Shown piece after piece: positions 1 through 64,000 of a stretch of 64,000 nt of DNA. The stretch is taken from positions 1 through 64,000 of the forward strand of contig PHBU01000002.1 of assembly GCA_002840685.1 (NCBI GenBank). Reading direction: 5' to 3'. Positions within the stretch are counted from its first letter, which is position 1. The number at the start of each line of letters is the position of its first letter. The stretch comes from Chloroflexi bacterium HGW-Chloroflexi-6. GTDB taxonomy: Bacteria > Chloroflexota > Anaerolineae > Anaerolineales > Villigracilaceae. The notes below the pieces were generated by a model. The model was given only the letters and a program-made list of their open reading frames with translations. It made no database searches and was not told where the DNA came from. The position numbers and the translations under genes are program-made.

Positions 1-658
1 CGGTCAGGGCCAGGGAAGTCTTGCCCAAACCGGGACGGGCGGCCAGAACGTACAGGGCTCCGGCCTGGAAGTTGCCCAGGCGATGGTCGAGATCGATCAA
101 GCCGCTGGGCGTGCCGGGCAGTTCGCTGATCCGGCTGAGGGCATCGATCTGGTCGAAGGCCTGGCCGAGCGCATCCCGCAGCGGGACCAGCTGGCCACCG
201 GTTTCGCGCAAGATCGCCCCTTCGAGAGCGGCCACAGATTGTTCTGTGGCCAGGGGCAGTTCGAGCGCCTGATCGTTGGCCAGGCTGGCGATCTTGTTGG
301 CGGCGGTTAGCATCTGGCGCCGGACAGCGGCTTCGCGCACGATCTGGCCGTATGCATCGGCGTGCAGCGTGGTCGGGGTGGCGTTCAGCATCCCCACCAG
401 GATGGCTGCCCCGCCCACCTCCTCGAGCTGGCCTTGTTTTTCAAGGCTCTCGGAAACGGTTAGGATGTCGATCGGGACGCGGCGCTCGACGAGACGGGCG
501 AAGGCCTGCCAGACAAAGCGCAGGCGGTGGATATAGAAATCTTCCGCGGACAAAAACTCGGACAGTTCGATATAAACATCCGGGTTGATCAGGACCGCGC
601 CGATCACGGCTTCTTCGGCCTGGCGGCTGTGCGGGATGAGGTTGGTTTCGGTGGACAT
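1..658 (-). CDS. dnaB: Replicative DNA helicase DnaB, C-terminus cut by window edge
   Basis: Read by hand from the minus strand; it is absent from the ORF track because no stop lies inside the window. It starts MSTETNLIPHSRQAEEAVIG, the conserved N-terminal DnaB opening, and about 219 residues are visible. They cover the all-helical primase-interacting N domain, the linker and the beginning of the RecA-like motor with Walker A ARPGLGKTSLALT (usual family form ARPGxGKT). DnaB unwinds DNA at the fork as a hexamer. An AGGAG lies inside the end of the upstream Rep-like gene, whose stop is 6 bases before this ATG, so the two are likely co-translated. Next to ParA and an iteron-like array, it is probably the helicase of a plasmid-type replicon and not the chromosomal copy (inference). 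Confidence 0.93.
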   Translation of the reverse strand, partial: MSTETNLIPHSRQAEEAVIGAVLINPDVYIELSEFLSAEDFYIHRLRFVWQAFARLVERRVPIDILTVSESLEKQGQLEEVGGAAILVGMLNATPTTLHADAYGQIVREAAVRRQMLTAANKIASLANDQALELPLATEQSVAALEGAILRETGGQLVPLRDALGQAFDQIDALSRISELPGTPSGLIDLDHRLGNFQAGALYVLAARPGLGKTSLALT

Positions 659-664
659 GGTTGA

Positions 665-1624
665 TTAGCTCCTTGGTTCGAAGTCTTTGATGACGTTTTC
701 TAACGTGCTTTTGAGCGACATGGATGGTTCTTGGGATTGCTCAGTGCTGGCCAGCGTGCTGGTCATGGTTTTGAGCAGCGCGCCGGGGTGGGCCACCGTG
801 AAAGGGCTCTGGTTCCAACGCTTCCAGGAGGCCTTCAGGGCAACGTCCAGGGTGGAGTTGTATTCGATGGCGAGTTTGTTCAATTTGCGAATGCCTTTGA
901 TCCAGAGTGCATACTCCCCACCCTTTTGGCCCGGATTGGGTTTCTCAGGCGGATGCAGGTTGAAAAGCGAGACGATCAACTTTGCTCCCGATTGGCAGTC
1001 TTCGGGAAAAGCCGAGATGCGATCTTCAAGATTGAACGAAGGGCGCGCGGGCGCGTCAGCGGCCATGTTCTTAATCTCCTTTAAAGAATGGTTCTCCTTA
1101 AGCGCGGATTTTCCTTGTTCGGAATTTTCCAGATTCGGAAAAATCCGTATGTGGCTTTTTTTGTTCTGTTCAGGCGTATCTTCAGCGCCTTGTTCCGGCT
1201 CTTCAACAGGCGCACCTTCAGCGTTGGCTTCAGCCGCTTTGGCGCTTGATGGTTCAAACTGTGCCAACTGATCCGGGCTTGGAAAGACGATGTAGCGGTT
1301 GCCACCCACGAAGCGATTTTTCTTATCGCGGATCCGGTAGCGCAGCAGGACACGTTGGCCATCGATCTCCAGATTGTTGAGATGCTCCAGGGCGCGTCCG
1401 ATCGTGTCCGTATTGATGCCGGTCTCCGTCCGGATCTGTTCATAACTCGGGAAGGACTCGCCTTGCGGGTTGGCATGCAAAACGATGCACATGAAGACAC
1501 CCAGCGACGCTCCTTTGAAGTGATGTAAGTGCTGGCGAAACTGAAAGCCTATTTGCATAAACAGTACTTCTGGGCTTGCATTGGCGCCAATTCCACGCCA
1601 GGAACCTGAGAAAACTTTGAACAT
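665..1624 (-). CDS. Winged-helix replication-initiator-like protein
   Basis: A protein of 319 aa. The ORF track extends it upstream through the repeat array, but ATG at 1624 is chosen because GGAG sits 7 bases before it and the preceding in-frame residues are translated repeats. Residues about 45-110 look like a winged helix of the replication-initiator/DnaD type (SYEQIRTETGINTDTIGRAL, then a basic beta wing RYRIRDKKNRFVGGNRYIVF). The middle is acidic and low complexity. The C-terminal third (about 225-300), with a PGQKGGEYALWIKGIRKL stretch, resembles DnaD-like C-terminal segments that touch the helicase. Position directly downstream of an iteron-like array and directly upstream of dnaB supports a Rep or helicase-loading role. 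Function is inferred; no family is certain. Confidence 0.72.
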   Translation of the reverse strand: MFKVFSGSWRGIGANASPEVLFMQIGFQFRQHLHHFKGASLGVFMCIVLHANPQGESFPSYEQIRTETGINTDTIGRALEHLNNLEIDGQRVLLRYRIRDKKNRFVGGNRYIVFPSPDQLAQFEPSSAKAAEANAEGAPVEEPEQGAEDTPEQNKKSHIRIFPNLENSEQGKSALKENHSLKEIKNMAADAPARPSFNLEDRISAFPEDCQSGAKLIVSLFNLHPPEKPNPGQKGGEYALWIKGIRKLNKLAIEYNSTLDVALKASWKRWNQSPFTVAHPGALLKTMTSTLASTEQSQEPSMSLKSTLENVIKDFEPRS

Positions 1625-1744
1625 CGAGCTACTCCATGCTTGTGTTGAAAGGCAACAGGAAGGCCGCTGCGGGGCGATGTTTTGGAGCCATAGCGCGGGC
1701 ATGTGGAGAAAATTACGCGGCTCTGTGGCCTTCCTGTTAAAGGC

Positions 1745-1827
1745 GGGTATGCGGCAGGGTATGCGGTGGAATATGCGGCAGGTATGCAGCCAGGTATGCG
1801 GCGGGTATGCGGCAGCCGCATACCCAT
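1745..1827. repeat. Iteron-like array, candidate replication origin or Rep operator
   Basis: Six direct copies of a TATGCGGC-type unit (TATGC at 1748, 1760, 1772, 1783, 1795 and 1806), spaced 11-12 bases so they fall on one face of the helix. They are followed by one inverted copy (GCCGCATACCCAT, 1815-1827). The array fills the only sizeable gap of the operon, between the ParA-partner gene and the Rep-like gene. Iterons next to a rep gene are typical of theta plasmids, though usual iterons are 17-22 bp. The array could instead be an operator bound by the Rep-like protein or the 215-aa protein. Confidence 0.7.
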
Positions 1828-1878
1828 TTATGCTGCCTAAAAAACTCACATCACTTTTGACGGAAAACCCGAAATTGA

Positions 1879-2526
1879 TCATTCTGAGCGACCCGCTGCC
1901 AGCCCCGGAACGACCATCTCCGGAGTGGTATAGAGAGCCAGGTTCCCGGCCCGGTACTCGGCCAGAGCATAGGTTAGAAGGCAGGTCATCACCTGACCAA
2001 TGGTGATGTGGATAACGTGTGGCGCTGCCTTGTCTTTTTCGATATTCGGGATGGCATAGATGGTTGCGATGATTTCTTCGGGCAGGCGATAGTTGGCGTG
2101 CGGCTGTTCCTTGCTCTTTTTCTTTTTGGCCTTGCGGGGTGGGATGGAACGGGAAACCAGGCCACTGCCGGTGTGGGATTTCAACGTGGATGCAGATGAA
2201 ACCTGGATCGTAGGCATCTTGAGATAGCCTGCCTCGTACTCGGCCAGCGCGTAACGAAGCAGCTCGCGCGCAACCGCATCGGCCCCGCCCACCATCCCGA
2301 ACTCATCGCGGAAGTGGGCGGCCAAGTCCAGGACCGCACCCTGGATTTCTTGCGGCACACCTGCAAAGGTTTTGTTCTTATGTTTGGACTCCCACTTGCG
2401 GTCACGCTGGTGGGCTGGCTTGCGTCCCCGGCCTGGGGCAGGGGCGGGGGCTGGAATGCTGTGGACATGCTCCTGCGGGGCAGGAGGCAGTTCTTCTAGA
2501 AAGGAGCGGCGGGGTTGTTGGTTCAT
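1879..2526 (-). CDS. ParA-partner protein, possible centromere-binding (ParB-like role)
   Basis: A protein of 215 aa. ATG at 2526 overlaps the parA stop as TAATG, so translation is coupled; the longer ORF-track start reads back through parA. It has a Pro/Arg-rich N-terminus (residues 24-50). Two similar segments follow, each ending in YALAEY(E/R)AG (about 57-104 and 146-195), separated by a very basic linker PPRKAKKKKSKEQ. This pseudo-repeat architecture and the basic linker suggest a DNA-binding dimer-like protein. I recognise no ParB or ribbon-helix-helix family signature. Its role as the partition partner of ParA is inferred from position only; it may bind the iteron-like array just downstream. 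Confidence 0.62.
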   Translation of the reverse strand: MNQQPRRSFLEELPPAPQEHVHSIPAPAPAPGRGRKPAHQRDRKWESKHKNKTFAGVPQEIQGAVLDLAAHFRDEFGMVGGADAVARELLRYALAEYEAGYLKMPTIQVSSASTLKSHTGSGLVSRSIPPRKAKKKKSKEQPHANYRLPEEIIATIYAIPNIEKDKAAPHVIHITIGQVMTCLLTYALAEYRAGNLALYTTPEMVVPGLAAGRSE

Positions 2527-3311
2527 TATTTCGCGCTCCGAACGATCTTGGCCAGTTGGCGGTAAGCCAGGGCTGCCGGGTTTTCGGGATCGAACTCGAA
2601 CAGCGTTTGACTTTTGCCCGCGCACTCCTTCATGGCAGCCCGGTCCGGCACAACCGGCAGCAGCAGGTCATCCCTGAGCGAAGCGCGCATCTCCTCTAGG
2701 GCGGCGCGGTGCTCGCGCGGCATGAAGGCCGTCCCATCTCCGCGCACCATCGTTGGCAGGATGCCCAACACGCGCCCGGGCCAATTATGTTGCTCGCTCA
2801 GGGTGTGGGTCATCTTCATCATCGACCCGACGCCGCTCACACTCAAGGCTTCAGCCTGGCTGGGAATGATCAACAGATCAGCGGCCCAGACAGCCCGCTC
2901 CTGGATACCGGATGCCGATGGGTTGGTGTCAATGATGATGAAGTGCAGGTCGTGGCGCAGGAAACGTTCGAGTGTCAGGCGCACCCAGTCGATACCCCGG
3001 CCTGAGGCGTTGATCTGGGCCTGCGCGCCAGATAGCCCGGCACTGGCGGGCAGGAGCTGGATGCGCTCGCGTAGTGGTACAACCAGGCTTTGAACCAGGC
3101 TGGTTTCGGCAGCGCCCAAGCCAAGGGTAAGTAGATACGAGGCTGCGTCCGAGCGCGGGACGCCGAACAGGACGGTCAGGTTGGCCTGCGGGTCGAAATC
3201 CACAAGCAAAACGTTGCGGCCCAGATCGGCCAGGGCTTGGGCCAGGTGGGCCGCGCTGGTCGTTTTACCGACGCCGCCCTTGTGGTTGGAAATTGTGATG
3301 ATTTGAGTCAT
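2526..3311 (-). CDS. parA: ParA/Soj-family partition ATPase
   Basis: A protein of 261 aa starting MTQIITISNHKGGVGKTTSA, with the deviant Walker A KGGVGKTT of ParA/MinD ATPases at the very N-terminus. Switch I is VDFDPQANLT, and the Walker B-like segment is FIIIDTNPSASG followed by DLLIIPSQAEALS. There is no N-terminal HTH, as in chromosomal Soj and type Ib plasmid ParA. ATG at 3311 is preceded by GGAGG at 6 bases; the ORF-track extension is unsupported. The gene overlaps the SH3b gene upstream by 4 bases and the 215-aa gene downstream by TAATG. ParA forms ATP-dependent gradients on nucleoid DNA to segregate replicons, fitting a plasmid or plasmid-like integrated element. Confidence 0.93.
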   Translation of the reverse strand: MTQIITISNHKGGVGKTTSAAHLAQALADLGRNVLLVDFDPQANLTVLFGVPRSDAASYLLTLGLGAAETSLVQSLVVPLRERIQLLPASAGLSGAQAQINASGRGIDWVRLTLERFLRHDLHFIIIDTNPSASGIQERAVWAADLLIIPSQAEALSVSGVGSMMKMTHTLSEQHNWPGRVLGILPTMVRGDGTAFMPREHRAALEEMRASLRDDLLLPVVPDRAAMKECAGKSQTLFEFDPENPAALAYRQLAKIVRSAK

Positions 3312-3730
3312 GGGGAACCTCCACAGAGAAATCGGGAATGAACCCAACCGGTCAACGGGGCGCTGATTTCGAGCCAGTCGCCATCGCTCTGGCCGGTTGG
3401 GGTGATGGAAACGGCTTCGGAGAGAGCGCCAAGCACGGGGGCCGTTGACCCTGCTTTGGCGCGTACATTGAGATGACCATTTTTCAGGCCGGTGCAGACC
3501 TGCCACCCCGTAGGCGGGGTGGCAGTCTTTGTCATCATTGGTTTTGATGTGGGAGCAGGGTTTGTGCTTTGGGTGTGCTCTTCGCTTGAGACCTGGGTAG
3601 CTCTGACAGGGGAGAACAGGCCAACGATGGTTGGGTCGCCGATGTGGTACATGAGTGCCAGCGTTCCAACTGCGCCGCCCAGGAATGCGACCAGGGAAAT
3701 CAGAGACAGGATGTTGCTTTTGCGAGTCAT
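3308..3730 (-). CDS. Membrane-anchored SH3b-domain protein
   Basis: A protein of 140 aa. Residues about 7-30 form a single hydrophobic segment (signal anchor), followed by a Ser/Thr/Pro-rich linker. The bacterial SH3 domain spans about 75-138: the motif WQVCTGLKNGHLNVRAKAGS and the ending GDWLEISAPLTGWVHSRFL match the usual SH3_3 pattern (NVRxxPG...GWV). SH3b domains bind peptidoglycan or short peptides outside the membrane. The start ATG overlaps the stop of the unlisted ORF upstream (ATGA), and its own TGA overlaps the parA ATG (ATGA). Being embedded in a replication/partition operon is unusual; a surface or conjugation-related role is possible. Confidence 0.75.
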   Translation of the reverse strand: MTRKSNILSLISLVAFLGGAVGTLALMYHIGDPTIVGLFSPVRATQVSSEEHTQSTNPAPTSKPMMTKTATPPTGWQVCTGLKNGHLNVRAKAGSTAPVLGALSEAVSITPTGQSDGDWLEISAPLTGWVHSRFLCGGSP

Positions 3731-3996
3731 TGTGGGTCTACCTTCCGAAGTGTGGTTTTGCCGTTTTTATCGGGGGTGAAGCTTGTGCCTGGAATAATGG
3801 TCAGGGCTGCGGGCTTGCCCTGGAGCCGGATGTTCATAGTTAGTACACTGGCCTGCCGGTTGAATGCGCCCAGGGCCATCAACAGGAGCCGCACCGCTTC
3901 GTGCTCTCGCAGTGGCCGCGAGGCTCCTGTTATCTGGCGGGCCTGGATCTCTTCCGCATTCAGCCTGTGCGCCAGGGTTAGGTCGAAACCCGGCAG
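3727..3996 (-). CDS. Small unknown protein missed by the ORF track (non-ATG start)
   Basis: An open frame with protein-like composition fills the apparent gap between the membrane protein and the SH3b gene. It reads ...FDLTLAHRLNAEEIQARQ... and ends ...NGKTTLRKVDPQ-stop, with its TGA overlapping the next ATG as ATGA, like its neighbours. No in-frame ATG exists near the expected start. CTG at 3996, just after the TAG of the membrane-protein gene, would give 89 aa, and the frame stays open further upstream, overlapping that gene. The competing frame (ORF track 3767..4075) is Arg/Pro/Ala-rich and looks like a shadow. Start codon and function are unknown. Confidence 0.55.
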   Translation of the reverse strand: MPGFDLTLAHRLNAEEIQARQITGASRPLREHEAVRLLLMALGAFNRQASVLTMNIRLQGKPAALTIIPGTSFTPDKNGKTTLRKVDPQ

Positions 3997-3998
3997 GC

Positions 3999-4859
3999 CT
4001 AGGAAAAATCCGGGGCACTCTCGCCAGGTCGGGCGGCTGATTTCGGCTTTCCATGTCCGTTTGCGCCAAAGGCATGCGCGGGGGCAGGTTCGAGCATCTC
4101 CGGGATGTTCAGCGGTACAGGTGTTGGGCTGTGCGGGAGTGTTTTGCGCGGGGCGTAGGTCTTTTTGGGGGTGTGGTAGTGGCGACCCTCGATCTCAGCG
4201 ATGGCCCGGCGCAGATTCTCGTATCCATACTCGGCGGCGATCCGCCGTTCCAGTTCCAGCCGGTTGCGAGCGCTGCCCAGTACACTTTCTGCCACTTCGG
4301 CGTTGCGTTCGGCCATCTCCTGCTTGGCAACCGCCACCGCGGTCAGGCGTTTGGCCTTGATATCCGGGTGAGAATAGAAGTAGACCAGAAACAGCACTGC
4401 GTGGATCGAAAGGCTGCCTGCCAGCAGTCCGAGCAGCGCTTCGGCATTGGCAATTTGTCCGCCAACGGCAGAAAACTCAGCGATGCCGATGATCACCCCC
4501 AGGCTGAAGGAGATGGCCATGCCCAGCCAGGCCACGCCGCGCATCAGTCCGCTGGCTTTGGCGTGTTGGACCGCGATCTCCCACAGGATGAAGGGGAAGA
4601 AGGTAGCCAGCACGGCAAACCAGGCCTTCCATGCTTCGCCGGTGTTTTGCATGGCGAAGTCGTAAACGCGATATTCGCCAGCCGCGAGCAGCAAGTTTCC
4701 AGCAATGAATGCGATATTGTGGGCGTTGTTCTTGAGCCAATCTGCGATCCCAACCTGCTGAACGCCGGTTTCGAACAGGGGTTCATGCTCTACGGCGTCG
4801 ATATCCTCCGGCAGGCCTTCGAAGGGGTTGCTGATGGGTGTTGTGTAACGAGTGTCCAT
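3999..4859 (-). CDS. Four-helix membrane protein of unknown function
   Basis: A protein of 286 aa from ATG 4859, with AGGAG about 11 bases upstream; the longer ORF-track start overlaps the 222-aa gene. Four hydrophobic segments occupy about residues 40-165 (IAFIAGNLLLAAGEYRVYDF, AWFAVLATFFPFILWEIAV, LGMAISFSLGVIIGIAEFSA, LGLLAGSLSIHAVLFLVYFY). A charged, probably helical cytosolic stretch follows (about 175-225, AERNAEVAESVLGSARNRLELERRI) and then a Pro-rich tail. No family recognised. In a plasmid-like operon a membrane protein of this shape could belong to a conjugation or surface-exclusion apparatus, but nothing in the sequence proves it. Confidence 0.65.
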   Translation of the reverse strand: MDTRYTTPISNPFEGLPEDIDAVEHEPLFETGVQQVGIADWLKNNAHNIAFIAGNLLLAAGEYRVYDFAMQNTGEAWKAWFAVLATFFPFILWEIAVQHAKASGLMRGVAWLGMAISFSLGVIIGIAEFSAVGGQIANAEALLGLLAGSLSIHAVLFLVYFYSHPDIKAKRLTAVAVAKQEMAERNAEVAESVLGSARNRLELERRIAAEYGYENLRRAIAEIEGRHYHTPKKTYAPRKTLPHSPTPVPLNIPEMLEPAPAHAFGANGHGKPKSAARPGESAPDFS

Positions 4860-4873
4860 GGTTTTTTTTTCTC

Positions 4874-5542
4874 CTATTGTGTGGTTGCTGTTGTGAAAGT
4901 CAGCCATTTCGATTGCTGGCGGACAGCGAACTGGTGGTGTGCCAGCGGAATGGTGAGTGTGGTGGGGGCGGTGAGGTTGAAGAGCGTTGTGAAGTCCGAT
5001 ATTGTGCCAACAACGATCTTGGTGAAGATGGAGCGGATGCTGCAGGCGTAACCTGGCGAAGCGCTGACGACCAGGTGAAACTGCGGGGCGTTTGCCAACA
5101 ATGATAGTGAGCGGTATTCGATGTCCCAACCTGCGCCCAGGTTATCCAACAGAATGGGCAGTCTGGGCGCGGAAGGTTTCTGCATGTGGTACTGCAGGAT
5201 GTCGCCCATCCGTTTTGGGCTGACAGCGGCGGTCATCGGGTTGATGCCGTGCCAGCGCTCTGGCGTTCTGGAGACGATGACCGCGCCAATCGATGTTTGC
5301 CTGCCTGGAAATATGGCAGTTGCCGCAATCGTTCCCAACAGGGCTTGCAGGCTGGCGGCGTGGTCACCGGTGGCCAGCATGGCCGGGCTTCTGGTGATGT
5401 TGGCGATAATCGGCAGGCCGTCTGCGGCCAGGCCGAGAGCATAGGTGTTAGGGGGCTGTGTGCTAGTTTGCAGTTGTTGCAGGGAAAGCTTGGCTGCTTG
5501 TGTTTTTGTGATTGGAGTAGACAGGCGTGATATTATTTGCAT
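4874..5542 (-). CDS. Unknown protein, faint resemblance to a degenerate DNA-translocase ATPase
   Basis: A protein of 222 aa; AAGGAG lies 9 bases before the ATG, and the first 10 bases overlap the end of the 71-aa gene. The segment GLPIIANITRSPAMLATGDH followed by AASLQALLGTIAATAIF is arranged like the Walker A region of FtsK/TraG-type translocases, where a pocket loop is followed by a helix. However, the GxxGxGKS residues are missing (ATGDHAAS instead). A later hydrophobic strand, RLPILLDNLGAGWD, sits where Walker B would be. It may be an inactive relative or an unrelated protein; this is inference from pattern only. It sits between two other unknown genes of the replicon operon. Confidence 0.5.
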   Translation of the reverse strand: MQIISRLSTPITKTQAAKLSLQQLQTSTQPPNTYALGLAADGLPIIANITRSPAMLATGDHAASLQALLGTIAATAIFPGRQTSIGAVIVSRTPERWHGINPMTAAVSPKRMGDILQYHMQKPSAPRLPILLDNLGAGWDIEYRSLSLLANAPQFHLVVSASPGYACSIRSIFTKIVVGTISDFTTLFNLTAPTTLTIPLAHHQFAVRQQSKWLTFTTATTQ

Positions 5543-5748
5543 AAGTTGTGTCTCCTTCGGGAATTTATTTTGAGTTTTTCAGCAGCATCTATCTCATAAA
5601 CATCATCAAGAGCTTCAGCGAATAGTCCCGCCAGCAATGTCATGACACGATCGAAGCGACCGCGTTCAGAAGCGGTTTCGGTGCGATGGAATCTGACTTC
5701 GAATTCGCAAGTGATGATTTTTTTATACCGATAATCTACTGAGCACAT
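5533..5748 (-). CDS. Small unknown protein, first gene of the replicon operon
   Basis: A protein of 71 aa. It ends ...RRRHNLCK with its stop inside the start of the 222-aa gene (10-base overlap), which supports coupling. The middle (FDRVMTLLAGLFAEALDDVY) is predicted helical and the ends are basic. No strong ribosome binding site precedes the ATG. No family recognised. It is the first frame on the minus strand after the divergent control region holding the 18-bp palindrome. Confidence 0.45.
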   Translation of the reverse strand: MCSVDYRYKKIITCEFEVRFHRTETASERGRFDRVMTLLAGLFAEALDDVYEIDAAEKLKINSRRRHNLCK

Positions 5749-5876
5749 GGCGGTGCTTGATATTGGTGGGGGATAAGGTTGGATTCATGTTTGTATCTTG
5801 GTGTGAAAGCCGATCCGCTGGTAGAATAGAAATAGCGGCACGCAGGCGTTGAAAACGTCCGTGTGTTTTGCTGGTG

Positions 5877-5916
5877 ACGAGCGTCCGGGCTGCCAGGCTT
5901 GAAGGACGCTCGTTTT
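5877..5916 (+). terminator. Hairpin with T-run, terminator or attenuator
   Basis: Perfect 10-base arms ACGAGCGTCC and GGACGCTCGT with a 17-base loop, followed by TTTT on the plus strand. No plus-strand gene precedes it in the window, so it may end a small transcript or form in the 5' leader of the minus-strand operon. Confidence 0.4.
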
Positions 5917-5989
5917 GCAATGTGATTTGGAAAAAGAAGGATGCGGTTACATATATGCTCCAATCTCTAAATATCGCAAATATCTACTG

Positions 5990-6007
5990 CCGATAATATA
6001 TTATCGG
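5990..6007. promoter_or_regulatory. 18-bp perfect palindrome, candidate operator of the HTH regulator
   Basis: CCGATAATATATTATCGG is identical to its own reverse complement. It lies 22 bases upstream of the -35 of the HTH gene and faces the minus-strand operon. A half-site CCGATAAT recurs near 5728. A dimeric Cro/CI-like protein, such as the one encoded next door, is the natural candidate to bind it (inference). Confidence 0.6.
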
Positions 6008-6028
6008 TCAATGTGATTATAGCACCAG

Positions 6029-6058
6029 TTGTGATATTTTCAATTGTTTTGGTATCAT
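6029..6058 (+). promoter_or_regulatory. Sigma70-type promoter of the HTH gene
   Basis: TTGTGA (6029-6034), 18-base spacer, TATCAT (6053-6058), placed about 30 bases before the start codon of the HTH regulator. Confidence 0.5.
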
Positions 6059-6090
6059 GGAATATGAATTAATTATCACTGGAGTAAAAA

Positions 6091-6426
6091 ATGAGCAGCA
6101 AATTCTCAGAATGGCTGAACGAGCGCTTTTTAGAGTGGGAGCAACAGCAAGGAAAACGGCAAACTGTTTCGGCGTTTGCACGTTACTTGGATGTTCCGCA
6201 GTCATCGTTATCAAGTTGGATGGCGGGTGCTTATGTGCCTTCAGGGGAGAACTTGCTCGTACTTGCTTCGAAGCTTGGAACAGAAATTTACGACACTTTA
6301 GGTGTTTTGCGTCCCCCAATTGCTGACCCGGATATTATTTATATTGCTTCCGTTTGGAAAGAACTATCTGAAAACGATCGTTCAGAATTGCTTGCTACGA
6401 TCAAGCGAAAATTACCAAGTTCATAA
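6091..6426 (+). CDS. XRE/Cro-type HTH regulator
   Basis: A protein of 111 aa with GGAG 6 bases before the ATG. Residues about 25-70 form a Cro/CI-like helix-turn-helix: TVSAFARYLDVPQSSLSSWM fits the HTH spacing (Q/S-A-x-x-L-x-V-x-x-S-x-L-S-x-W), followed by GENLLVLASKLGTEIYDTLG as the closing helices typical of XRE proteins. The C-terminus (ELSENDRSELLATIKRKL) is a short helix, perhaps for dimerisation. It is the last gene before the tRNA-derived boundary and is transcribed away from the replicon operon, as expected for the control gene of an integrative element. Confidence 0.85.
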   Translation: MSSKFSEWLNERFLEWEQQQGKRQTVSAFARYLDVPQSSLSSWMAGAYVPSGENLLVLASKLGTEIYDTLGVLRPPIADPDIIYIASVWKELSENDRSELLATIKRKLPSS

Positions 6427-6456
6427 CCGGTTCAAATCGTTGAACCGGTCATTATT
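6426..6456 (+). terminator. Terminator of the HTH gene
   Basis: Perfect stem ACCGGTTCAA-atcg-TTGAACCGGT (6426-6449) directly after the stop codon, followed by the T-rich run CATTATTTT. Confidence 0.7.
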
Positions 6457-6556
6457 TTACTAATCACAGGTCACAAGGCTCGATTGAACCAGTGTCCCTA
6501 AGGCTACCCCAAAAACACTGGTTTTGAGGACAGAGGTTGCGAAATCAAAGTTGCAG

Positions 6557-6598
6557 CTCATAACCCGGAGGTCGCAGGTTCGAGTCCTGTCCCCGCAA
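6557..6598 (+). other. attR-like 3' half of initiator tRNA-Met
   Basis: CTCATAACCCGGAGGTC begins exactly with the CAU anticodon loop and continues with the 3' anticodon stem CCCGG, variable loop, T-arm GCAGGTTCGAGTCCTGT and acceptor strand CCCCGCAA. The CCC after the loop is the hallmark of initiator tRNA (GGG/CCC stem). The 5' side is unrelated (TTGCAG cannot pair with CCCGG), so this is not a working tRNA. Tyrosine integrases often cut in the anticodon loop, leaving the tRNA 3' half duplicated at the far end of the element. The intact tRNA would lie left of the window. An inverted repeat AACCAGTGT/ACACTGGTT (6487-6523) just inside could be an integrase arm site. Confidence 0.75.
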
Positions 6599-6609
6599 CT
6601 TTGAATTAA

Positions 6610-6635
6610 CCGTAGTCCTTCGGGCTACGGTTTTT
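6610..6635 (+). terminator. Terminator following the tRNA fragment
   Basis: Stem CCGTAGTCC-tt-cGGGCTACGG ending in TTTTT. It sits 11 bases after the tRNA acceptor end, as expected for the original terminator of the tRNA gene carried with the 3' half. Confidence 0.75.
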
Positions 6636-6656
6636 CGTTAGCCCGGTGGCCTGTGG

Positions 6657-6907
6657 TTGGTCAATATTCTCGATATGGATGATTATTTGATGAATCATCG
6701 TCCTTCGGGTTCGTTACCCGTGAGCAAAGCCATTGTCGGTTTTCTAAATTTCAAAACCGCCGAAGCCTATCTGATCGCGCGATCGATTCGTATCAACGCC
6801 AGCTGCAAAAGTGATTGGAATATCTGGGGGATAAAGATGTTGCCACGATCACAGTCGCCGAATTAACCCAATATTTTAGCTGGCTACGTAACGAATTTAT
6901 TTCGTGA
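6657..6907 (+). pseudogene. Tyrosine recombinase N-terminal fragment (decayed integrase)
   Basis: Two frames together read like the SAM-like core-binding domain of XerC/XerD-type recombinases. The first is SKAIVGFLNFKTAEA. After a one-base shift near 6760 comes AIDSYQRQLQK-stop-LEYLGDKDVATITVAELTQ and then YFSWLRNEF. The internal stop is TGA where the family has Trp (QKWL), a simple TGG to TGA change. The catalytic domain (R..HxxR..Y) is absent: translation ends at 6907 and the sequence behind is AT-rich and featureless. It lies just outside the attR-like tRNA half, so it may belong to an older element at the same site. Confidence 0.7.
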
Positions 6908-7413
6908 GACAGTGATTTCATAAGGTAGGTTGATATAACAACGATATTATTGCGATGGCGGCGATTTTCCTATCGAAACAATTTCCAATAGATTAGTTCT
7001 GCTGATGAAAAAATATCGGATTTGAACCTCATCGGGGCCGTCAATGGTAAAAAATAGGCGGTGCTGATGCACAAAAAAAACACTCTGACCACAGAGTTAT
7101 GGTAAGGTGCAAGAATTGCAATGAGATCGCTCCTGTTACAGCAGGGGCGATCTCGTTTAATTTACCCTGATTTCGCGCAGGGGTCAGGCAATTGGAAAAA
7201 GTAATTGCTAAAATGCTATTTAAATTCTCCCTCCTGGGCTGGTGTTATTTGGTCCCAAAAATCAAATTAAGCCAGATTTCCGCCATCAATAACTTTAGGG
7301 CCTCCCAAAGATCAAATGCAACAATTTTAATAGACAGTTGGAATCAAGGTTGCAGTGAGAGAATAGGGGACATAAGCACATTCATTTAGGAAAACCTTAT
7401 CACAAAGCGTTGC
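6908..7413. other. AT-rich gene-free stretch with one terminator-like stem
   Basis: About 500 bases with no credible gene; the short ORF at 7192 shows no recognisable features. The only structure is the hairpin at 7123-7158, which I list separately. Composition matches the decayed integrase region. Confidence 0.5.
7123..7158 (+). terminator. Strong hairpin with short T-run
   Basis: GAGATCGCTCCTG / CAGGGGCGATCTC around a TTACAG loop, then GTTT. It could end a lost gene upstream of it. Confidence 0.5.
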
Positions 7414-7980
7414 TCAGGAAGCGAGGCGCCCTTCCAGGAAATGGCGGACATGTGCCTCTGCATCCATTGGCGGCATGGAGGCGCCTCCAACAGAGTGCGA
7501 AATCATCGAGAAATAGATCAGCGGCCCGAGCAGGGATGCTACGCTGTGCAGATGGTTTTCGGACTTGAGCACACTTTCTGTCTGGTAGCGCATCAGCAAC
7601 TTCCCAATGGACTGGAACAACCCTAACGGTTGGGAGAAGGAATCAGCCAATTCTGGCGCCCGGTTGAGCTCGGCAAAGATGACAAAGAAAAAGCGCCCGT
7701 GCAGGATAACCGCTTCTTGATAAGCCTGCAGTATGCGCAGTAAATCAGCGCGAATATCGCCAGTGTATTGTGTGGAAGATTCAAAGTTGCTTTGCTCAAT
7801 CAGAGCGTTAATGGCGCGCTTGACCAGTTCGGCTTTGGTGCCATACTTGCGAAACAGGGTCACCTCGCTTACTTTGGCTGCCTCGGCAATCTGGCGAGTG
7901 GTGGCTCCGGCATAGCCGCGCTCTGCGATGGTTTCTATGACTGCCAGAAAAATTTGCAAATCAGTGATAACTTTTGGCAT
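7414..7980 (-). CDS. TetR-family repressor of the deiodinase-like cassette
   Basis: A protein of 188 aa from ATG 7980, with AAGGAG 6 bases upstream; the ORF-track start 9 codons earlier lacks one. The N-terminal TetR HTH is clear (residues about 8-55): GYAGATTRQIAEAAKVSEVT then LFRKYGTKAELVKRAI. The C-terminal ligand domain is helical and variable, as usual. It is divergent from the Fe-S/deiodinase operon and shares with it a 105-base region that contains a near-ideal promoter and an 11-bp-arm inverted repeat over the expected transcription start. TetR proteins repress until a small ligand binds, so the cassette is probably induced by a substrate; the ligand is unknown. Confidence 0.9.
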   Translation of the reverse strand: MPKVITDLQIFLAVIETIAERGYAGATTRQIAEAAKVSEVTLFRKYGTKAELVKRAINALIEQSNFESSTQYTGDIRADLLRILQAYQEAVILHGRFFFVIFAELNRAPELADSFSQPLGLFQSIGKLLMRYQTESVLKSENHLHSVASLLGPLIYFSMISHSVGGASMPPMDAEAHVRHFLEGRLAS

Positions 7981-8016
7981 GGTGTACTCCTTACAGAATT
8001 GTATCATATGTAAGTA

Positions 8017-8045
8017 TTGACTAACAATAGGGCGGGTGATATATT
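8017..8045 (+). promoter_or_regulatory. Promoter of the Fe-S/deiodinase operon
   Basis: TTGACT (8017-8022), exactly 17 bases, TATATT (8040-8045). Close to the sigma70 consensus and 41 bases before the first start codon. Confidence 0.75.
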
Positions 8046-8069
8046 ATTGATAGTGCTTACTATCAATAA
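8044..8069. promoter_or_regulatory. TetR operator candidate
   Basis: TTATTGATAGT-gctt-ACTATCAATAA: perfect 11-base arms with a 4-base centre. It starts inside the -10 box and covers the probable transcription start, the ideal place for a repressor. Confidence 0.75.
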
Positions 8070-8085
8070 AAAAATGGAGTCCGGT

Positions 8086-9117
8086 ATGGCAATCATCAAC
8101 CAGGTATTCAAAACCATCATGGGCGGGACAGGCAAGAAGCCCTCGCTGGATGGCGTGCTGGCAATTTTTGACCGGGAATTGGAAAACTTCCAAACCCTGG
8201 TCCAGCCTGAGCCTACATCGAAACCACGCACTCCTTTTGACAGCCCCAATCTGACCTTCGATCAGATGTATATGTCGCGCCTGAGTCTGCGCCAAATTTT
8301 GGAGTTCCTGCCGGTGATGATCCCGCTGCGTGTGCGCATGAGCCAGAGCGCGCGCTTATACGATGGCAAATTTCAGGCGAAACACTCTGAAGCCACGCCG
8401 GGGTTTTTGTCTGCACTCGAAAACATGGCGCGGACGGCGGGCGCGGCGGATATTCGCTATGTTAAAGTGCCTCGCAATGCCATTTTTCAACACAAGGGCA
8501 TCCCGCATGAGTATGCGGTGGTTATCACGGTTGAGATGGACAAGGAAAAACTATCCAATGCCCCGAGCTTTGCTGCGATGATAGAAGTTGCTAAAGGCTA
8601 TGGCAACCTGGCGCGGATTGGTAACCAACTGGCCCATTTCATGCGTCAGAACGGGTTCGCCGCCTACCCGGGCACCGCACTCGGTGGTCTGACGGATTAC
8701 ACCCACCTGGCCGAAGTCGCCGGGCTGGGAGCGATCGGCTATCACGGGCTGTTGATCAGCCCGAATGAAGGCGCACGCCTGCGCATCAACACCATCTACA
8801 CCAACATCACCAACCTGCCCATCCAGACCGCGAACAAACACCTGTGGGTGCGCGATTTCTGCGCAATGTGCAAAAAGTGTATTCGCGGCTGTCCGGTTCA
8901 GGCGATTTACGAACAGCCCCGTCCGCGCGGCGATGGTGGGATGCAGTGCATTGACCACGCCGCCTGCCGCGATTACTTCAACCAGAACTACGGTTGCGCG
9001 GTGTGTCTGACGAAGTGTCCGTTCAGTGAAATGGGCTACGAAAAGGTCAAGGCGCGCTTCAAAGGTAATCCCGATGCCCCGCAGTTCCGCATTCCGGTTT
9101 TAGAAAAAGGAGCATAA
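8086..9117 (+). CDS. RdhA/QueG-like double [4Fe-4S] reductase, copy 1
   Basis: A protein of 343 aa from ATG 8086 (GGAG 6 bases upstream). The C-terminal third carries two cluster motifs: CAMCKKCIRGCP (CxxCxxCxxxCP) and CAVCLTKCPF preceded by a distant Cys. The middle has the GAIGYHGLLISPNEGARLRI segment that, in reductive dehalogenases and epoxyqueuosine reductase, lines the corrinoid site. There is no Tat signal peptide, so it should be cytosolic, and length is close to QueG and shorter than respiratory RdhA. Family members reduce C-halogen or epoxide bonds using cobalamin and two Fe-S clusters; the substrate here is unknown. It is the first gene of the TetR-controlled operon, one base ahead of the selenoprotein. 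Confidence 0.8.
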   Translation: MAIINQVFKTIMGGTGKKPSLDGVLAIFDRELENFQTLVQPEPTSKPRTPFDSPNLTFDQMYMSRLSLRQILEFLPVMIPLRVRMSQSARLYDGKFQAKHSEATPGFLSALENMARTAGAADIRYVKVPRNAIFQHKGIPHEYAVVITVEMDKEKLSNAPSFAAMIEVAKGYGNLARIGNQLAHFMRQNGFAAYPGTALGGLTDYTHLAEVAGLGAIGYHGLLISPNEGARLRINTIYTNITNLPIQTANKHLWVRDFCAMCKKCIRGCPVQAIYEQPRPRGDGGMQCIDHAACRDYFNQNYGCAVCLTKCPFSEMGYEKVKARFKGNPDAPQFRIPVLEKGA

Positions 9118-9118
9118 G

Positions 9119-9766
9119 ATGAACGTTCTGGCAGAATTGCTCAGCGATGTGAAGTTTATTGTCCAGTATCGGAAAAAATATGTCCGGCTTCAGAAAGACC
9201 TGGACAGCCGAGCCCCCAAAGCCGGGGATCTGGCGCCTGACTTCAGCCTGTCTGATGTCACCGGGAAAATGAACGTGCGCTTATCCGACTTTCGCGGCAA
9301 GAAACCGGTGGCGCTGGTATTCGGAAGCTATACCTGACCGCCCTTTGTGAATGGGACCGTGCGTCTCCATGAACTCTATCAACAATATCACCAGCAGGTG
9401 CAGTTCCTGAGCATTTATATTCGCGAAGCGCATCCTGTGGATGGCTGGTGGCTGGGCAGGCGGCTGACCAGGAAGGCATTCAGGATGTTCTTTCCCCGAG
9501 CATCCATGGAACACTATGACCCGAAAACCATCGAAGAACGCCGGGCGGTTGCCGGGGAATGTGAAACAGCCCTGCAATACGGCATTCGCACTTATGTGGA
9601 TGATATGGATGACACGGTTAACACGACCTATGCAGCCTGGCCGACTCGCCTGTACCTGGTCGGGCTGGATGGGCGCGTGGTTTATGCGGGTGGGCTGGGG
9701 CCATACGGCATGAAACCAGCCGAGCTAAAAGACGCGATTGATATTTACTTGAGGAGTATTGAATGA
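9119..9766 (+). CDS. Iodothyronine-deiodinase-like selenoprotein (in-frame TGA = Sec73)
   Basis: The track splits this gene into 9119..9337 and 9347..9766, but both lie in one frame, joined by TGA at 9335-9337. Read through, it is 215 aa with the active site FGSYT-U-PPF, matching the deiodinase motif (GSxTUPPF), followed by the family hallmark YIREAHPVDGW and a thioredoxin-fold C-terminus (AAWPTRLYLVGLDGRVVYAG). Residues 1-30 are a basic helical lead. Homology continues seamlessly across the TGA and a SECIS-like hairpin lies 14 bases after it, so recoding is much likelier than decay. AGGAG precedes the ATG. The end overlaps the next gene by ATGA. The family reduces C-I bonds or peroxides through Sec; the substrate here is unknown. 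Insertion needs SelA/B/C/D elsewhere in the genome. Confidence 0.85.
9351..9370 (+). promoter_or_regulatory. Bacterial SECIS-like hairpin
   Basis: ATGG-GAC-[CGTGC]-GTC-t-CCAT: seven base pairs with one bulged U on the 3' side and a 5-base loop containing GU. The stem begins 14 bases and the loop 21 bases after the TGA, within the range seen for bacterial SECIS elements. It lies inside the coding sequence, as in bacteria generally. Confidence 0.6.
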
Positions 9767-10716
9767 AGCGCATCCTGCTCTCCGAAAAAATCAAGAAAGC
9801 CCCACCCTTCCTGACCATCGAACCTTACCTGCGCGCACAGGATAAGCCGATCGCCAGCCATCCCGAAGCGCGCGAACCGCGCCTGGTGCCGCTGGTGGTG
9901 ATCGACTACGGCAGTCTCGCGGCGCGCATCAGACAGATGCGCTATATCGGTAGGTTGTTGTTTGGCGCGGTTGGTGAAATGTGGAAAAGCGCGCGCAGCA
10001 TTCGCCAAAACCCGTACAGCGGTAAAAAGACGATCGACCCGCAAACGCTGGCCGAGTTGGAAGCCTATGCCAAAAGCCTGGGCATCGCCGAAATCGGTTA
10101 TACCGTGGTTAACCCGCGCTACATCTTCCGCGGTTTTCACATCCTGTTTCTGAATGCGCTGGTATTTACCATTGAAATGGATCGCGAGAAAATCCGGCAG
10201 GCCCCCTCGATTCCGTCTTTCATCGAAGTGTTTCGCACTTACTATGAAGTGGGCGTGATCGTGAACAAAGTAGCCGATTTCCTGCGCCAGCGCGGATACA
10301 ACGCTCACGCCGGGCCAGCCGTCGGCGGGGATGTCAACTACATCCCGGTTGCCATCGATGCCGGGTTGGGCATTTCAGGCAAAAGCGGCATGCTCATCAC
10401 CCGTCACAGCGGGCCGCGCGTGCGCCTGGCCGCGGTTTACACCGACATCGAAAACCTGCCTTTTTCGCAGGAGAACCCGCATGGCTGGGTGCGCGATTAC
10501 TGCGAAACCTGCAACATCTGTATTCAGAAATGTCCAGCGGATGCGATTTACCCAGTCACGAGAACCCTGCCTGACGGTGGCCCGGCTTTCATCGATCACA
10601 CCAAGTGCGCCATGCCGTTTTCCAATGACAATGGCTGCACCTTGTGCATCAAGCACTGTCCGTTCAGCGTGGTGGAGTATGACCATTTGAAAACGAAGTT
10701 CGAAATGCAAAGTTGA
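9763..10716 (+). CDS. RdhA/QueG-like double [4Fe-4S] reductase, copy 2
   Basis: A protein of 317 aa. Its ATG overlaps the selenoprotein stop (ATGA), so translation is coupled. It shares the layout of copy 1: segment GLGISGKSGMLITRHSGPRV for the putative corrinoid face, then CETCNICIQKCP (CxxCxxCxxxCP), and finally CTLCIKHCPF with an upstream Cys in KCAMPF. The two copies are clearly paralogous (MDREKIRQAPS versus MDKEKLSNAPS) but diverged, suggesting different substrates or a heterodimer. No signal peptide. The N-terminal 100 residues differ from copy 1 and hold an MRYIGRLLFGAVGEMWKSA segment. Role inferred: electron delivery to, or parallel reduction with, the deiodinase-like protein. Confidence 0.78.
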   Translation: MKRILLSEKIKKAPPFLTIEPYLRAQDKPIASHPEAREPRLVPLVVIDYGSLAARIRQMRYIGRLLFGAVGEMWKSARSIRQNPYSGKKTIDPQTLAELEAYAKSLGIAEIGYTVVNPRYIFRGFHILFLNALVFTIEMDREKIRQAPSIPSFIEVFRTYYEVGVIVNKVADFLRQRGYNAHAGPAVGGDVNYIPVAIDAGLGISGKSGMLITRHSGPRVRLAAVYTDIENLPFSQENPHGWVRDYCETCNICIQKCPADAIYPVTRTLPDGGPAFIDHTKCAMPFSNDNGCTLCIKHCPFSVVEYDHLKTKFEMQS

Positions 10717-10732
10717 TAGCACTGAACTTGAC

Positions 10733-11005
10733 TTAAGGCGTGTATACTTGTGTTTCGGGGCGAAAAGCCGCCCACGAAAGCCAGAAATGATTGATAGCGT
10801 GCTTTTCGGTCAGCTGCGTTCCTTGGAGTGCACCTGATGCTGCCCGGCCAAAAATATCCCACTCATTGTCGGTTTCTTTATCGCGGAAAACGCCATTGGC
10901 AAATTCAAAGGTCAGAGTTTGCCCATTCACATTGGCGGAATAGGCGGCCGCTTCCCCATTCTTTACCTGCGGGGTAAAAAAACCTTCTTGTGCTATTCTA
11001 AAGGT
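10733..11005 (-). pseudogene. C-terminal remnant of a DUF3179 protein
   Basis: The minus frame contains FRDKETDNEWDIFGRAASGA followed by LQGTQLTEKHAINHFWLSWA and AFRPETQVY. This is the characteristic C-terminal signature of DUF3179 proteins (family form: TGS.W...G.A..GPL.G..L......FWFAWAAF.P.T.VY). Family members exceed 300 aa; only about 85 codons remain, and the upstream end runs into the start of the thioredoxin reductase gene. It is therefore a truncated relic trapped between copy 2 and the reductase fusion. Confidence 0.65.
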
Positions 11006-11019
11006 TGGAGGAATCAACC

Positions 11020-12219
11020 ATGACCGACCCAAGACTGACCCCTGAAATCATCACCCTGTACGGCACCGGCTGGTGCCCCGATTGCAAGCGTTCGAAGCAG
11101 TTTTTTGGCGAACAACGTGTGCCCTACACCTATGTAGATGTGGATGCCGACGCCGAGGCGCTGGCCTTTGTTGAACAAACCAACAATGGGATGCGCAGTA
11201 TCCCGACGATTATTTTTCCGGATGGCGCGGTGTTGGTTGAGCCGTCGAACGCGCAACTGGCCGAGAAACTCGGTTTGCAAACCCGCGCGAGGCGCACTTT
11301 TTACGATGCGATCATCATCGGCGGCGGTCCAACCGGGCTGACTGCCGCGCTTTACCTGGCGCGTGAGGGTGCCGAGGTGCTGGTGATTGAGAAGGCCGGG
11401 CTGGGTGGGCAGGCAGGCATTACCCAGACGTTGGATAATTTCCCCGGTTTCGATGAAGGCATTGCAGGCGCAGAGTTCGCGGCGCGGCTGGCCCGCCAGG
11501 CGCAAAAGTTTGGCGCGGAGATTTTGCAGGCGCAGGAAGCTTCGGCGCTGGAGAAGGATGGCGATTACGTTTGTGTGACGACCGGCGACGGGGCAGAGTA
11601 CGGTGCGAAGGTGGCTCTGCTGGCGAGCGGGGCGCGCTACCGTCGGCTGGGCATCCCTGGCGAGGAGGCGTTGATTGGCGTCAATGTCCATTTTTGCGCC
11701 ACCTGCGATGGGGCGTTTTATAAAGGAAAGAAAGTGCTGGTAGTGGGCGGCGGCAACAGCGGTTTTGAAGAGGGTTTGTTTCTGACCAAGTTCGCCAGCC
11801 AGGTGGATATTGTCGAATTCCTGCCCAAGGTGAAGGCCAGCAAGATATTGCAAGACAAAGTAACCGAGAAAGAAAATATGTCCGTCACAGTCAATCATGC
11901 CGTGAAGGAGATGCGTATTAAGAAAAACCAGTTGGATGCCGTAATTGTGGAAGATCGCGCCACTGGTGAGCAAAAAGAGTGGCATTACGATGGTGTGTTT
12001 GTGTTTATCGGTTTCTCTCCGAACAGTGAGCTTGCCAAAGGCAAAGCAGATCTTGACCAGTGGGGGTCGGTGGTCACGGACAAGACTCTCATGACCTCAA
12101 TTCCTGGCTTGTTTGCAGCGGGCGACGTACGTGCCGGTTCCACCAAACAGGCGGCTTCGGCGGCGGGGGAAGGGGCAACTGCCGCGCTGATGATACGTCA
12201 ATATTTATCGGATAAATGA
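11020..12219 (+). CDS. Glutaredoxin-like / thioredoxin reductase fusion
   Basis: A protein of 399 aa from ATG 11020 (GGAGG 8 bases upstream; the track start five codons earlier overlaps it). Residues about 6-85 are a glutaredoxin/mycoredoxin fold with GTGWCPDCKRSKQFF (CPDC centre). From about 92 it is a complete thioredoxin reductase: FAD dinucleotide site IIIGGGPTGLTAALYLAREG, redox pair CATCDGAFY, NAD(P)H site VLVVGGGNSGFEEG, and the C-terminal FAD motif GLFAAGDVRAGSTKQAASAA. Such fusions pass NADPH electrons through the flavin and the CxxC to the attached redoxin. It is the nearest reductant to the selenoprotein cassette, though separated by the DUF3179 relic and carrying its own ribosome site. 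Promoter not obvious. Confidence 0.92.
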   Translation: MTDPRLTPEIITLYGTGWCPDCKRSKQFFGEQRVPYTYVDVDADAEALAFVEQTNNGMRSIPTIIFPDGAVLVEPSNAQLAEKLGLQTRARRTFYDAIIIGGGPTGLTAALYLAREGAEVLVIEKAGLGGQAGITQTLDNFPGFDEGIAGAEFAARLARQAQKFGAEILQAQEASALEKDGDYVCVTTGDGAEYGAKVALLASGARYRRLGIPGEEALIGVNVHFCATCDGAFYKGKKVLVVGGGNSGFEEGLFLTKFASQVDIVEFLPKVKASKILQDKVTEKENMSVTVNHAVKEMRIKKNQLDAVIVEDRATGEQKEWHYDGVFVFIGFSPNSELAKGKADLDQWGSVVTDKTLMTSIPGLFAAGDVRAGSTKQAASAAGEGATAALMIRQYLSDK

Positions 12220-12260
12220 GATGGAAGCCGGGTCTACCCCGGCAAGCTGGCTACCAAAGA

Positions 12261-12288
12261 AAATCCCTGCAACCTGCGGGGATTTTTT
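12261..12288 (+). terminator. Terminator of the reductase fusion gene
   Basis: AAATCCCTGC-aacct-GCGGGGATTTTTT: stem with one bulge and a six-T tail, 41 bases after the stop. Confidence 0.8.
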
Positions 12289-12391
12289 GTTCTCACGGAC
12301 ATTTTGGCCCATTTTTTTGCACTTTGGTCAACGAGTGCAATTCGGATTACTTGGTCAGCATTTTAGCTACGTAAATAATGTGCGCAGACAT

Positions 12392-12805
12392 CTACTTTGT
12401 TTCTCTGGATCGATTATCCCGCTCCCAGCGCAGGATGGCCTGATTCAGCCAGGCGATGCGGTTGCCCTGTGGATTTTTCTGGCGCTCAAACTCAATCAAT
12501 CGTTCGGCGGTAGACCGGTTGCCGCCGACTTTGCTGAGCAGGTTGTTGAACAGTTCAGCCTGGTGGTTGATGGCTGCGCCGAACAAATCATCTGCCGGGT
12601 GGGGCTTGTTGATCAGTCGTCGCATCAGCGCGCCGAACCAGTTCTCTTGCCGCGAAGGAGAGCGTGGCGGCTCCTGGTCAGCCTCCGGCTCATAGATATT
12701 GACGCCGCAATTCGGACAGCGTGTCAGTTCGTAGTGGAAATATGCGCCACAACGACCACATTCGATTTCGTTCTCGGCAGGTTGGGGATCAAGACTGGTG
12801 GGCAT
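12392..12805 (-). CDS. Double-zinc-ribbon-type protein, copy 1
   Basis: A protein of 137 aa starting MPTSLDPQPAENE at 12805; the track extends it by 23 codons, but the near-identical copy at 35 kb starts here. Residues 15-34 hold CGRCGAYFHYELTRCPNCG, a CxxC...CxxC zinc ribbon. After a Pro/Ser linker, the C-terminal half is helical and charged (LFNNLLSKVGGNRSTAERLI, WLNQAILRWERDNR). I do not recognise the family; similar small ribbon proteins often bind nucleic acid or regulatory partners. By hand alignment, copy 2 differs by 15 substitutions and a one-residue indel, and the flanking DNA is also conserved. Confidence 0.75.
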   Translation of the reverse strand: MPTSLDPQPAENEIECGRCGAYFHYELTRCPNCGVNIYEPEADQEPPRSPSRQENWFGALMRRLINKPHPADDLFGAAINHQAELFNNLLSKVGGNRSTAERLIEFERQKNPQGNRIAWLNQAILRWERDNRSRETK

Positions 12806-13060
12806 GATGCATTTGCTTTCTCTTGGGATATGCACAAAATCAAATCCACGCACATTGTTGTCACTATACAACATTTCAACTGTATTTTTGCGTTAAATCT
12901 GTCCACATTCTCGGGCGGAATATCTTAAGATAAGGCGCATTGTATGCACATATACACCTGAAACCTTCACAAAACCTGGCTTTTGGGGGAAGTTTGCCAC
13001 CGAAATTATGATCGCATAACGTTAAATGCACTTGATCGGGAGACTATCCGGAATTATGAG

Positions 13061-16000
13061 TTAGTGGAACTGTTGCTTGCCCACAATCAATTGTATGTCT
13101 AGCCTGGACAGGAAAATATCGCGCAGTTCTGGTGTATTGGCGTGGTCAGCAATCAACTTCACTTCAGCACATGCCCGCTCTAGCCATTCGGTGGCAGCCG
13201 GCATATTGCCGCTTTCCCCTTCCAACCTTGCGAGAACCGCGCACATTTCCCAGGTCTCGCGGTGCGCGCCTATTTCATCGGATAAAACCAGCGCATCACA
13301 AAGCGTTTGGTACGCATTTTTTGTATCTCCAGCCGCTAATTCTATTTTTGCGCGCAAAAATAATATGCCGGGTTTGAAATGGCGCAACTTCAATTCGTCA
13401 AATTTTCCTAGCAGTTGCTCAACGCAATGGTTGGCGCACTTCAGTTCGCCATTTGCCAGCGCCAACTCTGCTTCCGCCTCCAAAATGGAATGAGTTTCCC
13501 ACCAGCCTTCATAAGTCTGCCAGTGTAGATCAAAATTCTCCCAGCCCTTTTGCACAGCCGTCTGTGCCTCTCCCAAATTCCCGCGGCGTATTTCCACCAA
13601 AGCGAGCATGGCAAAAGCGGGGCCGCGCCCGGTCAGGCTGGTCTGATCTTGATGGCTGATTGCTCTTTGAACGTGGTCGATTGCTGCATCGTAGTCGCCC
13701 AGGTCATAGTAACACCACGCCAGTTGTTGAAAAATATCGATCCATAGCCCAGACAGGAACCGGCGGGATTCATCCGATTTCAGCGCGGGTAGTAATATTT
13801 CGAACACCCGATCATATTCACCGCGCAGGATGTGGATCGCGTTTTGGGTGGTTGCCAGGGCATAGACCGATGTGGGGCTGCCCAGCACTTCGTTTGCCCG
13901 ATATGCTTCACCCAGCAAAGATGTGGCAGCATCGAAGTTCCCAGTCTCCAACTGAATGATTGCCAGGTTATGCAAACAACTTAACACTCTCGGGTGCTGA
14001 CCCAGGTCAAGGAATATCGCCATCGCTTCCGCCAGGGCTGACTCGGCTTGCTCAAGCTGACCGAGCGAGATGAACGCCACGCCAAGTTCCAGCTTGACCA
14101 AAGCCAACTGCTCGCGCCAACCAGTCTTTTTTGCTAATTCTTCAGCGGCGCGAAGATGGGCAATGGCTGGCGCAATTTGTCTGTTGCCGAATTTGTGCGC
14201 CCGTGCCAAACTCAACTCGATTTGTTGTTGTGCTTGCATATCCCCCAGCACTTGCGCCAAGGATAAAGCCTGCCCTGCCAATTCTCGTGCCAGATCTATG
14301 TTTTGTGTGTCGTAAGGCATGGGCAGCAAAACACAGCGTGCTAGAAGAGATGCCAGTTGCATTTCGTGGCTGTCACGCGCCAAAGCCTGTGTTTGCATTT
14401 CATCGTAAATGGTCAGGGCCTGGCGGTGATGAAATTCCAGTTCGTATGCCTTGCCAAGTTGCAGGTAGAGATGTTGGCAGGTTACCGTACTTGCTTCGGC
14501 TTTTGACTCGATCAAGAGCGAGCGGGCGGTTTCATAATGCCCTGTCGCAGTTGTCACTTCATAAAAGCACATGGCTTCATCGCCTGCGTTCAAACTGTGT
14601 TCAAAAGCAAATCGCCATTCCTTCGCAGATAAGGCGTGATATGCCAGTTCTGCCGAGGGGGTTTTAACTTCTGACAGCGCTGTTAAAGCCCGCCGATGAA
14701 AAACTTCGCGGCGCGCTTCGCTAATCTGCTTGTAAACGACTTCCCGTATGCGGTCGTGGGAGATGCTGTAGGGGCGGGTTTCGTTGCGGACTTCCACGAT
14801 CAGACGGGCTGACAACAGCTCATCGAGGGCATCCAGGCTGTTTTGTTCGTCAGTTCCCGAAACCTTGCGTAAAAGATCAAAACTGCAATTGCGTCCGATC
14901 ACGGCGGCAGCGGCCAATACGGCCAAAGTCGGCTGGCTTAGCCATTCGAGACGCGACAGAATCACACTCTGGATGCTGGGTGCTAATAAGCGGGAATCAA
15001 TGGATTTCAAATTATTCAATGTCGCTAGTGGGTCGAGAGTGGGGCTGGATGTTTCTGTGCCCATCCAAACCAACGCACCGTAATCTTCGAGCGAGGAAAG
15101 GATCTCAAGCACAAAAAAAGGCTGACCGTTCGTTTCCATCGTCAGCCAGGCAGAGAGGGCGGCAACGCCCTCCAGGGTTTCACCCACCAGGGATTGGATT
15201 ATCTCCTGAATCGCAGAAGCCTGTACGGGCGGCAGGGAGAGGCGGGTCACTGGGATGTCGCGGATCAAAACACTCATCCAGTCACGGAATCCAGTTGTGC
15301 GCGCAAGCGATTCCTCGCGTATCAGAACCAGAAGCAGGGTCCGGCTGTGACTGGCGCGCCAACTTCGTGAGAGATAGTGGAGCAATTCCAAAGTGCCCGC
15401 ATCAGCCCATTGCAAATCATCCATAACCAGAATCAGCGGTTTTCGCTTAGACAGGGATACGCCGAGGCGGGCAATTGCCTCGAACAACCTCGATCTGGCG
15501 GTTGCTTCGTCACCGATGGCGGCTGGCAGGTCGGGGTAGCGCTCGCGCAGTTCGGGCAGGATGCGGGTGAGTTCGGCTAGCCAGGCATCGTCGAGCAGAT
15601 CTTCCGGGGCGTTCTCGCGCTCCAGTCGATCACGTAAAGCGTCGATAATTGGCTGGTAAGGCAAGCCGCCGCTGGTTTCGTAAACCTGTCCGCGCACAAG
15701 GTCTGCGCCATGCGTACCCGCCCATTTTAGAAATTCTTCCGCCAGGCGTGTCTTTCCCATGCCAGATTCGCCTGATACCACAACAAACTGTGGCTTGCCT
15801 TCCTGCGTGAGGTGGAAGGTTTGTACCAGATTTCGATATTCATTTGAGCGACCTACAAAGGGGATGAAAAGACGGTCGCCCCGCGCCTCAGCCTGATTCT
15901 CCAATATGGATGAAGCAGTTTCGCTGGAGCGGATGTATGCCAGCACTTCTTCGGTTTCGGAGGCTGGCTCAACGCCCAATTCTTTGCCCAACAAAGCGCG

Positions 16001-16672
16001 GCAGGTTTCATAAACCTGCAAAGCGCTTGAACGATCTTGGTTGAGAAAATGCAGGCGCATTAAGCGGCGGTATGCACTTTCGTTCAAATGATCCAATGCC
16101 AACCATTGGTTGACTGTCTCGATGGCGGGGGCAATAAGATGGTTTTCGAGTTGGTGATTTGATAATCGCTCGTGGATCAGGTTAAGGCGCGCCCCAATCA
16201 CATTGCGCTGAATCACAATCCAATCGTTGAAGGCGGGCGTATCAGGCAGGGAAAAGGCTTCAAGAAAAGGTCCGCGGGCGACTGCGACTGCATTTTGCAA
16301 CAGGGTAATGGCAGGCGGCGCAAGCTGGAGCGGCTGGGTATCGGTTGTCGCTTGTGCGGCCAGGTTCAAGTCGAGAAAGGCGAGGCTTGATGCATTGAAT
16401 CGGATGCGGTCGCCTTCAATCTTTAAGAGATCATCCACACCCCATAAAGCCTGCTTGATGCGCCCGAGCGTGCTGCGCAAAGAGAACTGGGCCTGGCGGG
16501 TCCCGCTCTCGGGCCAGAAGATGGCTTGCAGTTTTTCGCGCGGGTGAGTGCCAGATTCAACTACCAGATAGACAAATAGCGCCAACGCCTTGCGGGCAGC
16601 GAATTTAACAGGTTTTCCGTTATAAAAAAACTCGGGAGCACCCAGAAGCCTTATTTCCAAACCGTCCGACAC
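13061..16672 (-). CDS. BTAD/SARP-type transcriptional activator with AAA ATPase and TPR region
   Basis: A protein of 1203 aa. GTG start at 16672 with AGGAG 7 bases upstream. Residues about 1-95 are an OmpR-like winged helix (IRLLGAPEFFYNGKPV, LRSTLGRIKQALW). About 95-250 is the bacterial transcriptional activation domain (LDHLNESAYRRLMRLHFLNQ, EVLAYI). About 270-600 is a STAND-like ATPase: Walker A GESGMGKTRLAEEF and Walker B LILVMDDLQWAD. From about 660 to the end are TPR-type repeats. This architecture is common in Actinobacteria and Chloroflexota, where a signal read by the TPRs and ATPase gates DNA binding. Direct repeats TGTCACGC 11 bases apart sit just upstream and are candidate binding sites. 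Target genes are unknown. Confidence 0.9.
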   Translation of the reverse strand: MSDGLEIRLLGAPEFFYNGKPVKFAARKALALFVYLVVESGTHPREKLQAIFWPESGTRQAQFSLRSTLGRIKQALWGVDDLLKIEGDRIRFNASSLAFLDLNLAAQATTDTQPLQLAPPAITLLQNAVAVARGPFLEAFSLPDTPAFNDWIVIQRNVIGARLNLIHERLSNHQLENHLIAPAIETVNQWLALDHLNESAYRRLMRLHFLNQDRSSALQVYETCRALLGKELGVEPASETEEVLAYIRSSETASSILENQAEARGDRLFIPFVGRSNEYRNLVQTFHLTQEGKPQFVVVSGESGMGKTRLAEEFLKWAGTHGADLVRGQVYETSGGLPYQPIIDALRDRLERENAPEDLLDDAWLAELTRILPELRERYPDLPAAIGDEATARSRLFEAIARLGVSLSKRKPLILVMDDLQWADAGTLELLHYLSRSWRASHSRTLLLVLIREESLARTTGFRDWMSVLIRDIPVTRLSLPPVQASAIQEIIQSLVGETLEGVAALSAWLTMETNGQPFFVLEILSSLEDYGALVWMGTETSSPTLDPLATLNNLKSIDSRLLAPSIQSVILSRLEWLSQPTLAVLAAAAVIGRNCSFDLLRKVSGTDEQNSLDALDELLSARLIVEVRNETRPYSISHDRIREVVYKQISEARREVFHRRALTALSEVKTPSAELAYHALSAKEWRFAFEHSLNAGDEAMCFYEVTTATGHYETARSLLIESKAEASTVTCQHLYLQLGKAYELEFHHRQALTIYDEMQTQALARDSHEMQLASLLARCVLLPMPYDTQNIDLARELAGQALSLAQVLGDMQAQQQIELSLARAHKFGNRQIAPAIAHLRAAEELAKKTGWREQLALVKLELGVAFISLGQLEQAESALAEAMAIFLDLGQHPRVLSCLHNLAIIQLETGNFDAATSLLGEAYRANEVLGSPTSVYALATTQNAIHILRGEYDRVFEILLPALKSDESRRFLSGLWIDIFQQLAWCYYDLGDYDAAIDHVQRAISHQDQTSLTGRGPAFAMLALVEIRRGNLGEAQTAVQKGWENFDLHWQTYEGWWETHSILEAEAELALANGELKCANHCVEQLLGKFDELKLRHFKPGILFLRAKIELAAGDTKNAYQTLCDALVLSDEIGAHRETWEMCAVLARLEGESGNMPAATEWLERACAEVKLIADHANTPELRDIFLSRLDIQLIVGKQQFH

Positions 16673-16689
16673 ACAGCATCTCCTGTTTT

Positions 16690-16708
16690 TGTCACGCTTC
16701 TGTCACGC
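16690..16708. promoter_or_regulatory. Direct repeat with 11-base pitch upstream of the BTAD gene
   Basis: TGTCACGC at 16690-16697 and again at 16701-16708, exactly one helical turn apart and 18-36 bases before the GTG start. SARP/OmpR-type activators are known to bind direct repeats with 11-base pitch, so autoregulation is possible. Confidence 0.4.
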
Positions 16709-16944
16709 CCGCAAAGTAGACTTATCTTGTCGAAGTTATCTGGTTTGAAGGCTGTTAGTTAAAATTTGGCATTGGTGGGTAAAGACTTTAAAGAGTTAAT
16801 CATTATAAATTGAAAACAGTTCCCAAGACGAGAATGAGAATTTATAGTGACTATCTTTTGTAACCTGTATAAGGAAAAAATCCCGAAGCGCACCGCGGAA
16901 GATATTTTTAGTGAGGTTTGTCTATATTTTAGAAAGGTTTTGCC

Positions 16945-17181
16945 ATGTCACAACTTGCACAGTTAGGTTCGGGCACTATTTGGATTTGTCATCATTGCAA
17001 CATTTGGTGGGGCAGTGATAGTGGTCATCAGACAACCACCAATTTTTTGAAGAAGCTTGATGATGCGGGCTTATTGCCTTCCTGGGAAAATTATCGTGGC
17101 TGGCAACTAATAGAAAAGCAGGAATCGGTTTGTCTGGAATGCGGAGATCACCTCATCTTGCCCGCCTTGCAAGCAAATTAA
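16945..17181 (+). CDS. Small zinc-binding protein
   Basis: A protein of 78 aa with a GAAAGG ribosome site. Two cysteine clusters, ICHHCNIWW (CxxC, residues 14-17) and VCLECGDH (CxxC, near 68), can form one zinc ribbon around a helical middle (TTTNFLKKLDDAGLLPSW). No family recognised. It stands alone between the BTAD gene, which is divergent, and the SH3b membrane protein on the same strand 118 bases on. Confidence 0.6.
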   Translation: MSQLAQLGSGTIWICHHCNIWWGSDSGHQTTTNFLKKLDDAGLLPSWENYRGWQLIEKQESVCLECGDHLILPALQAN

Positions 17182-17299
17182 GGCTGTAACATCGTTAAAA
17201 CGAAAACGGCGTGAGACAACTGCCTCGAGCTGTTTTTTGCTAACCGAAAAATCTATCATAGCATCAATTTCTCTCTAAAAAATTCATAAGGAAAATTAC

Positions 17300-18334
17300 A
17301 TGGCTGACAAAATTGCTTTTGGATCACCAGGGTGTGGGTACCTGATCATTGGCGGTCTGGGTGCGGGGCTATGCCTTGCCCTGATCCTTCTTTTGAGTTT
17401 CTTCGGTATGAATTTCGCCTGGGAAACGGTTGGAGCCGGTGACGCCGTGGCTGTACAGGTGGAGCAGACTGTGGTTGCGCGGCAAACCGCCGATGCCCTG
17501 GCTGCACAACAGACCCAGGCTGCGGTTGAGCAGCAAGCCCTGGGCACGGCCCTGGCTGTACAGTTGACCCAGCTTGCGGCCCCCCAGGATGCCGCTGACC
17601 AGGATGCCGCTGCCGCCCCCGATGCTGTCGATCCCAATAGTGGCATACAGCCGATTGCTCCGGTTGCCGATCCGAACAGCGGCGAGCCTCAGGTGAGTAT
17701 CCGCTTGCAAGCAAATGTGCGCAATGGTCCCGGCATAACCTGCAAGGCGGTCAGCGCTTTGCTCAAAGATTCCGTGGTGCCGGTTTTAGCAAAAAATAAA
17801 GATGGGAGCTGGCTTCTGATTAGACTGCCAGATGGAACAAATGGCTGGGTTGCCGCTTCGGTAACCAATGCTGCGGGTGTAGACATTTCAAGCTTTTCCG
17901 TGGCGAGCAACCCCCCGGTTTGCCCGCCGCCAGCAACCGCCACCCTAACACCCACGCCCACTTCGGCCGCCGCCGCGACCGCCACTTCCACGCCAAAGAC
18001 CGCTGGTCCCACACAGTTGGAGAAGACCTCCTGGCAGGTCGACTTTGCCTTCAGTGGCGGCAGTGATCGTCTACAGGTGACGTTTACCCAAAACGGCAGT
18101 GTGCTCAGCGGTTCAAACCGCGACAACAACGCCGAGCTCGACATCATCACTAATGGAACAGTGACGGGAAACACCGTGGTGATCACCTTTACGTTGTCGA
18201 ACGCTGGTAGCCCACGCGGCAGCATTACGTGCATTGGGACGATCTCGGGTTCACCCCAGACGATCTCGGGCACGTTCAGTTCGACAGAAGCCAATGGCAG
18301 CGTTGGCCCTAGCGGAAGTTGCACCTTCCGCTAA
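17300..18334 (+). CDS. Membrane-anchored SH3b protein with beta-rich C-terminal domain
   Basis: A protein of 344 aa; AAGGA precedes the ATG. Residues about 13-38 form a transmembrane helix. About 45-95 is Gln/Ala/Val-rich (QTTVVARQTADALAAQQTQ-like), probably coiled. About 132-200 is an SH3b domain (VSIRLQANVRNGPGITCKAV, GSWLLIRLPDGTNGWVAASV). About 210-235 is a Thr/Pro/Ala linker. The last 100 residues are a beta domain with alternating strands (WQVDFAFSGGSDRLQVTFTQ). Extracellular exposure is expected. The same anchor-SH3b plan appears in the plasmid-like element at 3308. Two terminators follow. Confidence 0.75.
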   Translation: MADKIAFGSPGCGYLIIGGLGAGLCLALILLLSFFGMNFAWETVGAGDAVAVQVEQTVVARQTADALAAQQTQAAVEQQALGTALAVQLTQLAAPQDAADQDAAAAPDAVDPNSGIQPIAPVADPNSGEPQVSIRLQANVRNGPGITCKAVSALLKDSVVPVLAKNKDGSWLLIRLPDGTNGWVAASVTNAAGVDISSFSVASNPPVCPPPATATLTPTPTSAAAATATSTPKTAGPTQLEKTSWQVDFAFSGGSDRLQVTFTQNGSVLSGSNRDNNAELDIITNGTVTGNTVVITFTLSNAGSPRGSITCIGTISGSPQTISGTFSSTEANGSVGPSGSCTFR

Positions 18335-18404
18335 CGGAAGCAGTGACGTTTACCCTGGCAGCCACTCGGAGTTCTCCGGTAAACGCTGGGACTTTGGGAC
18401 TAAC

Positions 18405-18440
18405 AAGAACTCCCGCTCGCAATGAGCGGGAGTTCTTTTC
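18405..18440 (+). terminator. Terminator after the SH3b gene
   Basis: AAGAACTCCCGCTC-gcaat-GAGCGGGAGTTCTTTT: perfect 12-base stem with T-run, 70 bases after the stop codon. Confidence 0.85.
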
Positions 18441-18508
18441 GTGAGCCACCAAGGTGGGCATGTATGTAGGCACACTTTTGAAGCGCGGGCGCTTGTGAGC
18501 AAAGAGAA

Positions 18509-18543
18509 ACCCCGCTCATAGTGAACGGGGTGTTTTTTTTTTG
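18509..18543 (+). terminator. Second terminator-like hairpin
   Basis: ACCCCG-c-TCA-tag-TGA-a-CGGGGT followed by G and a long T-run. Together with the previous one it fills most of the 320-base gap between 18334 and 18657, which holds no gene. Confidence 0.7.
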
Positions 18544-18656
18544 GCTATTCAGCAAGGATGGAGAGTTGTAACTATTTCTGTGATGTCTCTTTGGTGTTTC
18601 TTCGGCATGATTAGGTTACGTTTATCTTGATCATTACCTTCTATCCGGAATCTGGG

Positions 18657-18992
18657 CTATGTGTATTGTTTATTTAAGCGACTCCATTCTTCTCCAGAGA
18701 TGAGATACAAATTGCGTTTATCCATCCAGGCCTGGACAATGGTATATGCAAGTGTGTTATTTCTCAGGATCACTGTTGTCAGAAATTTTAGGAGTGAATC
18801 TGCTTTAACAGTTTGCAGTGTAGCGATGGTACGCGTTGAAAAACCAATCTGTGCTAAAAGCCGGGCAGGCGCAGGTTTATGAGTGAACGCGGTCACCGAT
18901 GTTTTGTCATCATCCACGAACCTGGCAGACTTAAATTTGACGAACCGATTTTTTAACAACATTCGGGCAGCTGCAGAATTTTTTGTTGGCAT
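18657..18992 (-). CDS. Unknown small protein
   Basis: A protein of 111 aa from ATG 18992, with GGAGG 6 bases upstream; the track start 31 codons earlier lacks one. The N-terminus is basic (MPTKNSAAARMLLKNRFVKF), and the rest is predicted helical with a hydrophobic middle (LLKFLTTVILRNNTLAYTIV). No family recognised. It is isolated, between two convergent terminators and a gene-free region. Confidence 0.5.
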   Translation of the reverse strand: MPTKNSAAARMLLKNRFVKFKSARFVDDDKTSVTAFTHKPAPARLLAQIGFSTRTIATLQTVKADSLLKFLTTVILRNNTLAYTIVQAWMDKRNLYLISGEEWSRLNKQYT

Positions 18993-19283
18993 TTTGTGCC
19001 TCCTTCCATGAACAAATGAGATGAGTTTGAAAATCTTACGTTGGCGATGCTGGCTTTCGGGTTGTCTCGCATTGGGGTTACTCATTTGTTTGTTGTTTGC
19101 TCAAAGGATTTGAACAACAAATCGAATTCAAATTCTTGCAAACATGGGTGTTGTCAGGCTTTTGGTTTGCCAAACAAGAAAAAGCTTCTCGTAAAAAAGT
19201 TTTTGCGCCAGCAAATAGTGTATCTGTGGTGGGTGGAATGATCATGGTGGTTTTATTGGCGGCTCCTTTCAGGTGTTGGCCGG

Positions 19284-19321
19284 GAAAACAAAAAAGCGCT
19301 CCCTGAAACTCAGGGAGCGCT
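19284..19321 (-). terminator. Minus-strand terminator
   Basis: Perfect 12-base stem AGCGCTCCCTGA/TCAGGGAGCGCT (19295-19321). On the minus strand it is followed by TTTTTTGTTTT, so it would end leftward transcription coming from the Trypco1-type gene. Confidence 0.7.
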
Positions 19322-19448
19322 GATAAACAGGCCCAATACACCCTGGGAGCCGCGCTGCGGACAAAAAGAATCCGAACACGACCGGGAACGCAATAATATG
19401 ATTATTTTATGCGGTTTGCGAAATTTGTCAAGTTTTTCACCGCGAATA

Positions 19449-19600
19449 CAGGGCTTTCACAAAGTACGTGGAGTATCACTACAAGGCACACTTTGCCGAA
19501 GCAGTCTCCTTTTAAAATGGGAAATACCTGGTCGGGAGAAGATTGCTTTGTCGCAAACCCCATTTTCTCAATAACATTTGGCTACTTTGTGAAAGCCCTG
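19449..19600. mobile_element. MITE-like element with 18-bp terminal inverted repeats
   Basis: CAGGGCTTTCACAAAGTA (19449-19466) and its exact reverse complement (19583-19600) bound a 152-base non-coding segment. No clear target-site duplication is visible. The sub-motif TTTCACAAAGTA recurs at about 60758 beside an inverted TTTGTGAAAG. Confidence 0.5.
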
Positions 19601-19685
19601 GTAAGGCAGGTTGGAAACGCTTACAAGGCCAACTTGCCAACACTATAGCCTGTCTGAACGCCTATTTTTAGTGGGAACACAAGAG

Positions 19686-20018
19686 TTAATTTTCTTTCTT
19701 TTTCTTCCATTTAAGAGTTATTTCATAATTTACTTCACCCCCAACCTTACCAACAGCAAAGATTCCCGCCTCCCCAATCGCCTTTAAACCAAATTTAATT
19801 TCCGCTTCATCGACATGCAAATCTTCAAACTCTCGCAAAACAGCTTTTGCAGCTGATTTAACACCTGAAAAAGATTGGATAAATTTTTCTTTTGCATCTC
19901 TTATAGTAATCTCGTTTTGCTGCTCCACCCCGAAGTTATCAGTTTCTTTTTTATCTGTGGAAGATATCTCAACTAAAACATTACCTTCTTCAAGTTCATA
20001 TTTTATGAAGTTGCCCAT
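19686..20018 (-). CDS. Trypco1-type (CU044_2847-like) protein
   Basis: A protein of 110 aa. The pattern of an N-terminal strand pair, a central helix (SFSGVKSAAKAVLREFEDLH), then VDEAEIKFGLKAIGEAG and a terminal strand ending in VNYEITLKW, matches the small CU044_2847 or trypsin-co-occurring domain 1 family (family hallmark: veFGlk...aeaG....f.vtl.W). These proteins are named for their association with trypsin-like and NTPase proteins in bacterial conflict systems. Here a trypsin-NB-ARC gene lies 1.5 kb away, but on the other strand and across an IS remnant. It may be an adaptor or substrate of that protease; this is inference. Confidence 0.65.
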   Translation of the reverse strand: MGNFIKYELEEGNVLVEISSTDKKETDNFGVEQQNEITIRDAKEKFIQSFSGVKSAAKAVLREFEDLHVDEAEIKFGLKAIGEAGIFAVGKVGGEVNYEITLKWKKKKEN

Positions 20019-20199
20019 ATAACCTCCGAATTATTGCTGATTGTAAGCGCTTATCATCCAGCTACTTATTCAAGCCTTTATTGTATGATTGCATGTATAA
20101 TTATACCAATTCATTAAAGTTTGTACTGTTTTTGATTTGGCAAATTAAAGGGTAACCTGCTTAGAGCGTTTTATGAACTTTTGACTTTGGTAAACTCTG

Positions 20200-20990
20200 A
20201 TGATGAGCAGAAAAGCCTATCCCAGTGATGTAACAGATGAAGAATTGGCCTTTGTCGCGCCCTATTTGATGTTGATGAGAGAAGATGCCCCGCAACGCGA
20301 TTATGAATTGCGAGAAGTCTTCAACGGGGTGCGGTATGTTGTCCGCACTGGATATCCGTGGCGTTCCTTGCCACACGTTTTGCCACCTTGGGTGGCAGTC
20401 TACCAACAATCACAGCGTTGGATTGCACCAAGGTGTTTGAAGCCATCGTTCACGATTTGCGAGCCCTGCTTCGCTTGGCGAAAGGCAAGCAAGAGCAACC
20501 CACCGCAGCGATTTTTGATGGCCGCACGATGCAGTCCACGCCCGAAAGCGGAGAACGTGCCGGATACGACGGGCACAAAAAGCGAAAAGGTAGCAAAATC
20601 CATCTGGCAGTAGACACATTAGGGTATCTTTTGGCTTTGCATGTTACACCAGCCAATGAGCAAGAGCGTGTCCAAGTCCAGATATTGGCTGAAAAAGTTC
20701 AGGAAGTGACCGGGAATTCAGTTGAAATTGCCTATGTCGATCAAGGCTATACCGGTGAAAATGCTGAACAAGCCGCAAAGCAGGCTGGTATTGAGTTGAT
20801 GGTGGTCAAACTACCAGAAGCAAAGAAAGGTTTCGTTCTCCTACCGAGACGATGGGTTGTTGAACGTAGTTTTGCTTGGACGGCTCGATTTCGTAGATTG
20901 GCGCGAGATTTCATGCGAGGCGCACACCTGTTTGGAGCACAAAGACATACTCTGTCTCCCAAAAGCCATCTGGGTCGCGTGGGGCGGTGA
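20200..20990 (+). pseudogene. IS5-type transposase, frameshifted and 3'-altered
   Basis: Frame one (20200-about 20425) reads MSRKAYPSDVTDEELAFVAP and continues to [13 protein letters not shown]. Frame two continues as [20 protein letters not shown], then [39 protein letters not shown] and [20 protein letters not shown]. Together they match IS5-family DDE transposases (D in FDGR, D in YVDQGY, E in VVERSF). The frame change occurs near the Trp codon around 20425. The last 25 residues ([17 protein letters not shown]) do not resemble the usual family ending, and no terminal inverted repeat pair was found, so the right end appears lost. Probably inactive, although some IS5 relatives use programmed frameshifting. 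Confidence 0.8.
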
Positions 20991-21494
20991 AGAATCACCA
21001 GAGCCTAAATACTTGTGGCGTTATCTGCATTGTTATCCAGTTGAGTATTGGTATTGTTTTGTCATGCAAAGTTTGTATTGGGCTTTGCGCATACTTAGCT
21101 CACTAGTACAGGGCGAGTGTTAGAGCGACCTGATACGGCTTATCACTTAGAATTTTGGGCGGGCACATCCAATTGGCGTTGATACATCATGCCTAGTAGA
21201 AAAACAAACGGAATTGACACCTGGAAGAGTTTGCCAAGGAATGGACGATAGTTGTGTTCGGAGTGGTACACCAACCAAGCGCCAAAAACGTGCAAAAATG
21301 CTCTTGGATGAAAAAAGGGAAAGGATGCCAAAGAATGAGTCTAGTACGCTTTGATATCGTCAAAAAAGATAAACAGGCTATCTCTGCGACTTGAAATTGG
21401 ATTATTTAGGGTCCGTTCACGCCATCGGCTAATACTAGATAGGTTCACCTAGTGTAAACTCAAAAATTTAAATATCATCTTGAACAGGCAGTTC
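20991..21494. other. Gene-free stretch between IS remnant and trypsin-NB-ARC gene
   Basis: About 500 bases without a credible gene. The short ORFs have no recognisable features. A promoter for the next gene is expected here, but I see no convincing -35/-10 pair or operator. Confidence 0.4.
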
Positions 21495-24053
21495 ATGAAT
21501 ATCCAAAACAGCATAGTCGCAATCTTGAACAAAGAAGGCCAAATAGCAGGCACAGGCTTTCTCGTTGAAAGAAATACGATATTAACCTGTTTTCATGTTG
21601 TTGCACAAGCAAACAGCGGTCCTGGCCAACAGGTAAATGTTCGATTTGAAGCTGATAGCACGGACAAACTGGCAAATGTTGACAATAAACATTGGAGTCC
21701 AAGTGAAGAAATGGATTTAGCGGTTTTGCATATTAGTGAAACGCCTAAATCAGCTACTTATCTTCCAATTGGTATAAGCAATATTGCGGCAGGTAATGAC
21801 TTCCGCACATATGGATATGCAACTGTTGGGCGGGTACAAGGTATTGGGGCAAGGGGAAAAATCATTGACGAAGTTGATCAAGGTAAGTTACTCCAAATCA
21901 GCTCTCAACAAATAGATCATGGCATGAGCGGTGCCCCAGTAATAGATGATGTGCAACAAGCTGTTGTAGGAATAATCTCGTGGGGCAAAAGTTCTCAACG
22001 AGATCTCAAGAATAGAGATACAGTATTTGCAATTAGCTTAGGCTCAATAAGCAGTATTTGGGATAAGCTACCTGCGCCAAAGATAAGTTCGGGACAAAAT
22101 CATAACTCCACTGAAGTTATACACAACTTAAACCCACGAACAGATTTTGTTGGTAGAAACAAAGAAATTATACAGATAATCGATTGGCTACAATCTAAAA
22201 GAGCTATTTTGTATGTTTATGGGATAGGGGGAATAGGGAAAACAGCATTGGTCATTGAAAGTTGTTACCGAATCATCGAAGATGACTTTGCATCAAAAAT
22301 GGGGTTTGAATATTTTATTTGGACAAGCGCCAGAGAGAGAGAAATCGATATCGATGATATTTTAGATACGATTGCGAGAACTCAGGATAAAGTTTTTATC
22401 ACGAGACTGGATCAAGAAGATAAACTGCTAGCTATTATTAAACTTTTATCAAATCACAGAACATTATTGCTTGTAGATAACTACGAACAAATCAAAGACC
22501 CCAAAGTCATAAGTTTTCTTATAAACATTCCTTCGCCAACTAAAATAATAATAACTTCTCGCAAAAGGACCGATGATTTCCCAAATTCAAAGCGATTTCC
22601 TATTAAGCCCTTAGCAAACGAGGAAATTAACGAGCTAATACAGCTTGAACTCGATCGGCTAGGGGAAACCTATCATGATAATAATACTCTTCTGACGGAG
22701 CACTTGATCACATATACGGGGGGATTACCATTGGCCGTTAAGTGGGTTTTAGGCTTATTAGTAGACAGTGGATACTCAATTATAGAAATTGGCACCCTTT
22801 TTTCATCGGCACACGGCACCATCTTTGAGGATCTTTTTGAAAAAGCTTGGAATCTATTAAGTACTCATGAGAAAGATGCTCTCATGAGTATTGCAATATA
22901 TCCGGCATCGGTCAATAAGCTGGAGATTTCAGCAGCTTCTGATGTCAACAAAGATCAGATAGATACTGATGTAACTAGGCTAATGGAGTTATCACTTATT
23001 GAGGCGATTATTAAATCAGGAAATAGCGATATTCGGTTTTCCTTACATCCTTTCACGAGGCAATTTGCTTTAGCTAAAGCAAAAAACGAAACTGGTTTTT
23101 TTTCGAAATGCCTATTGAGAATCTCTGGGTATCTTATTGCAATTACCCAACACTTACCTAATAGCCATGATTGGAAAGATAAGATACTTACACTACACGA
23201 GGATGATATACAGATAATAATTAAGCTTGCGATTATGTTATACGAATCTAGCGAATGGGATGAACTAATAACGCTTAGAGAAAATGTCTGGTATTACCTA
23301 TCAATAAAAGGATATTGGAAAGAAAGAATAAAAATGGATGAGCTAGCCGTTAATGCGGCAGAGATTGTTGGTAACAAAACACTGCGACCTTGGGTACTTG
23401 TTCACACATTAAGTTGGATCACTTTTAAGCAAGGGCATCCTGAAATTTCAGCAGAATATTGCAGACAAGCCTTAAAAATATATCAGGAGCTAGGCAACAA
23501 AAAGGAAATCGCTTTTACGAAAGTAAGGTTAGGCTTGGTTGAGTATGAGCTTAAGAATTACATCTTAGCTGAGACTTTACATACAGATGCTCTTGCCTCT
23601 GCGCGAAAGCTAGATGATCAAGACTTGATATTATGGATACTGGGTAACCTGGGTGATATTTATTCGCATCAAGGATTATTTGAAAAGGCTAGGTCGGTTT
23701 TACATGAAGGTTTGGTAGTTGCTAATCAATTAGGCTGGCCAGTCAGAAGAGGCCTTCTGAATTATAAAATTGCATATTCTTATTTGGTCGAAGGCCTTTA
23801 TTCAAAAGCCATTGAATATTTCAAAAAATCTTTGATAATTCTAGATGTTAGCGAAGGATCACATATAGATATTGTAGCAAGAGCTAACTTGGGGCTTTGT
23901 TTATCGTTCCATAGATTAAGCCAATTTATTGAAGCGAAAGAACTTTACAATAGCACTGTAAAAGGTTTAATATCATCTCTCGATATACACGAGGAATTTG
24001 TAGTAAATATTTTACATGAACTATCTCAAGTATATGAAGTAAATAAAGGTTAG
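21495..24053 (+). CDS. Trypsin-like protease / NB-ARC NTPase / TPR conflict protein
   Basis: A protein of 852 aa from ATG 21495; the track uses a TTG five codons earlier, but the paralog at 35770 aligns from this Met. Residues about 1-200 are a trypsin-like serine protease with triad ILTCFHVV (His), EEMDLAVLHI (Asp) and DHGMSGAPV (Ser). About 220-480 is an NB-ARC/STAND NTPase: DFVGRNKEI, Walker A YGIGGIGKTALV, Walker B LLLVDNYEQ, and GGLPLAVKWVLGL. About 520-850 is mainly TPR-like (AEYCRQALKIYQELGNKKEI). Such proteins are thought to sense a trigger through the repeats and activate the protease. AT-rich codon use and a downstream Nudix-kinase-Nudix trio mark an acquired defence-type island. 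Confidence 0.88.
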   Translation: MNIQNSIVAILNKEGQIAGTGFLVERNTILTCFHVVAQANSGPGQQVNVRFEADSTDKLANVDNKHWSPSEEMDLAVLHISETPKSATYLPIGISNIAAGNDFRTYGYATVGRVQGIGARGKIIDEVDQGKLLQISSQQIDHGMSGAPVIDDVQQAVVGIISWGKSSQRDLKNRDTVFAISLGSISSIWDKLPAPKISSGQNHNSTEVIHNLNPRTDFVGRNKEIIQIIDWLQSKRAILYVYGIGGIGKTALVIESCYRIIEDDFASKMGFEYFIWTSAREREIDIDDILDTIARTQDKVFITRLDQEDKLLAIIKLLSNHRTLLLVDNYEQIKDPKVISFLINIPSPTKIIITSRKRTDDFPNSKRFPIKPLANEEINELIQLELDRLGETYHDNNTLLTEHLITYTGGLPLAVKWVLGLLVDSGYSIIEIGTLFSSAHGTIFEDLFEKAWNLLSTHEKDALMSIAIYPASVNKLEISAASDVNKDQIDTDVTRLMELSLIEAIIKSGNSDIRFSLHPFTRQFALAKAKNETGFFSKCLLRISGYLIAITQHLPNSHDWKDKILTLHEDDIQIIIKLAIMLYESSEWDELITLRENVWYYLSIKGYWKERIKMDELAVNAAEIVGNKTLRPWVLVHTLSWITFKQGHPEISAEYCRQALKIYQELGNKKEIAFTKVRLGLVEYELKNYILAETLHTDALASARKLDDQDLILWILGNLGDIYSHQGLFEKARSVLHEGLVVANQLGWPVRRGLLNYKIAYSYLVEGLYSKAIEYFKKSLIILDVSEGSHIDIVARANLGLCLSFHRLSQFIEAKELYNSTVKGLISSLDIHEEFVVNILHELSQVYEVNKG

Positions 24054-24061
24054 GTGTATTT

Positions 24062-24589
24062 ATGATGCAACAGTATTCTTTGCCACAAGATTTCAAGATT
24101 TTGATACGAGAAAAGAAGCTTGAAATAATTCGAGGGGTGCTGAATTTAAGCAATGACCAAATTGATAAATATATAAAAAAAGAAAAACATCATCGATTTT
24201 CGCTAGTGGTTGCCTTTCAGAATAAAAAATTTCTAATGTTACGCAATAATTACAGAGATTTAGGCTGGGAATTGCCAGGTGGGTCGGTTGATAACGGAGA
24301 AACCTACGAAGAAGCAGCTCGTCGAGAATTACTTGAAGAGGCTGGATTTTTCACCGCGAAAGTCTTTCCTATTTGCGCAATTCTAGCGCAGGTAAATTCC
24401 CCTAAAAAAACATTATATAGCTTTGGAATAGCTTTTGCGACATTGTCTTTTGTAGATACAGGAAAAACTGAACTTCAGACCAAAGAAAAAGAATTTTTTC
24501 TTATCCAACCTGATAAAACAATGTTCGTAAATCATAAAGTGATCAATATAGCGATAAAAAAAATAATAGATTTATCATGTTTGCAATAG
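24062..24589 (+). CDS. Nudix hydrolase 1 of the conflict island
   Basis: A protein of 175 aa. It contains a full Nudix box GGSVDNGETYEEAARRELLE-EAGF (GX5EX7REUXEEXGU) at about residues 75-98, with all four metal-binding Glu/Arg positions intact. The first 50 residues precede the fold and are helical (NLSNDQIDKYIKKEK). Nudix enzymes cleave nucleoside diphosphates linked to another group. It lies 8 bases after the trypsin-NB-ARC gene and 13 before the kinase-like gene, so these are one transcription unit. The substrate cannot be read from sequence. Confidence 0.88.
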   Translation: MMQQYSLPQDFKILIREKKLEIIRGVLNLSNDQIDKYIKKEKHHRFSLVVAFQNKKFLMLRNNYRDLGWELPGGSVDNGETYEEAARRELLEEAGFFTAKVFPICAILAQVNSPKKTLYSFGIAFATLSFVDTGKTELQTKEKEFFLIQPDKTMFVNHKVINIAIKKIIDLSCLQ

Positions 24590-24602
24590 AATCTCAACGC
24601 CC

Positions 24603-25823
24603 ATGAAACTATTATTCGATATCAAAGAAGTAAAAGAATACATAGAATCTATTAATCAAAAGTTACATATTTTCAAGCAAGATTTTTATATTGAAGAGAT
24701 TTTGGGAGGATTTATAAATAAAATTTATCTTATAAAAGATCAAAATGGTTCTATTATCCTGAAACAGACTTGGCCTTATTTTTACACTAGTGGGCCATCA
24801 TGGCCATTGAGTTTAGCAAGATTTTCGGTAGAAGTTACTTGTTTATTGAAATTCAATGATATAGCTCCTGGTTTTTCTCCAAGAGTCATTTATCGAGATT
24901 ATTCAAACAAAATAATACTGATGGAATATTTACTCAACTATAAGAGCATAGACAATTTTATAGATAATTACTTTACTATACCTCAATTGGCTGAGCAGTT
25001 AGCTTATTTTTTGGCTCATATAACCTTCCATACATCAGATTTTTCCATAAGCAGTACATCCAAAAAGGTTCTAGCAAAGAAACTAATTAATCCATCCATA
25101 GTTAGTATCTCTGAAAATTTAGTTTTTTCAGACCCATTTATTAGGAACGAAAAACCCCTATCTAAATCTTATTTGGATGATGAAAGAAATGCCATACTAT
25201 GTGATCCCGAAATAAAATATGAACTTGCTATATTGAAGAATAGATTTATTAATTACCCTCAATCTCTTTTACATGGGGACTTGCATCAAGGCAGTATTTT
25301 ATCTAATGGCACCAATATTAAGATCATTGATCCTGAATTCGGTTTTTTAGGCCCGATAGGATATGACTTAGGTTTAGTTCTATCAACGCTAATCACATCT
25401 TTTGTAAGTTTGAGTGAAGAAAGCCCAAACACTCCCAGCATGAAAGTGTATTTTAGAAATACCATTAAGGATTTTTGGTTCAACTACAAAAAGATTTTTC
25501 TCGAACTGTGGGAGAAGGATACAACGGGCCATATGTTTAATCAAGCCTATTGGGATTTTGAAGGCGGTAATGAAAAGTTTACATGCTACAAAAATGATTA
25601 CATGATACAAATACTACAAGATTCTTGCGGTTATGCCGGAAGCAGAATACTGGCAGGTACTATTGGTAGTATCACCTTTCCCTGCATCGAAAAAATATCA
25701 GGCAGTAATAATAAAAAAAATGTCGAAATAAGAGCAATAAATATTGGTAAAAAACTTGTTTTGAAAAGAAAAAATATCAATGAAGTTAGCACAATCTTGG
25801 ATTTGATTACTGAAACGGATTAA
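24603..25823 (+). CDS. MtnK-like sugar kinase (APH fold)
   Basis: A protein of 406 aa, the usual length of 5-methylthioribose kinase. The APH-fold catalytic loop is LLHGDLHQGSIL and the metal-binding motif is IIDPEFGFLGPIGYDLG, the form seen in MtnK and not in aminoglycoside kinases. The C-terminal QDSCGYAGSRILAGTIGS also fits MtnK, where the family has a GxxGxKxxRRxxG segment. MtnK phosphorylates methylthioribose in methionine salvage. No other salvage gene is nearby; instead it is sandwiched between two Nudix genes after a trypsin-NB-ARC gene. It may therefore have been recruited to modify a nucleotide-derived metabolite (inference). Confidence 0.75.
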   Translation: MKLLFDIKEVKEYIESINQKLHIFKQDFYIEEILGGFINKIYLIKDQNGSIILKQTWPYFYTSGPSWPLSLARFSVEVTCLLKFNDIAPGFSPRVIYRDYSNKIILMEYLLNYKSIDNFIDNYFTIPQLAEQLAYFLAHITFHTSDFSISSTSKKVLAKKLINPSIVSISENLVFSDPFIRNEKPLSKSYLDDERNAILCDPEIKYELAILKNRFINYPQSLLHGDLHQGSILSNGTNIKIIDPEFGFLGPIGYDLGLVLSTLITSFVSLSEESPNTPSMKVYFRNTIKDFWFNYKKIFLELWEKDTTGHMFNQAYWDFEGGNEKFTCYKNDYMIQILQDSCGYAGSRILAGTIGSITFPCIEKISGSNNKKNVEIRAINIGKKLVLKRKNINEVSTILDLITETD

Positions 25824-25830
25824 ATTAGCC

Positions 25831-26295
25831 ATGAAGTCTTTTTTCTTAGTTCTCGCGAACTCATTAAGAAATACATTTTGGAAAATTATTGGGGCAAAAA
25901 CTGTTGGCGTAAGAATAATTGCAGTAAATAACTACGATGAAGTGTTGTTAGTAAAACACACATATAAGCCAGGATGGCATCTTCCCGGAGGAGGCATTAA
26001 GCGCAATGAAACACTTTTTGAGGCTGCAATCCGAGAGCTTTACGAGGAAACAGGTACAAAGATAACTAACATAAAATTCCTGGGGATATATAATGATTTC
26101 TCTGAAGGCAGAAATGATCACATAGTTTTGTTTACAGGAAGTGTTATTACAACTGTAACTGTAAACAGCTTCGAAATTGAGGATCTAAAGTTTTTTTCTA
26201 GAGATGAATTCCCCAAAGATTTAGATATGCATTGCAAAAATAAAATATATCAATTTCTGGATTGTGAGCCTAGTGCTCATATTGGAAAATGGTAA
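25831..26295 (+). CDS. Nudix hydrolase 2 of the conflict island
   Basis: A protein of 154 aa. Nudix box GGGIKRNETLFEAAIRELYE-ETGT at about residues 51-74 with all key residues present, preceded by KPGWHLPGG. It resembles MutT/ADP-ribose-pyrophosphatase-type Nudix proteins but the substrate is unknown. It starts 8 bases after the kinase gene and is the last gene of the cassette. It is only distantly similar to Nudix 1, so the two likely act on different substrates or at different steps. Confidence 0.88.
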   Translation: MKSFFLVLANSLRNTFWKIIGAKTVGVRIIAVNNYDEVLLVKHTYKPGWHLPGGGIKRNETLFEAAIRELYEETGTKITNIKFLGIYNDFSEGRNDHIVLFTGSVITTVTVNSFEIEDLKFFSRDEFPKDLDMHCKNKIYQFLDCEPSAHIGKW

Positions 26296-26876
26296 TGTCA
26301 GTGTTGGCTTATCTCAACTTTCATGCCCAACTGGAATGAGAATCGGAGCAGGTTGATACGGGTTACTACTTGGCGGGACACATGCCTTGGCAGGCGTTGC
26401 GGCTTTGCGTAAAACCTGAACTCTGTACTCTATGTTCCACATTCTGCACCCTAAAATCATGTAATTTCGAATTTCTTACCCCACTTGGCTACAAAAACAG
26501 ACGTTTTGTGACAGTTTTCCACCACTTTCTGCGAATCTTAGAGCCGGATTTGTGACTAGCTTATGCGGTTTCTCAAAAAATGGGGGAATGTATCGTCATT
26601 ATGGCTGGTTTTAGCGCCAAAGCGAGTGAATATTCCAAAAATCTGTATCTCAGGGGTGCGGAACATGGGCTATGGGTCAAGAAAATAACATTTTGGATGG
26701 GTTCGCCGAGCAGGCGCAAAACTAGGCTTGATTTGGGCAGGTGGAGTCGCTTGTGCATGGAAATTTGATTGTTTTTCCACGTGGTGATATGAAAATGTTT
26801 TCGAAGAGTTGTAAACCCCAGATTTTGAGGCTTACTTGCCATACCAAAATCATGCAATACACCAAGACCAAATTAT
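26296..26876. other. Gene-free stretch after the conflict island
   Basis: About 580 bases of low-GC DNA with only short ORFs lacking any recognisable feature. It separates the plus-strand cassette from the convergent SLH gene and may hold decayed sequence; I see no identifiable remnant. Confidence 0.4.
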
Positions 26877-26919
26877 AAAAGTATCCTGATTGCCTGAAAA
26901 AACAAACCAGGATACTTTT
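26877..26919 (-). terminator. Terminator of the SLH gene
   Basis: AAAAGTATCCTG ... CAGGATACTTTT: perfect 12-base arms, T-run on either strand, 19 bases after the SLH protein stop. Confidence 0.8.
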
Positions 26920-26937
26920 ATGATTTTCTATGAGCTT

Positions 26938-29900
26938 TTACGGCAACCCGAACGTTTTAACTATAAAGACCGCCATCTGTGCCCTTGTGACTGAATTCTC
27001 CGGGCAGTAGTTGCCTGCTCCACAACCACTGGTGATGCCTTCAGCAGCCAACCGCTTGATCCATCTTGCCGCCCAATAATCGGCGGGAACATCTGCAAAG
27101 CCGGAGCCATCTCCAAGGGCGGGCGGAGCATAACCAGAACCATTTTTGGCCTTAAGCAGAAAGACCGCCATTTGGGCCCGCGTTACGGGAGCTTCAGGAC
27201 AGTAGTTGCCACCTCCACAGCCGCTAGTGATGCCTTCTGCGGCCAACTGCTTGATCCATTTTGCAGCCCAATGGCTTGTTGCCACATCCCCAAAACCAGT
27301 GCTGCCACCAACCAATGGAGGCGTATAGCTTTTGCCATGCATACTCTTAAGCAGGAAGACTGCCATTTGAGCGCGAGTGACAGTGCTGTCAGGACAGTAG
27401 AGAAGGTTCGGGGTTGTAGCACAACCTCCAGTGATGCCAGCATTGTATAGGCGCTCAATGAACGACCAGGCCCAGTAAGTAACTGGAACATCTTCAAAAG
27501 TTGCTACCGGGCTTCCTGTTGAAAATGACCAAAATGCAATAATGTTGCCATTGGCATAGGTTGTCCCAGCAGCATTGCTTGCCCGAACATGCCAGTAATA
27601 CGTTGTGCTTGCCGCCAGCCTGGATAGATTGGCAGAAGTATTGGCTCCTACTGAAACCCAGTTCGAACAGGTATTATCGTCGCTTGTGTCAAAACAATAC
27701 TCATACGATGTTGCGCCACTGCTGGAACCCCATAGCAAGGCCAGGCTCGTGGATTGATCAGACGCACCATTGACCGGGGATGCTTTGTCGAAGGCACCAG
27801 GATGCGTTGTATCTGTAATAGCAGATGCAACATAATCCTGATTAACCAAAGTATTCTCCAAGCTGGTATACTGCCGATTTTCTGGCGCAAAAGTGTACCC
27901 AGTCTTTGATGGCGTTACAGTTCCACTCCAGCCAAATGGAACCGCGATAGTGTAAAGCCCCGTATCACCCGCCGTAACCACCTTCGCCTCGCCATCAACG
28001 TAACTCAAGGTGACGCCAGATGTGCCGGCGTTACCAGAAATGGTGACAAATGGCTCAAGGATAACAGGCTCGGTGGCATAAACTGGGTAAGGTTCGGATA
28101 GGTTGCCGACTCCGTCCTCGGCCACAATCCAGACCACGCGGCGTTCATCATACGTCCAGGCCAGGGTGCTGGTGTAAGGTTGCGTGACCACAGAATCCTG
28201 CATGAGCGGATCGTTGTCCAGGTGGAGTTGTGCAACTCCAGACAGATTGTTATAAGCGTAGATGTTCAAGGTGCGCTCATTGCCCTGACCTGGCTCCGCA
28301 GCGGCAGAAACATCAGGCGCGAAGGAGTCTATATAGTAAGTGGCGCTGTAAATCTCAGAGATGTTCCCGGCCGCGTCACGATATTGAACGTAGAACGTTC
28401 CTTCGGGTTGGGTTGGGTCAACTGGCACTTCGGCCGATTCGATGAAGGACTGCCAGAAAGCATCCGTCAGGTTGGGGTCGAAGCCAAAGCGGAGTTCAAC
28501 TGCATCGCGGGCAATGACCGGTTCTTCGAACAGCTGTTCCGACTGGCCACATCCCAAATCACCTTCTTCCCAACATCCCCAATCTTCCCAATAACTATAT
28601 TCCCCAAAGTACAGGGTAGTTGTGGCAGCATCCACAGGCAGTACAGATGGGTCGACATACAAGTAGCCTGCCTGAGGTTGGGTATCGTAAATAAATTGCA
28701 GAGTAGTGATACCCGATATGTTGCCGGCGTCATCCTGGAAGCGGGCATATACAGTTTTCAAGCCATCTCCGCCTTGTGGGGTGTAGTTGGCGACTGGTGA
28801 GAAGGGCTGCCACTCGGCATCTGCAAAAGCAATCTCTTCACTTAGCTGGATCTTTGACAGGCCGCTGTTGTCGTCATAGCCATCGACGAATAGGGCTACA
28901 CTACCATCTTCGGTTGCCTGGAGTGTCATGGTAGAGACTGTGTCACCAGGATCAGAACTTAGTTGCATGGCACTCATTTCGCCTGCAGATTCAGGCTGCA
29001 ATGGGATGTCATCTGTCAATAAAAGTTCGCCGCTGGGACGATGGGCATCGTACAGGATGTCGTCAAAATAAGCGGCATGTATTTTGCCATTGGAATCTTT
29101 GAAACGGGCATAGACAAAACGCGGCTCAACCGGCGAACCGGTTGTCGAGATGGTCCAGGGAAGCCTGGGGGCAAAGGGCTGCCAGGATGCACCCGTGAAA
29201 TCGTCACGGTCACTGAGCATCATTTCCACCGCAAATGGCGCGCACAGGCTCAGTGTGACAGTTACAGTGGATGTATACAGCGCGCCGTCATTGATGAGCA
29301 CCTGCGGCGCATCACAAGTCAGCTCCGGTTTTGGGTCCGGCGCCGGCATTTCGGGTTGGACGGTTGAAGGCGGGACAACCGCTTCAGGCCGCACAGCCGC
29401 TAGGAATCCCGGCTGGTGGTGGTAACTCGTGCTTCCAATCGTGGTTGTGGTAGGCAGGCCAATGCCCCCGGATGTGAACATGAGCTGGTATTGGGCCGAT
29501 TGCAAAGGCGGGGTGAGCACGCCGTTGCCAAAAACGCCAACCGGGAATCCGTAACGGTCAAAGCCGGGGATTTCCATCGGGATGGCCTGGCTGCCGGCTT
29601 CGTAGCCGTTCAACAGGGTGTATTGGGAACTGGCAGAGACCGGGGAATCGGTCACCTGCCCGAGCGTGCCGCGCGCGCTGTAGTTGTCTGAAGCGTGGGC
29701 GCCGCTGCCAGCGACGAGAACATAATCGAACAGGCGATAGTTGGACGAGTTCGGCCGGCCGGGGTTGACGTCGAAATAAATTTCGTGCCTGACAATTTCA
29801 GAAAGCAGGCCAACGCCATCGATGACCTGGGCATAGGCCGGCCAGGATTGGCGGCTGATGGCCGGGATTTGCCACAGCCGGTCAGGAGAAGGCTGCTCCC

Positions 29901-32900
29901 ACTCGGTCCAATTATGCCCATTATTCGAGAAGCGGGCAGCGTAGACGCCACTGCCCTGGTCACTGGCATCGACATTGAGCACAACCAGACTCTGGCTGGT
30001 CTCGTTGGCTCCGCTGTTGAAGGTGAAATTGACCTGCGGGGGCACGTTGTCGTAGCGCAGGATGAAGACTGTATTCCAGGATTCAGCCAGGTTGCCGACC
30101 TTGTCGACAGTGCGAACCCGCAGGTAGCCGGTACAGGCCGAATCCGCCGCGCACAAAGGCTCCAGGGCGTGATAAGAATTTGCGGTAATTAGTGTTGCAC
30201 TGGTTCCCGCCGAATTGGGCCCCCAGTAGATGTAATAGCCGGCAATGCCCGAGCCTTCATCGTGGGCAACCGACCAGGAGAAATCGGCCAGGCTGGTTGC
30301 CTTTTGCCAATCGGTGCTGATTCCAGCCGCGTGGGTGACGTCGGATGGATTCTCAGGCGGGGTGTTATCGTAGCGGAAGGTGAACAGGGTTGCCCACGAA
30401 GTCCAATTGCCGGCCACATCCTGGGTGCGGGCGCGCAGGTAGTAGGTACCGGTTGGTACACCGGCGGGGAAAGGCTTCCAAGTGAGTGGCTCGGAAGCCA
30501 GAACGTTTGTATAGCCAATCCCATTCGGGTCGCTGCCGAAATAGAGTTGGTAGCCGCGCACGCCGGAGAGATTGTCCGTGGCTGCATCCCAGGCAAAAGT
30601 GGGGATGTTGTGCGTATTTTGCCAGACATTGTTAGGCGGGCTGTTGGTTTCGCGCAGGTTGACCGGCAGGGAGGGCGGGGTGCGGTCGACCTGGAAGGCA
30701 AACGAGCGGGTAGATTCGACATTGCCAACTTTATCGAGGCTGTAATACTCGACCGTGTGCGTACCATCGCTGTCGATGGGGATAGTGGCCGTACTGCCGA
30801 TGACGGTTTGCAACGCGCCGCCATTCAGGCGATAGTGAACGCTTTGCTCGCCAGAGTGGGCGTTACCGGTGCCCCTATCAGCAGCGTTCAGCCTGACCTC
30901 GACAGGCTGGTTATACCAGGCAGGCCACAGGCTGGTATTCGCTTGCCCATTCAAGCTGGGCGTGGTGACGGGCGCGGCCAGGTCAATCAGCAAAGTAACA
31001 AGGCGGCTGGCGGCAGATTGCCCGGCCGGGTTGAATGCTGTGTATTTGTCATATACAACAAAATAAATTTCATTCCTACCACTCATGCCCGTGCGTGTAT
31101 GGCTCCAATTAGACAGGCCCGTGTGGGAACTTTGGGCGCCGCAACCATCGCCGGAGCAGCGAACTTCAATCCTGCTCAGCTGGCCTTCCGGGTCGGAGGC
31201 TGTTCCCGCAAACATCCAGGATGTTTCCCGGCTGAAAATTTGGGTCTCTGTGAGGCCATTAGATGTCTGGAAATTAATGGTCGGTAATCCATTAGGGGAA
31301 AGGATAGAGAAAGAACGTGTTGCGCTCCAGGGACTGATCGCTAATTCTGGATCGCGCGCGCGTACACGCCATTGATAGGTGCCATATTTGTAATCCAGGC
31401 TTGTAGGTCGCCACACCATCGTATCAAGCCAGGAGCTGGTAAAACTTACTTCAGATCCAATAATTTCAACCTGAAAGTTAAGATGGTTTTTTTCTGGATC
31501 ACCTCCGCTAGACCAATATAAGGTTGGCGCTTCATTGGCCTGACTGAAACCATCTTGTGGCGATTTGGAATTTGGGGAAAAAGGAGCCAAGTTACAAGCA
31601 AGAGATGAAGATGATGAACTTGCAACACCTTGCAGATTTGTTTGAGCATTGGCATCACACCTGCTGCTTAGCCCAATATAAAAATTTCCTGTTCCATAAT
31701 CCCTGATATCACTATCTTGATTTATTCGCTCTGGGTTTGTTGTGTTTGCCCAGACGACAAACTGAGTCGCTTCACAAATATGCCATTCCTGATTTTTTCC
31801 ATCTCTTTGATCCCATAAAATTAATTTTGCACCAAAATCTTTAGTGGATCCAGGAACTGCTAAAACTAGATTTGATTCTGCATGCCTGATACGAAAATCG
31901 CCATTGACCCCGTTTATAGGCTCAAGCTTCCAGAGCGCACCATCTTCTGGTGAACAGCTACGCTGAGTAACTGCTTGACCTTTCTTTGTTCCGGTCAAAC
32001 AAAATTGATTTATTGCCGGTGCCAAGTAGTAAGTACCGTTTCCAAAAGGAATAGCTAACCACCGTTGAGCAATCAATGATTTCCAAGGCTGTTGGACAAC
32101 TGGGGCATCCCAATATGTGAAGTATGGTTTCAAATGCTGCTTATCCCATGGGTCGTAAGATAATTGATTTTTTGCGGTCAGCACCATTTCATTTGAAAGT
32201 GAACGAATTAAATATGCCTTATCTTCAGACAAGCTACTACCAGGATCCAAATTCTTTGTAGGAAACTTTACTGCTTTGGGAGTGAATGGAATTGTAACTA
32301 ATGGTACCTCTACAGATTTATACAAATCAGTTACATCATAAAAATAAACCGCTTTCTCGCGTTCTTCACCGCATCCACGTCCTTCTGAGAGTGGATACTT
32401 ATAAAATGCGATTTGTGAACCAGATGGGGTTGGGCAAGTGCTATTTTTGAAAAATTGCTTACTACCAACCTGTTCTCCATTATCAATATGTTCAAGGAAT
32501 GTTGAATTATCGCTGTGATTTACTTTCCAGCGGGAAAACACTTGACCATTAATTGGAGCATAGTCAAGATTAGCATGATTCGTTTGAAGAGAAGGTAAGG
32601 GTTCTTTCGTACCATAATTAATTAAATCCATATGAACATGTACCCCATCCCAACCTCCACCACAAGCTCCTGTTGCAGCATCTTCAGCCAAGTCCGCAAT
32701 GTATTGGTTTTTTTCTACTCTCTGTACATGTGTTGGCTTAATATTGGTAATATGAACAAGCCTTACAGCCCAGCCATTTTCAAAATCTATAATTACCCAG
32801 CATTGTTGAGTGCTGCTTCTTATTATTTTTCCACTAGCAGGAGCAACGATAGGATCATAAACGATTTTGCCATTATCGTCTTTAGTGGCTTTTGGAGAAA

Positions 32901-33207
32901 TATCAATACCGGATATAACACTTGACTTTCTGTTCCATGAATGTGCAGTACCATTAAATTTTATTTCTGTGCCTTCTGGAAATGGAAATTGCAGAAAATC
33001 ATCAGGTAACCTATCCAGAATTTGATTAGCAGGCTGAATATTGACAGTAATCCGCTCTGACTCAAGTGTGTCAAAATCATTTTTTGAAGTAAATAGCTCG
33101 ATTCTTCCCTGAGCATTGGCTACTGGCCCCTGTTGCACAAGCAACAGCGCGAGAATCAAAACCATGCGAGAGGCCGTCAATAGATACCTGTAGTAAAAAT
33201 TTTTCAT
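26938..33207 (-). CDS. Giant secreted SLH protein with M23-like and ricin-like domains
   Basis: A protein of 2089 aa from ATG 33207, where GGGAG lies 8 bases upstream (track start 14 codons earlier). Signal peptide about 1-33 (ALLLVQQGPVANA). About 60-230 resembles an M23/LytM fold (SGIDISP, WVIIDFENGWAVRLVHI, GVHVHMDL), but the first zinc His appears replaced by Ile, so activity is doubtful. About 390-480 is ricin-B/QxW-like (NQFCLTGTKKGQAVTQRSC, DGKNQEWHIC). Several Fn3/Ig-like units follow, then a carboxypeptidase-like insert (about 1780). The last 160 residues hold three SLH repeats with VTRAQMAVFLLK. SLH domains bind cell-wall polymer, so this is a surface protein, perhaps an adhesin or sheath component. 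Confidence 0.88.
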   Translation of the reverse strand: MKNFYYRYLLTASRMVLILALLLVQQGPVANAQGRIELFTSKNDFDTLESERITVNIQPANQILDRLPDDFLQFPFPEGTEIKFNGTAHSWNRKSSVISGIDISPKATKDDNGKIVYDPIVAPASGKIIRSSTQQCWVIIDFENGWAVRLVHITNIKPTHVQRVEKNQYIADLAEDAATGACGGGWDGVHVHMDLINYGTKEPLPSLQTNHANLDYAPINGQVFSRWKVNHSDNSTFLEHIDNGEQVGSKQFFKNSTCPTPSGSQIAFYKYPLSEGRGCGEEREKAVYFYDVTDLYKSVEVPLVTIPFTPKAVKFPTKNLDPGSSLSEDKAYLIRSLSNEMVLTAKNQLSYDPWDKQHLKPYFTYWDAPVVQQPWKSLIAQRWLAIPFGNGTYYLAPAINQFCLTGTKKGQAVTQRSCSPEDGALWKLEPINGVNGDFRIRHAESNLVLAVPGSTKDFGAKLILWDQRDGKNQEWHICEATQFVVWANTTNPERINQDSDIRDYGTGNFYIGLSSRCDANAQTNLQGVASSSSSSLACNLAPFSPNSKSPQDGFSQANEAPTLYWSSGGDPEKNHLNFQVEIIGSEVSFTSSWLDTMVWRPTSLDYKYGTYQWRVRARDPELAISPWSATRSFSILSPNGLPTINFQTSNGLTETQIFSRETSWMFAGTASDPEGQLSRIEVRCSGDGCGAQSSHTGLSNWSHTRTGMSGRNEIYFVVYDKYTAFNPAGQSAASRLVTLLIDLAAPVTTPSLNGQANTSLWPAWYNQPVEVRLNAADRGTGNAHSGEQSVHYRLNGGALQTVIGSTATIPIDSDGTHTVEYYSLDKVGNVESTRSFAFQVDRTPPSLPVNLRETNSPPNNVWQNTHNIPTFAWDAATDNLSGVRGYQLYFGSDPNGIGYTNVLASEPLTWKPFPAGVPTGTYYLRARTQDVAGNWTSWATLFTFRYDNTPPENPSDVTHAAGISTDWQKATSLADFSWSVAHDEGSGIAGYYIYWGPNSAGTSATLITANSYHALEPLCAADSACTGYLRVRTVDKVGNLAESWNTVFILRYDNVPPQVNFTFNSGANETSQSLVVLNVDASDQGSGVYAARFSNNGHNWTEWEQPSPDRLWQIPAISRQSWPAYAQVIDGVGLLSEIVRHEIYFDVNPGRPNSSNYRLFDYVLVAGSGAHASDNYSARGTLGQVTDSPVSASSQYTLLNGYEAGSQAIPMEIPGFDRYGFPVGVFGNGVLTPPLQSAQYQLMFTSGGIGLPTTTTIGSTSYHHQPGFLAAVRPEAVVPPSTVQPEMPAPDPKPELTCDAPQVLINDGALYTSTVTVTLSLCAPFAVEMMLSDRDDFTGASWQPFAPRLPWTISTTGSPVEPRFVYARFKDSNGKIHAAYFDDILYDAHRPSGELLLTDDIPLQPESAGEMSAMQLSSDPGDTVSTMTLQATEDGSVALFVDGYDDNSGLSKIQLSEEIAFADAEWQPFSPVANYTPQGGDGLKTVYARFQDDAGNISGITTLQFIYDTQPQAGYLYVDPSVLPVDAATTTLYFGEYSYWEDWGCWEEGDLGCGQSEQLFEEPVIARDAVELRFGFDPNLTDAFWQSFIESAEVPVDPTQPEGTFYVQYRDAAGNISEIYSATYYIDSFAPDVSAAAEPGQGNERTLNIYAYNNLSGVAQLHLDNDPLMQDSVVTQPYTSTLAWTYDERRVVWIVAEDGVGNLSEPYPVYATEPVILEPFVTISGNAGTSGVTLSYVDGEAKVVTAGDTGLYTIAVPFGWSGTVTPSKTGYTFAPENRQYTSLENTLVNQDYVASAITDTTHPGAFDKASPVNGASDQSTSLALLWGSSSGATSYEYCFDTSDDNTCSNWVSVGANTSANLSRLAASTTYYWHVRASNAAGTTYANGNIIAFWSFSTGSPVATFEDVPVTYWAWSFIERLYNAGITGGCATTPNLLYCPDSTVTRAQMAVFLLKSMHGKSYTPPLVGGSTGFGDVATSHWAAKWIKQLAAEGITSGCGGGNYCPEAPVTRAQMAVFLLKAKNGSGYAPPALGDGSGFADVPADYWAARWIKRLAAEGITSGCGAGNYCPENSVTRAQMAVFIVKTFGLP

Positions 33208-33413
33208 CTTTAAGTCTCCCGACCCGAACAAAGCGAGGAACAGGGTCAAAATTGCGCAGTTACAAACATGCTCGCCTAGTTATTAAAGCAGACCAATTGA
33301 TAACTGCTGTTGAGCACGAAAGGCAACCCAAGCTAGCCGTCCCTTTCGACGTGTTCACGCTCAGCGTAGCAACGATGCAAATTTCCGTTCGGGTTTGGCG
33401 TCAATCTATTCAA

Positions 33414-34466
33414 TTATGGAGATTGCAAGACCAGATAATATAAACAGGTCTGGTAACTATTTTCATCTTGCAAGGTCATAAGCCCTGGTTGTTGAGAACT
33501 AACAGCGCCTTTAATAGTGTGCTCTCCTGCAGGCAAAGTAATAAGGCGTTGTCCATTCAGATTGAACCATTCATTGTTTGTCGTGCTAAAAGACTGAACA
33601 GTACTAATATTATCGACGATCAAATGAAAAGATGCCTCTTTATTAAGTGTTCCTGTAGTCTGAAAATTTGCCAGTCCCACGCTCCAGACCAAAACTTGGC
33701 TGGTTTTTTCCAATGTAAAGGTTGTAGAAAGGGTTGGCACAGGTAAAGTGGCATAACCTCCTGACAACGATACAGCTTGCTGGCTTTGCAAGCACACATT
33801 ACCGTTTGGCAGGTTTATCTTTTCAGGTGAAACGCTTCCATCAGGAGGAACAAAACTAATATCAGCCCCAAGTTTGACTCGCGTTACAGATTCATTTGCA
33901 AGTTTTTCAGTTGTAATTGCAAGATTTTCCAACTTTACAGTGCTAATACTGCCATCCGGCACAGTCAAAGCCTGCACAGCAAACGGCACACTGCCCAACT
34001 GGATGCGCGGAGTCATTTCGTTATCCGTCCCAGCCGTGATTCCCAACCACAGGCTGCCATTGCTGCTGACCAGGCTTTGCGGGATAGAATTCAGGCTGCC
34101 GAGCATAACATTGAACAAGCCATCGCTAACCTGCACGCTGTTAGGGCCAGTCCAGTTTTCTTCCCACAAGGGCACACCGTCCGTTGCGGCGCTATACAGC
34201 CGAAAAACCATCGGAACGGTATTGGTAATTGGCGTTCCGGCGCTATCGGCCAGGCGTCCCTGGTAGGGCCAGGTTCCGGTGGATGTGGTTGCGCTGGCTG
34301 GCTGCTGCCAGGGCAACGCATTTGCCGACTGCGCCCAAAACAGCGTAAGAATCACCACAAAGGTGAAGATTGCGTTGCCACGTGAGGGCAACCAGGTGCG
34401 CCAGTCCACTTGTGACAAGCTTTTGAGTAATGAAAAACGGGGTTTCGTAACGGGTTGTGATTCCAT
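33414..34466 (-). CDS. Secreted beta-rich protein with tail-fibre-like region
   Basis: A protein of 350 aa. An N-terminal cytosolic tail of about 30 residues precedes a hydrophobic signal/anchor (AIFTFVVILTLFWAQSANA). Residues about 65-170 follow the pattern YQGRLADSAGTPITNTVPMV then FRLYSAATDGVPLWEE, a domain often seen in secreted proteins of Chloroflexota, here read as a beta-sandwich. About 175-225 carries repeats of the form DGSISTVKLENLAIT as in phage tail-fibre stalks. The C-terminal 120 residues form another beta domain. It lies 206 bases upstream of the SLH gene on the same strand, and the two may form one surface structure. Confidence 0.7.
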   Translation of the reverse strand: MESQPVTKPRFSLLKSLSQVDWRTWLPSRGNAIFTFVVILTLFWAQSANALPWQQPASATTSTGTWPYQGRLADSAGTPITNTVPMVFRLYSAATDGVPLWEENWTGPNSVQVSDGLFNVMLGSLNSIPQSLVSSNGSLWLGITAGTDNEMTPRIQLGSVPFAVQALTVPDGSISTVKLENLAITTEKLANESVTRVKLGADISFVPPDGSVSPEKINLPNGNVCLQSQQAVSLSGGYATLPVPTLSTTFTLEKTSQVLVWSVGLANFQTTGTLNKEASFHLIVDNISTVQSFSTTNNEWFNLNGQRLITLPAGEHTIKGAVSSQQPGLMTLQDENSYQTCLYYLVLQSP

Positions 34467-34706
34467 AATATAGCCTCCTGTTGTATGGAAAAAATATTTC
34501 TTTTTAATGGCGGTATTCGCACGCAGTCAATTCCCCCATTCAATTTCAACCGATAAAAACTCATACCCAACTAGATTGCCCAAAAACATGAGTAATCGAA
34601 AACGCTATATTTTTATACTATGCGATATCATCCCAATCATAGTGATAAATGTCATAATTACCCGTCACTTTTCAAAAATGCAAGCGGATGTTGAAGAAAA
34701 CATCAA

Positions 34707-34748
34707 AAGAGTGATCAGGTTGCTTGTCACAGCAGCCTGATCACTCTT
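34707..34748 (-). terminator. Long hairpin, likely minus-strand terminator
   Basis: AAGAGTGATCAGGTTGCT / AGCAGCCTGATCACTCTT, nearly perfect 18-base arms with a 6-base loop; followed on the minus strand by TTTGATGTTTTC. Confidence 0.6.
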
Positions 34749-34766
34749 GAGTCTTTGCGCAAGGCG

Positions 34767-34850
34767 CTATGGTAACTCAAACGTCTTGACGATAAATACC
34801 GCCATCTGGGCATGTGTCACTGGATTCTCAGGGCGATATTTTGCGATTGC
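34767..34850 (-). pseudogene. C-terminal relic of an SLH protein
   Basis: The minus frame reads KYRPENPVTHAQMAVFIVKT then FELP-stop, nearly the same as the end of the large SLH protein (YCPENSVTRAQMAVFIVKTFGLP). An in-frame TGA lies just upstream, so only about 25 codons survive. It indicates duplication of SLH sequence together with the zinc-ribbon block. Confidence 0.7.
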
Positions 34851-34974
34851 TCACCTGTTGGTTTTTGGTCAAGGGATGCAATTCGGATTTCTTGGCCGGT
34901 ATTTGGCTATTGGGGCGCTAATCCAGAACGCGGATGTAATGGAAATCTGCCAGCGTGAAAATGTGCGCAGCCAG

Positions 34975-35385
34975 CTACTTTGTTTCGGTAGAGCGATTGT
35001 CCCGCTCCCAGCGCTGGATGGCCTGATTTAGCCAGGCGATGCGGTTGCCTTGTGGGTTTTTCTGACGCTCGAACTCAATCAGGCGTTCGGCAGCAGAGCG
35101 GTTGCCACCAACTTTGCTGAGCAGATTGTTGAACAACTCGGCCTGGTTGATGGCCGCGCCGAACAACTCATCTGCCGGGTGAGGCTTGTTGGTCAGTCTT
35201 CGAATTAACGCGCTGAACCAGTTCTCCTGTCGCGCAGGGGAGTGTGATGGCTGCCGATCAGCCTCCGGCTCATAAATATTGACACCGCAATTCGGGCAGC
35301 GGGCTAGTTCATAATAGAAATTTGCGCCACAACGACCACATTCGATTTCGTTTTCGGCGGGTTGGGGGTCAAGACTGGTGGGCAT
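34975..35385 (-). CDS. Double-zinc-ribbon-type protein, copy 2
   Basis: A protein of 136 aa, almost identical to the product of 12392..12805. It keeps CGRCGANFYYELARCPNCG, the Pro/Ser linker and the helical C-terminus ending WERDNRSTETK. The similarity extends into non-coding DNA on both sides (for example ACTATACAACATTTCAACTG upstream in both), so this is a segmental duplication of about 0.6 kb. No family recognised. The substitutions are conservative and the frame is intact in both copies, suggesting both are functional. Confidence 0.75.
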   Translation of the reverse strand: MPTSLDPQPAENEIECGRCGANFYYELARCPNCGVNIYEPEADRQPSHSPARQENWFSALIRRLTNKPHPADELFGAAINQAELFNNLLSKVGGNRSAAERLIEFERQKNPQGNRIAWLNQAIQRWERDNRSTETK

Positions 35386-35769
35386 GGGGCATTCGCTTTC
35401 TCTTGGGAATTGAACGAATTCAAATCCCTACACATTATTACCACTATACAACATTTCAACTGTATTTTTGCGTTACATTTGTCTATACTCGCGGGGAAAA
35501 ATGTTCTGACTTCGGTGCTCAAAAGGGCAACTTGTTAATGAAGATTTTCTGTATTTCCGAAAAGTCGAATTATCTCCAAAAGATAACCCACAATCCCCCG
35601 CAAATCAATTGGTCTTGCGCGGGAAGATTGTGCAGAAGTCATCGATTTTGATGTGATTTTCTATGCAATTAGCGGGGAAAAACGATTACACTTAATAGGT
35701 CTGCATATTATTTGACGGGTTGGGCGAACATTCAGATAATGTAATCTTGGTGCTTATTTTGGGTAGGTT
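35386..35769. other. Divergent intergenic region, partly duplicated
   Basis: The first 110 bases match the upstream flank of zinc-ribbon copy 1 (12806-12910). The remainder is AT-rich and leads to the second trypsin-NB-ARC gene. I see no clear operator; the ribosome site before 35770 is weak (TAGGTT). Confidence 0.45.
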
Positions 35770-38700
35770 ATGGATATCAAAACCAGCGTTGTCGCAATTC
35801 TGAATGACAAAAACAAAATCATGGGCACCGGCTTTGTGGCTGGCGAGAATTTGATTCTGACCTGCGCCCATGTGGTTGAGCAAGCTACGGCGGGATTGAA
35901 CGAGCGAGTGACCATCCGTTTTTCAGACAATTCAAAAACTGAAGCGACCGTTGAGCAATCATCCTTCAGCCCCAGTTACGAAAAGGATGTGGCACTCTTG
36001 CGCGTGATCTCGCTGCCACAGGGTATTCCGTTTCTTCCGCTGGGAAACGCCGCCGGCAGCGCGGGACATGATTTTTATGCCTACGGCTATGCCATTGTTG
36101 CGGATGTGCAAGGGATTGGTGCGCGCGGCAAAATCGTGGATATTGTGGATAATGGCCGCCTGGTACAGTTGACTTCGCAGGAACCCGATCACGGCATGAG
36201 CGGTGGACCGGTATTGGATGAACAACGCCAGGTGGTTGTAGGAATGATTAGTAAGGGAAAAGGTGTCATCGATAGTGATCAGAGTGTTCGCAATCTTCAA
36301 ACCACCTTTGCCATATCAATGGATTCAATCGCCAATACATGTACCGTGCTGAAATTGTTGCCGAGTGAGGGGTCAACAAATACTCAGCTTGAGTCTAATC
36401 AAGTTATTGCAGTTCCGGGCTATCCGCCCCATTATTTGCTCAGGGAGGCGGAACTACAAACGTTAGCCCGAATGTTAGTTTCTTTACCGGGGCCAAATTC
36501 TATCAATTCAAAACGCAAGATCACTGTCTTGCAGGGCATGGGTGGAACAGGCAAATCCGTTCTAGCCTCTGCCTTGGCCCAAGAACCAATGGTGCGGCAG
36601 TCTTTCCCAGATGGGGTTATTTGGCTGACTATCGGTAAATCTCCAGTGCTAGCCCAGTTGTTCGAACAGACAGGGGTTTTCCTCGGGAACAGCTCTTTAC
36701 AATATTCCAATATGGTGCTCGCCAAACAAAATTTGGGTAAGTTAGCTTCTTCCAAGGCCTGTCTTGTGATTTTGGATGATGCTTGGGATGCCTATTATGG
36801 AAATCTTTTTAGCGACATCTTTGTTGATCCTCGCGCTAGAATTTTGATTACAACGCGTGATAGCCGAATCGCATCGCTGTTAGATGCTCAAGAATACAAA
36901 CTTGATATGCTCACTGAGCAACAGTGTATTGATTTGCTGTTCAATTGGACAGGGAAGCATGATAAAGGCTATGCCACAATTGCTAAAAATTTGGGATATC
37001 TGCCTCTTGCCATCAAGCTTGCTGGAGCCAGGCTTTCTTTTGGTTTGACTGTATCCGAATGGTTACTGAAATTTCAAAATATCTCTGCGATAAAAACTGG
37101 TCGAAAGGCAATAGATCGGGACGACAGCCTGGAGACCAGTATAGAATTAAGTGTGGATGCCATATTTGGTTCAGGTGATGATCCGGGAGAAAAACTGCTC
37201 TATTACACTTTTGGCATCTTCAAAGATGATGTACGCATCCCCCAATGTGTTGTTGTTCAACTCTGGATGCAGATTAAACCTGGTATTGATGAATTTAAAT
37301 GCGAAGAGATTATTAATGATCTGGTGAGCCTGGCATTGGTTGAGAGAAATTCTACAGATCGAACCATTACTTTGCATGATCTCTTGCATGGATATAACCG
37401 TGAGAAACTTGGTGATCGGTTAAAGCAAACCCACCAAGATTTATTGCAGTCATACAATCCGAAAGATATTGCCTGGCATTTAATAGAAAATGATGAGTAC
37501 ATTTACTTCAACCTGTCCTATCACATGCTTGGAGCAGGGCGCGAAGCGCAACTATTTGATGTTTTGCTAGAAGCCCCTATCTGGTTAAACCGTTATCCAG
37601 CTGACAAACTGCGCGATGTTGAAGTTTTGCTAATTAGTATTTGGGACCTGTACAATGCCAAGTATCCGGTTCCCGCTGAGAAATTTCTTTTGAGATGGTT
37701 AAATCAACATCCCAAAAGGCGAAAAGATGCTCTTGTGAATTCCAAATTGGTTGCGGTCAAATGCGCCTACAAATCTGAAAATATTAGGATTTTGGCACAC
37801 AGCCTATGCCACAGAGATGCCATTGTGCAAGACGAGTCTGTTCGATATTTATTCTACTTGAGTCATGTGCATCCTGATTACTGTTGGCAGATCGTGGATG
37901 CGGCCAGCCAAAGTATTGTCCGTTTTGGATTACCGAATTTCCATATCGTTCGGGTGTTATTCCCTGTGGTTATGTTATTGCTAATTCAACAATATCGACA
38001 TTCACCCAGCGACCTGAATACCAATTTATTAGAAAGATACAAAGTTCTTCTAAGTTCAATGCTCAAAAAGGTGTTGTTCATAAACACCATGAGTAAATTC
38101 CTCTTTGGAGGAATTGCTAAATTCATTCGCACTATGCTTGTAAAGGCACTTAAACAATATGTTCGGCGCTTGCTTAGCCACAATCTCGATGCTATCAATG
38201 TAGATCCGCAGAAGCTCCGGATTACCACCAATTCGATTGAGGAGTTTTCGCGCTTCTTTGCTCTACCAGAAGGGGATAAGCAATTATTGCGTAGATTTAT
38301 CCCTTACCTAAACCGTAACTATGGTTCTTTATTAGATCTTAAAAATGAATCGATTGAGATTCACTGTCGAGGCGATATTCTCAGCATTGCATTGGTTAAT
38401 TTTGTTGGGATGGGACGAGCGTATGCAAATCCTGATCAAATATTTGAGTTTTATAGCTCTACGTTTCAGGGGGTACTTTCCTCCCAAGCGAATCAGTACA
38501 ATCGGATTGCGCGAGTTGCAGAAAGCATTTCACATGCCATGTATTCTGTTCTTGACCGGCAGAAACATATAAAGGATGAGTGGCTTTCATTCTCGAAAGA
38601 GTTAATCCAACAGCATATCGACAATACAGCGAAGGCATTTCAATATGGTGTTACATCAACCTCGATTGGCAAATATATCTACTATACTCCGATGTATTAT

Positions 38701-39222
38701 GGCGCCATCTGGAATCGTGTACATCCCAATGATCCCATTGATTTGATCGAAGAACTTCTATTTCGCGCTACCAAGCAGAATGATAGAGCCTTGTTGCTTT
38801 ATGTAATTGCAAGTCTTGGGGAACGAGCAACAAATCCTTCTAACTATGGCAGTATTCTCACCAGCTTAAAACCTTATCTAGATACAGCCGATGTTGAACT
38901 GCGGGATATTATGATCATGTCACTCGCGACTATTCGAAATAAGAATGCGGAGCAAGTTGATAATTTCCTAGAAATCAATAAAATGCGTCATCTTGGCGAG
39001 GTAGTTAAGCAGCGAAGTTATGATGAAAATATCACCGAATTGGCTCGCCGGTTTCACGAGTTCATCGTTGATTTCATGGCAGACGCCGATGATGAGATGA
39101 TGGAACAGGTGGTCAGTGTAACTCAAAAGGCCTTAGATATGTCATCTGTTGATGATGCTCTTGAAATAGCGATCAAGGAAATTATTAATCGGATGATCGC
39201 ACAGAACGCATTTTACGATTGA
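35770..39222 (+). CDS. Trypsin-like protease / NB-ARC NTPase conflict protein with alpha-helical C-terminus
   Basis: A protein of 1150 aa. Residues about 1-195 are a trypsin-like protease, clearly paralogous to the one at 21495, with ILTCAHVV (His), EKDVALLRV (Asp) and DHGMSGGPV (Ser). About 215-480 is NB-ARC: Walker A LQGMGGTGKSVLA, Walker B CLVILDDAWD, RNBS-like ILITTRDSR, and LGYLPLAIKLAGARL. The remaining 650 residues are helical without obvious TPR; short repeats such as LLLYVIASLGERA suggest HEAT-like scaffolding. So the protease module was kept while the sensor half was swapped. It begins a three-gene unit with a zinc protein and a membrane protein. Confidence 0.88.
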   Translation: MDIKTSVVAILNDKNKIMGTGFVAGENLILTCAHVVEQATAGLNERVTIRFSDNSKTEATVEQSSFSPSYEKDVALLRVISLPQGIPFLPLGNAAGSAGHDFYAYGYAIVADVQGIGARGKIVDIVDNGRLVQLTSQEPDHGMSGGPVLDEQRQVVVGMISKGKGVIDSDQSVRNLQTTFAISMDSIANTCTVLKLLPSEGSTNTQLESNQVIAVPGYPPHYLLREAELQTLARMLVSLPGPNSINSKRKITVLQGMGGTGKSVLASALAQEPMVRQSFPDGVIWLTIGKSPVLAQLFEQTGVFLGNSSLQYSNMVLAKQNLGKLASSKACLVILDDAWDAYYGNLFSDIFVDPRARILITTRDSRIASLLDAQEYKLDMLTEQQCIDLLFNWTGKHDKGYATIAKNLGYLPLAIKLAGARLSFGLTVSEWLLKFQNISAIKTGRKAIDRDDSLETSIELSVDAIFGSGDDPGEKLLYYTFGIFKDDVRIPQCVVVQLWMQIKPGIDEFKCEEIINDLVSLALVERNSTDRTITLHDLLHGYNREKLGDRLKQTHQDLLQSYNPKDIAWHLIENDEYIYFNLSYHMLGAGREAQLFDVLLEAPIWLNRYPADKLRDVEVLLISIWDLYNAKYPVPAEKFLLRWLNQHPKRRKDALVNSKLVAVKCAYKSENIRILAHSLCHRDAIVQDESVRYLFYLSHVHPDYCWQIVDAASQSIVRFGLPNFHIVRVLFPVVMLLLIQQYRHSPSDLNTNLLERYKVLLSSMLKKVLFINTMSKFLFGGIAKFIRTMLVKALKQYVRRLLSHNLDAINVDPQKLRITTNSIEEFSRFFALPEGDKQLLRRFIPYLNRNYGSLLDLKNESIEIHCRGDILSIALVNFVGMGRAYANPDQIFEFYSSTFQGVLSSQANQYNRIARVAESISHAMYSVLDRQKHIKDEWLSFSKELIQQHIDNTAKAFQYGVTSTSIGKYIYYTPMYYGAIWNRVHPNDPIDLIEELLFRATKQNDRALLLYVIASLGERATNPSNYGSILTSLKPYLDTADVELRDIMIMSLATIRNKNAEQVDNFLEINKMRHLGEVVKQRSYDENITELARRFHEFIVDFMADADDEMMEQVVSVTQKALDMSSVDDALEIAIKEIINRMIAQNAFYD

Positions 39223-39229
39223 GGATTCC

Positions 39230-39934
39230 ATGACCGACACTTATCTAAAACCGTATGCTTTGATCGATGATTCGTTCATCGAATGGCAGAAAAACTTCAA
39301 ATTTTTTCGCTTTGTGGCACGGAACCATAATTCTGCTTGGGGCGAGGGCTTTTTCAGCCGGATACTTTACAACCCTGAACTGGAAGAATATTGTGTGCAG
39401 GTGGTCAGCTATTATCGTTATCAGTTGATCCCTTTTCACATCAACGATTATCACCCGTTTTTTATCTACTATGATAAAAAAATTCAACCACTGCGTTTAA
39501 TTTATGATCCCGGACACCATAATTCGAACGTGGCAAAGATTGAAGCACAAACCCAAAATTTGACGATTATTTATCCTTGGCATCCTTTTGAATTAGGCAA
39601 AAAAAAGTTTTCGTTACCTCTTGTGCCAGTGTATCGATCATTGCACAATGATGTGCTTCTGCGTTGGTGGTTACAGCCTGGAATGCCTCAGTTCAAATTG
39701 CGTTCAAAACTTGTGGATCCCTGGCATCTAGGCCTGTTATCAAACTCTAAAATGGAGGCAGGCTCGTTTCGCGATGAAATTACTTGCCCTGTCTGTGGAA
39801 AAATCCATTTGTTCGATCGAATGGATTTTGATGGAAAAAGATTTTCGTCAACTTTTCCCTGCTGCAAAAACACAATCATTACCGCAATCTATGATCCAGA
39901 AAACATGCGCATGAGCATGGAAATTAATTCGTGA
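39230..39934 (+). CDS. Unknown protein with C-terminal zinc ribbon
   Basis: A protein of 234 aa; GAGGA precedes the ATG, 8 bases after the trypsin-NB-ARC stop. Residues about 1-180 are rich in aromatic residues and His (NDYHPFFIYYDKKIQPL, IIYPWHPFELG), suggesting a compact beta fold. About 185-215 form a ribbon with CPVCGKIH and FPCCKN. No family recognised. The stop overlaps the GTG start of the membrane protein (GTGA). Operon position suggests it works with the protease-NTPase, perhaps as sensor or target. Confidence 0.6.
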   Translation: MTDTYLKPYALIDDSFIEWQKNFKFFRFVARNHNSAWGEGFFSRILYNPELEEYCVQVVSYYRYQLIPFHINDYHPFFIYYDKKIQPLRLIYDPGHHNSNVAKIEAQTQNLTIIYPWHPFELGKKKFSLPLVPVYRSLHNDVLLRWWLQPGMPQFKLRSKLVDPWHLGLLSNSKMEAGSFRDEITCPVCGKIHLFDRMDFDGKRFSSTFPCCKNTIITAIYDPENMRMSMEINS

Positions 39935-40671
39935 AAACAAAGCTATCGTTATTGCCGATATTGTTTTTGGTCTTGATAATTCCAACAGCCATTGCAGCTA
40001 TAACGGAAATCTTTAAGTCAGTGTTGATTTGGCATTTCCGGATTGTAGATTTTTTTGATCTGGTTGTTACAGCTCCCCTTTATTTTGTGTGTTTTGTGAC
40101 GATTTACTTTTTATGGGTGCAAAACACGATATCATCACCGATCAAATGGTTGTACATATTTTGTGTTGCGCTGTTTTTATATGGTCATTCCATGCACGTG
40201 ACGGCTAATGCAATTGATACATACAGTATGGAAATTCAGGGTTATCAAGATCGAATCCCACAAGATGTTTATGAATTGGTGTATTTCCTTGATGAAACCC
40301 TGTCTCATATCCTCACATTTTTTGGCCTTTATGGCTTCTTGTTATGTTTTCTATGGATTGATGGGACAACTCCAGATAATGGGGACACAAGCAACTTTGG
40401 CGCATTGCCGTTGGGAATAATTTACGGTATTGGGCAAGGTATTGCTTTAGTAGAAGCAGGGAAAGTCTGGGTTGCTGGCTTGTTCTTTATTAGTTCCGTA
40501 ATTGTTTTTTTGTTGGTAAGTATTCGTACCCATTTGGGGTTTGGCCAGCTTTTACGGAAATCGGTGGTTGTCGTACTTTTTTCTGGGATTGTGCCAGGCC
40601 AATTGTTAAGCTTGCTTGTGTATTGGTTAATATTTGGAGATTTCATCCAGCCTTCTAAACTGGGTCTTTAG
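39931..40671 (+). CDS. Polytopic membrane protein with conserved-looking His motif
   Basis: A protein of 246 aa starting at GTG 39931 (overlap GTGA with the previous gene). It has about seven hydrophobic segments. One helix carries FLYGHSMHVTANAID (HxxxH plus Asn) and another FLDETLSHILTFFGLYG, a placement of His, Asp and Glu in helices reminiscent of CREST-type membrane hydrolases or haem-binding membrane proteins, but the match is not enough to assign a family. As the last gene of a trypsin-NB-ARC unit it could be the membrane effector of the system (inference). Confidence 0.6.
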   Translation: MKTKLSLLPILFLVLIIPTAIAAITEIFKSVLIWHFRIVDFFDLVVTAPLYFVCFVTIYFLWVQNTISSPIKWLYIFCVALFLYGHSMHVTANAIDTYSMEIQGYQDRIPQDVYELVYFLDETLSHILTFFGLYGFLLCFLWIDGTTPDNGDTSNFGALPLGIIYGIGQGIALVEAGKVWVAGLFFISSVIVFLLVSIRTHLGFGQLLRKSVVVVLFSGIVPGQLLSLLVYWLIFGDFIQPSKLGL

Positions 40672-40720
40672 TGCGATCCATAAAAAGCGAAATTGCCAGG
40701 TTGATAAAATAATTACAGCT

Positions 40721-41260
40721 ATGCCCTCAACTCCCGAATCTCTAGCTCGTGAAAACATTGACGCCCAGTTGGCCGCATGCGGCTGGATTGTGCAGGACCG
40801 CGCCCGGATGAATATGTATGCGGGGCGGGGAATTGCTGTACGCGAGTTCCCGTTGCAAACGGGGTTTGCTGATTACCTGCTGTTCGTGGATAGGAAAGCC
40901 GTCGGCGTGATCGAGGCCAAGGCGGAAGGGGTCACGCTTTCGGGGGTGGCGGAGCAGGCGGGGCAGTATTCGATCGGGTTGCCTGCGAATATTCCGCATG
41001 TGACGCTGCCGCTGCCGTTTTTGTATGAATCCACCGGGGTGGAAACGTACTTTCGGGATGAGCGTGACCCGCAGCCGTGGTCACGGCGAGTATTTACGTT
41101 CCACAGGCCGGAGACGCTGGCCGACTGGCTCGAAACGGAATCTGGCGCGGGTACGGGGAGAACGTTCCGGGCGAGATTGCAGCAGTACCCCCTGTTGAAC
41201 ACAATTGGGTTGTGGGATGCGCAGATCGAAGCGATTAACCATCGCGATTCAGCTCTTTGA
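40721..41260 (+). pseudogene. hsdR: Truncated type I restriction HsdR N-terminus
   Basis: About 179 codons. The N-terminal nuclease domain of HsdR is recognisable: ARENIDAQLAACGWIVQDR, the PD-(D/E)xK segment GFADYLLFVDRKAVGVIEAK, and the linker QYPLLNTIGLWDAQIEAINH that in full proteins leads straight into the helicase Walker A. Here the frame stops 5 residues later (RDSAL). The helicase and C-terminal two thirds are missing, replaced by the end of a CHAT gene on the other strand. No hsdM or hsdS is present. Nuclease residues are intact, but without the motor it should not work as a type I enzyme. Confidence 0.82.
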
Positions 41261-42174
41261 AAAAAACGGGCATGAATTTTTTGACCGTATTCATGCTGAT
41301 CTTACCCTGCATGGCCAGCACCGCGGGAACGCCAATTTCTGCCAGGCGCGGGCCAAGCGCGGCCATTGAGCCTGCGTTTTCTTTCCCGGCGCTTTCACAG
41401 GAGGCCAGCACAATCAGGCGCGGAAGACGGCTGGCTTCCAGCTCGGCAAGCTGGCTGACGAAATCTTCGGCTTTGATGCGGGCCATTTTGCCGTTTTCAT
41501 CTTCGAGAAACAAGATCGGCCCACTCTCAGCCAGCACACCATGACAGGCCAAATACAGCACATCCGCGCCATCGCGCAGCACACTAAAAATATTTTCGAG
41601 CGTGGCGCGCCGGAATTCCCCAAGGTTAGCACGGGGATTTCACCCAACGCTTCCCTGGCCCGTGTAATTTCAGCTTCCACATCCACCGGAGGCAAGCTTT
41701 TTAATAAATCCGATGGGTTTGCCGCCACGGCCAACGCTTTCAACCCACCCCTGGGCCGCAGTACCACCGGGCGGCGATCCTGGCTGGCTGGGTAGCGTGA
41801 GAGCCAGGTATTTTCGGATAGGGTCAGGGGGGTATCGTTCTGCGGGTCGCGTAATTTTTCCCAGGAAATGGCGTGCAAATCGGCCACATCGGGAGAAGTC
41901 TTCACCTGGATGCGCAACGGCGTCCCGGCTGCGACCGCCATCCATTCCCCCAGGGTGGCGCGCAGTTTCTCCGGGCCAAAACCTGGCCGGTGAGAGTCTT
42001 CCCGTAGGCTTCGGGGTCAAATTCGTCCAGCGCACCGGGGTCAATCCGCACTTCCTGTGCATCAATTTCGCGCGGGGCATCCTCTCCGGCTTTGAGAAAT
42101 CTCATCCCCAGGGTGTATTGATTGCCCGACCGGGAAAAACTCAGCACAAGTTCTGAAAATTTTTCTTCTTCCAT
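41235..42174 (-). pseudogene. CHAT caspase-like protease, two frameshifts, 3' truncated
   Basis: Three successive minus frames make one protein. The first is MEEEKFSELVLSFSRSGNQY to about 41990. The second reads GFGPEKLRATLGEWMAVAAG through LKALAVAANPSDL to about 41622. The third reads ATLENIFSVLRDGADVLYLA, CHG, and IVLASCESAG. The CHAT catalytic pair is visible (His in YLACHG, Cys in LASCESA). The shifts coincide with G-runs, and the end at 41235 is premature and overlaps the HsdR relic. CHAT proteases act in conflict systems, so this looks like a decayed effector. The shifts could also be assembly errors. Confidence 0.78.
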
Positions 42175-42396
42175 ACGGCCTCACTGGATAACAATAAATT
42201 CTTTCCCGTTCACCACAAACCGGATTGGATATCCATCCGTAGGCATCGAGGGAAGAAGCGATATTACAAATATACCCCGCACGAGTAAGAATTATAGTAT
42301 GGCAGAAAAATGAACCACCCACGAGCCAGTGATTTCTTTTATTGCAGAATTCTCCGCGCGATGTTTTTAGCCTTTATTTTTTAAAGTGAGGATAAA

Positions 42397-43440
42397 CTAT
42401 TCCCATCCTGTAACTGCAAATACATCGACTGCCTGGTTTTTGCCCTTGAAGATGACTGGCCCAAGCGCCTCGACCGGGATATCTGGCGGAAGACCATCGC
42501 GTGTGTTTTTGTCAATCAACAGCGAGCGGTAAGTAACCTTGGTGTGGGTTTCGATGCGTGACGCCAGATTGACGGTGTCTCCGATGCAAGTGTATGCCGC
42601 CCGCGTTTGGGTGCCGACATACCCGGCAATCATTTCTCCGGATGCGATTCCTATGCCAATCTGGACTCTGGTTTTATTTTGAGCAAGTTGTTGCTGATTA
42701 AAAACTTGAAGTTGATTGAGCATTTCAATGGCAGCGCGAACAGCGTGCTCACGATGCGATTCAGAGAATATTGGCGCACCGAAAACAGCCATCAGTCCAT
42801 CCCCAATCATCTGGTTTACTGCCCCGTGATTTGCACTGATGGCATCAAATACCAGGCCAAAGTAGCGGTTGAGCAGGTCGATTGTTTCTGAAGGGGTCTG
42901 GCTCTCGGCAATTGTTGTAAAGGAGCGGATGTCCGCGAACAGGACAGAGGCAACTACATTTTTGCCGCCGAGCGAAAAGCCGGTTCGCAGCAGTTCTTCA
43001 GCAACTTCTTTGGGCGCAAAAGTTCGGAAAAGTTTGCGCTGTTCATCGCGCAGGCGTTTCTTTTCCAAGCTGGCATTGACCCGCGCTTTCAGCAGAATGG
43101 GGTTGACGGGCTTGGTCAGGTAGTCTTCTGCGCCTAGTTCGACACATTTTACGACAGCGTCCAACTCTTCCATGGCCGATGTCATAATAATTGGAATTTG
43201 ACGCAAATCTACATCGTTCAGGCAGGCCTCCAAAACTTGAAAGCCATCCATGACAGGCATTTCAATATCCAGCAAGACCAGGTCGAAGGACTGGCTGCGG
43301 ATTTTGTTGAGGCCTTCGGCTCCATTTTCAGCGGTTTCAACAATGTGACCCTGGTTCTCGAGACTGCGCGAGAGAACCAGGCGGTTGACTTTGTTGTCAT
43401 CCACCACCAGCAGGCGGGCGGGTTCTGGGACAGGTTTCAT
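42397..43440 (-). CDS. Response regulator with class III adenylate/guanylate cyclase output
   Basis: A protein of 347 aa. Residues about 8-125 are a receiver domain with phospho-acceptor DLVLLDIEMPVMDG and the conserved Lys in DYLTKPVNP. A short helix (ARVNASLEKKRLRDEQ) leads to a class III cyclase (about 165-345): metal motif LFADIRSFTTIAES, GDGLMAVFGAP, and the C-terminal GIASGEMIAGYVG and TCIGDTVNLASRIE. It should make cAMP (or cGMP) when phosphorylated. It is the last gene of the phosphorelay operon, 22 bases after the HPt gene, so it is the obvious output of that relay. Confidence 0.92.
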   Translation of the reverse strand: MKPVPEPARLLVVDDNKVNRLVLSRSLENQGHIVETAENGAEGLNKIRSQSFDLVLLDIEMPVMDGFQVLEACLNDVDLRQIPIIMTSAMEELDAVVKCVELGAEDYLTKPVNPILLKARVNASLEKKRLRDEQRKLFRTFAPKEVAEELLRTGFSLGGKNVVASVLFADIRSFTTIAESQTPSETIDLLNRYFGLVFDAISANHGAVNQMIGDGLMAVFGAPIFSESHREHAVRAAIEMLNQLQVFNQQQLAQNKTRVQIGIGIASGEMIAGYVGTQTRAAYTCIGDTVNLASRIETHTKVTYRSLLIDKNTRDGLPPDIPVEALGPVIFKGKNQAVDVFAVTGWE

Positions 43441-43462
43441 TATGGATTCTTTTCTCGCCTGA

Positions 43463-43798
43463 TTATTGCTTTAAGGTATTCAACTCTTTGGCCACCAGGC
43501 GAAATTCGGCTTCAAGACGCTCCAGCCGGTCGCCAATAGACAGGTTGTTTTCGCGGCCTAAAGTTTCCAATTCTTTGGCGAGCGCTGACAGTTCCATTGC
43601 GCCAAAGGTTGCCGCATTGGATTTCATGGAATGGGCAGCCCTGCGGAAAGAATCAGCATTGCCGCTGACCAGCCCCGTGCGCATTTCATTCATCAGGGTG
43701 GGGCCATCATCCAGGAAGGCATCAATCAATTCACCGATAAAGTCACCACCGGTTGATTCTTTGAGCGAGTGAAAGGTATTCAAATCTATTTTTGGCAT
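43463..43798 (-). CDS. HPt phosphotransfer protein
   Basis: A protein of 111 aa with the HPt four-helix pattern and phospho-acceptor His in FRRAAHSMKSNAATFGA (HxxKxxxxxxG). AGGAG lies 6 bases before the ATG inside the end of the hybrid kinase gene, whose TAA immediately precedes this ATG, so expression is coupled. HPt proteins carry phosphate from a hybrid kinase receiver to a final response regulator, here most likely the REC-cyclase next door. Confidence 0.92.
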   Translation of the reverse strand: MPKIDLNTFHSLKESTGGDFIGELIDAFLDDGPTLMNEMRTGLVSGNADSFRRAAHSMKSNAATFGAMELSALAKELETLGRENNLSIGDRLERLEAEFRLVAKELNTLKQ

Positions 43799-46700
43799 TT
43801 AATTCTCCTGGTCCGGCTGGAAAATGGTTTTTGCCCGGGATAGCGCAGCGACCAGCTCTTCAATGCGGATTGGTTTGGCAATGTAATCGTCCATGCCTGC
43901 GGCCAGGCACATTTCCCGGTCGCCTTGCATGGCATTGGCGGTCAGACCGATGATGCGGGGTCGATGTCTGGATGTTGAAGAAATAATCTGGCGGGTGGCT
44001 TCCAGCCCATCCATCTCGGGCATCTGAACATCCATCAAGATTACATCGTATTGCTGCTGCCCGGTCATGTGCACAGCTTCGTAGCCGTTTACTGCGACAT
44101 CGGCAGCGTAGCCCATTTGCTCGAGCAAGCGTAAGGCCAGTTTCTGGTTAACCTGGTTGTCTTCTGCCAGCAAAATGTGCAGGGGATTGCGGTTCCCTAA
44201 TTCTGGGTCAAGGCGCGGACGCTGGGGTGGATTGCTTTTGGCGGTGTAAAGTTCCGGGCTGGAAAAGAGCATCACCAATGTATCAAATAACTGCGACTGT
44301 TTGAGCGGCTTGGCAAGATAGGCTGAGAACAGGTCTGCTGTGGAGCCTGAATCGGGCCGCCCAATGGAGCTAAAAAGCACGAGAGGCAATTTGGCAGTCG
44401 TTTGGCGAATGCGCGAGGCAAGCTCGACGCCGTCCATATCTGGCATGTGCATATCCAGAATGGCAAGATCGAAGGTTTCGCCGTTTTTGAGCCACTCGAG
44501 CGCCTGTTGGGGTTGGGCGGTTTCGCGCACGCGCATTCCCCACTGAGAAGCCTGCAGGTGAAGTATCTGCCTGTTGGTGGCGTTGTCATCTACAACCAGC
44601 AGGCGCTTGTTTTTTAATTCGGGTTGTACTTTGTGTATTTGATGGCGGACAAGTGACGGGTCGTTGGAGATCGCTGCCCGGATGCTGAACATGAAGGTGG
44701 AACCTGTTCCCGGTCCCTCGCTGTTGGCGGTCATTGTCCCGCCCATCAGTTCGCTCAGGCGTTTGCTGATGGCTAGCCCCAGCCCGGTGCCGCCATATTT
44801 GCGGGTGGTGGATGAATCGGCCTGGGTGAAGGCCTGGAAGAGCTGCTCCAGGTTTTTCGGCGACAGTCCGATGCCGGTATCGCGGACGCTGAAACGCAGA
44901 ACGGGAAACCGGTCTGCCTGCTTGGCGCTTCCACTTCGGCCTTTTGTTCGTTTTGGCTTTTCGACGACGCTGACTGTCAGCACAACTTCGCCCTGTTCGG
45001 TGAATTTGATGGCATTGCTGAGCAGGTTGACCAGAATTTGACGCAGGCGGGTTTCATCGCTTTCGATGACCAGCGGAACATCGCTCTCACAGTGGTAAGC
45101 CAGTTCGAGATGCTTTTTCGCGGCAGGCGCGGCAACCAGGTCGAGGGCCGATTCGATGCAATCACGCAGGTTGAAGGGCCGTGTCTCGATGTCCATACGG
45201 TTGGCTTCAATTTTTGAGAAGTCGAGGATATCGTTGATGATGGTCAGCAGGTTTTCAGCCGAGTTACGGATGGTTTCGGCGTAGTCGCGTTGTTCGGGGT
45301 CAAGTTCAGTGTCGAGCAGCAGGCCGCTCATCCCAATCACGGCGTTCATTGGCGTGCGGATTTCATGGCTCATGGTGGCCAGGAAGGCGCTTTTGGCCTG
45401 GTTGGCCGCTTCGGCGGCTTCGCGGGCGGCCCGGGCTTCACGATAGAGCCGGGCATTTTGCAGAGCCACGCTGACATTCGATGCAATGGTGCTGAGCAGG
45501 CGCTGGTCTTCTTCTCGAAAGACACCTTCTTTGGTGGTGCTTTGCACACTGACAACGCCGATGGATTTGTTGCCTATGAAAATGGGAACACCGAGATAAG
45601 AAAGCGCCTGCCTGCCGATACGTTCGATGCCAAGTTCATTTTGCAGGTTGGCTACATCTTGATTAATCAGCAGTGGTTGGCCGGCCTGAATGATTTTGCT
45701 GGTCAGGCCTTCTCCGTATGTGATTGAGTCGATGGTCTCGCCATAACAGTAGGGAAAGTTGACTCTGTTATTTTCTTCATCTAGCAGCGCTACATAAACC
45801 AGATCGGCGTGGAAAGCCACCCGGAGTTGTTCACCAATCAGGTTGATCAGGGTTTGCAGTTCCAATTCGCCAGCCAGGGCAGTGCTGATCGCATTGATGG
45901 TTGCCAATTCGTTGGCGCGCTGGTTGGTTTCATTGAAAAGGCGGGAGTTTTCGATGGCAACCGCGGCCTGGTCTGCCAGCAGATGCAAGATGCGTAATTC
46001 TTCTTTACGAAACCTGCGGCTTTTCTTAAATGAAAGATTCATGGCACCGACAACACGATGTCCGATTTTCAGGGGCATGCCAATAATTGCGCCATTGATG
46101 AGTTTTTGGTTGGTGTAGAGGGGGTGGGTGCTCATATCTTCAACGATGATGGGCTCTCTTCCCTGAACAACAGAGTAGGTTAAACCACCGCGGCGTGGCT
46201 TGCTGTACGGCTGGTTCTGTTGGCCATCTTTGTAGTAAGCAGCGCCAAACTCCAGCAGGTCTTCTTCGCTTTTATAAAGAAAAACGTGCAAGGTATTGGC
46301 ATCCTGAAAGAGGTCGAACGTATCACTCAGGATGGCATTCAGTAATTCTTGAAAATTCAAGTTGGATGTCAGGCTCAGACTGACTTTACGGACGGTCTCC
46401 AACTCAGCGGCGCGTTGCTCGGTTTCGCGTAGTAGTCGTTGGGTTTCATCGAACAAGTGTGCATTTTCAATCGCCCCGCTCATCGAATGTGCCAGAGTAG
46501 CCAGCAAGTGAACATCCCGTTCGGTAAAGGCATTTTGCTGGTAAGCCTGTACGCTCAAGATGCCCAAAACTGAATCGCCGCTAATCAGCGGCACACCCAG
46601 ATAAGATTCGTTATATTCCCGTTTTTCACCCGGAATGATGACCGGTAAAACACCCAGGGTTTCCTGTTCATGCATCGAGTTGAGCCGCAAAGGCTGGCGG

Positions 46701-47584
46701 TTGCGAATCACATGCGAGGTCAGCCCGGCTCCGTATGGGTCGGGGGGCTCATTGTGCCGGAACCCTTTTTCAACATAATAGGGGAAATGAATCAGCCCGG
46801 CCGGTTGATCGTAAAGGGCCACATAAGCAGTATCGGCCTGGAATACCTCGCGGATTTTTTCGCCAACCAGATCGCAGACTGCCTGCAGATCCAGTTTGGA
46901 TGCCAGGCTTTCCTGAATGCTATTGATGATGGACAGTTCTTTGGCGCGCTGCTGTTCGGCTTTGAGCAGGCGTTGGGTTTCATCAAACAGGCGCGAATTT
47001 TCGAGGGCTACGCCCATACTGGTGACCAGGGTTTGGAGCAGGCGCTGGTCAGATTCTGTAAAGGCATATTCCCGGTCAAGGTTTTGGAGCGAAATGATTC
47101 CCTTGACCTCCCTGGCGACCAACATGGGGACAAAAAGCACAGATTTCGGCGCCTCGCCCGAAATTGAGACCGGGTTTCCGTACTTTTTTGCGGCGACCAG
47201 GTGGTCATGATTTATCATCAGCGGCTGGCGGGATTCAAAAACATGCTTGCGAAATCCAAAAACCTGAATGGGGTCTATCTGATAGCGCACCCGGCGTTCG
47301 ATGACATAGGGATGGTATAAGAGTTGGGTCTGTGGGTCATAGACTCCAATCATGACCACCTGCGCATCGAAAATGTCGCGCAATTTATCGCCCACCAGAT
47401 CATAGATGGCTTGTAAATCCAGTTTCAGGGCAAGCCCGGCCTGAACGGAGTTAATGATATCCAACTGGTATTCACTTTGCGCCAACCTTTGTTCCAATGT
47501 TTGGACGGATAAAGTTTCCCTGGTAAGTTTGGGCGGCCCGGGTTTACGGCTCGATGGTTTTTCAAGGCTCAATTTTTTTGCCAT
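43799..47584 (-). CDS. Soluble hybrid histidine kinase with four GAF domains and two receivers
   Basis: A protein of 1261 aa with no membrane segment. After a coiled N-terminus come four GAF domains in tandem (about 45-205, 220-375, 395-550, 560-715), each opening with a similar phrase such as [20 protein letters not shown]. Then HisKA with [20 protein letters not shown] (phospho-His), an HATPase with [18 protein letters not shown]1 ([15 protein letters not shown]) and REC2 ([15 protein letters not shown]). REC1 also has its Lys (YLAKPLKQS). GAF domains sense small ligands or redox state. The gene begins 16 bases inside the end of the 7TM kinase gene and is followed by HPt and REC-cyclase genes. 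Confidence 0.93.
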
Positions 47585-50199
47585 AATGCCTCATCAACTT
47601 TTTGGCTTGCAGCGCGTTGCAATGCGGCTACGAGTTCTTTGACCTGAATCGGTTTGGACACATAATCATCCATCCCGGCGGCGATGCAGGCTTCACGGTC
47701 ACCTTGCATGGCGTTGGCGGTCATCGCAATGATCTTGGGCTGGGAAGCAGGTGACCCGTTTTGACGGATGGCACGGGTGGCTTCAAACCCATCCATCTCT
47801 GGCATTTGCACATCCATTAGCACCAGATCGTATGGTTGACGAGCGAGGGCTTCAAGTACCTCCAGCCCGTTGGCGGCCACATCGGGGCGATATCCGAGTC
47901 TTTCGAGCAGGCGCACCGCCAGTTTTTGGTTGACTGCGTTGTCTTCGGCAAGCAAAATTTTTAAGGGATTCTTTGCTGCGAATTTTGGATCAAGCAAAGT
48001 TTCTGGTGCGCCTGCGGCTGGGCCGCTGGATGTTTCTTGAATGGATAAAGCTGTGATGAGCGCATTGTACAGGCTCGATTGTTTGACCGGCTTGGTCAGG
48101 AAGGCGGCGAAATCGGTCGTTTCGCCTGCTTCGCGCCAGCCAAGCGATGTGAGCATTACCAAAGGCAGCGAAAACCCATTTGCTCGAATTTCGCGAGCCA
48201 GCTGCTGGCCATCCATGCCGGGCATGTGCATATCCAAAATGGCAATATCGTAGCGCTGTCCGCTTTTTAGCGCACCAAGCGCGGAGCTGGGATCAGGAAA
48301 TAGTACGGAAGCCATTCCCCAGGCTTGCAATTGCAGACCGATGATTCGGCGGTTGGTTTCGTTATCATCCACAACCAGCACTTGTTTCCCGCGCAGGTGT
48401 GGCAGGCTGGTTAATTTATAGCCTGGCGGCAAGGTCGCCGGCGGGGACTGGATGGTAAAGTGGAAGGTGGAGCCAATCCCATCCTGGCTTTCAACCCACA
48501 TTTTGCCGTCCATCAGTTCGCTCAATCTCTTGCTGATGGCCAACCCGAGGCCGGTGCCACCATATTTACGCGTTGTGGACGAATCAACCTGTGAAAAAGA
48601 TTGGAAAAGACGATCCATACGGTCGGGAGGAATGCCGATGCCGGTATCTCGGACCCAGAAGTGCAGATGAATGTCTCCGCTTTTTGAGGAGGGCGGCAGC
48701 ATTTCAACGCCAACTGTGATTTCACCCTTTTCGGTGAATTTCACGGCATTCCCGAGTAGATTAACGATGATCTGTCGCAGGCGGGTTACGTCGCCGAGAA
48801 TGGCTTCGGGCGTATTCGATTCAATCACGCAACCCAGTTCAAGGCCTTTTTCGGTGGCTCGGAGCGCCAGCAAGTCTATGGCCGACTCGACACATTCGCG
48901 CAGGTCAAAAGGTTGCTTTTCAAGTTCCAGTTTTCCGGCTTCTATTTTTGAGAAGTCGAGAATATCGTTGATGATGGTCAGGAGCGCATCGCCACTGTTG
49001 CGGATAGTTTCGGCATACTCGCGTTGTTCGGTGTTCAGGGATGTATCGAGGAGCAGACCGGTCATGCCGATGATGCCATTCATCGGGGTCCGAATCTCGT
49101 GACTCATGCTGGCCAGGAAGTTGCTTTTGGCCCGGTTGGCGGCTTCGGCGTTCAGCCTGGCCTGGTGCAGTTCGGTCACATGACGCCAGACCGCCAGTCG
49201 GCCTCGCAGCATCCCGCGCTGATCGTACAGGCTGGAAACGCGCAGGTCGAAATAGAACCACTCGCCATTTTTATTAATGGCAAGCTCGGTCTTGGCGTCT
49301 GCGGAGTTGTCGAGGCTGGCCAGGAAATCTGGCAGGCTGGCAAAGGCTTCTGTCACTGGCTGGCCGACAAAAGATGCCCGCTCCCGTTGCAGGTAGCTCT
49401 CAATGGTTGGGTTAACGTCGGTTACGCGGCCCTGCGTATCCAGAACGATAATCCCGTCGCTCATATTTTCAAAAACGGCATCGCGGGCGATGGGGGTCAG
49501 ATCGAGGGCGCGGTAGCGAAAGAAGGCCGAGAAAAAAGCCACACCTGTCAAAACAAACCCAAAGGGAGTCAAATCAATAGGGTGAATTGGATTTATGCGG
49601 GTGGCATACATAACACTGGTGATCACTGGCGCGAGTGCGCCCAGCATCAGTGTAATTGCCTGACCGCGATATAGGTTTTGTCGGGCCAGCGCACGCAGGA
49701 GCAGAATGACTCCGGTTACCACAAGCAAGTAACTATAAATGAGATAGAACCACCAGGCAGGTCCAAGGCTGACATCCAACAGGGTGAGTGAGCCAAAGGT
49801 TGTCAGGCCGACCGTGCCCCGCATCAGGTTGTGCCAATGGTCTGTCCAGGCCAGAAGGATGTTGGCGATTGGAGGAATGGAGAGAAGTGCAATATTGCGC
49901 CGGTTGAGAAGTTTTTCATATCCGGCGTATTGCAGCGCGAATAAGATCCATGCCAGCGGGGTGCCTGAAATTCCCAAGTAACGTATGTTTGACCAGAAAA
50001 GATACGGCTCGAGTTGGTTGCTCAAAATGCTCAGGCTGATCGCATAAGAGGCAGACCATTCTGCTGCTGAAAGCATCAGAAAAGTGAAGGTGATTGCGCC
50101 GGGAGCCGTTCGCCGCCGCCAGGCGGCATAAGCTAACGCCAACGTTACAATGGCCGAGATAAACATCAAGGCTGCATACGCGTTAGGGGACCATGTCAT
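47569..50199 (-). CDS. Membrane hybrid histidine kinase (7TM-PAS-HisKA-HATPase-REC-REC)
   Basis: A protein of 876 aa. Residues about 5-225 hold seven to eight hydrophobic helices of the 7TM histidine-kinase N-terminal type ([40 protein letters not shown]). A PAS domain follows at about 240-350 ([19 protein letters not shown]). HisKA has [19 protein letters not shown], and the HATPase has [19 protein letters not shown]1 ([14 protein letters not shown]) and REC2 ([14 protein letters not shown]) are both intact. It is first in the operon and close to the second kinase in the catalytic half, so the pair likely arose by duplication with a sensor swap. Signal unknown. Confidence 0.93.
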
Positions 50200-50894
50200 A
50201 GCGATAACCTATTCTCTGTTTGTGCAGCTGATATGTCAGATTCAATGTTGGCGTTTGTTTGCGGTTGTTCAATCAGTTTTATTCCCTCTAGATGGTTTTG
50301 AGCGCGGATCTCAATCAGGTTGGAGTATTTTTCGAGTTAAGCAGATGGTGCCAGGCGGTTAAGGGTGTCGGCCAAATCCTGGGAATCAAGCATCCGCTTA
50401 CGTTGTTGGTTACGGCCTTGCGAAAAACGCTCCCATGCGATGAAATTAAGCTCGTTCTTGCCGGGCTGTTTTGTGACCATCGAAAACAGCCTCGAATATC
50501 TGGTGCCATTTACCACGGCGGCGGATAAATTCGACCTGCTGATCGATCATAGCCGTGCTGACTTTCTAAGGTGAACAGCGCTCAATTGTTCTCCGGTTAA
50601 TCCAACCCATGTGGTTCTCTTCATGATTTGCCCGGATGGTGCCAAACCAGATTTTGTAATACAGATTTCAAACGGGATACTCAGGCGGGAAACCTTGCTG
50701 ATGGGCGCGTTGAAATTTGGTATGTAAGAAAACCACCAAGGCAGGTAGCAGTTGTCCGATTTATGTAATTACAGTTTACTAATTTTCCGGGTCAAAGTCC
50801 AGTGTTTTGTTGATAAAGTTTATCAAGATTGGTATTTTTGCCTGCGCTGACGGCAGTTTAACTCTTGCGAGCGGTTACTCTCCAGTGGAGTGAC
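50200..50894. other. Gene-free stretch between the kinase operon and the M50 protease
   Basis: About 690 bases. Short ORFs occur on both strands but none shows a family pattern or a ribosome site. The minus-strand reading around 50300-50630 has protein-like patches in two frames, so it may be a decayed gene, but I cannot name it. A promoter for the kinase operon should lie near 50200-50300; none stands out. Confidence 0.35.
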
Positions 50895-51998
50895 TTAAGT
50901 GGATGAGGCAGAAATGAGCGTTCTGGTTTTTAACGCCGAGCGGATCATTAGATATTCAGCGATGTTCTCGGATGTGACGATCCCAACCAACAGCCCGGCA
51001 TGGGTGACTGGTAAAACTGGCACCCCGCTTTCCTGAATGCGCAACAGTGCGCTCTCGATCATCTCATAGCTATCGATTTCAGGCAGGTTGCTGCGCATCA
51101 CGCTGCTAACGAGTATATTTTGTCCATTCTGAGTCAAGGCAACCAGGAAATCGTCGCGGGTTACGACCCCGACCACCCGTTCGCCATCCACCACCGGGAA
51201 ATCGTGCTGAGAACCGGCCAATATTAACTGGGAGATGCGGGAAAGGCTGTCGCGCGGCGAAACTGTTTCGTAGTTGGTCAACATGGCCTGGTTAACCGGG
51301 ATTCCGCCCAGGGCATTTTTCACCTGAACCATGCTGGCTTCTTGCGAAGCGCCCATCCAGACAAAGAAGGCGATGAAGAGCAACATGGGGTTACCAAAAA
51401 GCCCGGCCAGGCCAAATATGAAGGCCATACCTTGACCGACCGTTGCCGCAATTTGCGTGGCGCGAACGTAATCCATATTGAGTGCCAAAATCGCGCGCAA
51501 CACGCGACCACCATCCATTGGAAAAGCCGGGATCAGGTTGAAAAGCACCAACGAAACGTTGACCAGCATCAGGCGTTCGATAAACGAACCGGTTGTGAGA
51601 GTTAATTGGTTAAGCGGGACAAGCGCATTGGTCACAGCCAGATAAACAAACAACACGACCGCAATCACCACATTGACGGCGGGACCTGCCAACGCCACCC
51701 ACAGTTCCTGAATTGGTTTTTCGGGCATGCGTTCCAGACGCGCCACGCCACCAATCGGGTAAAGCGTAATATCACGGGTGCGGATGTTGTACTTGCGTGC
51801 TGTGAGCGCATGACCATATTCGTGAAGGGTCACTGCCAGGAAGAGCAGCAGGATAAAAAACACGCCTTCCAGCGCGCCTATCAGTGTGCGGGTCTCCAGC
51901 CAGTACGTCCAGCCATACCAGCCAACAATTAAAAGGAAAGTTGCATGAACAAAAACATCAATTCCTGCGAAGGTTCCTAATTTCCATTGCCATTTCAT
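50895..51998 (-). CDS. Site-2-type metalloprotease (M50) with CBS pair
   Basis: A protein of 367 aa from ATG 51998 (GGAG about 10 bases upstream); the longer track start has no site. It is a polytopic membrane protein with zinc motif LHEYGHALTARKY (HExxH) in the second helix and the third ligand in NLIPAFPMDGGRVLRAI (NxxPxxxxDG). Two CBS domains follow at about 235-360 (NYETVSPRDSLSRISQL, GVVTRDDFLVAL, VMRSNLPEIDSYEMI). This matches the SpoIVFB/Rip3-like M50B subgroup with CBS domains, which cleaves membrane-bound anti-sigma or other regulators in response to adenylate binding. The client is unknown. Confidence 0.93.
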   Translation of the reverse strand: MKWQWKLGTFAGIDVFVHATFLLIVGWYGWTYWLETRTLIGALEGVFFILLLFLAVTLHEYGHALTARKYNIRTRDITLYPIGGVARLERMPEKPIQELWVALAGPAVNVVIAVVLFVYLAVTNALVPLNQLTLTTGSFIERLMLVNVSLVLFNLIPAFPMDGGRVLRAILALNMDYVRATQIAATVGQGMAFIFGLAGLFGNPMLLFIAFFVWMGASQEASMVQVKNALGGIPVNQAMLTNYETVSPRDSLSRISQLILAGSQHDFPVVDGERVVGVVTRDDFLVALTQNGQNILVSSVMRSNLPEIDSYEMIESALLRIQESGVPVLPVTHAGLLVGIVTSENIAEYLMIRSALKTRTLISASST

Positions 51999-52216
51999 GG
52001 GTTTGTTACTCCAGATAGTAAGTAGTTTCTCGGTGAATTTGTATATTATTAATCCATATTTTAGCAAGAATATATTAGAAAAATGTTATAAAAATTCAAG
52101 GGTCATCAGGTGCTTACGCTGATTTACGAACATATCTTTGGAATAGCCAGCCAGGGTGTAAGTCTTGCGCAACGAGAGCAAGAATGTAGGATAATAAGAA
52201 TAAAAGGGAGACACAA

Positions 52217-52786
52217 ATGACAGAAACCCCAAAGTATTCTGTGTCAAAGAAACAAAACGAAATTGAAGTTCGGCAGTATTTCGGTTACATTCAGGCCGAG
52301 GTGACTGTCGAAGGTGAGAACTATAAATCAGCTATTGAAAGAGGGTTCAATCTTCTTGCGGGATATATTTTTGGCAATAATATTTCGAAACGGAAGATTG
52401 AGATGACCACTCCTGTCCAGGCATCTCAATCTGAAAAAATTGCCATGACTACACCGGTGACCGTCAGCGGCGAATCAAGCTTCATTGTGGCTTTCATTAT
52501 GCCTTCGGAATATACCCTGGAGACGCTGCCGCAGCCGAAAGATACCCGTGTTCACTTTACCCGCATCCCAGCCCGCTCCATGGCTGCAATTCGGTTTTCC
52601 GGATATTTCCAGAAAGATACAATCCAGAAGAACAAGCAGCGTCTCAGTCATTGGCTGGAGGTGCAAGGGTTTGAAACCGAAGGCGATTTTATCGTTGCTG
52701 GCTATAATCCTCCCTGGGTGCCGGGGTTTTTGGCGCGGAATGAAGTTCTAATCCAGATTAAGACCGATGATGATGAGAAAAAATGA
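52217..52786 (+). CDS. SOUL-family haem-binding protein
   Basis: A protein of 189 aa. The SOUL/HEBP pattern is complete: PKYSVSKKQNEIEVRQYFGY, GFNLLAGYIFGNN, the hallmark KIEMTTPVQA followed by KIAMTTPVTV, and C-terminal NPPWVPGFLARNEVLI. Bacterial SOUL proteins bind haem or tetrapyrroles loosely; exact role unknown. There is no signal peptide. The stop overlaps the next ATG (ATGA), so it is coupled to the DUF2177 membrane protein; this pairing occurs elsewhere in bacteria as far as I recall. Confidence 0.92.
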   Translation: MTETPKYSVSKKQNEIEVRQYFGYIQAEVTVEGENYKSAIERGFNLLAGYIFGNNISKRKIEMTTPVQASQSEKIAMTTPVTVSGESSFIVAFIMPSEYTLETLPQPKDTRVHFTRIPARSMAAIRFSGYFQKDTIQKNKQRLSHWLEVQGFETEGDFIVAGYNPPWVPGFLARNEVLIQIKTDDDEKK

Positions 52787-53184
52787 TCAAGTATTTCAAA
52801 CTCTACCTTGTTTTACTGCTATCCTTTTTCGCGATTGACATGCTTTGGCTGGGCCTGGTGGCGCGTTCGTTTTATCAACGCTCTTTGGGCTTTCTGTTGG
52901 CGCCCAGTCCGAATTGGTTTGTGGCAGCCATTTTCTATTTGCTCTTTATCGTGGGGATCTTGTTCTTTGTGGTCATTCCCGGGTTGGAAAGAAATTCACT
53001 CAAAGCCACCCTCCTGCGTGCAGCATTGTTTGGGCTGATCACCTATGCCACCTATGATCTGACCAATCTCGCGACCATCGAAGACTGGCCGGTGCTGATC
53101 ACAGTTGTGGATCTATTTTGGGGCATATTTTTGAGCGTTTCGGTAAGTTGGGTGGGTTTTATTTTTAGCAAACGGTTCAATTAA
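52783..53184 (+). CDS. DUF2177 membrane protein
   Basis: A protein of 133 aa with four hydrophobic helices. The signature FAIDMLWLGLVARSFYQRSL near the start, and the TYATYDLTNLATIEDWPVLI segment with the following DLFWG, are the conserved core of DUF2177. The biochemical role of the family is not established. The gene overlaps the SOUL gene by 4 bases, suggesting a shared function in tetrapyrrole or membrane stress handling (inference). Confidence 0.88.
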   Translation: MIKYFKLYLVLLLSFFAIDMLWLGLVARSFYQRSLGFLLAPSPNWFVAAIFYLLFIVGILFFVVIPGLERNSLKATLLRAALFGLITYATYDLTNLATIEDWPVLITVVDLFWGIFLSVSVSWVGFIFSKRFN

Positions 53185-53272
53185 CGTGATAACCAGGAAA
53201 AGAAAATAGCCCATAAAGAAAACTGATGTATCCATCTCATTGCCACATTGAGATGGCCAGTCGTGGCTGTCT

Positions 53273-54610
53273 TCATTTCGTTGCCATCACACACCAGATG
53301 ATATTGCCAACATCATCGGCGACCAACAGCGCACCGTGTTTGTTTATGGTAACACCCACCGGGCGTCCCATCACATTGCCGTCCTGGTTAATGAAGCCAG
53401 TTAGAACATCCAGTGGCTCGCCCGATGGAACCCCGGCTGTGAACGGCACGAAGATGACTTTATAGCCACTGAGCGGCTTGCGGTTCCATGAGCCATGCTG
53501 CCCAACGAACATGCCATTTTCAAAACGGACCGGTAAACTGTTGCCCAGCGATGAGGCCAGCCCCAGGGAGGCCGTATGCGCCCCCAGGGCATAATCGGGC
53601 GCAATCGCCCTGGCAACCAATTCGGGGTTCTGGGGCGTGACTCGCGCATCCACATGATTCCCGTAGTAGCTGTAGGGCCAGCCATAGAAGGCGCCATCGC
53701 GGACGGATGTCATATAATCGGGCACCAGGTCGCTGCCCAGCTCGTCGCGTTCATTCACGGATGTCCATAAGGCGCTAGACTCCGGTTCCCAGGCCATGCC
53801 CACCGGGTTGCGCAAGCCGGATGCGAAGATGCGATGGCTGCCGGTTTGAGTATCCACTTCCCAGATGGCTGCGCGCCCCTCTTCTTGGGCCATGCCGTTC
53901 TCGGCAACGTTGCTATTCGAGCCGATGGATACGTACAGCTTGGAGCCATCCGCATTCGCCACCAGGTTTTTGGTCCAATGATGGTTGATCGGGCCGGCCG
54001 GGAGGTCAATGACTTTTGTGGGAGCGGCAGTGATCTCAGTTTGTCCTTCGGTATAAGGAAACCGGACGATGGCGTCGGTATTGGCAACGTAGAAGACATC
54101 TCCCACCAGCGCCATCCCAAAGGGTGAATTCAGTCCCGCGATGAACACTGTGCGCATCTCTGCGATTCCATCGCCATCGGCATCGCGTAGCAGCGTAATG
54201 CGATTGGCGCTGGGGACGGCGGCCCCGGCTTTCGCTTGTAATTGCTTGAAAACCCAGCCCTTAATTCCTTTGGCATCTTCAGGCTGGGGCGGCCCATTGC
54301 TTTCAGCGACCAGCACATCGCCATTCGGAAGCACATACAGCCAGCGGGGATGATCCAACCCTTGTGCAAAAGCGACGACCGCCATCCCCTCTGCCGCAAC
54401 CGGCTTCTCGCCCGCTGCCCAGCCAATTCCAGAACGAACATCCACGACCGGAATCAAAGATTGATCGGGTGTTGCCAGCTCAGGGTTAGGCCCAAAGCCG
54501 CTGGACAGGGGTAGGCGGGCTGCGCCACCGTAAACGATATAGCTGACGCCAAGTGCTGAAAGAATCACAAAACCTGCCAGGACAGAGAAGGCAATCGTTT
54601 TTTTGCTCAA
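53273..54610 (-). CDS. Sorbosone-dehydrogenase-like PQQ-type beta-propeller protein
   Basis: A protein of 445 aa with an N-terminal signal anchor (IAFSVLAGFVILSALGVSYI). The six-bladed propeller pattern of the sorbosone dehydrogenase/GDH family is present: PRWLYVLPNGDVLVAES, DADGDGIAEMRTVF, FGMALVGDVFYVANTDAI, INHHWTKNLVANADGSKLYV, GLRNPVGMAWEP, YGWPYSYYG, GQHGSWNRKPLSGYKVIFVP. The HxxxxN and GxHGSWNR motifs are typical of catalytically competent members. Expected location is outside the membrane. Substrate not determinable. No pqq genes are in the window. Confidence 0.88.
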   Translation of the reverse strand: MSKKTIAFSVLAGFVILSALGVSYIVYGGAARLPLSSGFGPNPELATPDQSLIPVVDVRSGIGWAAGEKPVAAEGMAVVAFAQGLDHPRWLYVLPNGDVLVAESNGPPQPEDAKGIKGWVFKQLQAKAGAAVPSANRITLLRDADGDGIAEMRTVFIAGLNSPFGMALVGDVFYVANTDAIVRFPYTEGQTEITAAPTKVIDLPAGPINHHWTKNLVANADGSKLYVSIGSNSNVAENGMAQEEGRAAIWEVDTQTGSHRIFASGLRNPVGMAWEPESSALWTSVNERDELGSDLVPDYMTSVRDGAFYGWPYSYYGNHVDARVTPQNPELVARAIAPDYALGAHTASLGLASSLGNSLPVRFENGMFVGQHGSWNRKPLSGYKVIFVPFTAGVPSGEPLDVLTGFINQDGNVMGRPVGVTINKHGALLVADDVGNIIWCVMATK

Positions 54611-54663
54611 TTTAAAATCCCATCGTAAAATTCAAGAAACCAACCTGGCGCGCAGCCGAAACA

Positions 54664-55065
54664 TTATTTTGTCGTCTTGCCATCGAAGTGTTCGTTGTCT
54701 GCTTCCGCCTCGACGCGAGTCTGGTGAATTACCCCGTCTCGATGATTCGGCGGCGCGTAAATCGTATACAGCTTCAATGGCTTGGTCGCGGATGTATTGA
54801 TCACATTATGGTGGGTGCCGGCTGGCACAATCACCGCGTCTCCTGCGCCTACCTTATGTTCCTCTTTGCCGTTGAAGACAAATTTTGCTTCGCCCGTTTC
54901 GATGCGGAAGAACTGGTCAACGCTCTCATGCATCTCATTGCCAATTTCTTCCTTCGGCTTCAAGCTCATCAAAACGAGCTGCATGTACTTGCTGGTGAAT
55001 ACTACCTGCCGGAAGTTATTGTTCTTTTCGGTAACCTTTTCAATGGAAGCAACGTAACCTGTCAT
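54664..55065 (-). CDS. Cupin-domain protein
   Basis: A protein of 133 aa from ATG 55065 (AAGGAG 9 bases upstream); the track start is 16 codons earlier without a site. A single cupin with first motif EIGNEMHESVDQFFRIETGE (the His-His pair reduced to one His) and second motif PAGTHHNVINTS (PxGxxH). The beta-barrel likely binds a metal and a small molecule or acts as a sugar isomerase-like enzyme. It lies 54 bases upstream of the signal-peptide end of the sorbosone-type gene, on the same strand, and may be co-transcribed with it. Confidence 0.88.
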   Translation of the reverse strand: MTGYVASIEKVTEKNNNFRQVVFTSKYMQLVLMSLKPKEEIGNEMHESVDQFFRIETGEAKFVFNGKEEHKVGAGDAVIVPAGTHHNVINTSATKPLKLYTIYAPPNHRDGVIHQTRVEAEADNEHFDGKTTK

Positions 55066-55193
55066 TTTCTTTTTCTCCTTGTTTTGAATGATGATTCTTT
55101 GCGTGTTAATCAATCCGGGGTATCAGCGGATTCGGCTTTCTTTTTATGAATATTCATTTCCTTTCGTTACGCCAGCGTCCTGGTCAGATGCTC

Positions 55194-56567
55194 TCAAAAT
55201 TGGCTGGCAGCTGAGCGGACAGCTTCAGTCATCGTCGGATACGGCAGCATTGCTTCTGCAACCATCTTGACGGTCAGGCCAAAGCGCATGGCGTAGACCA
55301 CCGGTGCAATCAGCTCGCCAGCGTTTGCTCCCAGGATATGCCCACCCAGTATTTTGCCTTTTGCATCTGCCAGGAGTTTTACACTGCCAAAGGTCTGGTC
55401 GTTGGTGATCGCGCGGTCGAGTTTGTCGAAGTTTGCGCGTCCCACACTGTATTTAATCCCGGCATCTTGTAAATCGGCCTCTGTCTGGCCGACCCTGGCG
55501 AGTTCGGGATCGGTAAATGTTACCCAGGGGATGACGCTGTCGTCGAAGGCGCGCGGTGTTTTGGCAAACGCATTGTGCGCCGCCAACTTTCCTTGACGGG
55601 ACGCCACCTGCGTGAATTGATATTTGCTGGTAATGTCACCCGCCGCCCAAATATGCGGCACATTGGTGCGCAAGCTTGCGTTGGTGGGTATACCCTCCGC
55701 CGTAAAATGAACCCCGGCTGCTTCAAGATTAAGTGCACCCAACGCGGGTCTTCGTCCCACAGCAACCAACAATTGATCCGCTGCCAGCTCATCTTCGTTG
55801 CCTTCCTGGCCCTGGATGTGGATATGCTTACCGTGCTGATCGCTTTCACCACGGTGCATCTCGGTGCCAAATTCCAGTCGGATGCCTTCTGCGGTTAGTT
55901 GCGAACACAGCGCCAACGCCAATTCAGGATCTTCGCGCGGCAATGGTTGCTGGGTGCGCTCAAGTACCACCACCTGTACACCGAAGCGGCTGAACATCTG
56001 GGCGAACTCCAGACCAATCGGGCCGCCGCCGAGTATCACCAGACGTTCTGGCAGTTTGGGCAGCGCCACGGCTTCTTCATTGGTAATGTAGCCGGTCTGC
56101 GAAAGGCCTTCAATGTCCGGGATGGCGGGGATGGTGCCAGTGGCAATCAGAAAACGTTTGCCCTGCAAGGTTTTATCCCCCACGCGGATCGTGTGCGCAG
56201 AACTGAAGCTTGCATCGCCCATGAACAGGTCGATGCCATTTGCGGCGATGCCTGCATTTGCCTGTGCAAGTGTGCCACCGCGAATGGTTTCAATCACCTG
56301 GCGGACATGCGCCTGCACCTTTGCCCAATCTGCCCCAGCTTTTGGAAAGATCAACCCCAGGTTGGAGGCGTGCTGCGCATGGTAAAGCAAGTGGGCTGTG
56401 TGTAAAAGCGTTTTGGTTGGGTCGCAGCCATAATTTAGACAGGTGCCGCCCAGTTTGTCACGTTCAATTAACGCCACGCGCTTGCCCATTTTTGCTGCGA
56501 TGTTGGCTGCTGTGCTGCCCGCGCCGCCAGCGCCAATCACAATTAGATCATATTCGTTTTTGGTCAT
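55194..56567 (-). CDS. Pyridine nucleotide-disulfide oxidoreductase (mercuric reductase/LPD-like)
   Basis: A protein of 457 aa from ATG 56567 with GGAG 6 bases upstream. FAD site LIVIGAGGAGSTAANIAAKM, redox pair GGTCLNYGCDPTK (CxxxxC), NAD site LVILGGGPIGLEFAQMFSRF, second FAD motif HIWAAGDITSKYQFTQVA, and C-terminal dimer domain with GGHILGANAGELI. The active-site His-Glu of lipoamide dehydrogenases (HxHPTxSE) is replaced by PYPTMTEA, so the His is changed. It is therefore closer to mercuric-reductase-like or uncharacterised members; no extra CC or HMA domain for mercury is present. Role in disulfide reduction inferred; the exact substrate is unknown. Confidence 0.9.
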   Translation of the reverse strand: MTKNEYDLIVIGAGGAGSTAANIAAKMGKRVALIERDKLGGTCLNYGCDPTKTLLHTAHLLYHAQHASNLGLIFPKAGADWAKVQAHVRQVIETIRGGTLAQANAGIAANGIDLFMGDASFSSAHTIRVGDKTLQGKRFLIATGTIPAIPDIEGLSQTGYITNEEAVALPKLPERLVILGGGPIGLEFAQMFSRFGVQVVVLERTQQPLPREDPELALALCSQLTAEGIRLEFGTEMHRGESDQHGKHIHIQGQEGNEDELAADQLLVAVGRRPALGALNLEAAGVHFTAEGIPTNASLRTNVPHIWAAGDITSKYQFTQVASRQGKLAAHNAFAKTPRAFDDSVIPWVTFTDPELARVGQTEADLQDAGIKYSVGRANFDKLDRAITNDQTFGSVKLLADAKGKILGGHILGANAGELIAPVVYAMRFGLTVKMVAEAMLPYPTMTEAVRSAASQF

Positions 56568-56851
56568 ACATTGCTCCAATTTCGCTCGATCCTATCCTGA
56601 TCGAAAAATGTGGTGCTACGAATCCCTTTTGGACAGCCTGAATTTTACAAAGGCTGTGGCTTCGTAGTATCGCGCATTCTTTTCTACCAAATCTGCTAGT
56701 AGGAGAGTGTTTATTTCAGCCATCTGGTGAGAAGCGGATCAAGCCAATTGAGACTGCCTGGGAAGAACGAGCCTGGCCAGCAGGGAGTTTCCACGCCCCT
56801 TGCTCATTCGAACAAGAGGCATGGATTAACTCAGATCACATTAAGGGGCAA

Positions 56852-57073
56852 CTAAGCTTTCATTTTGTGGCTGGCATCAAACGCTGCCACACGCTTATCG
56901 ATCTCTTCTGCTGCGTGCTCACGGGTGTAACCATACTTTTCCTGAAGAATACCGGTCAAGATATCGAACTTGCCGGCGGCTCGATCCAGGTCATCGTCGG
57001 TGAGTTTGCCCCACCAGGATTTGGCTTCGCCTCGAACTTGTTTCCACTTGCCTTCGACTATATCCTTGTTCAT
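56852..57073 (-). CDS. CsbD-family stress protein 1
   Basis: A protein of 73 aa from ATG 57073, with GGAGG 8 bases upstream (track start is longer). MNKDIVEGKWKQVRGEAKSW followed by WGKLTDDDLDRAAGKFDILTG fits the CsbD pattern (GkwkqlkGkvke.wgkltdddl..i.Gk...l.G..q..yG). CsbD is a small general-stress protein of unknown biochemical role. A second member lies 230 bases away. Confidence 0.9.
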   Translation of the reverse strand: MNKDIVEGKWKQVRGEAKSWWGKLTDDDLDRAAGKFDILTGILQEKYGYTREHAAEEIDKRVAAFDASHKMKA

Positions 57074-57305
57074 TTTTTGATCCTCCAGATCATTTGAAAA
57101 GCTGAAAAGCTGTCCCAATTTACGCCGGCGCACAGGACAGCCCAGGTGCGCCGGATTTCATTCTGTCGTTTGACCAGGTGACATATCCGGGTGCGAAAGC
57201 GCGAGGCCATAAAGATCGGGCATTGCACTTTCGTACCTAGTCTGGCACCTTATCCTTGCGGATAAAATAGTTCGGCAGAAAATACATCACAAAGTTGCCA
57301 GGCTC

Positions 57306-57512
57306 TCAATCCAGGATAATTCCCGAATAATGTGCACTCATTTCTGCTTCGGCTTTTTCTTGGGTATATCCATAACGCTCTTGAAGAATCCCAACGAATT
57401 CTTTGCGCTTGATGCCATCTCTAGTGAGTTGGTCATCGCTGCGCTTGTCCAAACGTGTGCGAACCTCGCCGAAAAAATTTTCCCACTTTTCTTTAACAAC
57501 ACCTATCATCAT
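57306..57512 (-). CDS. CsbD-family stress protein 2
   Basis: A protein of 68 aa from ATG 57512 (AGGAG 7 bases upstream). GVVKEKWENFFGEVRTRLDK with SDDQLTRDGIKRKEFVGILQ and ERYGYTQEKAEAEM is a diverged CsbD. The two CsbD genes are on the same strand, each with its own ribosome site and gap, suggesting separate promoters. Confidence 0.85.
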   Translation of the reverse strand: MMIGVVKEKWENFFGEVRTRLDKRSDDQLTRDGIKRKEFVGILQERYGYTQEKAEAEMSAHYSGIILD

Positions 57513-57578
57513 GGCTTCTCTCCTTAAAATCTTGCAGACAAATGAATACATTTACCTTACAACAAACACACCCAGGTC

Positions 57579-57659
57579 ACATCCATCGCCTGGAGAGTAT
57601 TGATCTCCACCACTTGGGGGAGATGATTACTCCCCGACCGGTGGATGTGGTCGGGGAGT
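57579..57659. repeat. Dispersed hairpin repeat, copy A, plus second stem
   Basis: CATCCATCGCC...ATCTCC-ACCACTTGG-GGGAGAT (57579-57624) matches copy B at 59890. It is followed here by a perfect 11-base stem ACTCCCCGACC/GGTCGGGGAGT (57629-57659). Confidence 0.55.
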
Positions 57660-57769
57660 AATCGGCATATGATAGAACAAGGTCTGGCAGAACAGTTTGA
57701 GCCAAACGCGCAGCACCTTCGGTGCGTCAGTTTCGCTCTCTGGAGAAACCCAGATAAAAGGATGAAAAA

Positions 57770-58636
57770 ATGTCATTTAACAATAGATCCCGCTTGGATC
57801 CGTCTCAGGTGGAGGACCGGCGTGGCCGTGGAGCAGGGACTGCAATCGTTATAGGTGGCGGGGGGCTTGGTCTGATTCTCACGATCGTGGCGATGCTGCT
57901 CGGCGTGAACCTTACTGGCTCGCCAACTAGTGACATTGGGCAAGTGCCGCTATCTACTGAGAGCGCTGGCGGAATCAACGACCTGGAGGCGCAATGCCAG
58001 ACAGGGGCAGACGCAAATACTCGCCAGGATTGCCGCATTGTGGGTTTCGTCAACAGCATCCAATTTTTTTGGAATGATGAATTTGCCCGCCGCGGAAGCC
58101 AGTACACACCGGCCGATACGGTTCTTTTCACAGGGTCAGCGGAGGCCGCTTGTGGATATGCCAGCGGCGCAATGGGGCCTTTCTACTGTCCGACCGATCA
58201 GAAAGTTTACCTGGATCTCGACTTCTTTAATGAACTACAGACGCAATTTGGCGCCCAGGGCGGTTCGTTTGCCGAAGCGTATGTGCTCGCTCATGAGTAC
58301 GGTCATCACGTGCAGAACCTGCTTGGCGCACTTTCGGGCAGTTCATCAAATAGCGAGTCAGTTCAAACGGAACTCCAGGCGGACTGCCTGGCCGGCGTCT
58401 GGGCATTCCACGCCGCCGACACCGATTACCTGACGCAGGTGACTGATCAGGATATCGCCCAGAGCCTGGACGCCGCAGCTTCGGTGGGCGACGACCGCAT
58501 CCAGAGCGAGACACAGGGCTACGTCTCACCCGAATCGTGGACCCATGGATCGTCCGAGCAGCGTCAGGCGGCGCTTAAGGACGGTTTGCAGAGCGGAGAT
58601 ATGGCCACCTGCGAGTCGCCGGGATGGACGCCATAA
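57770..58636 (+). CDS. Neutral zinc metallopeptidase (YpfJ/KPN_02809 type)
   Basis: A protein of 288 aa, the usual length. Cytosolic tail about 1-25, one transmembrane helix about 26-47 (GGGLGLILTIVAMLLGVNLT), then the peptidase domain outside the membrane. The segment YTPADTVLFTGSAEAACGYA, then GPFYCPTDQKVYLDLDFF, zinc motif LAHEYGHHVQNLLG (HExxH) and the third ligand in LQADCLAGVWAFHA are diagnostic. Substrates of this family are unknown. It lies alone on the plus strand between two copies of a hairpin repeat. Confidence 0.93.
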   Translation: MSFNNRSRLDPSQVEDRRGRGAGTAIVIGGGGLGLILTIVAMLLGVNLTGSPTSDIGQVPLSTESAGGINDLEAQCQTGADANTRQDCRIVGFVNSIQFFWNDEFARRGSQYTPADTVLFTGSAEAACGYASGAMGPFYCPTDQKVYLDLDFFNELQTQFGAQGGSFAEAYVLAHEYGHHVQNLLGALSGSSSNSESVQTELQADCLAGVWAFHAADTDYLTQVTDQDIAQSLDAAASVGDDRIQSETQGYVSPESWTHGSSEQRQAALKDGLQSGDMATCESPGWTP

Positions 58637-58862
58637 ACATAAAATCGCATTTTATTCCTGAGATTCCAGCACAGTCACTTGCGCCAGACGCCGCAGGATG
58701 TGTTTGGTCTCCTGTAAAGTGAGCTGCCAGATAGATTTGACTGATTTCCTATTTGGAGAAATTGTCTTACCAGATTGAGTTCTCCCGGGATAAATTGGTT
58801 AATAGGCGGGGCTTTTACCGCGGTACTAACTGAGAATTTCGCGGATGCGGCCGCTCATTAAT

Positions 58863-59468
58863 TTATTCCTTGATTGTGTCTCGATCGCGATGGATGGGAA
58901 TAGCTGGCAGTTCTTCAATGCTGTGTTTATCCAGCTTCAGCCAGACCGAATTTTCTTCGAAGCGATCAATTTGGCTGATCGGGATGGTGATATTTTTTTG
59001 GCCCCACAAATGACCTTCGCGCAACACCAAATGAGAGATGGTATTGTCAATTGGATTGATCAGAAATTCATCCACGCGGCCCACATGGCCGTCTGTCGCT
59101 TCCACGCTGGCGCCTCTTCGAACAGCCAACTCATTGGCAGGGATATGCTCATTCTCAATCATGATAAAACCTGCGGCTGGGGTTGCGTAGGGCCAGAGCA
59201 TGGAACTGCTCATACCAGATGGAATGAATTCCACCTGGTTAAAAATGGGCAGTTTGGATAACTCTGCCTGACTGCAATTCAAGCGAATTGATTCGGGAGT
59301 GCTTTCGGCAATCCGATCAATGGGAACCAGGTATCCAGTTTCCGGGTAGGAGCCGTCTCCGACCACCACATGGGTTATTTCGTTGTTGATTGGCATCAGA
59401 ATTAAGTTGGTAGTGCGGCCACAAGGGCCATCCAAACAGCTTACTTTTACATTCAAGGGAATATCCAT
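58863..59468 (-). CDS. PRC-barrel-type protein with two barrels
   Basis: A protein of 201 aa. Two PRC-barrel-like units: about 8-95 (VSCLDGPCGRTTNLILMPIN then VVGDGSYPETGYLVPIDRI), and about 110-195 (VEATDGHVGRVDEFLINPID then LREGHLWGQKNITIPISQI). The DG..GRV..F...P.. pattern is the family hallmark, shared with photosynthetic reaction centre H and RimM. No transmembrane segment. Function unknown; often stress-associated. Confidence 0.85.
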   Translation of the reverse strand: MDIPLNVKVSCLDGPCGRTTNLILMPINNEITHVVVGDGSYPETGYLVPIDRIAESTPESIRLNCSQAELSKLPIFNQVEFIPSGMSSSMLWPYATPAAGFIMIENEHIPANELAVRRGASVEATDGHVGRVDEFLINPIDNTISHLVLREGHLWGQKNITIPISQIDRFEENSVWLKLDKHSIEELPAIPIHRDRDTIKE

Positions 59469-59473
59469 AAGAT

Positions 59474-59878
59474 TTACCTCTTTTCTGTAGTTGTGAATTC
59501 TGGATTTTGAACGATGAATTTTGCCGGCGTATGTTTCAGGTTTGCCATATCATCTCGGCTTCGGACCTCTTGTCCCCGGTCGTCTATTATGGCAGGCAAT
59601 TGGTCAATTCCCGGCAAATTTATGTCTTCTGGTGTTGTTCCCATCTCGGCATCCAGAAGTAAAACATTATTCTGGAATGTTTCGAACAGGGGATGGTAAC
59701 AAAGCTTAGAAATGTTCACCGTTTGCACGAATATCCACTCCAGATTCTTGGTTGTATCCTTCAGAATACGTTGCATAGCGTTCTTGTATTTGCTCACATT
59801 ACCATATGAAGAGGCCGTTCCACAGTCAGGTAATTTGAATGTGAAAATAAATCCAGCGATAATTAATCCTATAGCCAA
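59474..59878 (-). CDS. Unknown small protein, possibly fragment
   Basis: An ORF of 134 aa. The N-terminal 15 residues are hydrophobic (IGLIIAGFIFTF); the middle is helical and the C-terminal half (LPGIDQLPAIIDDRGQEVRS) is polar. No ribosome site is evident, and no family is recognised. The stop is 5 bases before the PRC-barrel gene start, so it may be co-transcribed. It could be a degraded gene. Confidence 0.4.
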   Translation of the reverse strand: MAIGLIIAGFIFTFKLPDCGTASSYGNVSKYKNAMQRILKDTTKNLEWIFVQTVNISKLCYHPLFETFQNNVLLLDAEMGTTPEDINLPGIDQLPAIIDDRGQEVRSRDDMANLKHTPAKFIVQNPEFTTTEKR

Positions 59879-59889
59879 AACTCCTCGGC

Positions 59890-59944
59890 TACATCCATCG
59901 GTCGGGGAGTTTGTATCTCCGCCAGTTGGGGGAGATTTTATTCT
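59890..59944. repeat. Dispersed hairpin repeat, copy B
   Basis: ACATCCATCGGTCGGGGAGT...ATCTCC-GCCAGTTGG-GGGAGAT then TTTTATTCTT. It aligns with copy A at 57579 over about 55 bases with scattered differences; here the T-run makes it look like a plus-strand terminator. Confidence 0.55.
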
Positions 59945-60005
59945 TGTGACTGAGCAGAGCCTTCGAAACTATTAATGGTAAAAATGATCATCCAGGATGA
60001 AAGAT

Positions 60006-60031
60006 GAAAAAAACACGCCAAATCGGCGCGT
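60006..60031 (-). terminator. Terminator of dgkA
   Basis: On the minus strand: GACGCGCC-gattt-GGCGTGTTTTTTT, with the T-run directly behind the stem, about 65 bases after the dgkA stop. Confidence 0.7.
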
Positions 60032-60093
60032 CTTACTAAAAGAGAGAGCCCCCTAGATTTGTGGTGAGCTTGCCATCGGGACAAGCTTTCGGA

Positions 60094-60480
60094 TTACCTC
60101 ACTCCCTGCCATAAGCGGACGATTTCCATCAGCAGGGTGACGCTCCAGACCAGAATGCTGATGCCCACGGCGGCGGAGGCGACATCCTTGATGATACCGA
60201 TTTTTTCGTTGTGACCTGCCTCCACGAAGTCGCAAAGCGCTTCGATGGCTGTGTTGACCATTTCTGCGATCAGCATCAACCCAGTGGCAACGAGGACAAT
60301 GTTGAAATCCAGCCATTGGCGGTAATAAAAACATGCTGTCAGCACCAATGCCGATAGGATAATTTCGATGGCGACGGAAGATTCGTTCAGGATGGCGTAG
60401 CGAAGGCCCGAATAGGCGATACGCAGTTTTCGAATAGGGTTGAATCCCTGCTGTCCAGTTCCAAGAAATTTATTCCGCAT
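60094..60480 (-). CDS. dgkA: Prokaryotic diacylglycerol kinase
   Basis: A protein of 128 aa with the DgkA pattern: N-terminal amphipathic segment and Arg (RKLRIAYSGLRYAILNESS), three transmembrane helices, and the catalytic signature LIAEMVNTAIEALCDFVEAG (E...NTAIE...D). This phosphorylates diacylglycerol or undecaprenol with ATP at the inner face of the membrane. Ribosome site AAGGAG is present near the ATG. It stands alone, with a minus-strand terminator behind it. Confidence 0.92.
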   Translation of the reverse strand: MRNKFLGTGQQGFNPIRKLRIAYSGLRYAILNESSVAIEIILSALVLTACFYYRQWLDFNIVLVATGLMLIAEMVNTAIEALCDFVEAGHNEKIGIIKDVASAAVGISILVWSVTLLMEIVRLWQGVR

Positions 60481-60921
60481 ATCTTTCTCCTTTATAACGG
60501 ATCATCGTTATTAACAAAAGAAACCCCGGTAGCCCTTCATGCACTGCTTATAGATAAAATTATCACATACAGACAGTTGGATGATAGTGCCGAATATCAT
60601 TCGGGATGGAACAAACATCACGCGGATAATCTTTTGTTTCTAAACACAAAAAGACTTAATGTAAACATCTCTTGTGCAGAATGATTGTACAGAAACTAAT
60701 CAAAATCGGGGCGGTTTGTGTAGGGCGGAAAGGGATTACTCATAATAGGAGCAGTGTTTTCACAAAGTAGCTTGACTAACATTTCTGCGGAATTTGTGAA
60801 AGTTCTGTATTGTAAACAGGGTCTATTTGACTTTTTTTTAATAAGTTGTGTATAATTCATCTGCGCTTATTAATGTTAGGTTAATAGCGCATATCCATTC
60901 ATAATACAAAGGAATACGCGG
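60481..60921. promoter_or_regulatory. Intergenic region upstream of the oligopeptide ABC operon
   Basis: About 440 bases, no gene. It contains an inverted pair TTTCACAAAGTAG (60758) / TTTGTGAAAG (60793-60802) and a near-consensus promoter TTGACT (60827-60832), 18 bases, TATAAT (60851-60856). The TTTCACAAAGTA motif is the same as the ends of the MITE-like element at 19449, and its Rex-like TTGTGAA half suggests a possible redox operator (inference). Confidence 0.5.
60827..60856 (+). promoter_or_regulatory. Promoter of the oligopeptide ABC operon
   Basis: TTGACT, 18-base AT-rich spacer, perfect TATAAT; 65 bases before the first start codon. Confidence 0.75.
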
Positions 60922-61911
60922 ATGCCTGATGTCTTACTCGATGTTCAGGGACTGGAAACCCAGTTCCGCACGCCCGATGGTGTTGTTCATGCAGTGAATG
61001 GGGTCTCATTTTCAGTAAAGGAGGGGGAAACGCTCGGGGTAGTTGGTGAAAGTGGATGTGGAAAAAGTGTGACCATGCTGTCGGTGTTGGGGCTGATCCC
61101 CTCGCCGCCCGGAAAAGTCACGGCAGGCAAGGCATTTTTCAATGGGCATGATCTGCTCCAAATGCCCCGTGAAGAGCTTCGCCACGTGCGCGGCGCTCAA
61201 ATAAGCATGATTTTCCAGGATCCGATGACCTCTCTCAACCCGGTGTTGACGATTGGTCGCCAGTTGGAAGAGCCGCTCATACTCCACCTGGGTATGAACA
61301 AGAAACAGGCCAGCGACCGGGCCGCAGAATTACTCGAAATGGTCGGCATCCCAAACGCAAAAGACAGATTAAAAGATTATCCACACCAATACTCAGGTGG
61401 TATGCGCCAGCGCGTGATGATTGCGATGGCGCTTTCTTGCAGTCCGCAAATCCTGATTGCCGACGAGCCTACCACGGCGCTTGACGTAACCATCCAGGCC
61501 CAGATTACCGATTTGGTTAAGCGTTTGCGCGACGAAATCGGCATGACTGTCATCTGGATCACACACGATCTGGGGGTCGTGGCCAACCTGGCCAAGCGTG
61601 TGCTGGTGATGTATGGCGGCTTTATTATTGAAGAATCCCCCGTAAAAGATCTTTATGCGAACCCCAGTCATCCCTATACTATCGGACTTTTGGGTAGTTT
61701 GCCGCGTATTGATGAGGCTGAACGCCAACGCTTGTATTCCATCGAGGGCATGCCCCCAGTTCTTTATCGCAAACCTGAAGTTTGTCCCTTTGCGCCACGT
61801 TGTAAGTGGGTGATGGATCGTTGTTGGAAGGAAAACCCGATGCTGACCGAAGTTTCTCCCGAACATCGTGTGGCTTGCTGGGTGGATGTCAAAACCGGGA
61901 GGGCGCGCTAA
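60922..61911 (+). CDS. dppD: Oligopeptide/dipeptide ABC transporter ATPase, DppD/OppD type
   Basis: A protein of 329 aa. Walker [14 protein letters not shown]-loop [13 protein letters not shown], signature [15 protein letters not shown], Walker [13 protein letters not shown], His switch [13 protein letters not shown]. The C-terminal oligo_HPY segment with [15 protein letters not shown], a Cys-rich motif typical of Dpp/Opp ATPases that can bind a [4Fe-4S] cluster, is complete. AAAGGA precedes the ATG. It energises peptide uptake across the membrane with DppF; the permeases must be beyond the right edge or elsewhere. Confidence 0.93.
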
Positions 61912-62897
61912 TGTCCGTCGATCAGAAAGTTCTTCTTCAGGTTCGTGATCTTAAAAAGCATTTCCCCATTTACCGCGGGGTCTTCCAGCGCCAGGTTGGC
62001 GCTGTTCGCGCTGTGGACGGAATTACTTTTGATGTCCATCAGGGCGAGACGCTTGGTTTGGTGGGCGAGTCGGGTTGTGGCAAATCCACGGCCGGGCGTA
62101 CCATCCTGCAACTTTATGAACCGACTGCTGGCAGCGTGGTGTTTGATGGTGTAGACTTGGTTCACATAAAAGCGGAAGAAATGCGCCAGATGCGCCGCAA
62201 AATACAAATGATTTTCCAGGATCCTTATGCCAGTCTGAATCCGCGTATGACAGTGGGCGAAATTGTTGGCGAGCCGCTCATGGTGCATAATATGGCAAGT
62301 GGTCGGGAGATTGAGGAGCGGGTCAAGGATTTACTCGATAAAGTGAACCTGAACCCGTCTTTTTCATCACGTTATCCGCATGAGTTCTCTGGCGGCCAAC
62401 GCCAGCGCATCGGCATTGCCCGCGCTCTCGCGCTGCAACCATCATTTATTATTTGTGATGAACCTATTTCGGCGTTGGATGTTTCCATCCAGGCCCAGGT
62501 TGTGAATCTTCTTGAAGAACTGCAGCAACAATTTAATCTGACTTATATGTTTATCGCCCACGACCTTTCGATGGTGAGACATATATCAGATCGAATTGCA
62601 GTTATGTATCTGGGTGTTTTGGTTGAATTGGCGGATCGCAATACCCTTTACCATGAGCCACTGCATCCCTATAGTCAGGCTCTTCTTTCGGCGGTTCCCA
62701 TCCCGGACCCAATCTTGGAAGAGCAGAGAAGCCGTGTTATTTTGCAGGGTGATGTACCTTCCCCGGCCAATCCGCCATCGGGTTGCCGCTTCCGTACCCG
62801 TTGTCCAATCGCTGAGATCGGTTTGTGCGATCTCACTCAGCCCGAATTTCGCGAGGTGACACCAGGCCATTTTGTGGCCTGTCACAAGGTTAATTAA
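61911..62897 (+). CDS. dppF: Oligopeptide/dipeptide ABC transporter ATPase, DppF/OppF type
   Basis: A protein of 328 aa. ATG at 61911 overlaps the dppD stop (TAATG); the track start inside dppD is not used. [20 protein letters not shown] is the OppF/DppF opening. Walker [15 protein letters not shown]-loop [13 protein letters not shown], signature [15 protein letters not shown], Walker [13 protein letters not shown], and terminal oligo_HPY segment [17 protein letters not shown]. It pairs with DppD as the second ATPase. A perfect Shine-Dalgarno-like AAAGGAGGTGAT follows at 62905 with no start codon near it. Confidence 0.94.
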
Positions 62898-63000
62898 CAG
62901 AACCAAAGGAGGTGATTAAATCGAGCGGATATTTTGCGTTCGCTTTAATATTAATGAAGTACCCGTATCCAAATTTTAATTCAATGTGAGGAGAAGATAT

Positions 63001-64000
63001 ATGCGTAAGCTTTTTGCTCTGCTTAGTTTGCTCGTCGTAGCCAGCATTGTGCTGGCTGCCTGTGCCCCCGCGGTTGTCGAAGCGCCTGCTGAAGCGCCTG
63101 CAGCCGAAGAACCCGCTGAAGCCCCTGCTGCCGAAGCGCCTGCGGCCGAAGAACCCGCTGCTGAAGCCCCCATGGGATACAATTCTGCAGATCCTACTAC
63201 CCTGATGATTGCGACCATTGGCGAACCGGAAACTCTCGACCCCGCCCTGGCGTATGAAACCGCTGGTGGTGAGATCATCCAGAACGTTTACGAAACCCTG
63301 GTCTTCTACGATGGCGAAGCCACCGACAAATTCGTGCCCCAGTTGGCCGAATCCTGGGAAATTTCGGATGACGGTCTGGTCTATACCTTCAAAATCCGCT
63401 CCGGTGTTAAATTCCACGATGGCGCAGACATGACCGCTTCGGACGTGGCCTACTCCTTCCAGCGCGGATTGCTCTACGGTGGTTACAGCGGCCCGCAGTG
63501 GCTGTTGGCTGAACCGTTCTTTGGCATCGGCATGGATGATGTCTCCCTGTTGGTTGACGACACTGGCGCTTTGGCTGATGATGGCGAAGCCCTGGCTGCT
63601 GCTGACCCGGCTTTGTTGCTCGCTGCCTGCGAAAAAGTCACCGGCCTGATTGTGGCTGATGATGCCGCTGGTACGGTGACCATGACGCTTGCGCAGTCTT
63701 GGGGCCCATTCATTGCCACCATCGCCCAGGGTTGGGGTTCCGTCTTGGATAAAGATTGGGCCGTTGCGAATGGCGCCTGGGATGGCGATTGCGCCACCTG
63801 GCAGAATTACTATGCTGTTCCTTCCGAAAATGACCCGCTGACCACCATCGCGAATGGTACCGGCGCGTTCAAACTCGACCACTGGACCCAGGGCGAAGAA
63901 CTTGTCCTCGTCCGTAACGACAACTATTGGCGCGAACCTGCCAAACTTGAGCGCATTGTTATCAAGTCCATCGATGAATGGGGTACTCGCTTTGCCATGC
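63001..64000 (+). CDS. Peptide ABC transporter substrate-binding lipoprotein, cut by window edge
   Basis: Absent from the ORF track because the stop lies outside. ATG 63001 has GAGGAG 8 bases upstream. Signal peptide with lipobox (MRKLFALLSLLVVASIVLAAC, Cys about 21), then a Pro/Ala/Glu-rich linker of repeated APAAE units. From about 65 it is a family 5 extracellular binding protein: TIGEPETLDPALAYETAGGE, NVYETLVFYDG, PQLAESWEISDDGLVYTFKI, VKFHDGADMTASDVAYSFQR. About 333 residues are visible. The lipoprotein captures oligopeptides for the ABC ATPases upstream. Confidence 0.93.
   Translation, partial: MRKLFALLSLLVVASIVLAACAPAVVEAPAEAPAAEEPAEAPAAEAPAAEEPAAEAPMGYNSADPTTLMIATIGEPETLDPALAYETAGGEIIQNVYETLVFYDGEATDKFVPQLAESWEISDDGLVYTFKIRSGVKFHDGADMTASDVAYSFQRGLLYGGYSGPQWLLAEPFFGIGMDDVSLLVDDTGALADDGEALAAADPALLLAACEKVTGLIVADDAAGTVTMTLAQSWGPFIATIAQGWGSVLDKDWAVANGAWDGDCATWQNYYAVPSENDPLTTIANGTGAFKLDHWTQGEELVLVRNDNYWREPAKLERIVIKSIDEWGTRFAM

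Follow-up and report, generated by a model that had tools for sequence, protein, structure and literature searches.

The metV gene of Escherichia coli encodes initiator tRNA. It is among the most targeted tDNAs in E. coli (PMC7545054). The 3919 islands of the Islander collection comprise 2083 anticodon-centred and 1836 T-stem-region sites and include 125 tandems (PMC4383910), and in the established model the anticodon loop of 7 bp serves as the overlap region (PMC8371274). In GInts (PMC5385486) three integrases, ginABC, and ginD form one operon at one end of the element, with variable cargo behind.

We analyzed the first 64 kb (hereafter the window) of contig C19 (407 kb) from an Anaerolineae genome (G000; 5.26 Mb in 39 contigs). 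Positions 6556-6599 are very probably an attR, left where an element with a tyrosine integrase entered the initiator tRNA gene at its anticodon loop; an older, related element would by then have stood behind that gene. As in Islander islands of subsite 'A' (PMC4383910), the regenerated tDNA would stand beside a tyrosine integrase, with a displaced 3' fragment at the opposite end in the same orientation; a probable anticodon-loop crossover and the occurrence of tandems are further points in common. Unlike those islands, the locus has its two ends on separate contigs, it lies in an Anaerolineae genome and targets the one initiator tRNA gene found there, and for some att-bounded cargoes in relatives (G049) none of the genes tested is a recognizable integrase. 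E. coli metV islands (PMC7545054) likewise target the initiator tRNA gene but belong to another host phylum; the likeness drawn here is one of target gene. As in GInts (PMC5385486), one end of the locus has more than one tyrosine recombinase gene and a small accessory gene, with variable cargo behind; instead of a ginABCD operon, however, it has two convergent recombinase genes and an HTH-like gene. Since anticodon sites are the commonest in Islander and metV is an E. coli hotspot, the site type and mechanism are ordinary, and the preliminary description, which had taken such a site to be unusual, does not hold on this point. A description of the integrase clade and of the hotspot in this Chloroflexota order was not found in the limited literature searched.

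A displaced 3' part of the initiator tRNA gene

The window contains the 44 nt at the 3' end of an initiator tRNA gene, the first of them being the last base of the anticodon stem, and they match every corresponding position of the complete tRNA-fMet(CAT) gene found elsewhere in the assembly (Table 1). The preliminary description had placed this half at 6557-6598, within one base of the present limits at either end. Neither ARAGORN nor Rfam at its gathering threshold detects a tRNA anywhere in the 64-kb window, and the tRNA 5' half is absent from the sequence left of 6556 (...AGAGGTTGCGAAATCAAAGTTGCA). Weak Rfam matches near the site were dismissed as chance-level. The half-tRNA match itself is not a chance one, because similarity runs from window 6556-6896 along C10:7493-7834 for 342 bp at 93.6% identity (E ~1e-146). 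It therefore passes the end of the tRNA and a terminator-like hairpin, conserved at C10 and in relatives, and enters a decayed integrase gene (6657 to ~6904), an extension that had previously escaped notice.

Perfect conservation of the 44 nt and retention of the terminator could also be expected of a functional split-tRNA or tRNA-derived RNA gene. We consider this extremely improbable: an intact initiator gene is present and a separate 5' half gene was not found, the identity continues through non-tRNA sequence, and the halves of other genomes lie at junctions with various flanks. Comparison with the C10 sequence supports the reading of window 6556-6599 as an att site formed by a displaced 3' fragment of the kind that marks tDNA islands.

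Table 1. Features at the left end of the window, with strand and basis of assignment
Feature	Position	Strand	Basis
Right end of replicon-like mobile element	1..6555	.	Pfam; 1-5301 92% identical to G001:C221
DnaB helicase, N-terminal part, cut by contig end	2-658	-	Pfam
ParA ATPase	2526 to ~3311	-	Pfam
Proteins of no assigned function and probable membrane proteins	3999-5542	-	
HTH_3 regulator, last element gene before att site	6091..6426	+	Pfam PF01381, E 1.7e-6
Putative element-side half-site (arm) beside crossover	6532..6555	+	Resembles att sites of other genera
Displaced 3' part (positions 30-73) of initiator tRNA-fMet(CAT) gene, very probable attR	6556..6599	+	44/44 identity to C10:7493-7536
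7-nt anticodon loop CTCATAA, tRNA positions 31-37; candidate overlap (strand-exchange) region	6557..6563	+	Halves elsewhere start at 29-31
Terminator-like hairpin CCGTAGTCCTTCGGGCTACGG followed by T5; tRNA 3' flank within att region	6610..6635	+	Read from sequence
Decayed tyrosine integrase, 5' end, ~83 codons, with frameshift and in-frame TGA	6657..6904 (end approximate)	+	Alignment to C10:7594-8622; tblastn
98-bp segment, 89% identical to C10:11012-11108	6905..7002	+	Alignment
Dispersed intergenic repeat, outside att site, between module remnant and TetR/Fe-S genes	7024..7214	.	71-83% copies at several places

The intact tRNA-fMet gene and its integrase module

An intact tRNA-fMet gene accompanied by an integrase had been anticipated, and both are present on contig C10. 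In a search with the whole tRNA, C10:7464-7536 was the sole complete tRNA-fMet found in the assembly, the next-best match being a different CAT tRNA on C17 (79% identity). An intact tyrosine integrase (int; C10:7594-8622, 342 residues, Pfam Phage_integrase E 1.1e-31) starts 58 bp behind the gene on the same strand, the proximity of integrase and tDNA by which tDNA islands are recognized. Convergent with int (+) lies a second, divergent tyrosine recombinase, rec2 (C10:8707-9813, minus), which has a Pfam E value of 2.4e-4, a match that falls short of the curated cut-off, and a readable HxxR...H...Y arrangement. A small gene (C10:9797-10183, minus) appears by eye to have an HTH-like N-terminus, for which Pfam gives DUF5679 only. 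The module behind int is 95% identical to that of G001, a related species, as compared to 88% for a 7.9-kb block including the upstream chromosome.

Several further observations were made on this contig. The integrase 3' end carries a 100-bp near-tandem duplication (C10:8564-8744, 97% identical). Directly behind the module, a methyltransferase-like gene accompanies a large protein (C10:11964-14372) that looks by eye like a putative cytochrome cd1 nitrite reductase; this region is 93% identical to G001:C184, where it lies away from the integrase, and a 67% homologue adjoins a partial tRNA-fMet half in G026:C55. The end of C10 (69653-70729) and the start of C39 (1-1075) are inverted, 94% identical copies containing another tyrosine recombinase gene.

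Probable remains of an older element to the right of the half

The right side had been described as plain chromosome, which proved incorrect for its first ~450 bp, occupied by the remnant of another integrase module. The 98-bp segment that follows the decayed integrase start has its C10 counterpart behind the integrase, the second recombinase and the HTH gene, so that the remnant retains both ends of a module whose middle is missing, with an implied internal deletion of ~3.2 kb relative to C10. Judged by these alignments, the integrase start and the 98-bp segment would be the remains of an earlier, related element. Beyond them lies a repeat of ~150-190 bp, which recurs at 71-83% identity in several locations of G000, G001 and G003, and then come genes for a TetR-like and an Fe-S protein. 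The G001 orthologues of these two genes have a different left neighbour, and the native right chromosomal flank, sought via this G001 block, was not recovered; apart from one gene, the G001 attR flank (C127) showed no synteny with G000 either. Elsewhere in the window, a 539-bp direct repeat (12377-12915 and 34960-35495) is 85% identical between its copies.

The replicon-like left side and the contig joins

The plasmid-like character attributed to the left side is borne out by its DnaB, ParA and HTH genes and by its recurrence in a sister genome, G001, which in addition to the left part of the window on C221 holds a replicon of the type seen on C32 at 94% (C61). These identities (92-94%) exceed the ~83-88% of other stretches shared by the two genomes, which fits a mobile element. 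Conjugation families were absent among the ten proteins scanned with Pfam; for the element, the reading covered its last 6.5 kb and the ambiguous C23 end. Related replicon ends with DnaB, ParA and other proteins are found at window 1-5563 and C32:1-5331, the C32 version adjoining a serine-recombinase-like gene.

Contig C19 starts inside dnaB, at window position 1. The remainder of dnaB lies at the end of C23, together with an unassigned gene and a further tyrosine recombinase. This end shares 86 bp with the start of C19 and likewise with that of C32, which makes the left join of C19 ambiguous. No overlap of the C19 start with C10, C17 or C39 was detected. In G003, the int remnant at tRNA-fMet has beside it, in matching relative orientation, a fragment that shares 75% identity with the C23 recombinase, which weakly links this recombinase to the tRNA-fMet integrase.

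We think it probable that C10 and C19 hold the two ends of one element, unjoined in the assembly; the C10 integrase would then belong to the same element as the left part of the window. As the contamination of the genome is estimated at 5.08% and the two contigs are not joined, C19 could instead derive from another strain or species binned with this one, in which case the half would be the attR of that strain's element and unrelated to the C10 copy. This is very unlikely, as the assembly lacks a second tRNA-fMet, and G001 holds the C10-type int module together with both replicon types at 92-95% identity, showing that the combination of module and replicon recurs in one genome.

Half copies of tRNA-fMet in relatives

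The search for tRNA-fMet was extended to 60 relatives, many of which combine a single complete gene with one fragment or two. At least nine further half copies begin at tRNA position 29-31 and reach the 3' end (in G001, G002, G005, G033, G035, G039, G059 and twice in G049), and partial cases occur in G013 and G026. Contigs of G001 and G039 break within tRNA-fMet, as expected of a duplicated att core. Immediately left of the point where the halves begin, the 16-nt arms of nine att sites are identical at a mean of 7.1 of 16 positions, compared with 4.0 +/- 1.8 for random pairs; the bases concerned, for example GCGAAATCAaagTTGCA in the window and GCGAAATCAggaTTGCA in G033, are unrelated to the tRNA. 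Such similarity across genera would be expected if these bases formed the element's half of an integrase core site, for which the arm may accordingly be regarded as a candidate. Direct-repeat arm sites were clear in G039, G059 and G049 (0-1 of 200 shuffles), weak in the window (16/200) and in G005 (10/200) and absent in G033, G035 and G002 by the same 200-shuffle test; at 16/200 they are not claimed for the window.

These comparisons bear on whether the half could be a passenger. In that case transposition or homologous recombination would have brought a second copy of the tRNA-int locus here, and the replicon-like DNA to its left would be a different, abutting insertion. With its 94% identity to C10 and the same module parts, the remnant would suit a passenger, as would the C32 replicon, which lies beside its serine-recombinase-like gene away from any tRNA-fMet half. 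The junction nevertheless falls on the base where the halves of other genera begin, which disfavours random duplication, and the left arm resembles theirs; we therefore hold a passenger origin to be unlikely.

Under the preferred reading, integration into the tRNA gene, the attP element would have consisted of the left arm, CTCATAA, the tRNA 3' half, the terminator and int. On recombination with the tRNA gene, its own 3' half would have re-formed a complete gene at the int end (now C10), and the original 3' half would have been displaced to the far end of the element, at window 6556-6599. An older related element would already have stood behind the target and would account for the decayed integrase following the displaced half. 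The crossover presumably took place within CTCATAA, which may be the overlap region according to the 7-bp-loop model cited in PMC8371274, and the C10 integrase or a close relative would have made the window junction.

Stages of this history can be seen within the genus: an intact module beside a complete tRNA-fMet (G000, G001), a complete tRNA-fMet followed by a decayed int (G003, G004) and a half followed by an int remnant (the G000 window and G002). An empty site uniting the same two flanks was not found; the left flank is syntenic in G001 and G004, where the right flanks differ or the contigs end.

An integrase clade associated with tRNA-fMet

Nine integrases, counting that of C10, are at least 44% identical to the C10 enzyme and have upstream DNA to hand. 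Eight of them start 58-231 bp behind tRNA-fMet or its half on the same strand, the exception being G013:C16, whereas no such position was seen for any more distant integrase among those examined; two of the latter sit behind sequence matching the T-arm part of the tRNA only. Integrases at or above this identity thus constitute a tRNA-fMet-specific clade, and the distribution of halves points to an insertion spot used repeatedly in related Chloroflexota (Anaerolineae). The most likely explanation overall is repeated, stacked integration by this clade with crossover in the anticodon loop.

A tRNA-fMet-specific integrase clade and an insertion hotspot are thereby identified across an order of Chloroflexota, and islands in this order may be mapped by seeking tRNA-fMet fragments that start at the anticodon loop. 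The insertions are stacked at the only initiator tRNA gene found in the assembly, and each of them must restore that gene.

Stacked cargoes in relatives

On contig C20 of G049, a complete tRNA-fMet (107.5 kb) and two halves on the same strand (93.4 and 82.3 kb) bound two cargoes in tandem (82312-107604). The inner cargo contains a Wadjet system (JetA, a JetD C-terminal domain, an SMC-like protein and a DUF4194 protein). Among the G049 genes tested, no integrase was recognized. A speculative and rather unlikely extension is that in this order the initiator tRNA gene serves for the loading of cassettes: one integrase clade, with the help of rec2 and the HTH-like protein, would stack att-bounded cargoes behind it, some of them integrase-less and moved in trans. 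If true, replicons, sugar-use genes and Wadjet would all be cargoes of a tRNA-gene platform that bears some resemblance to an integron.

Separately, ~12 kb between an integrase end and the half tRNA-fMet of G035:C136 carry sugar-uptake and glycosidase genes (GH94, GH1, ABC transporter), and the tRNA-fMet of G003 also seems to adjoin sugar genes.
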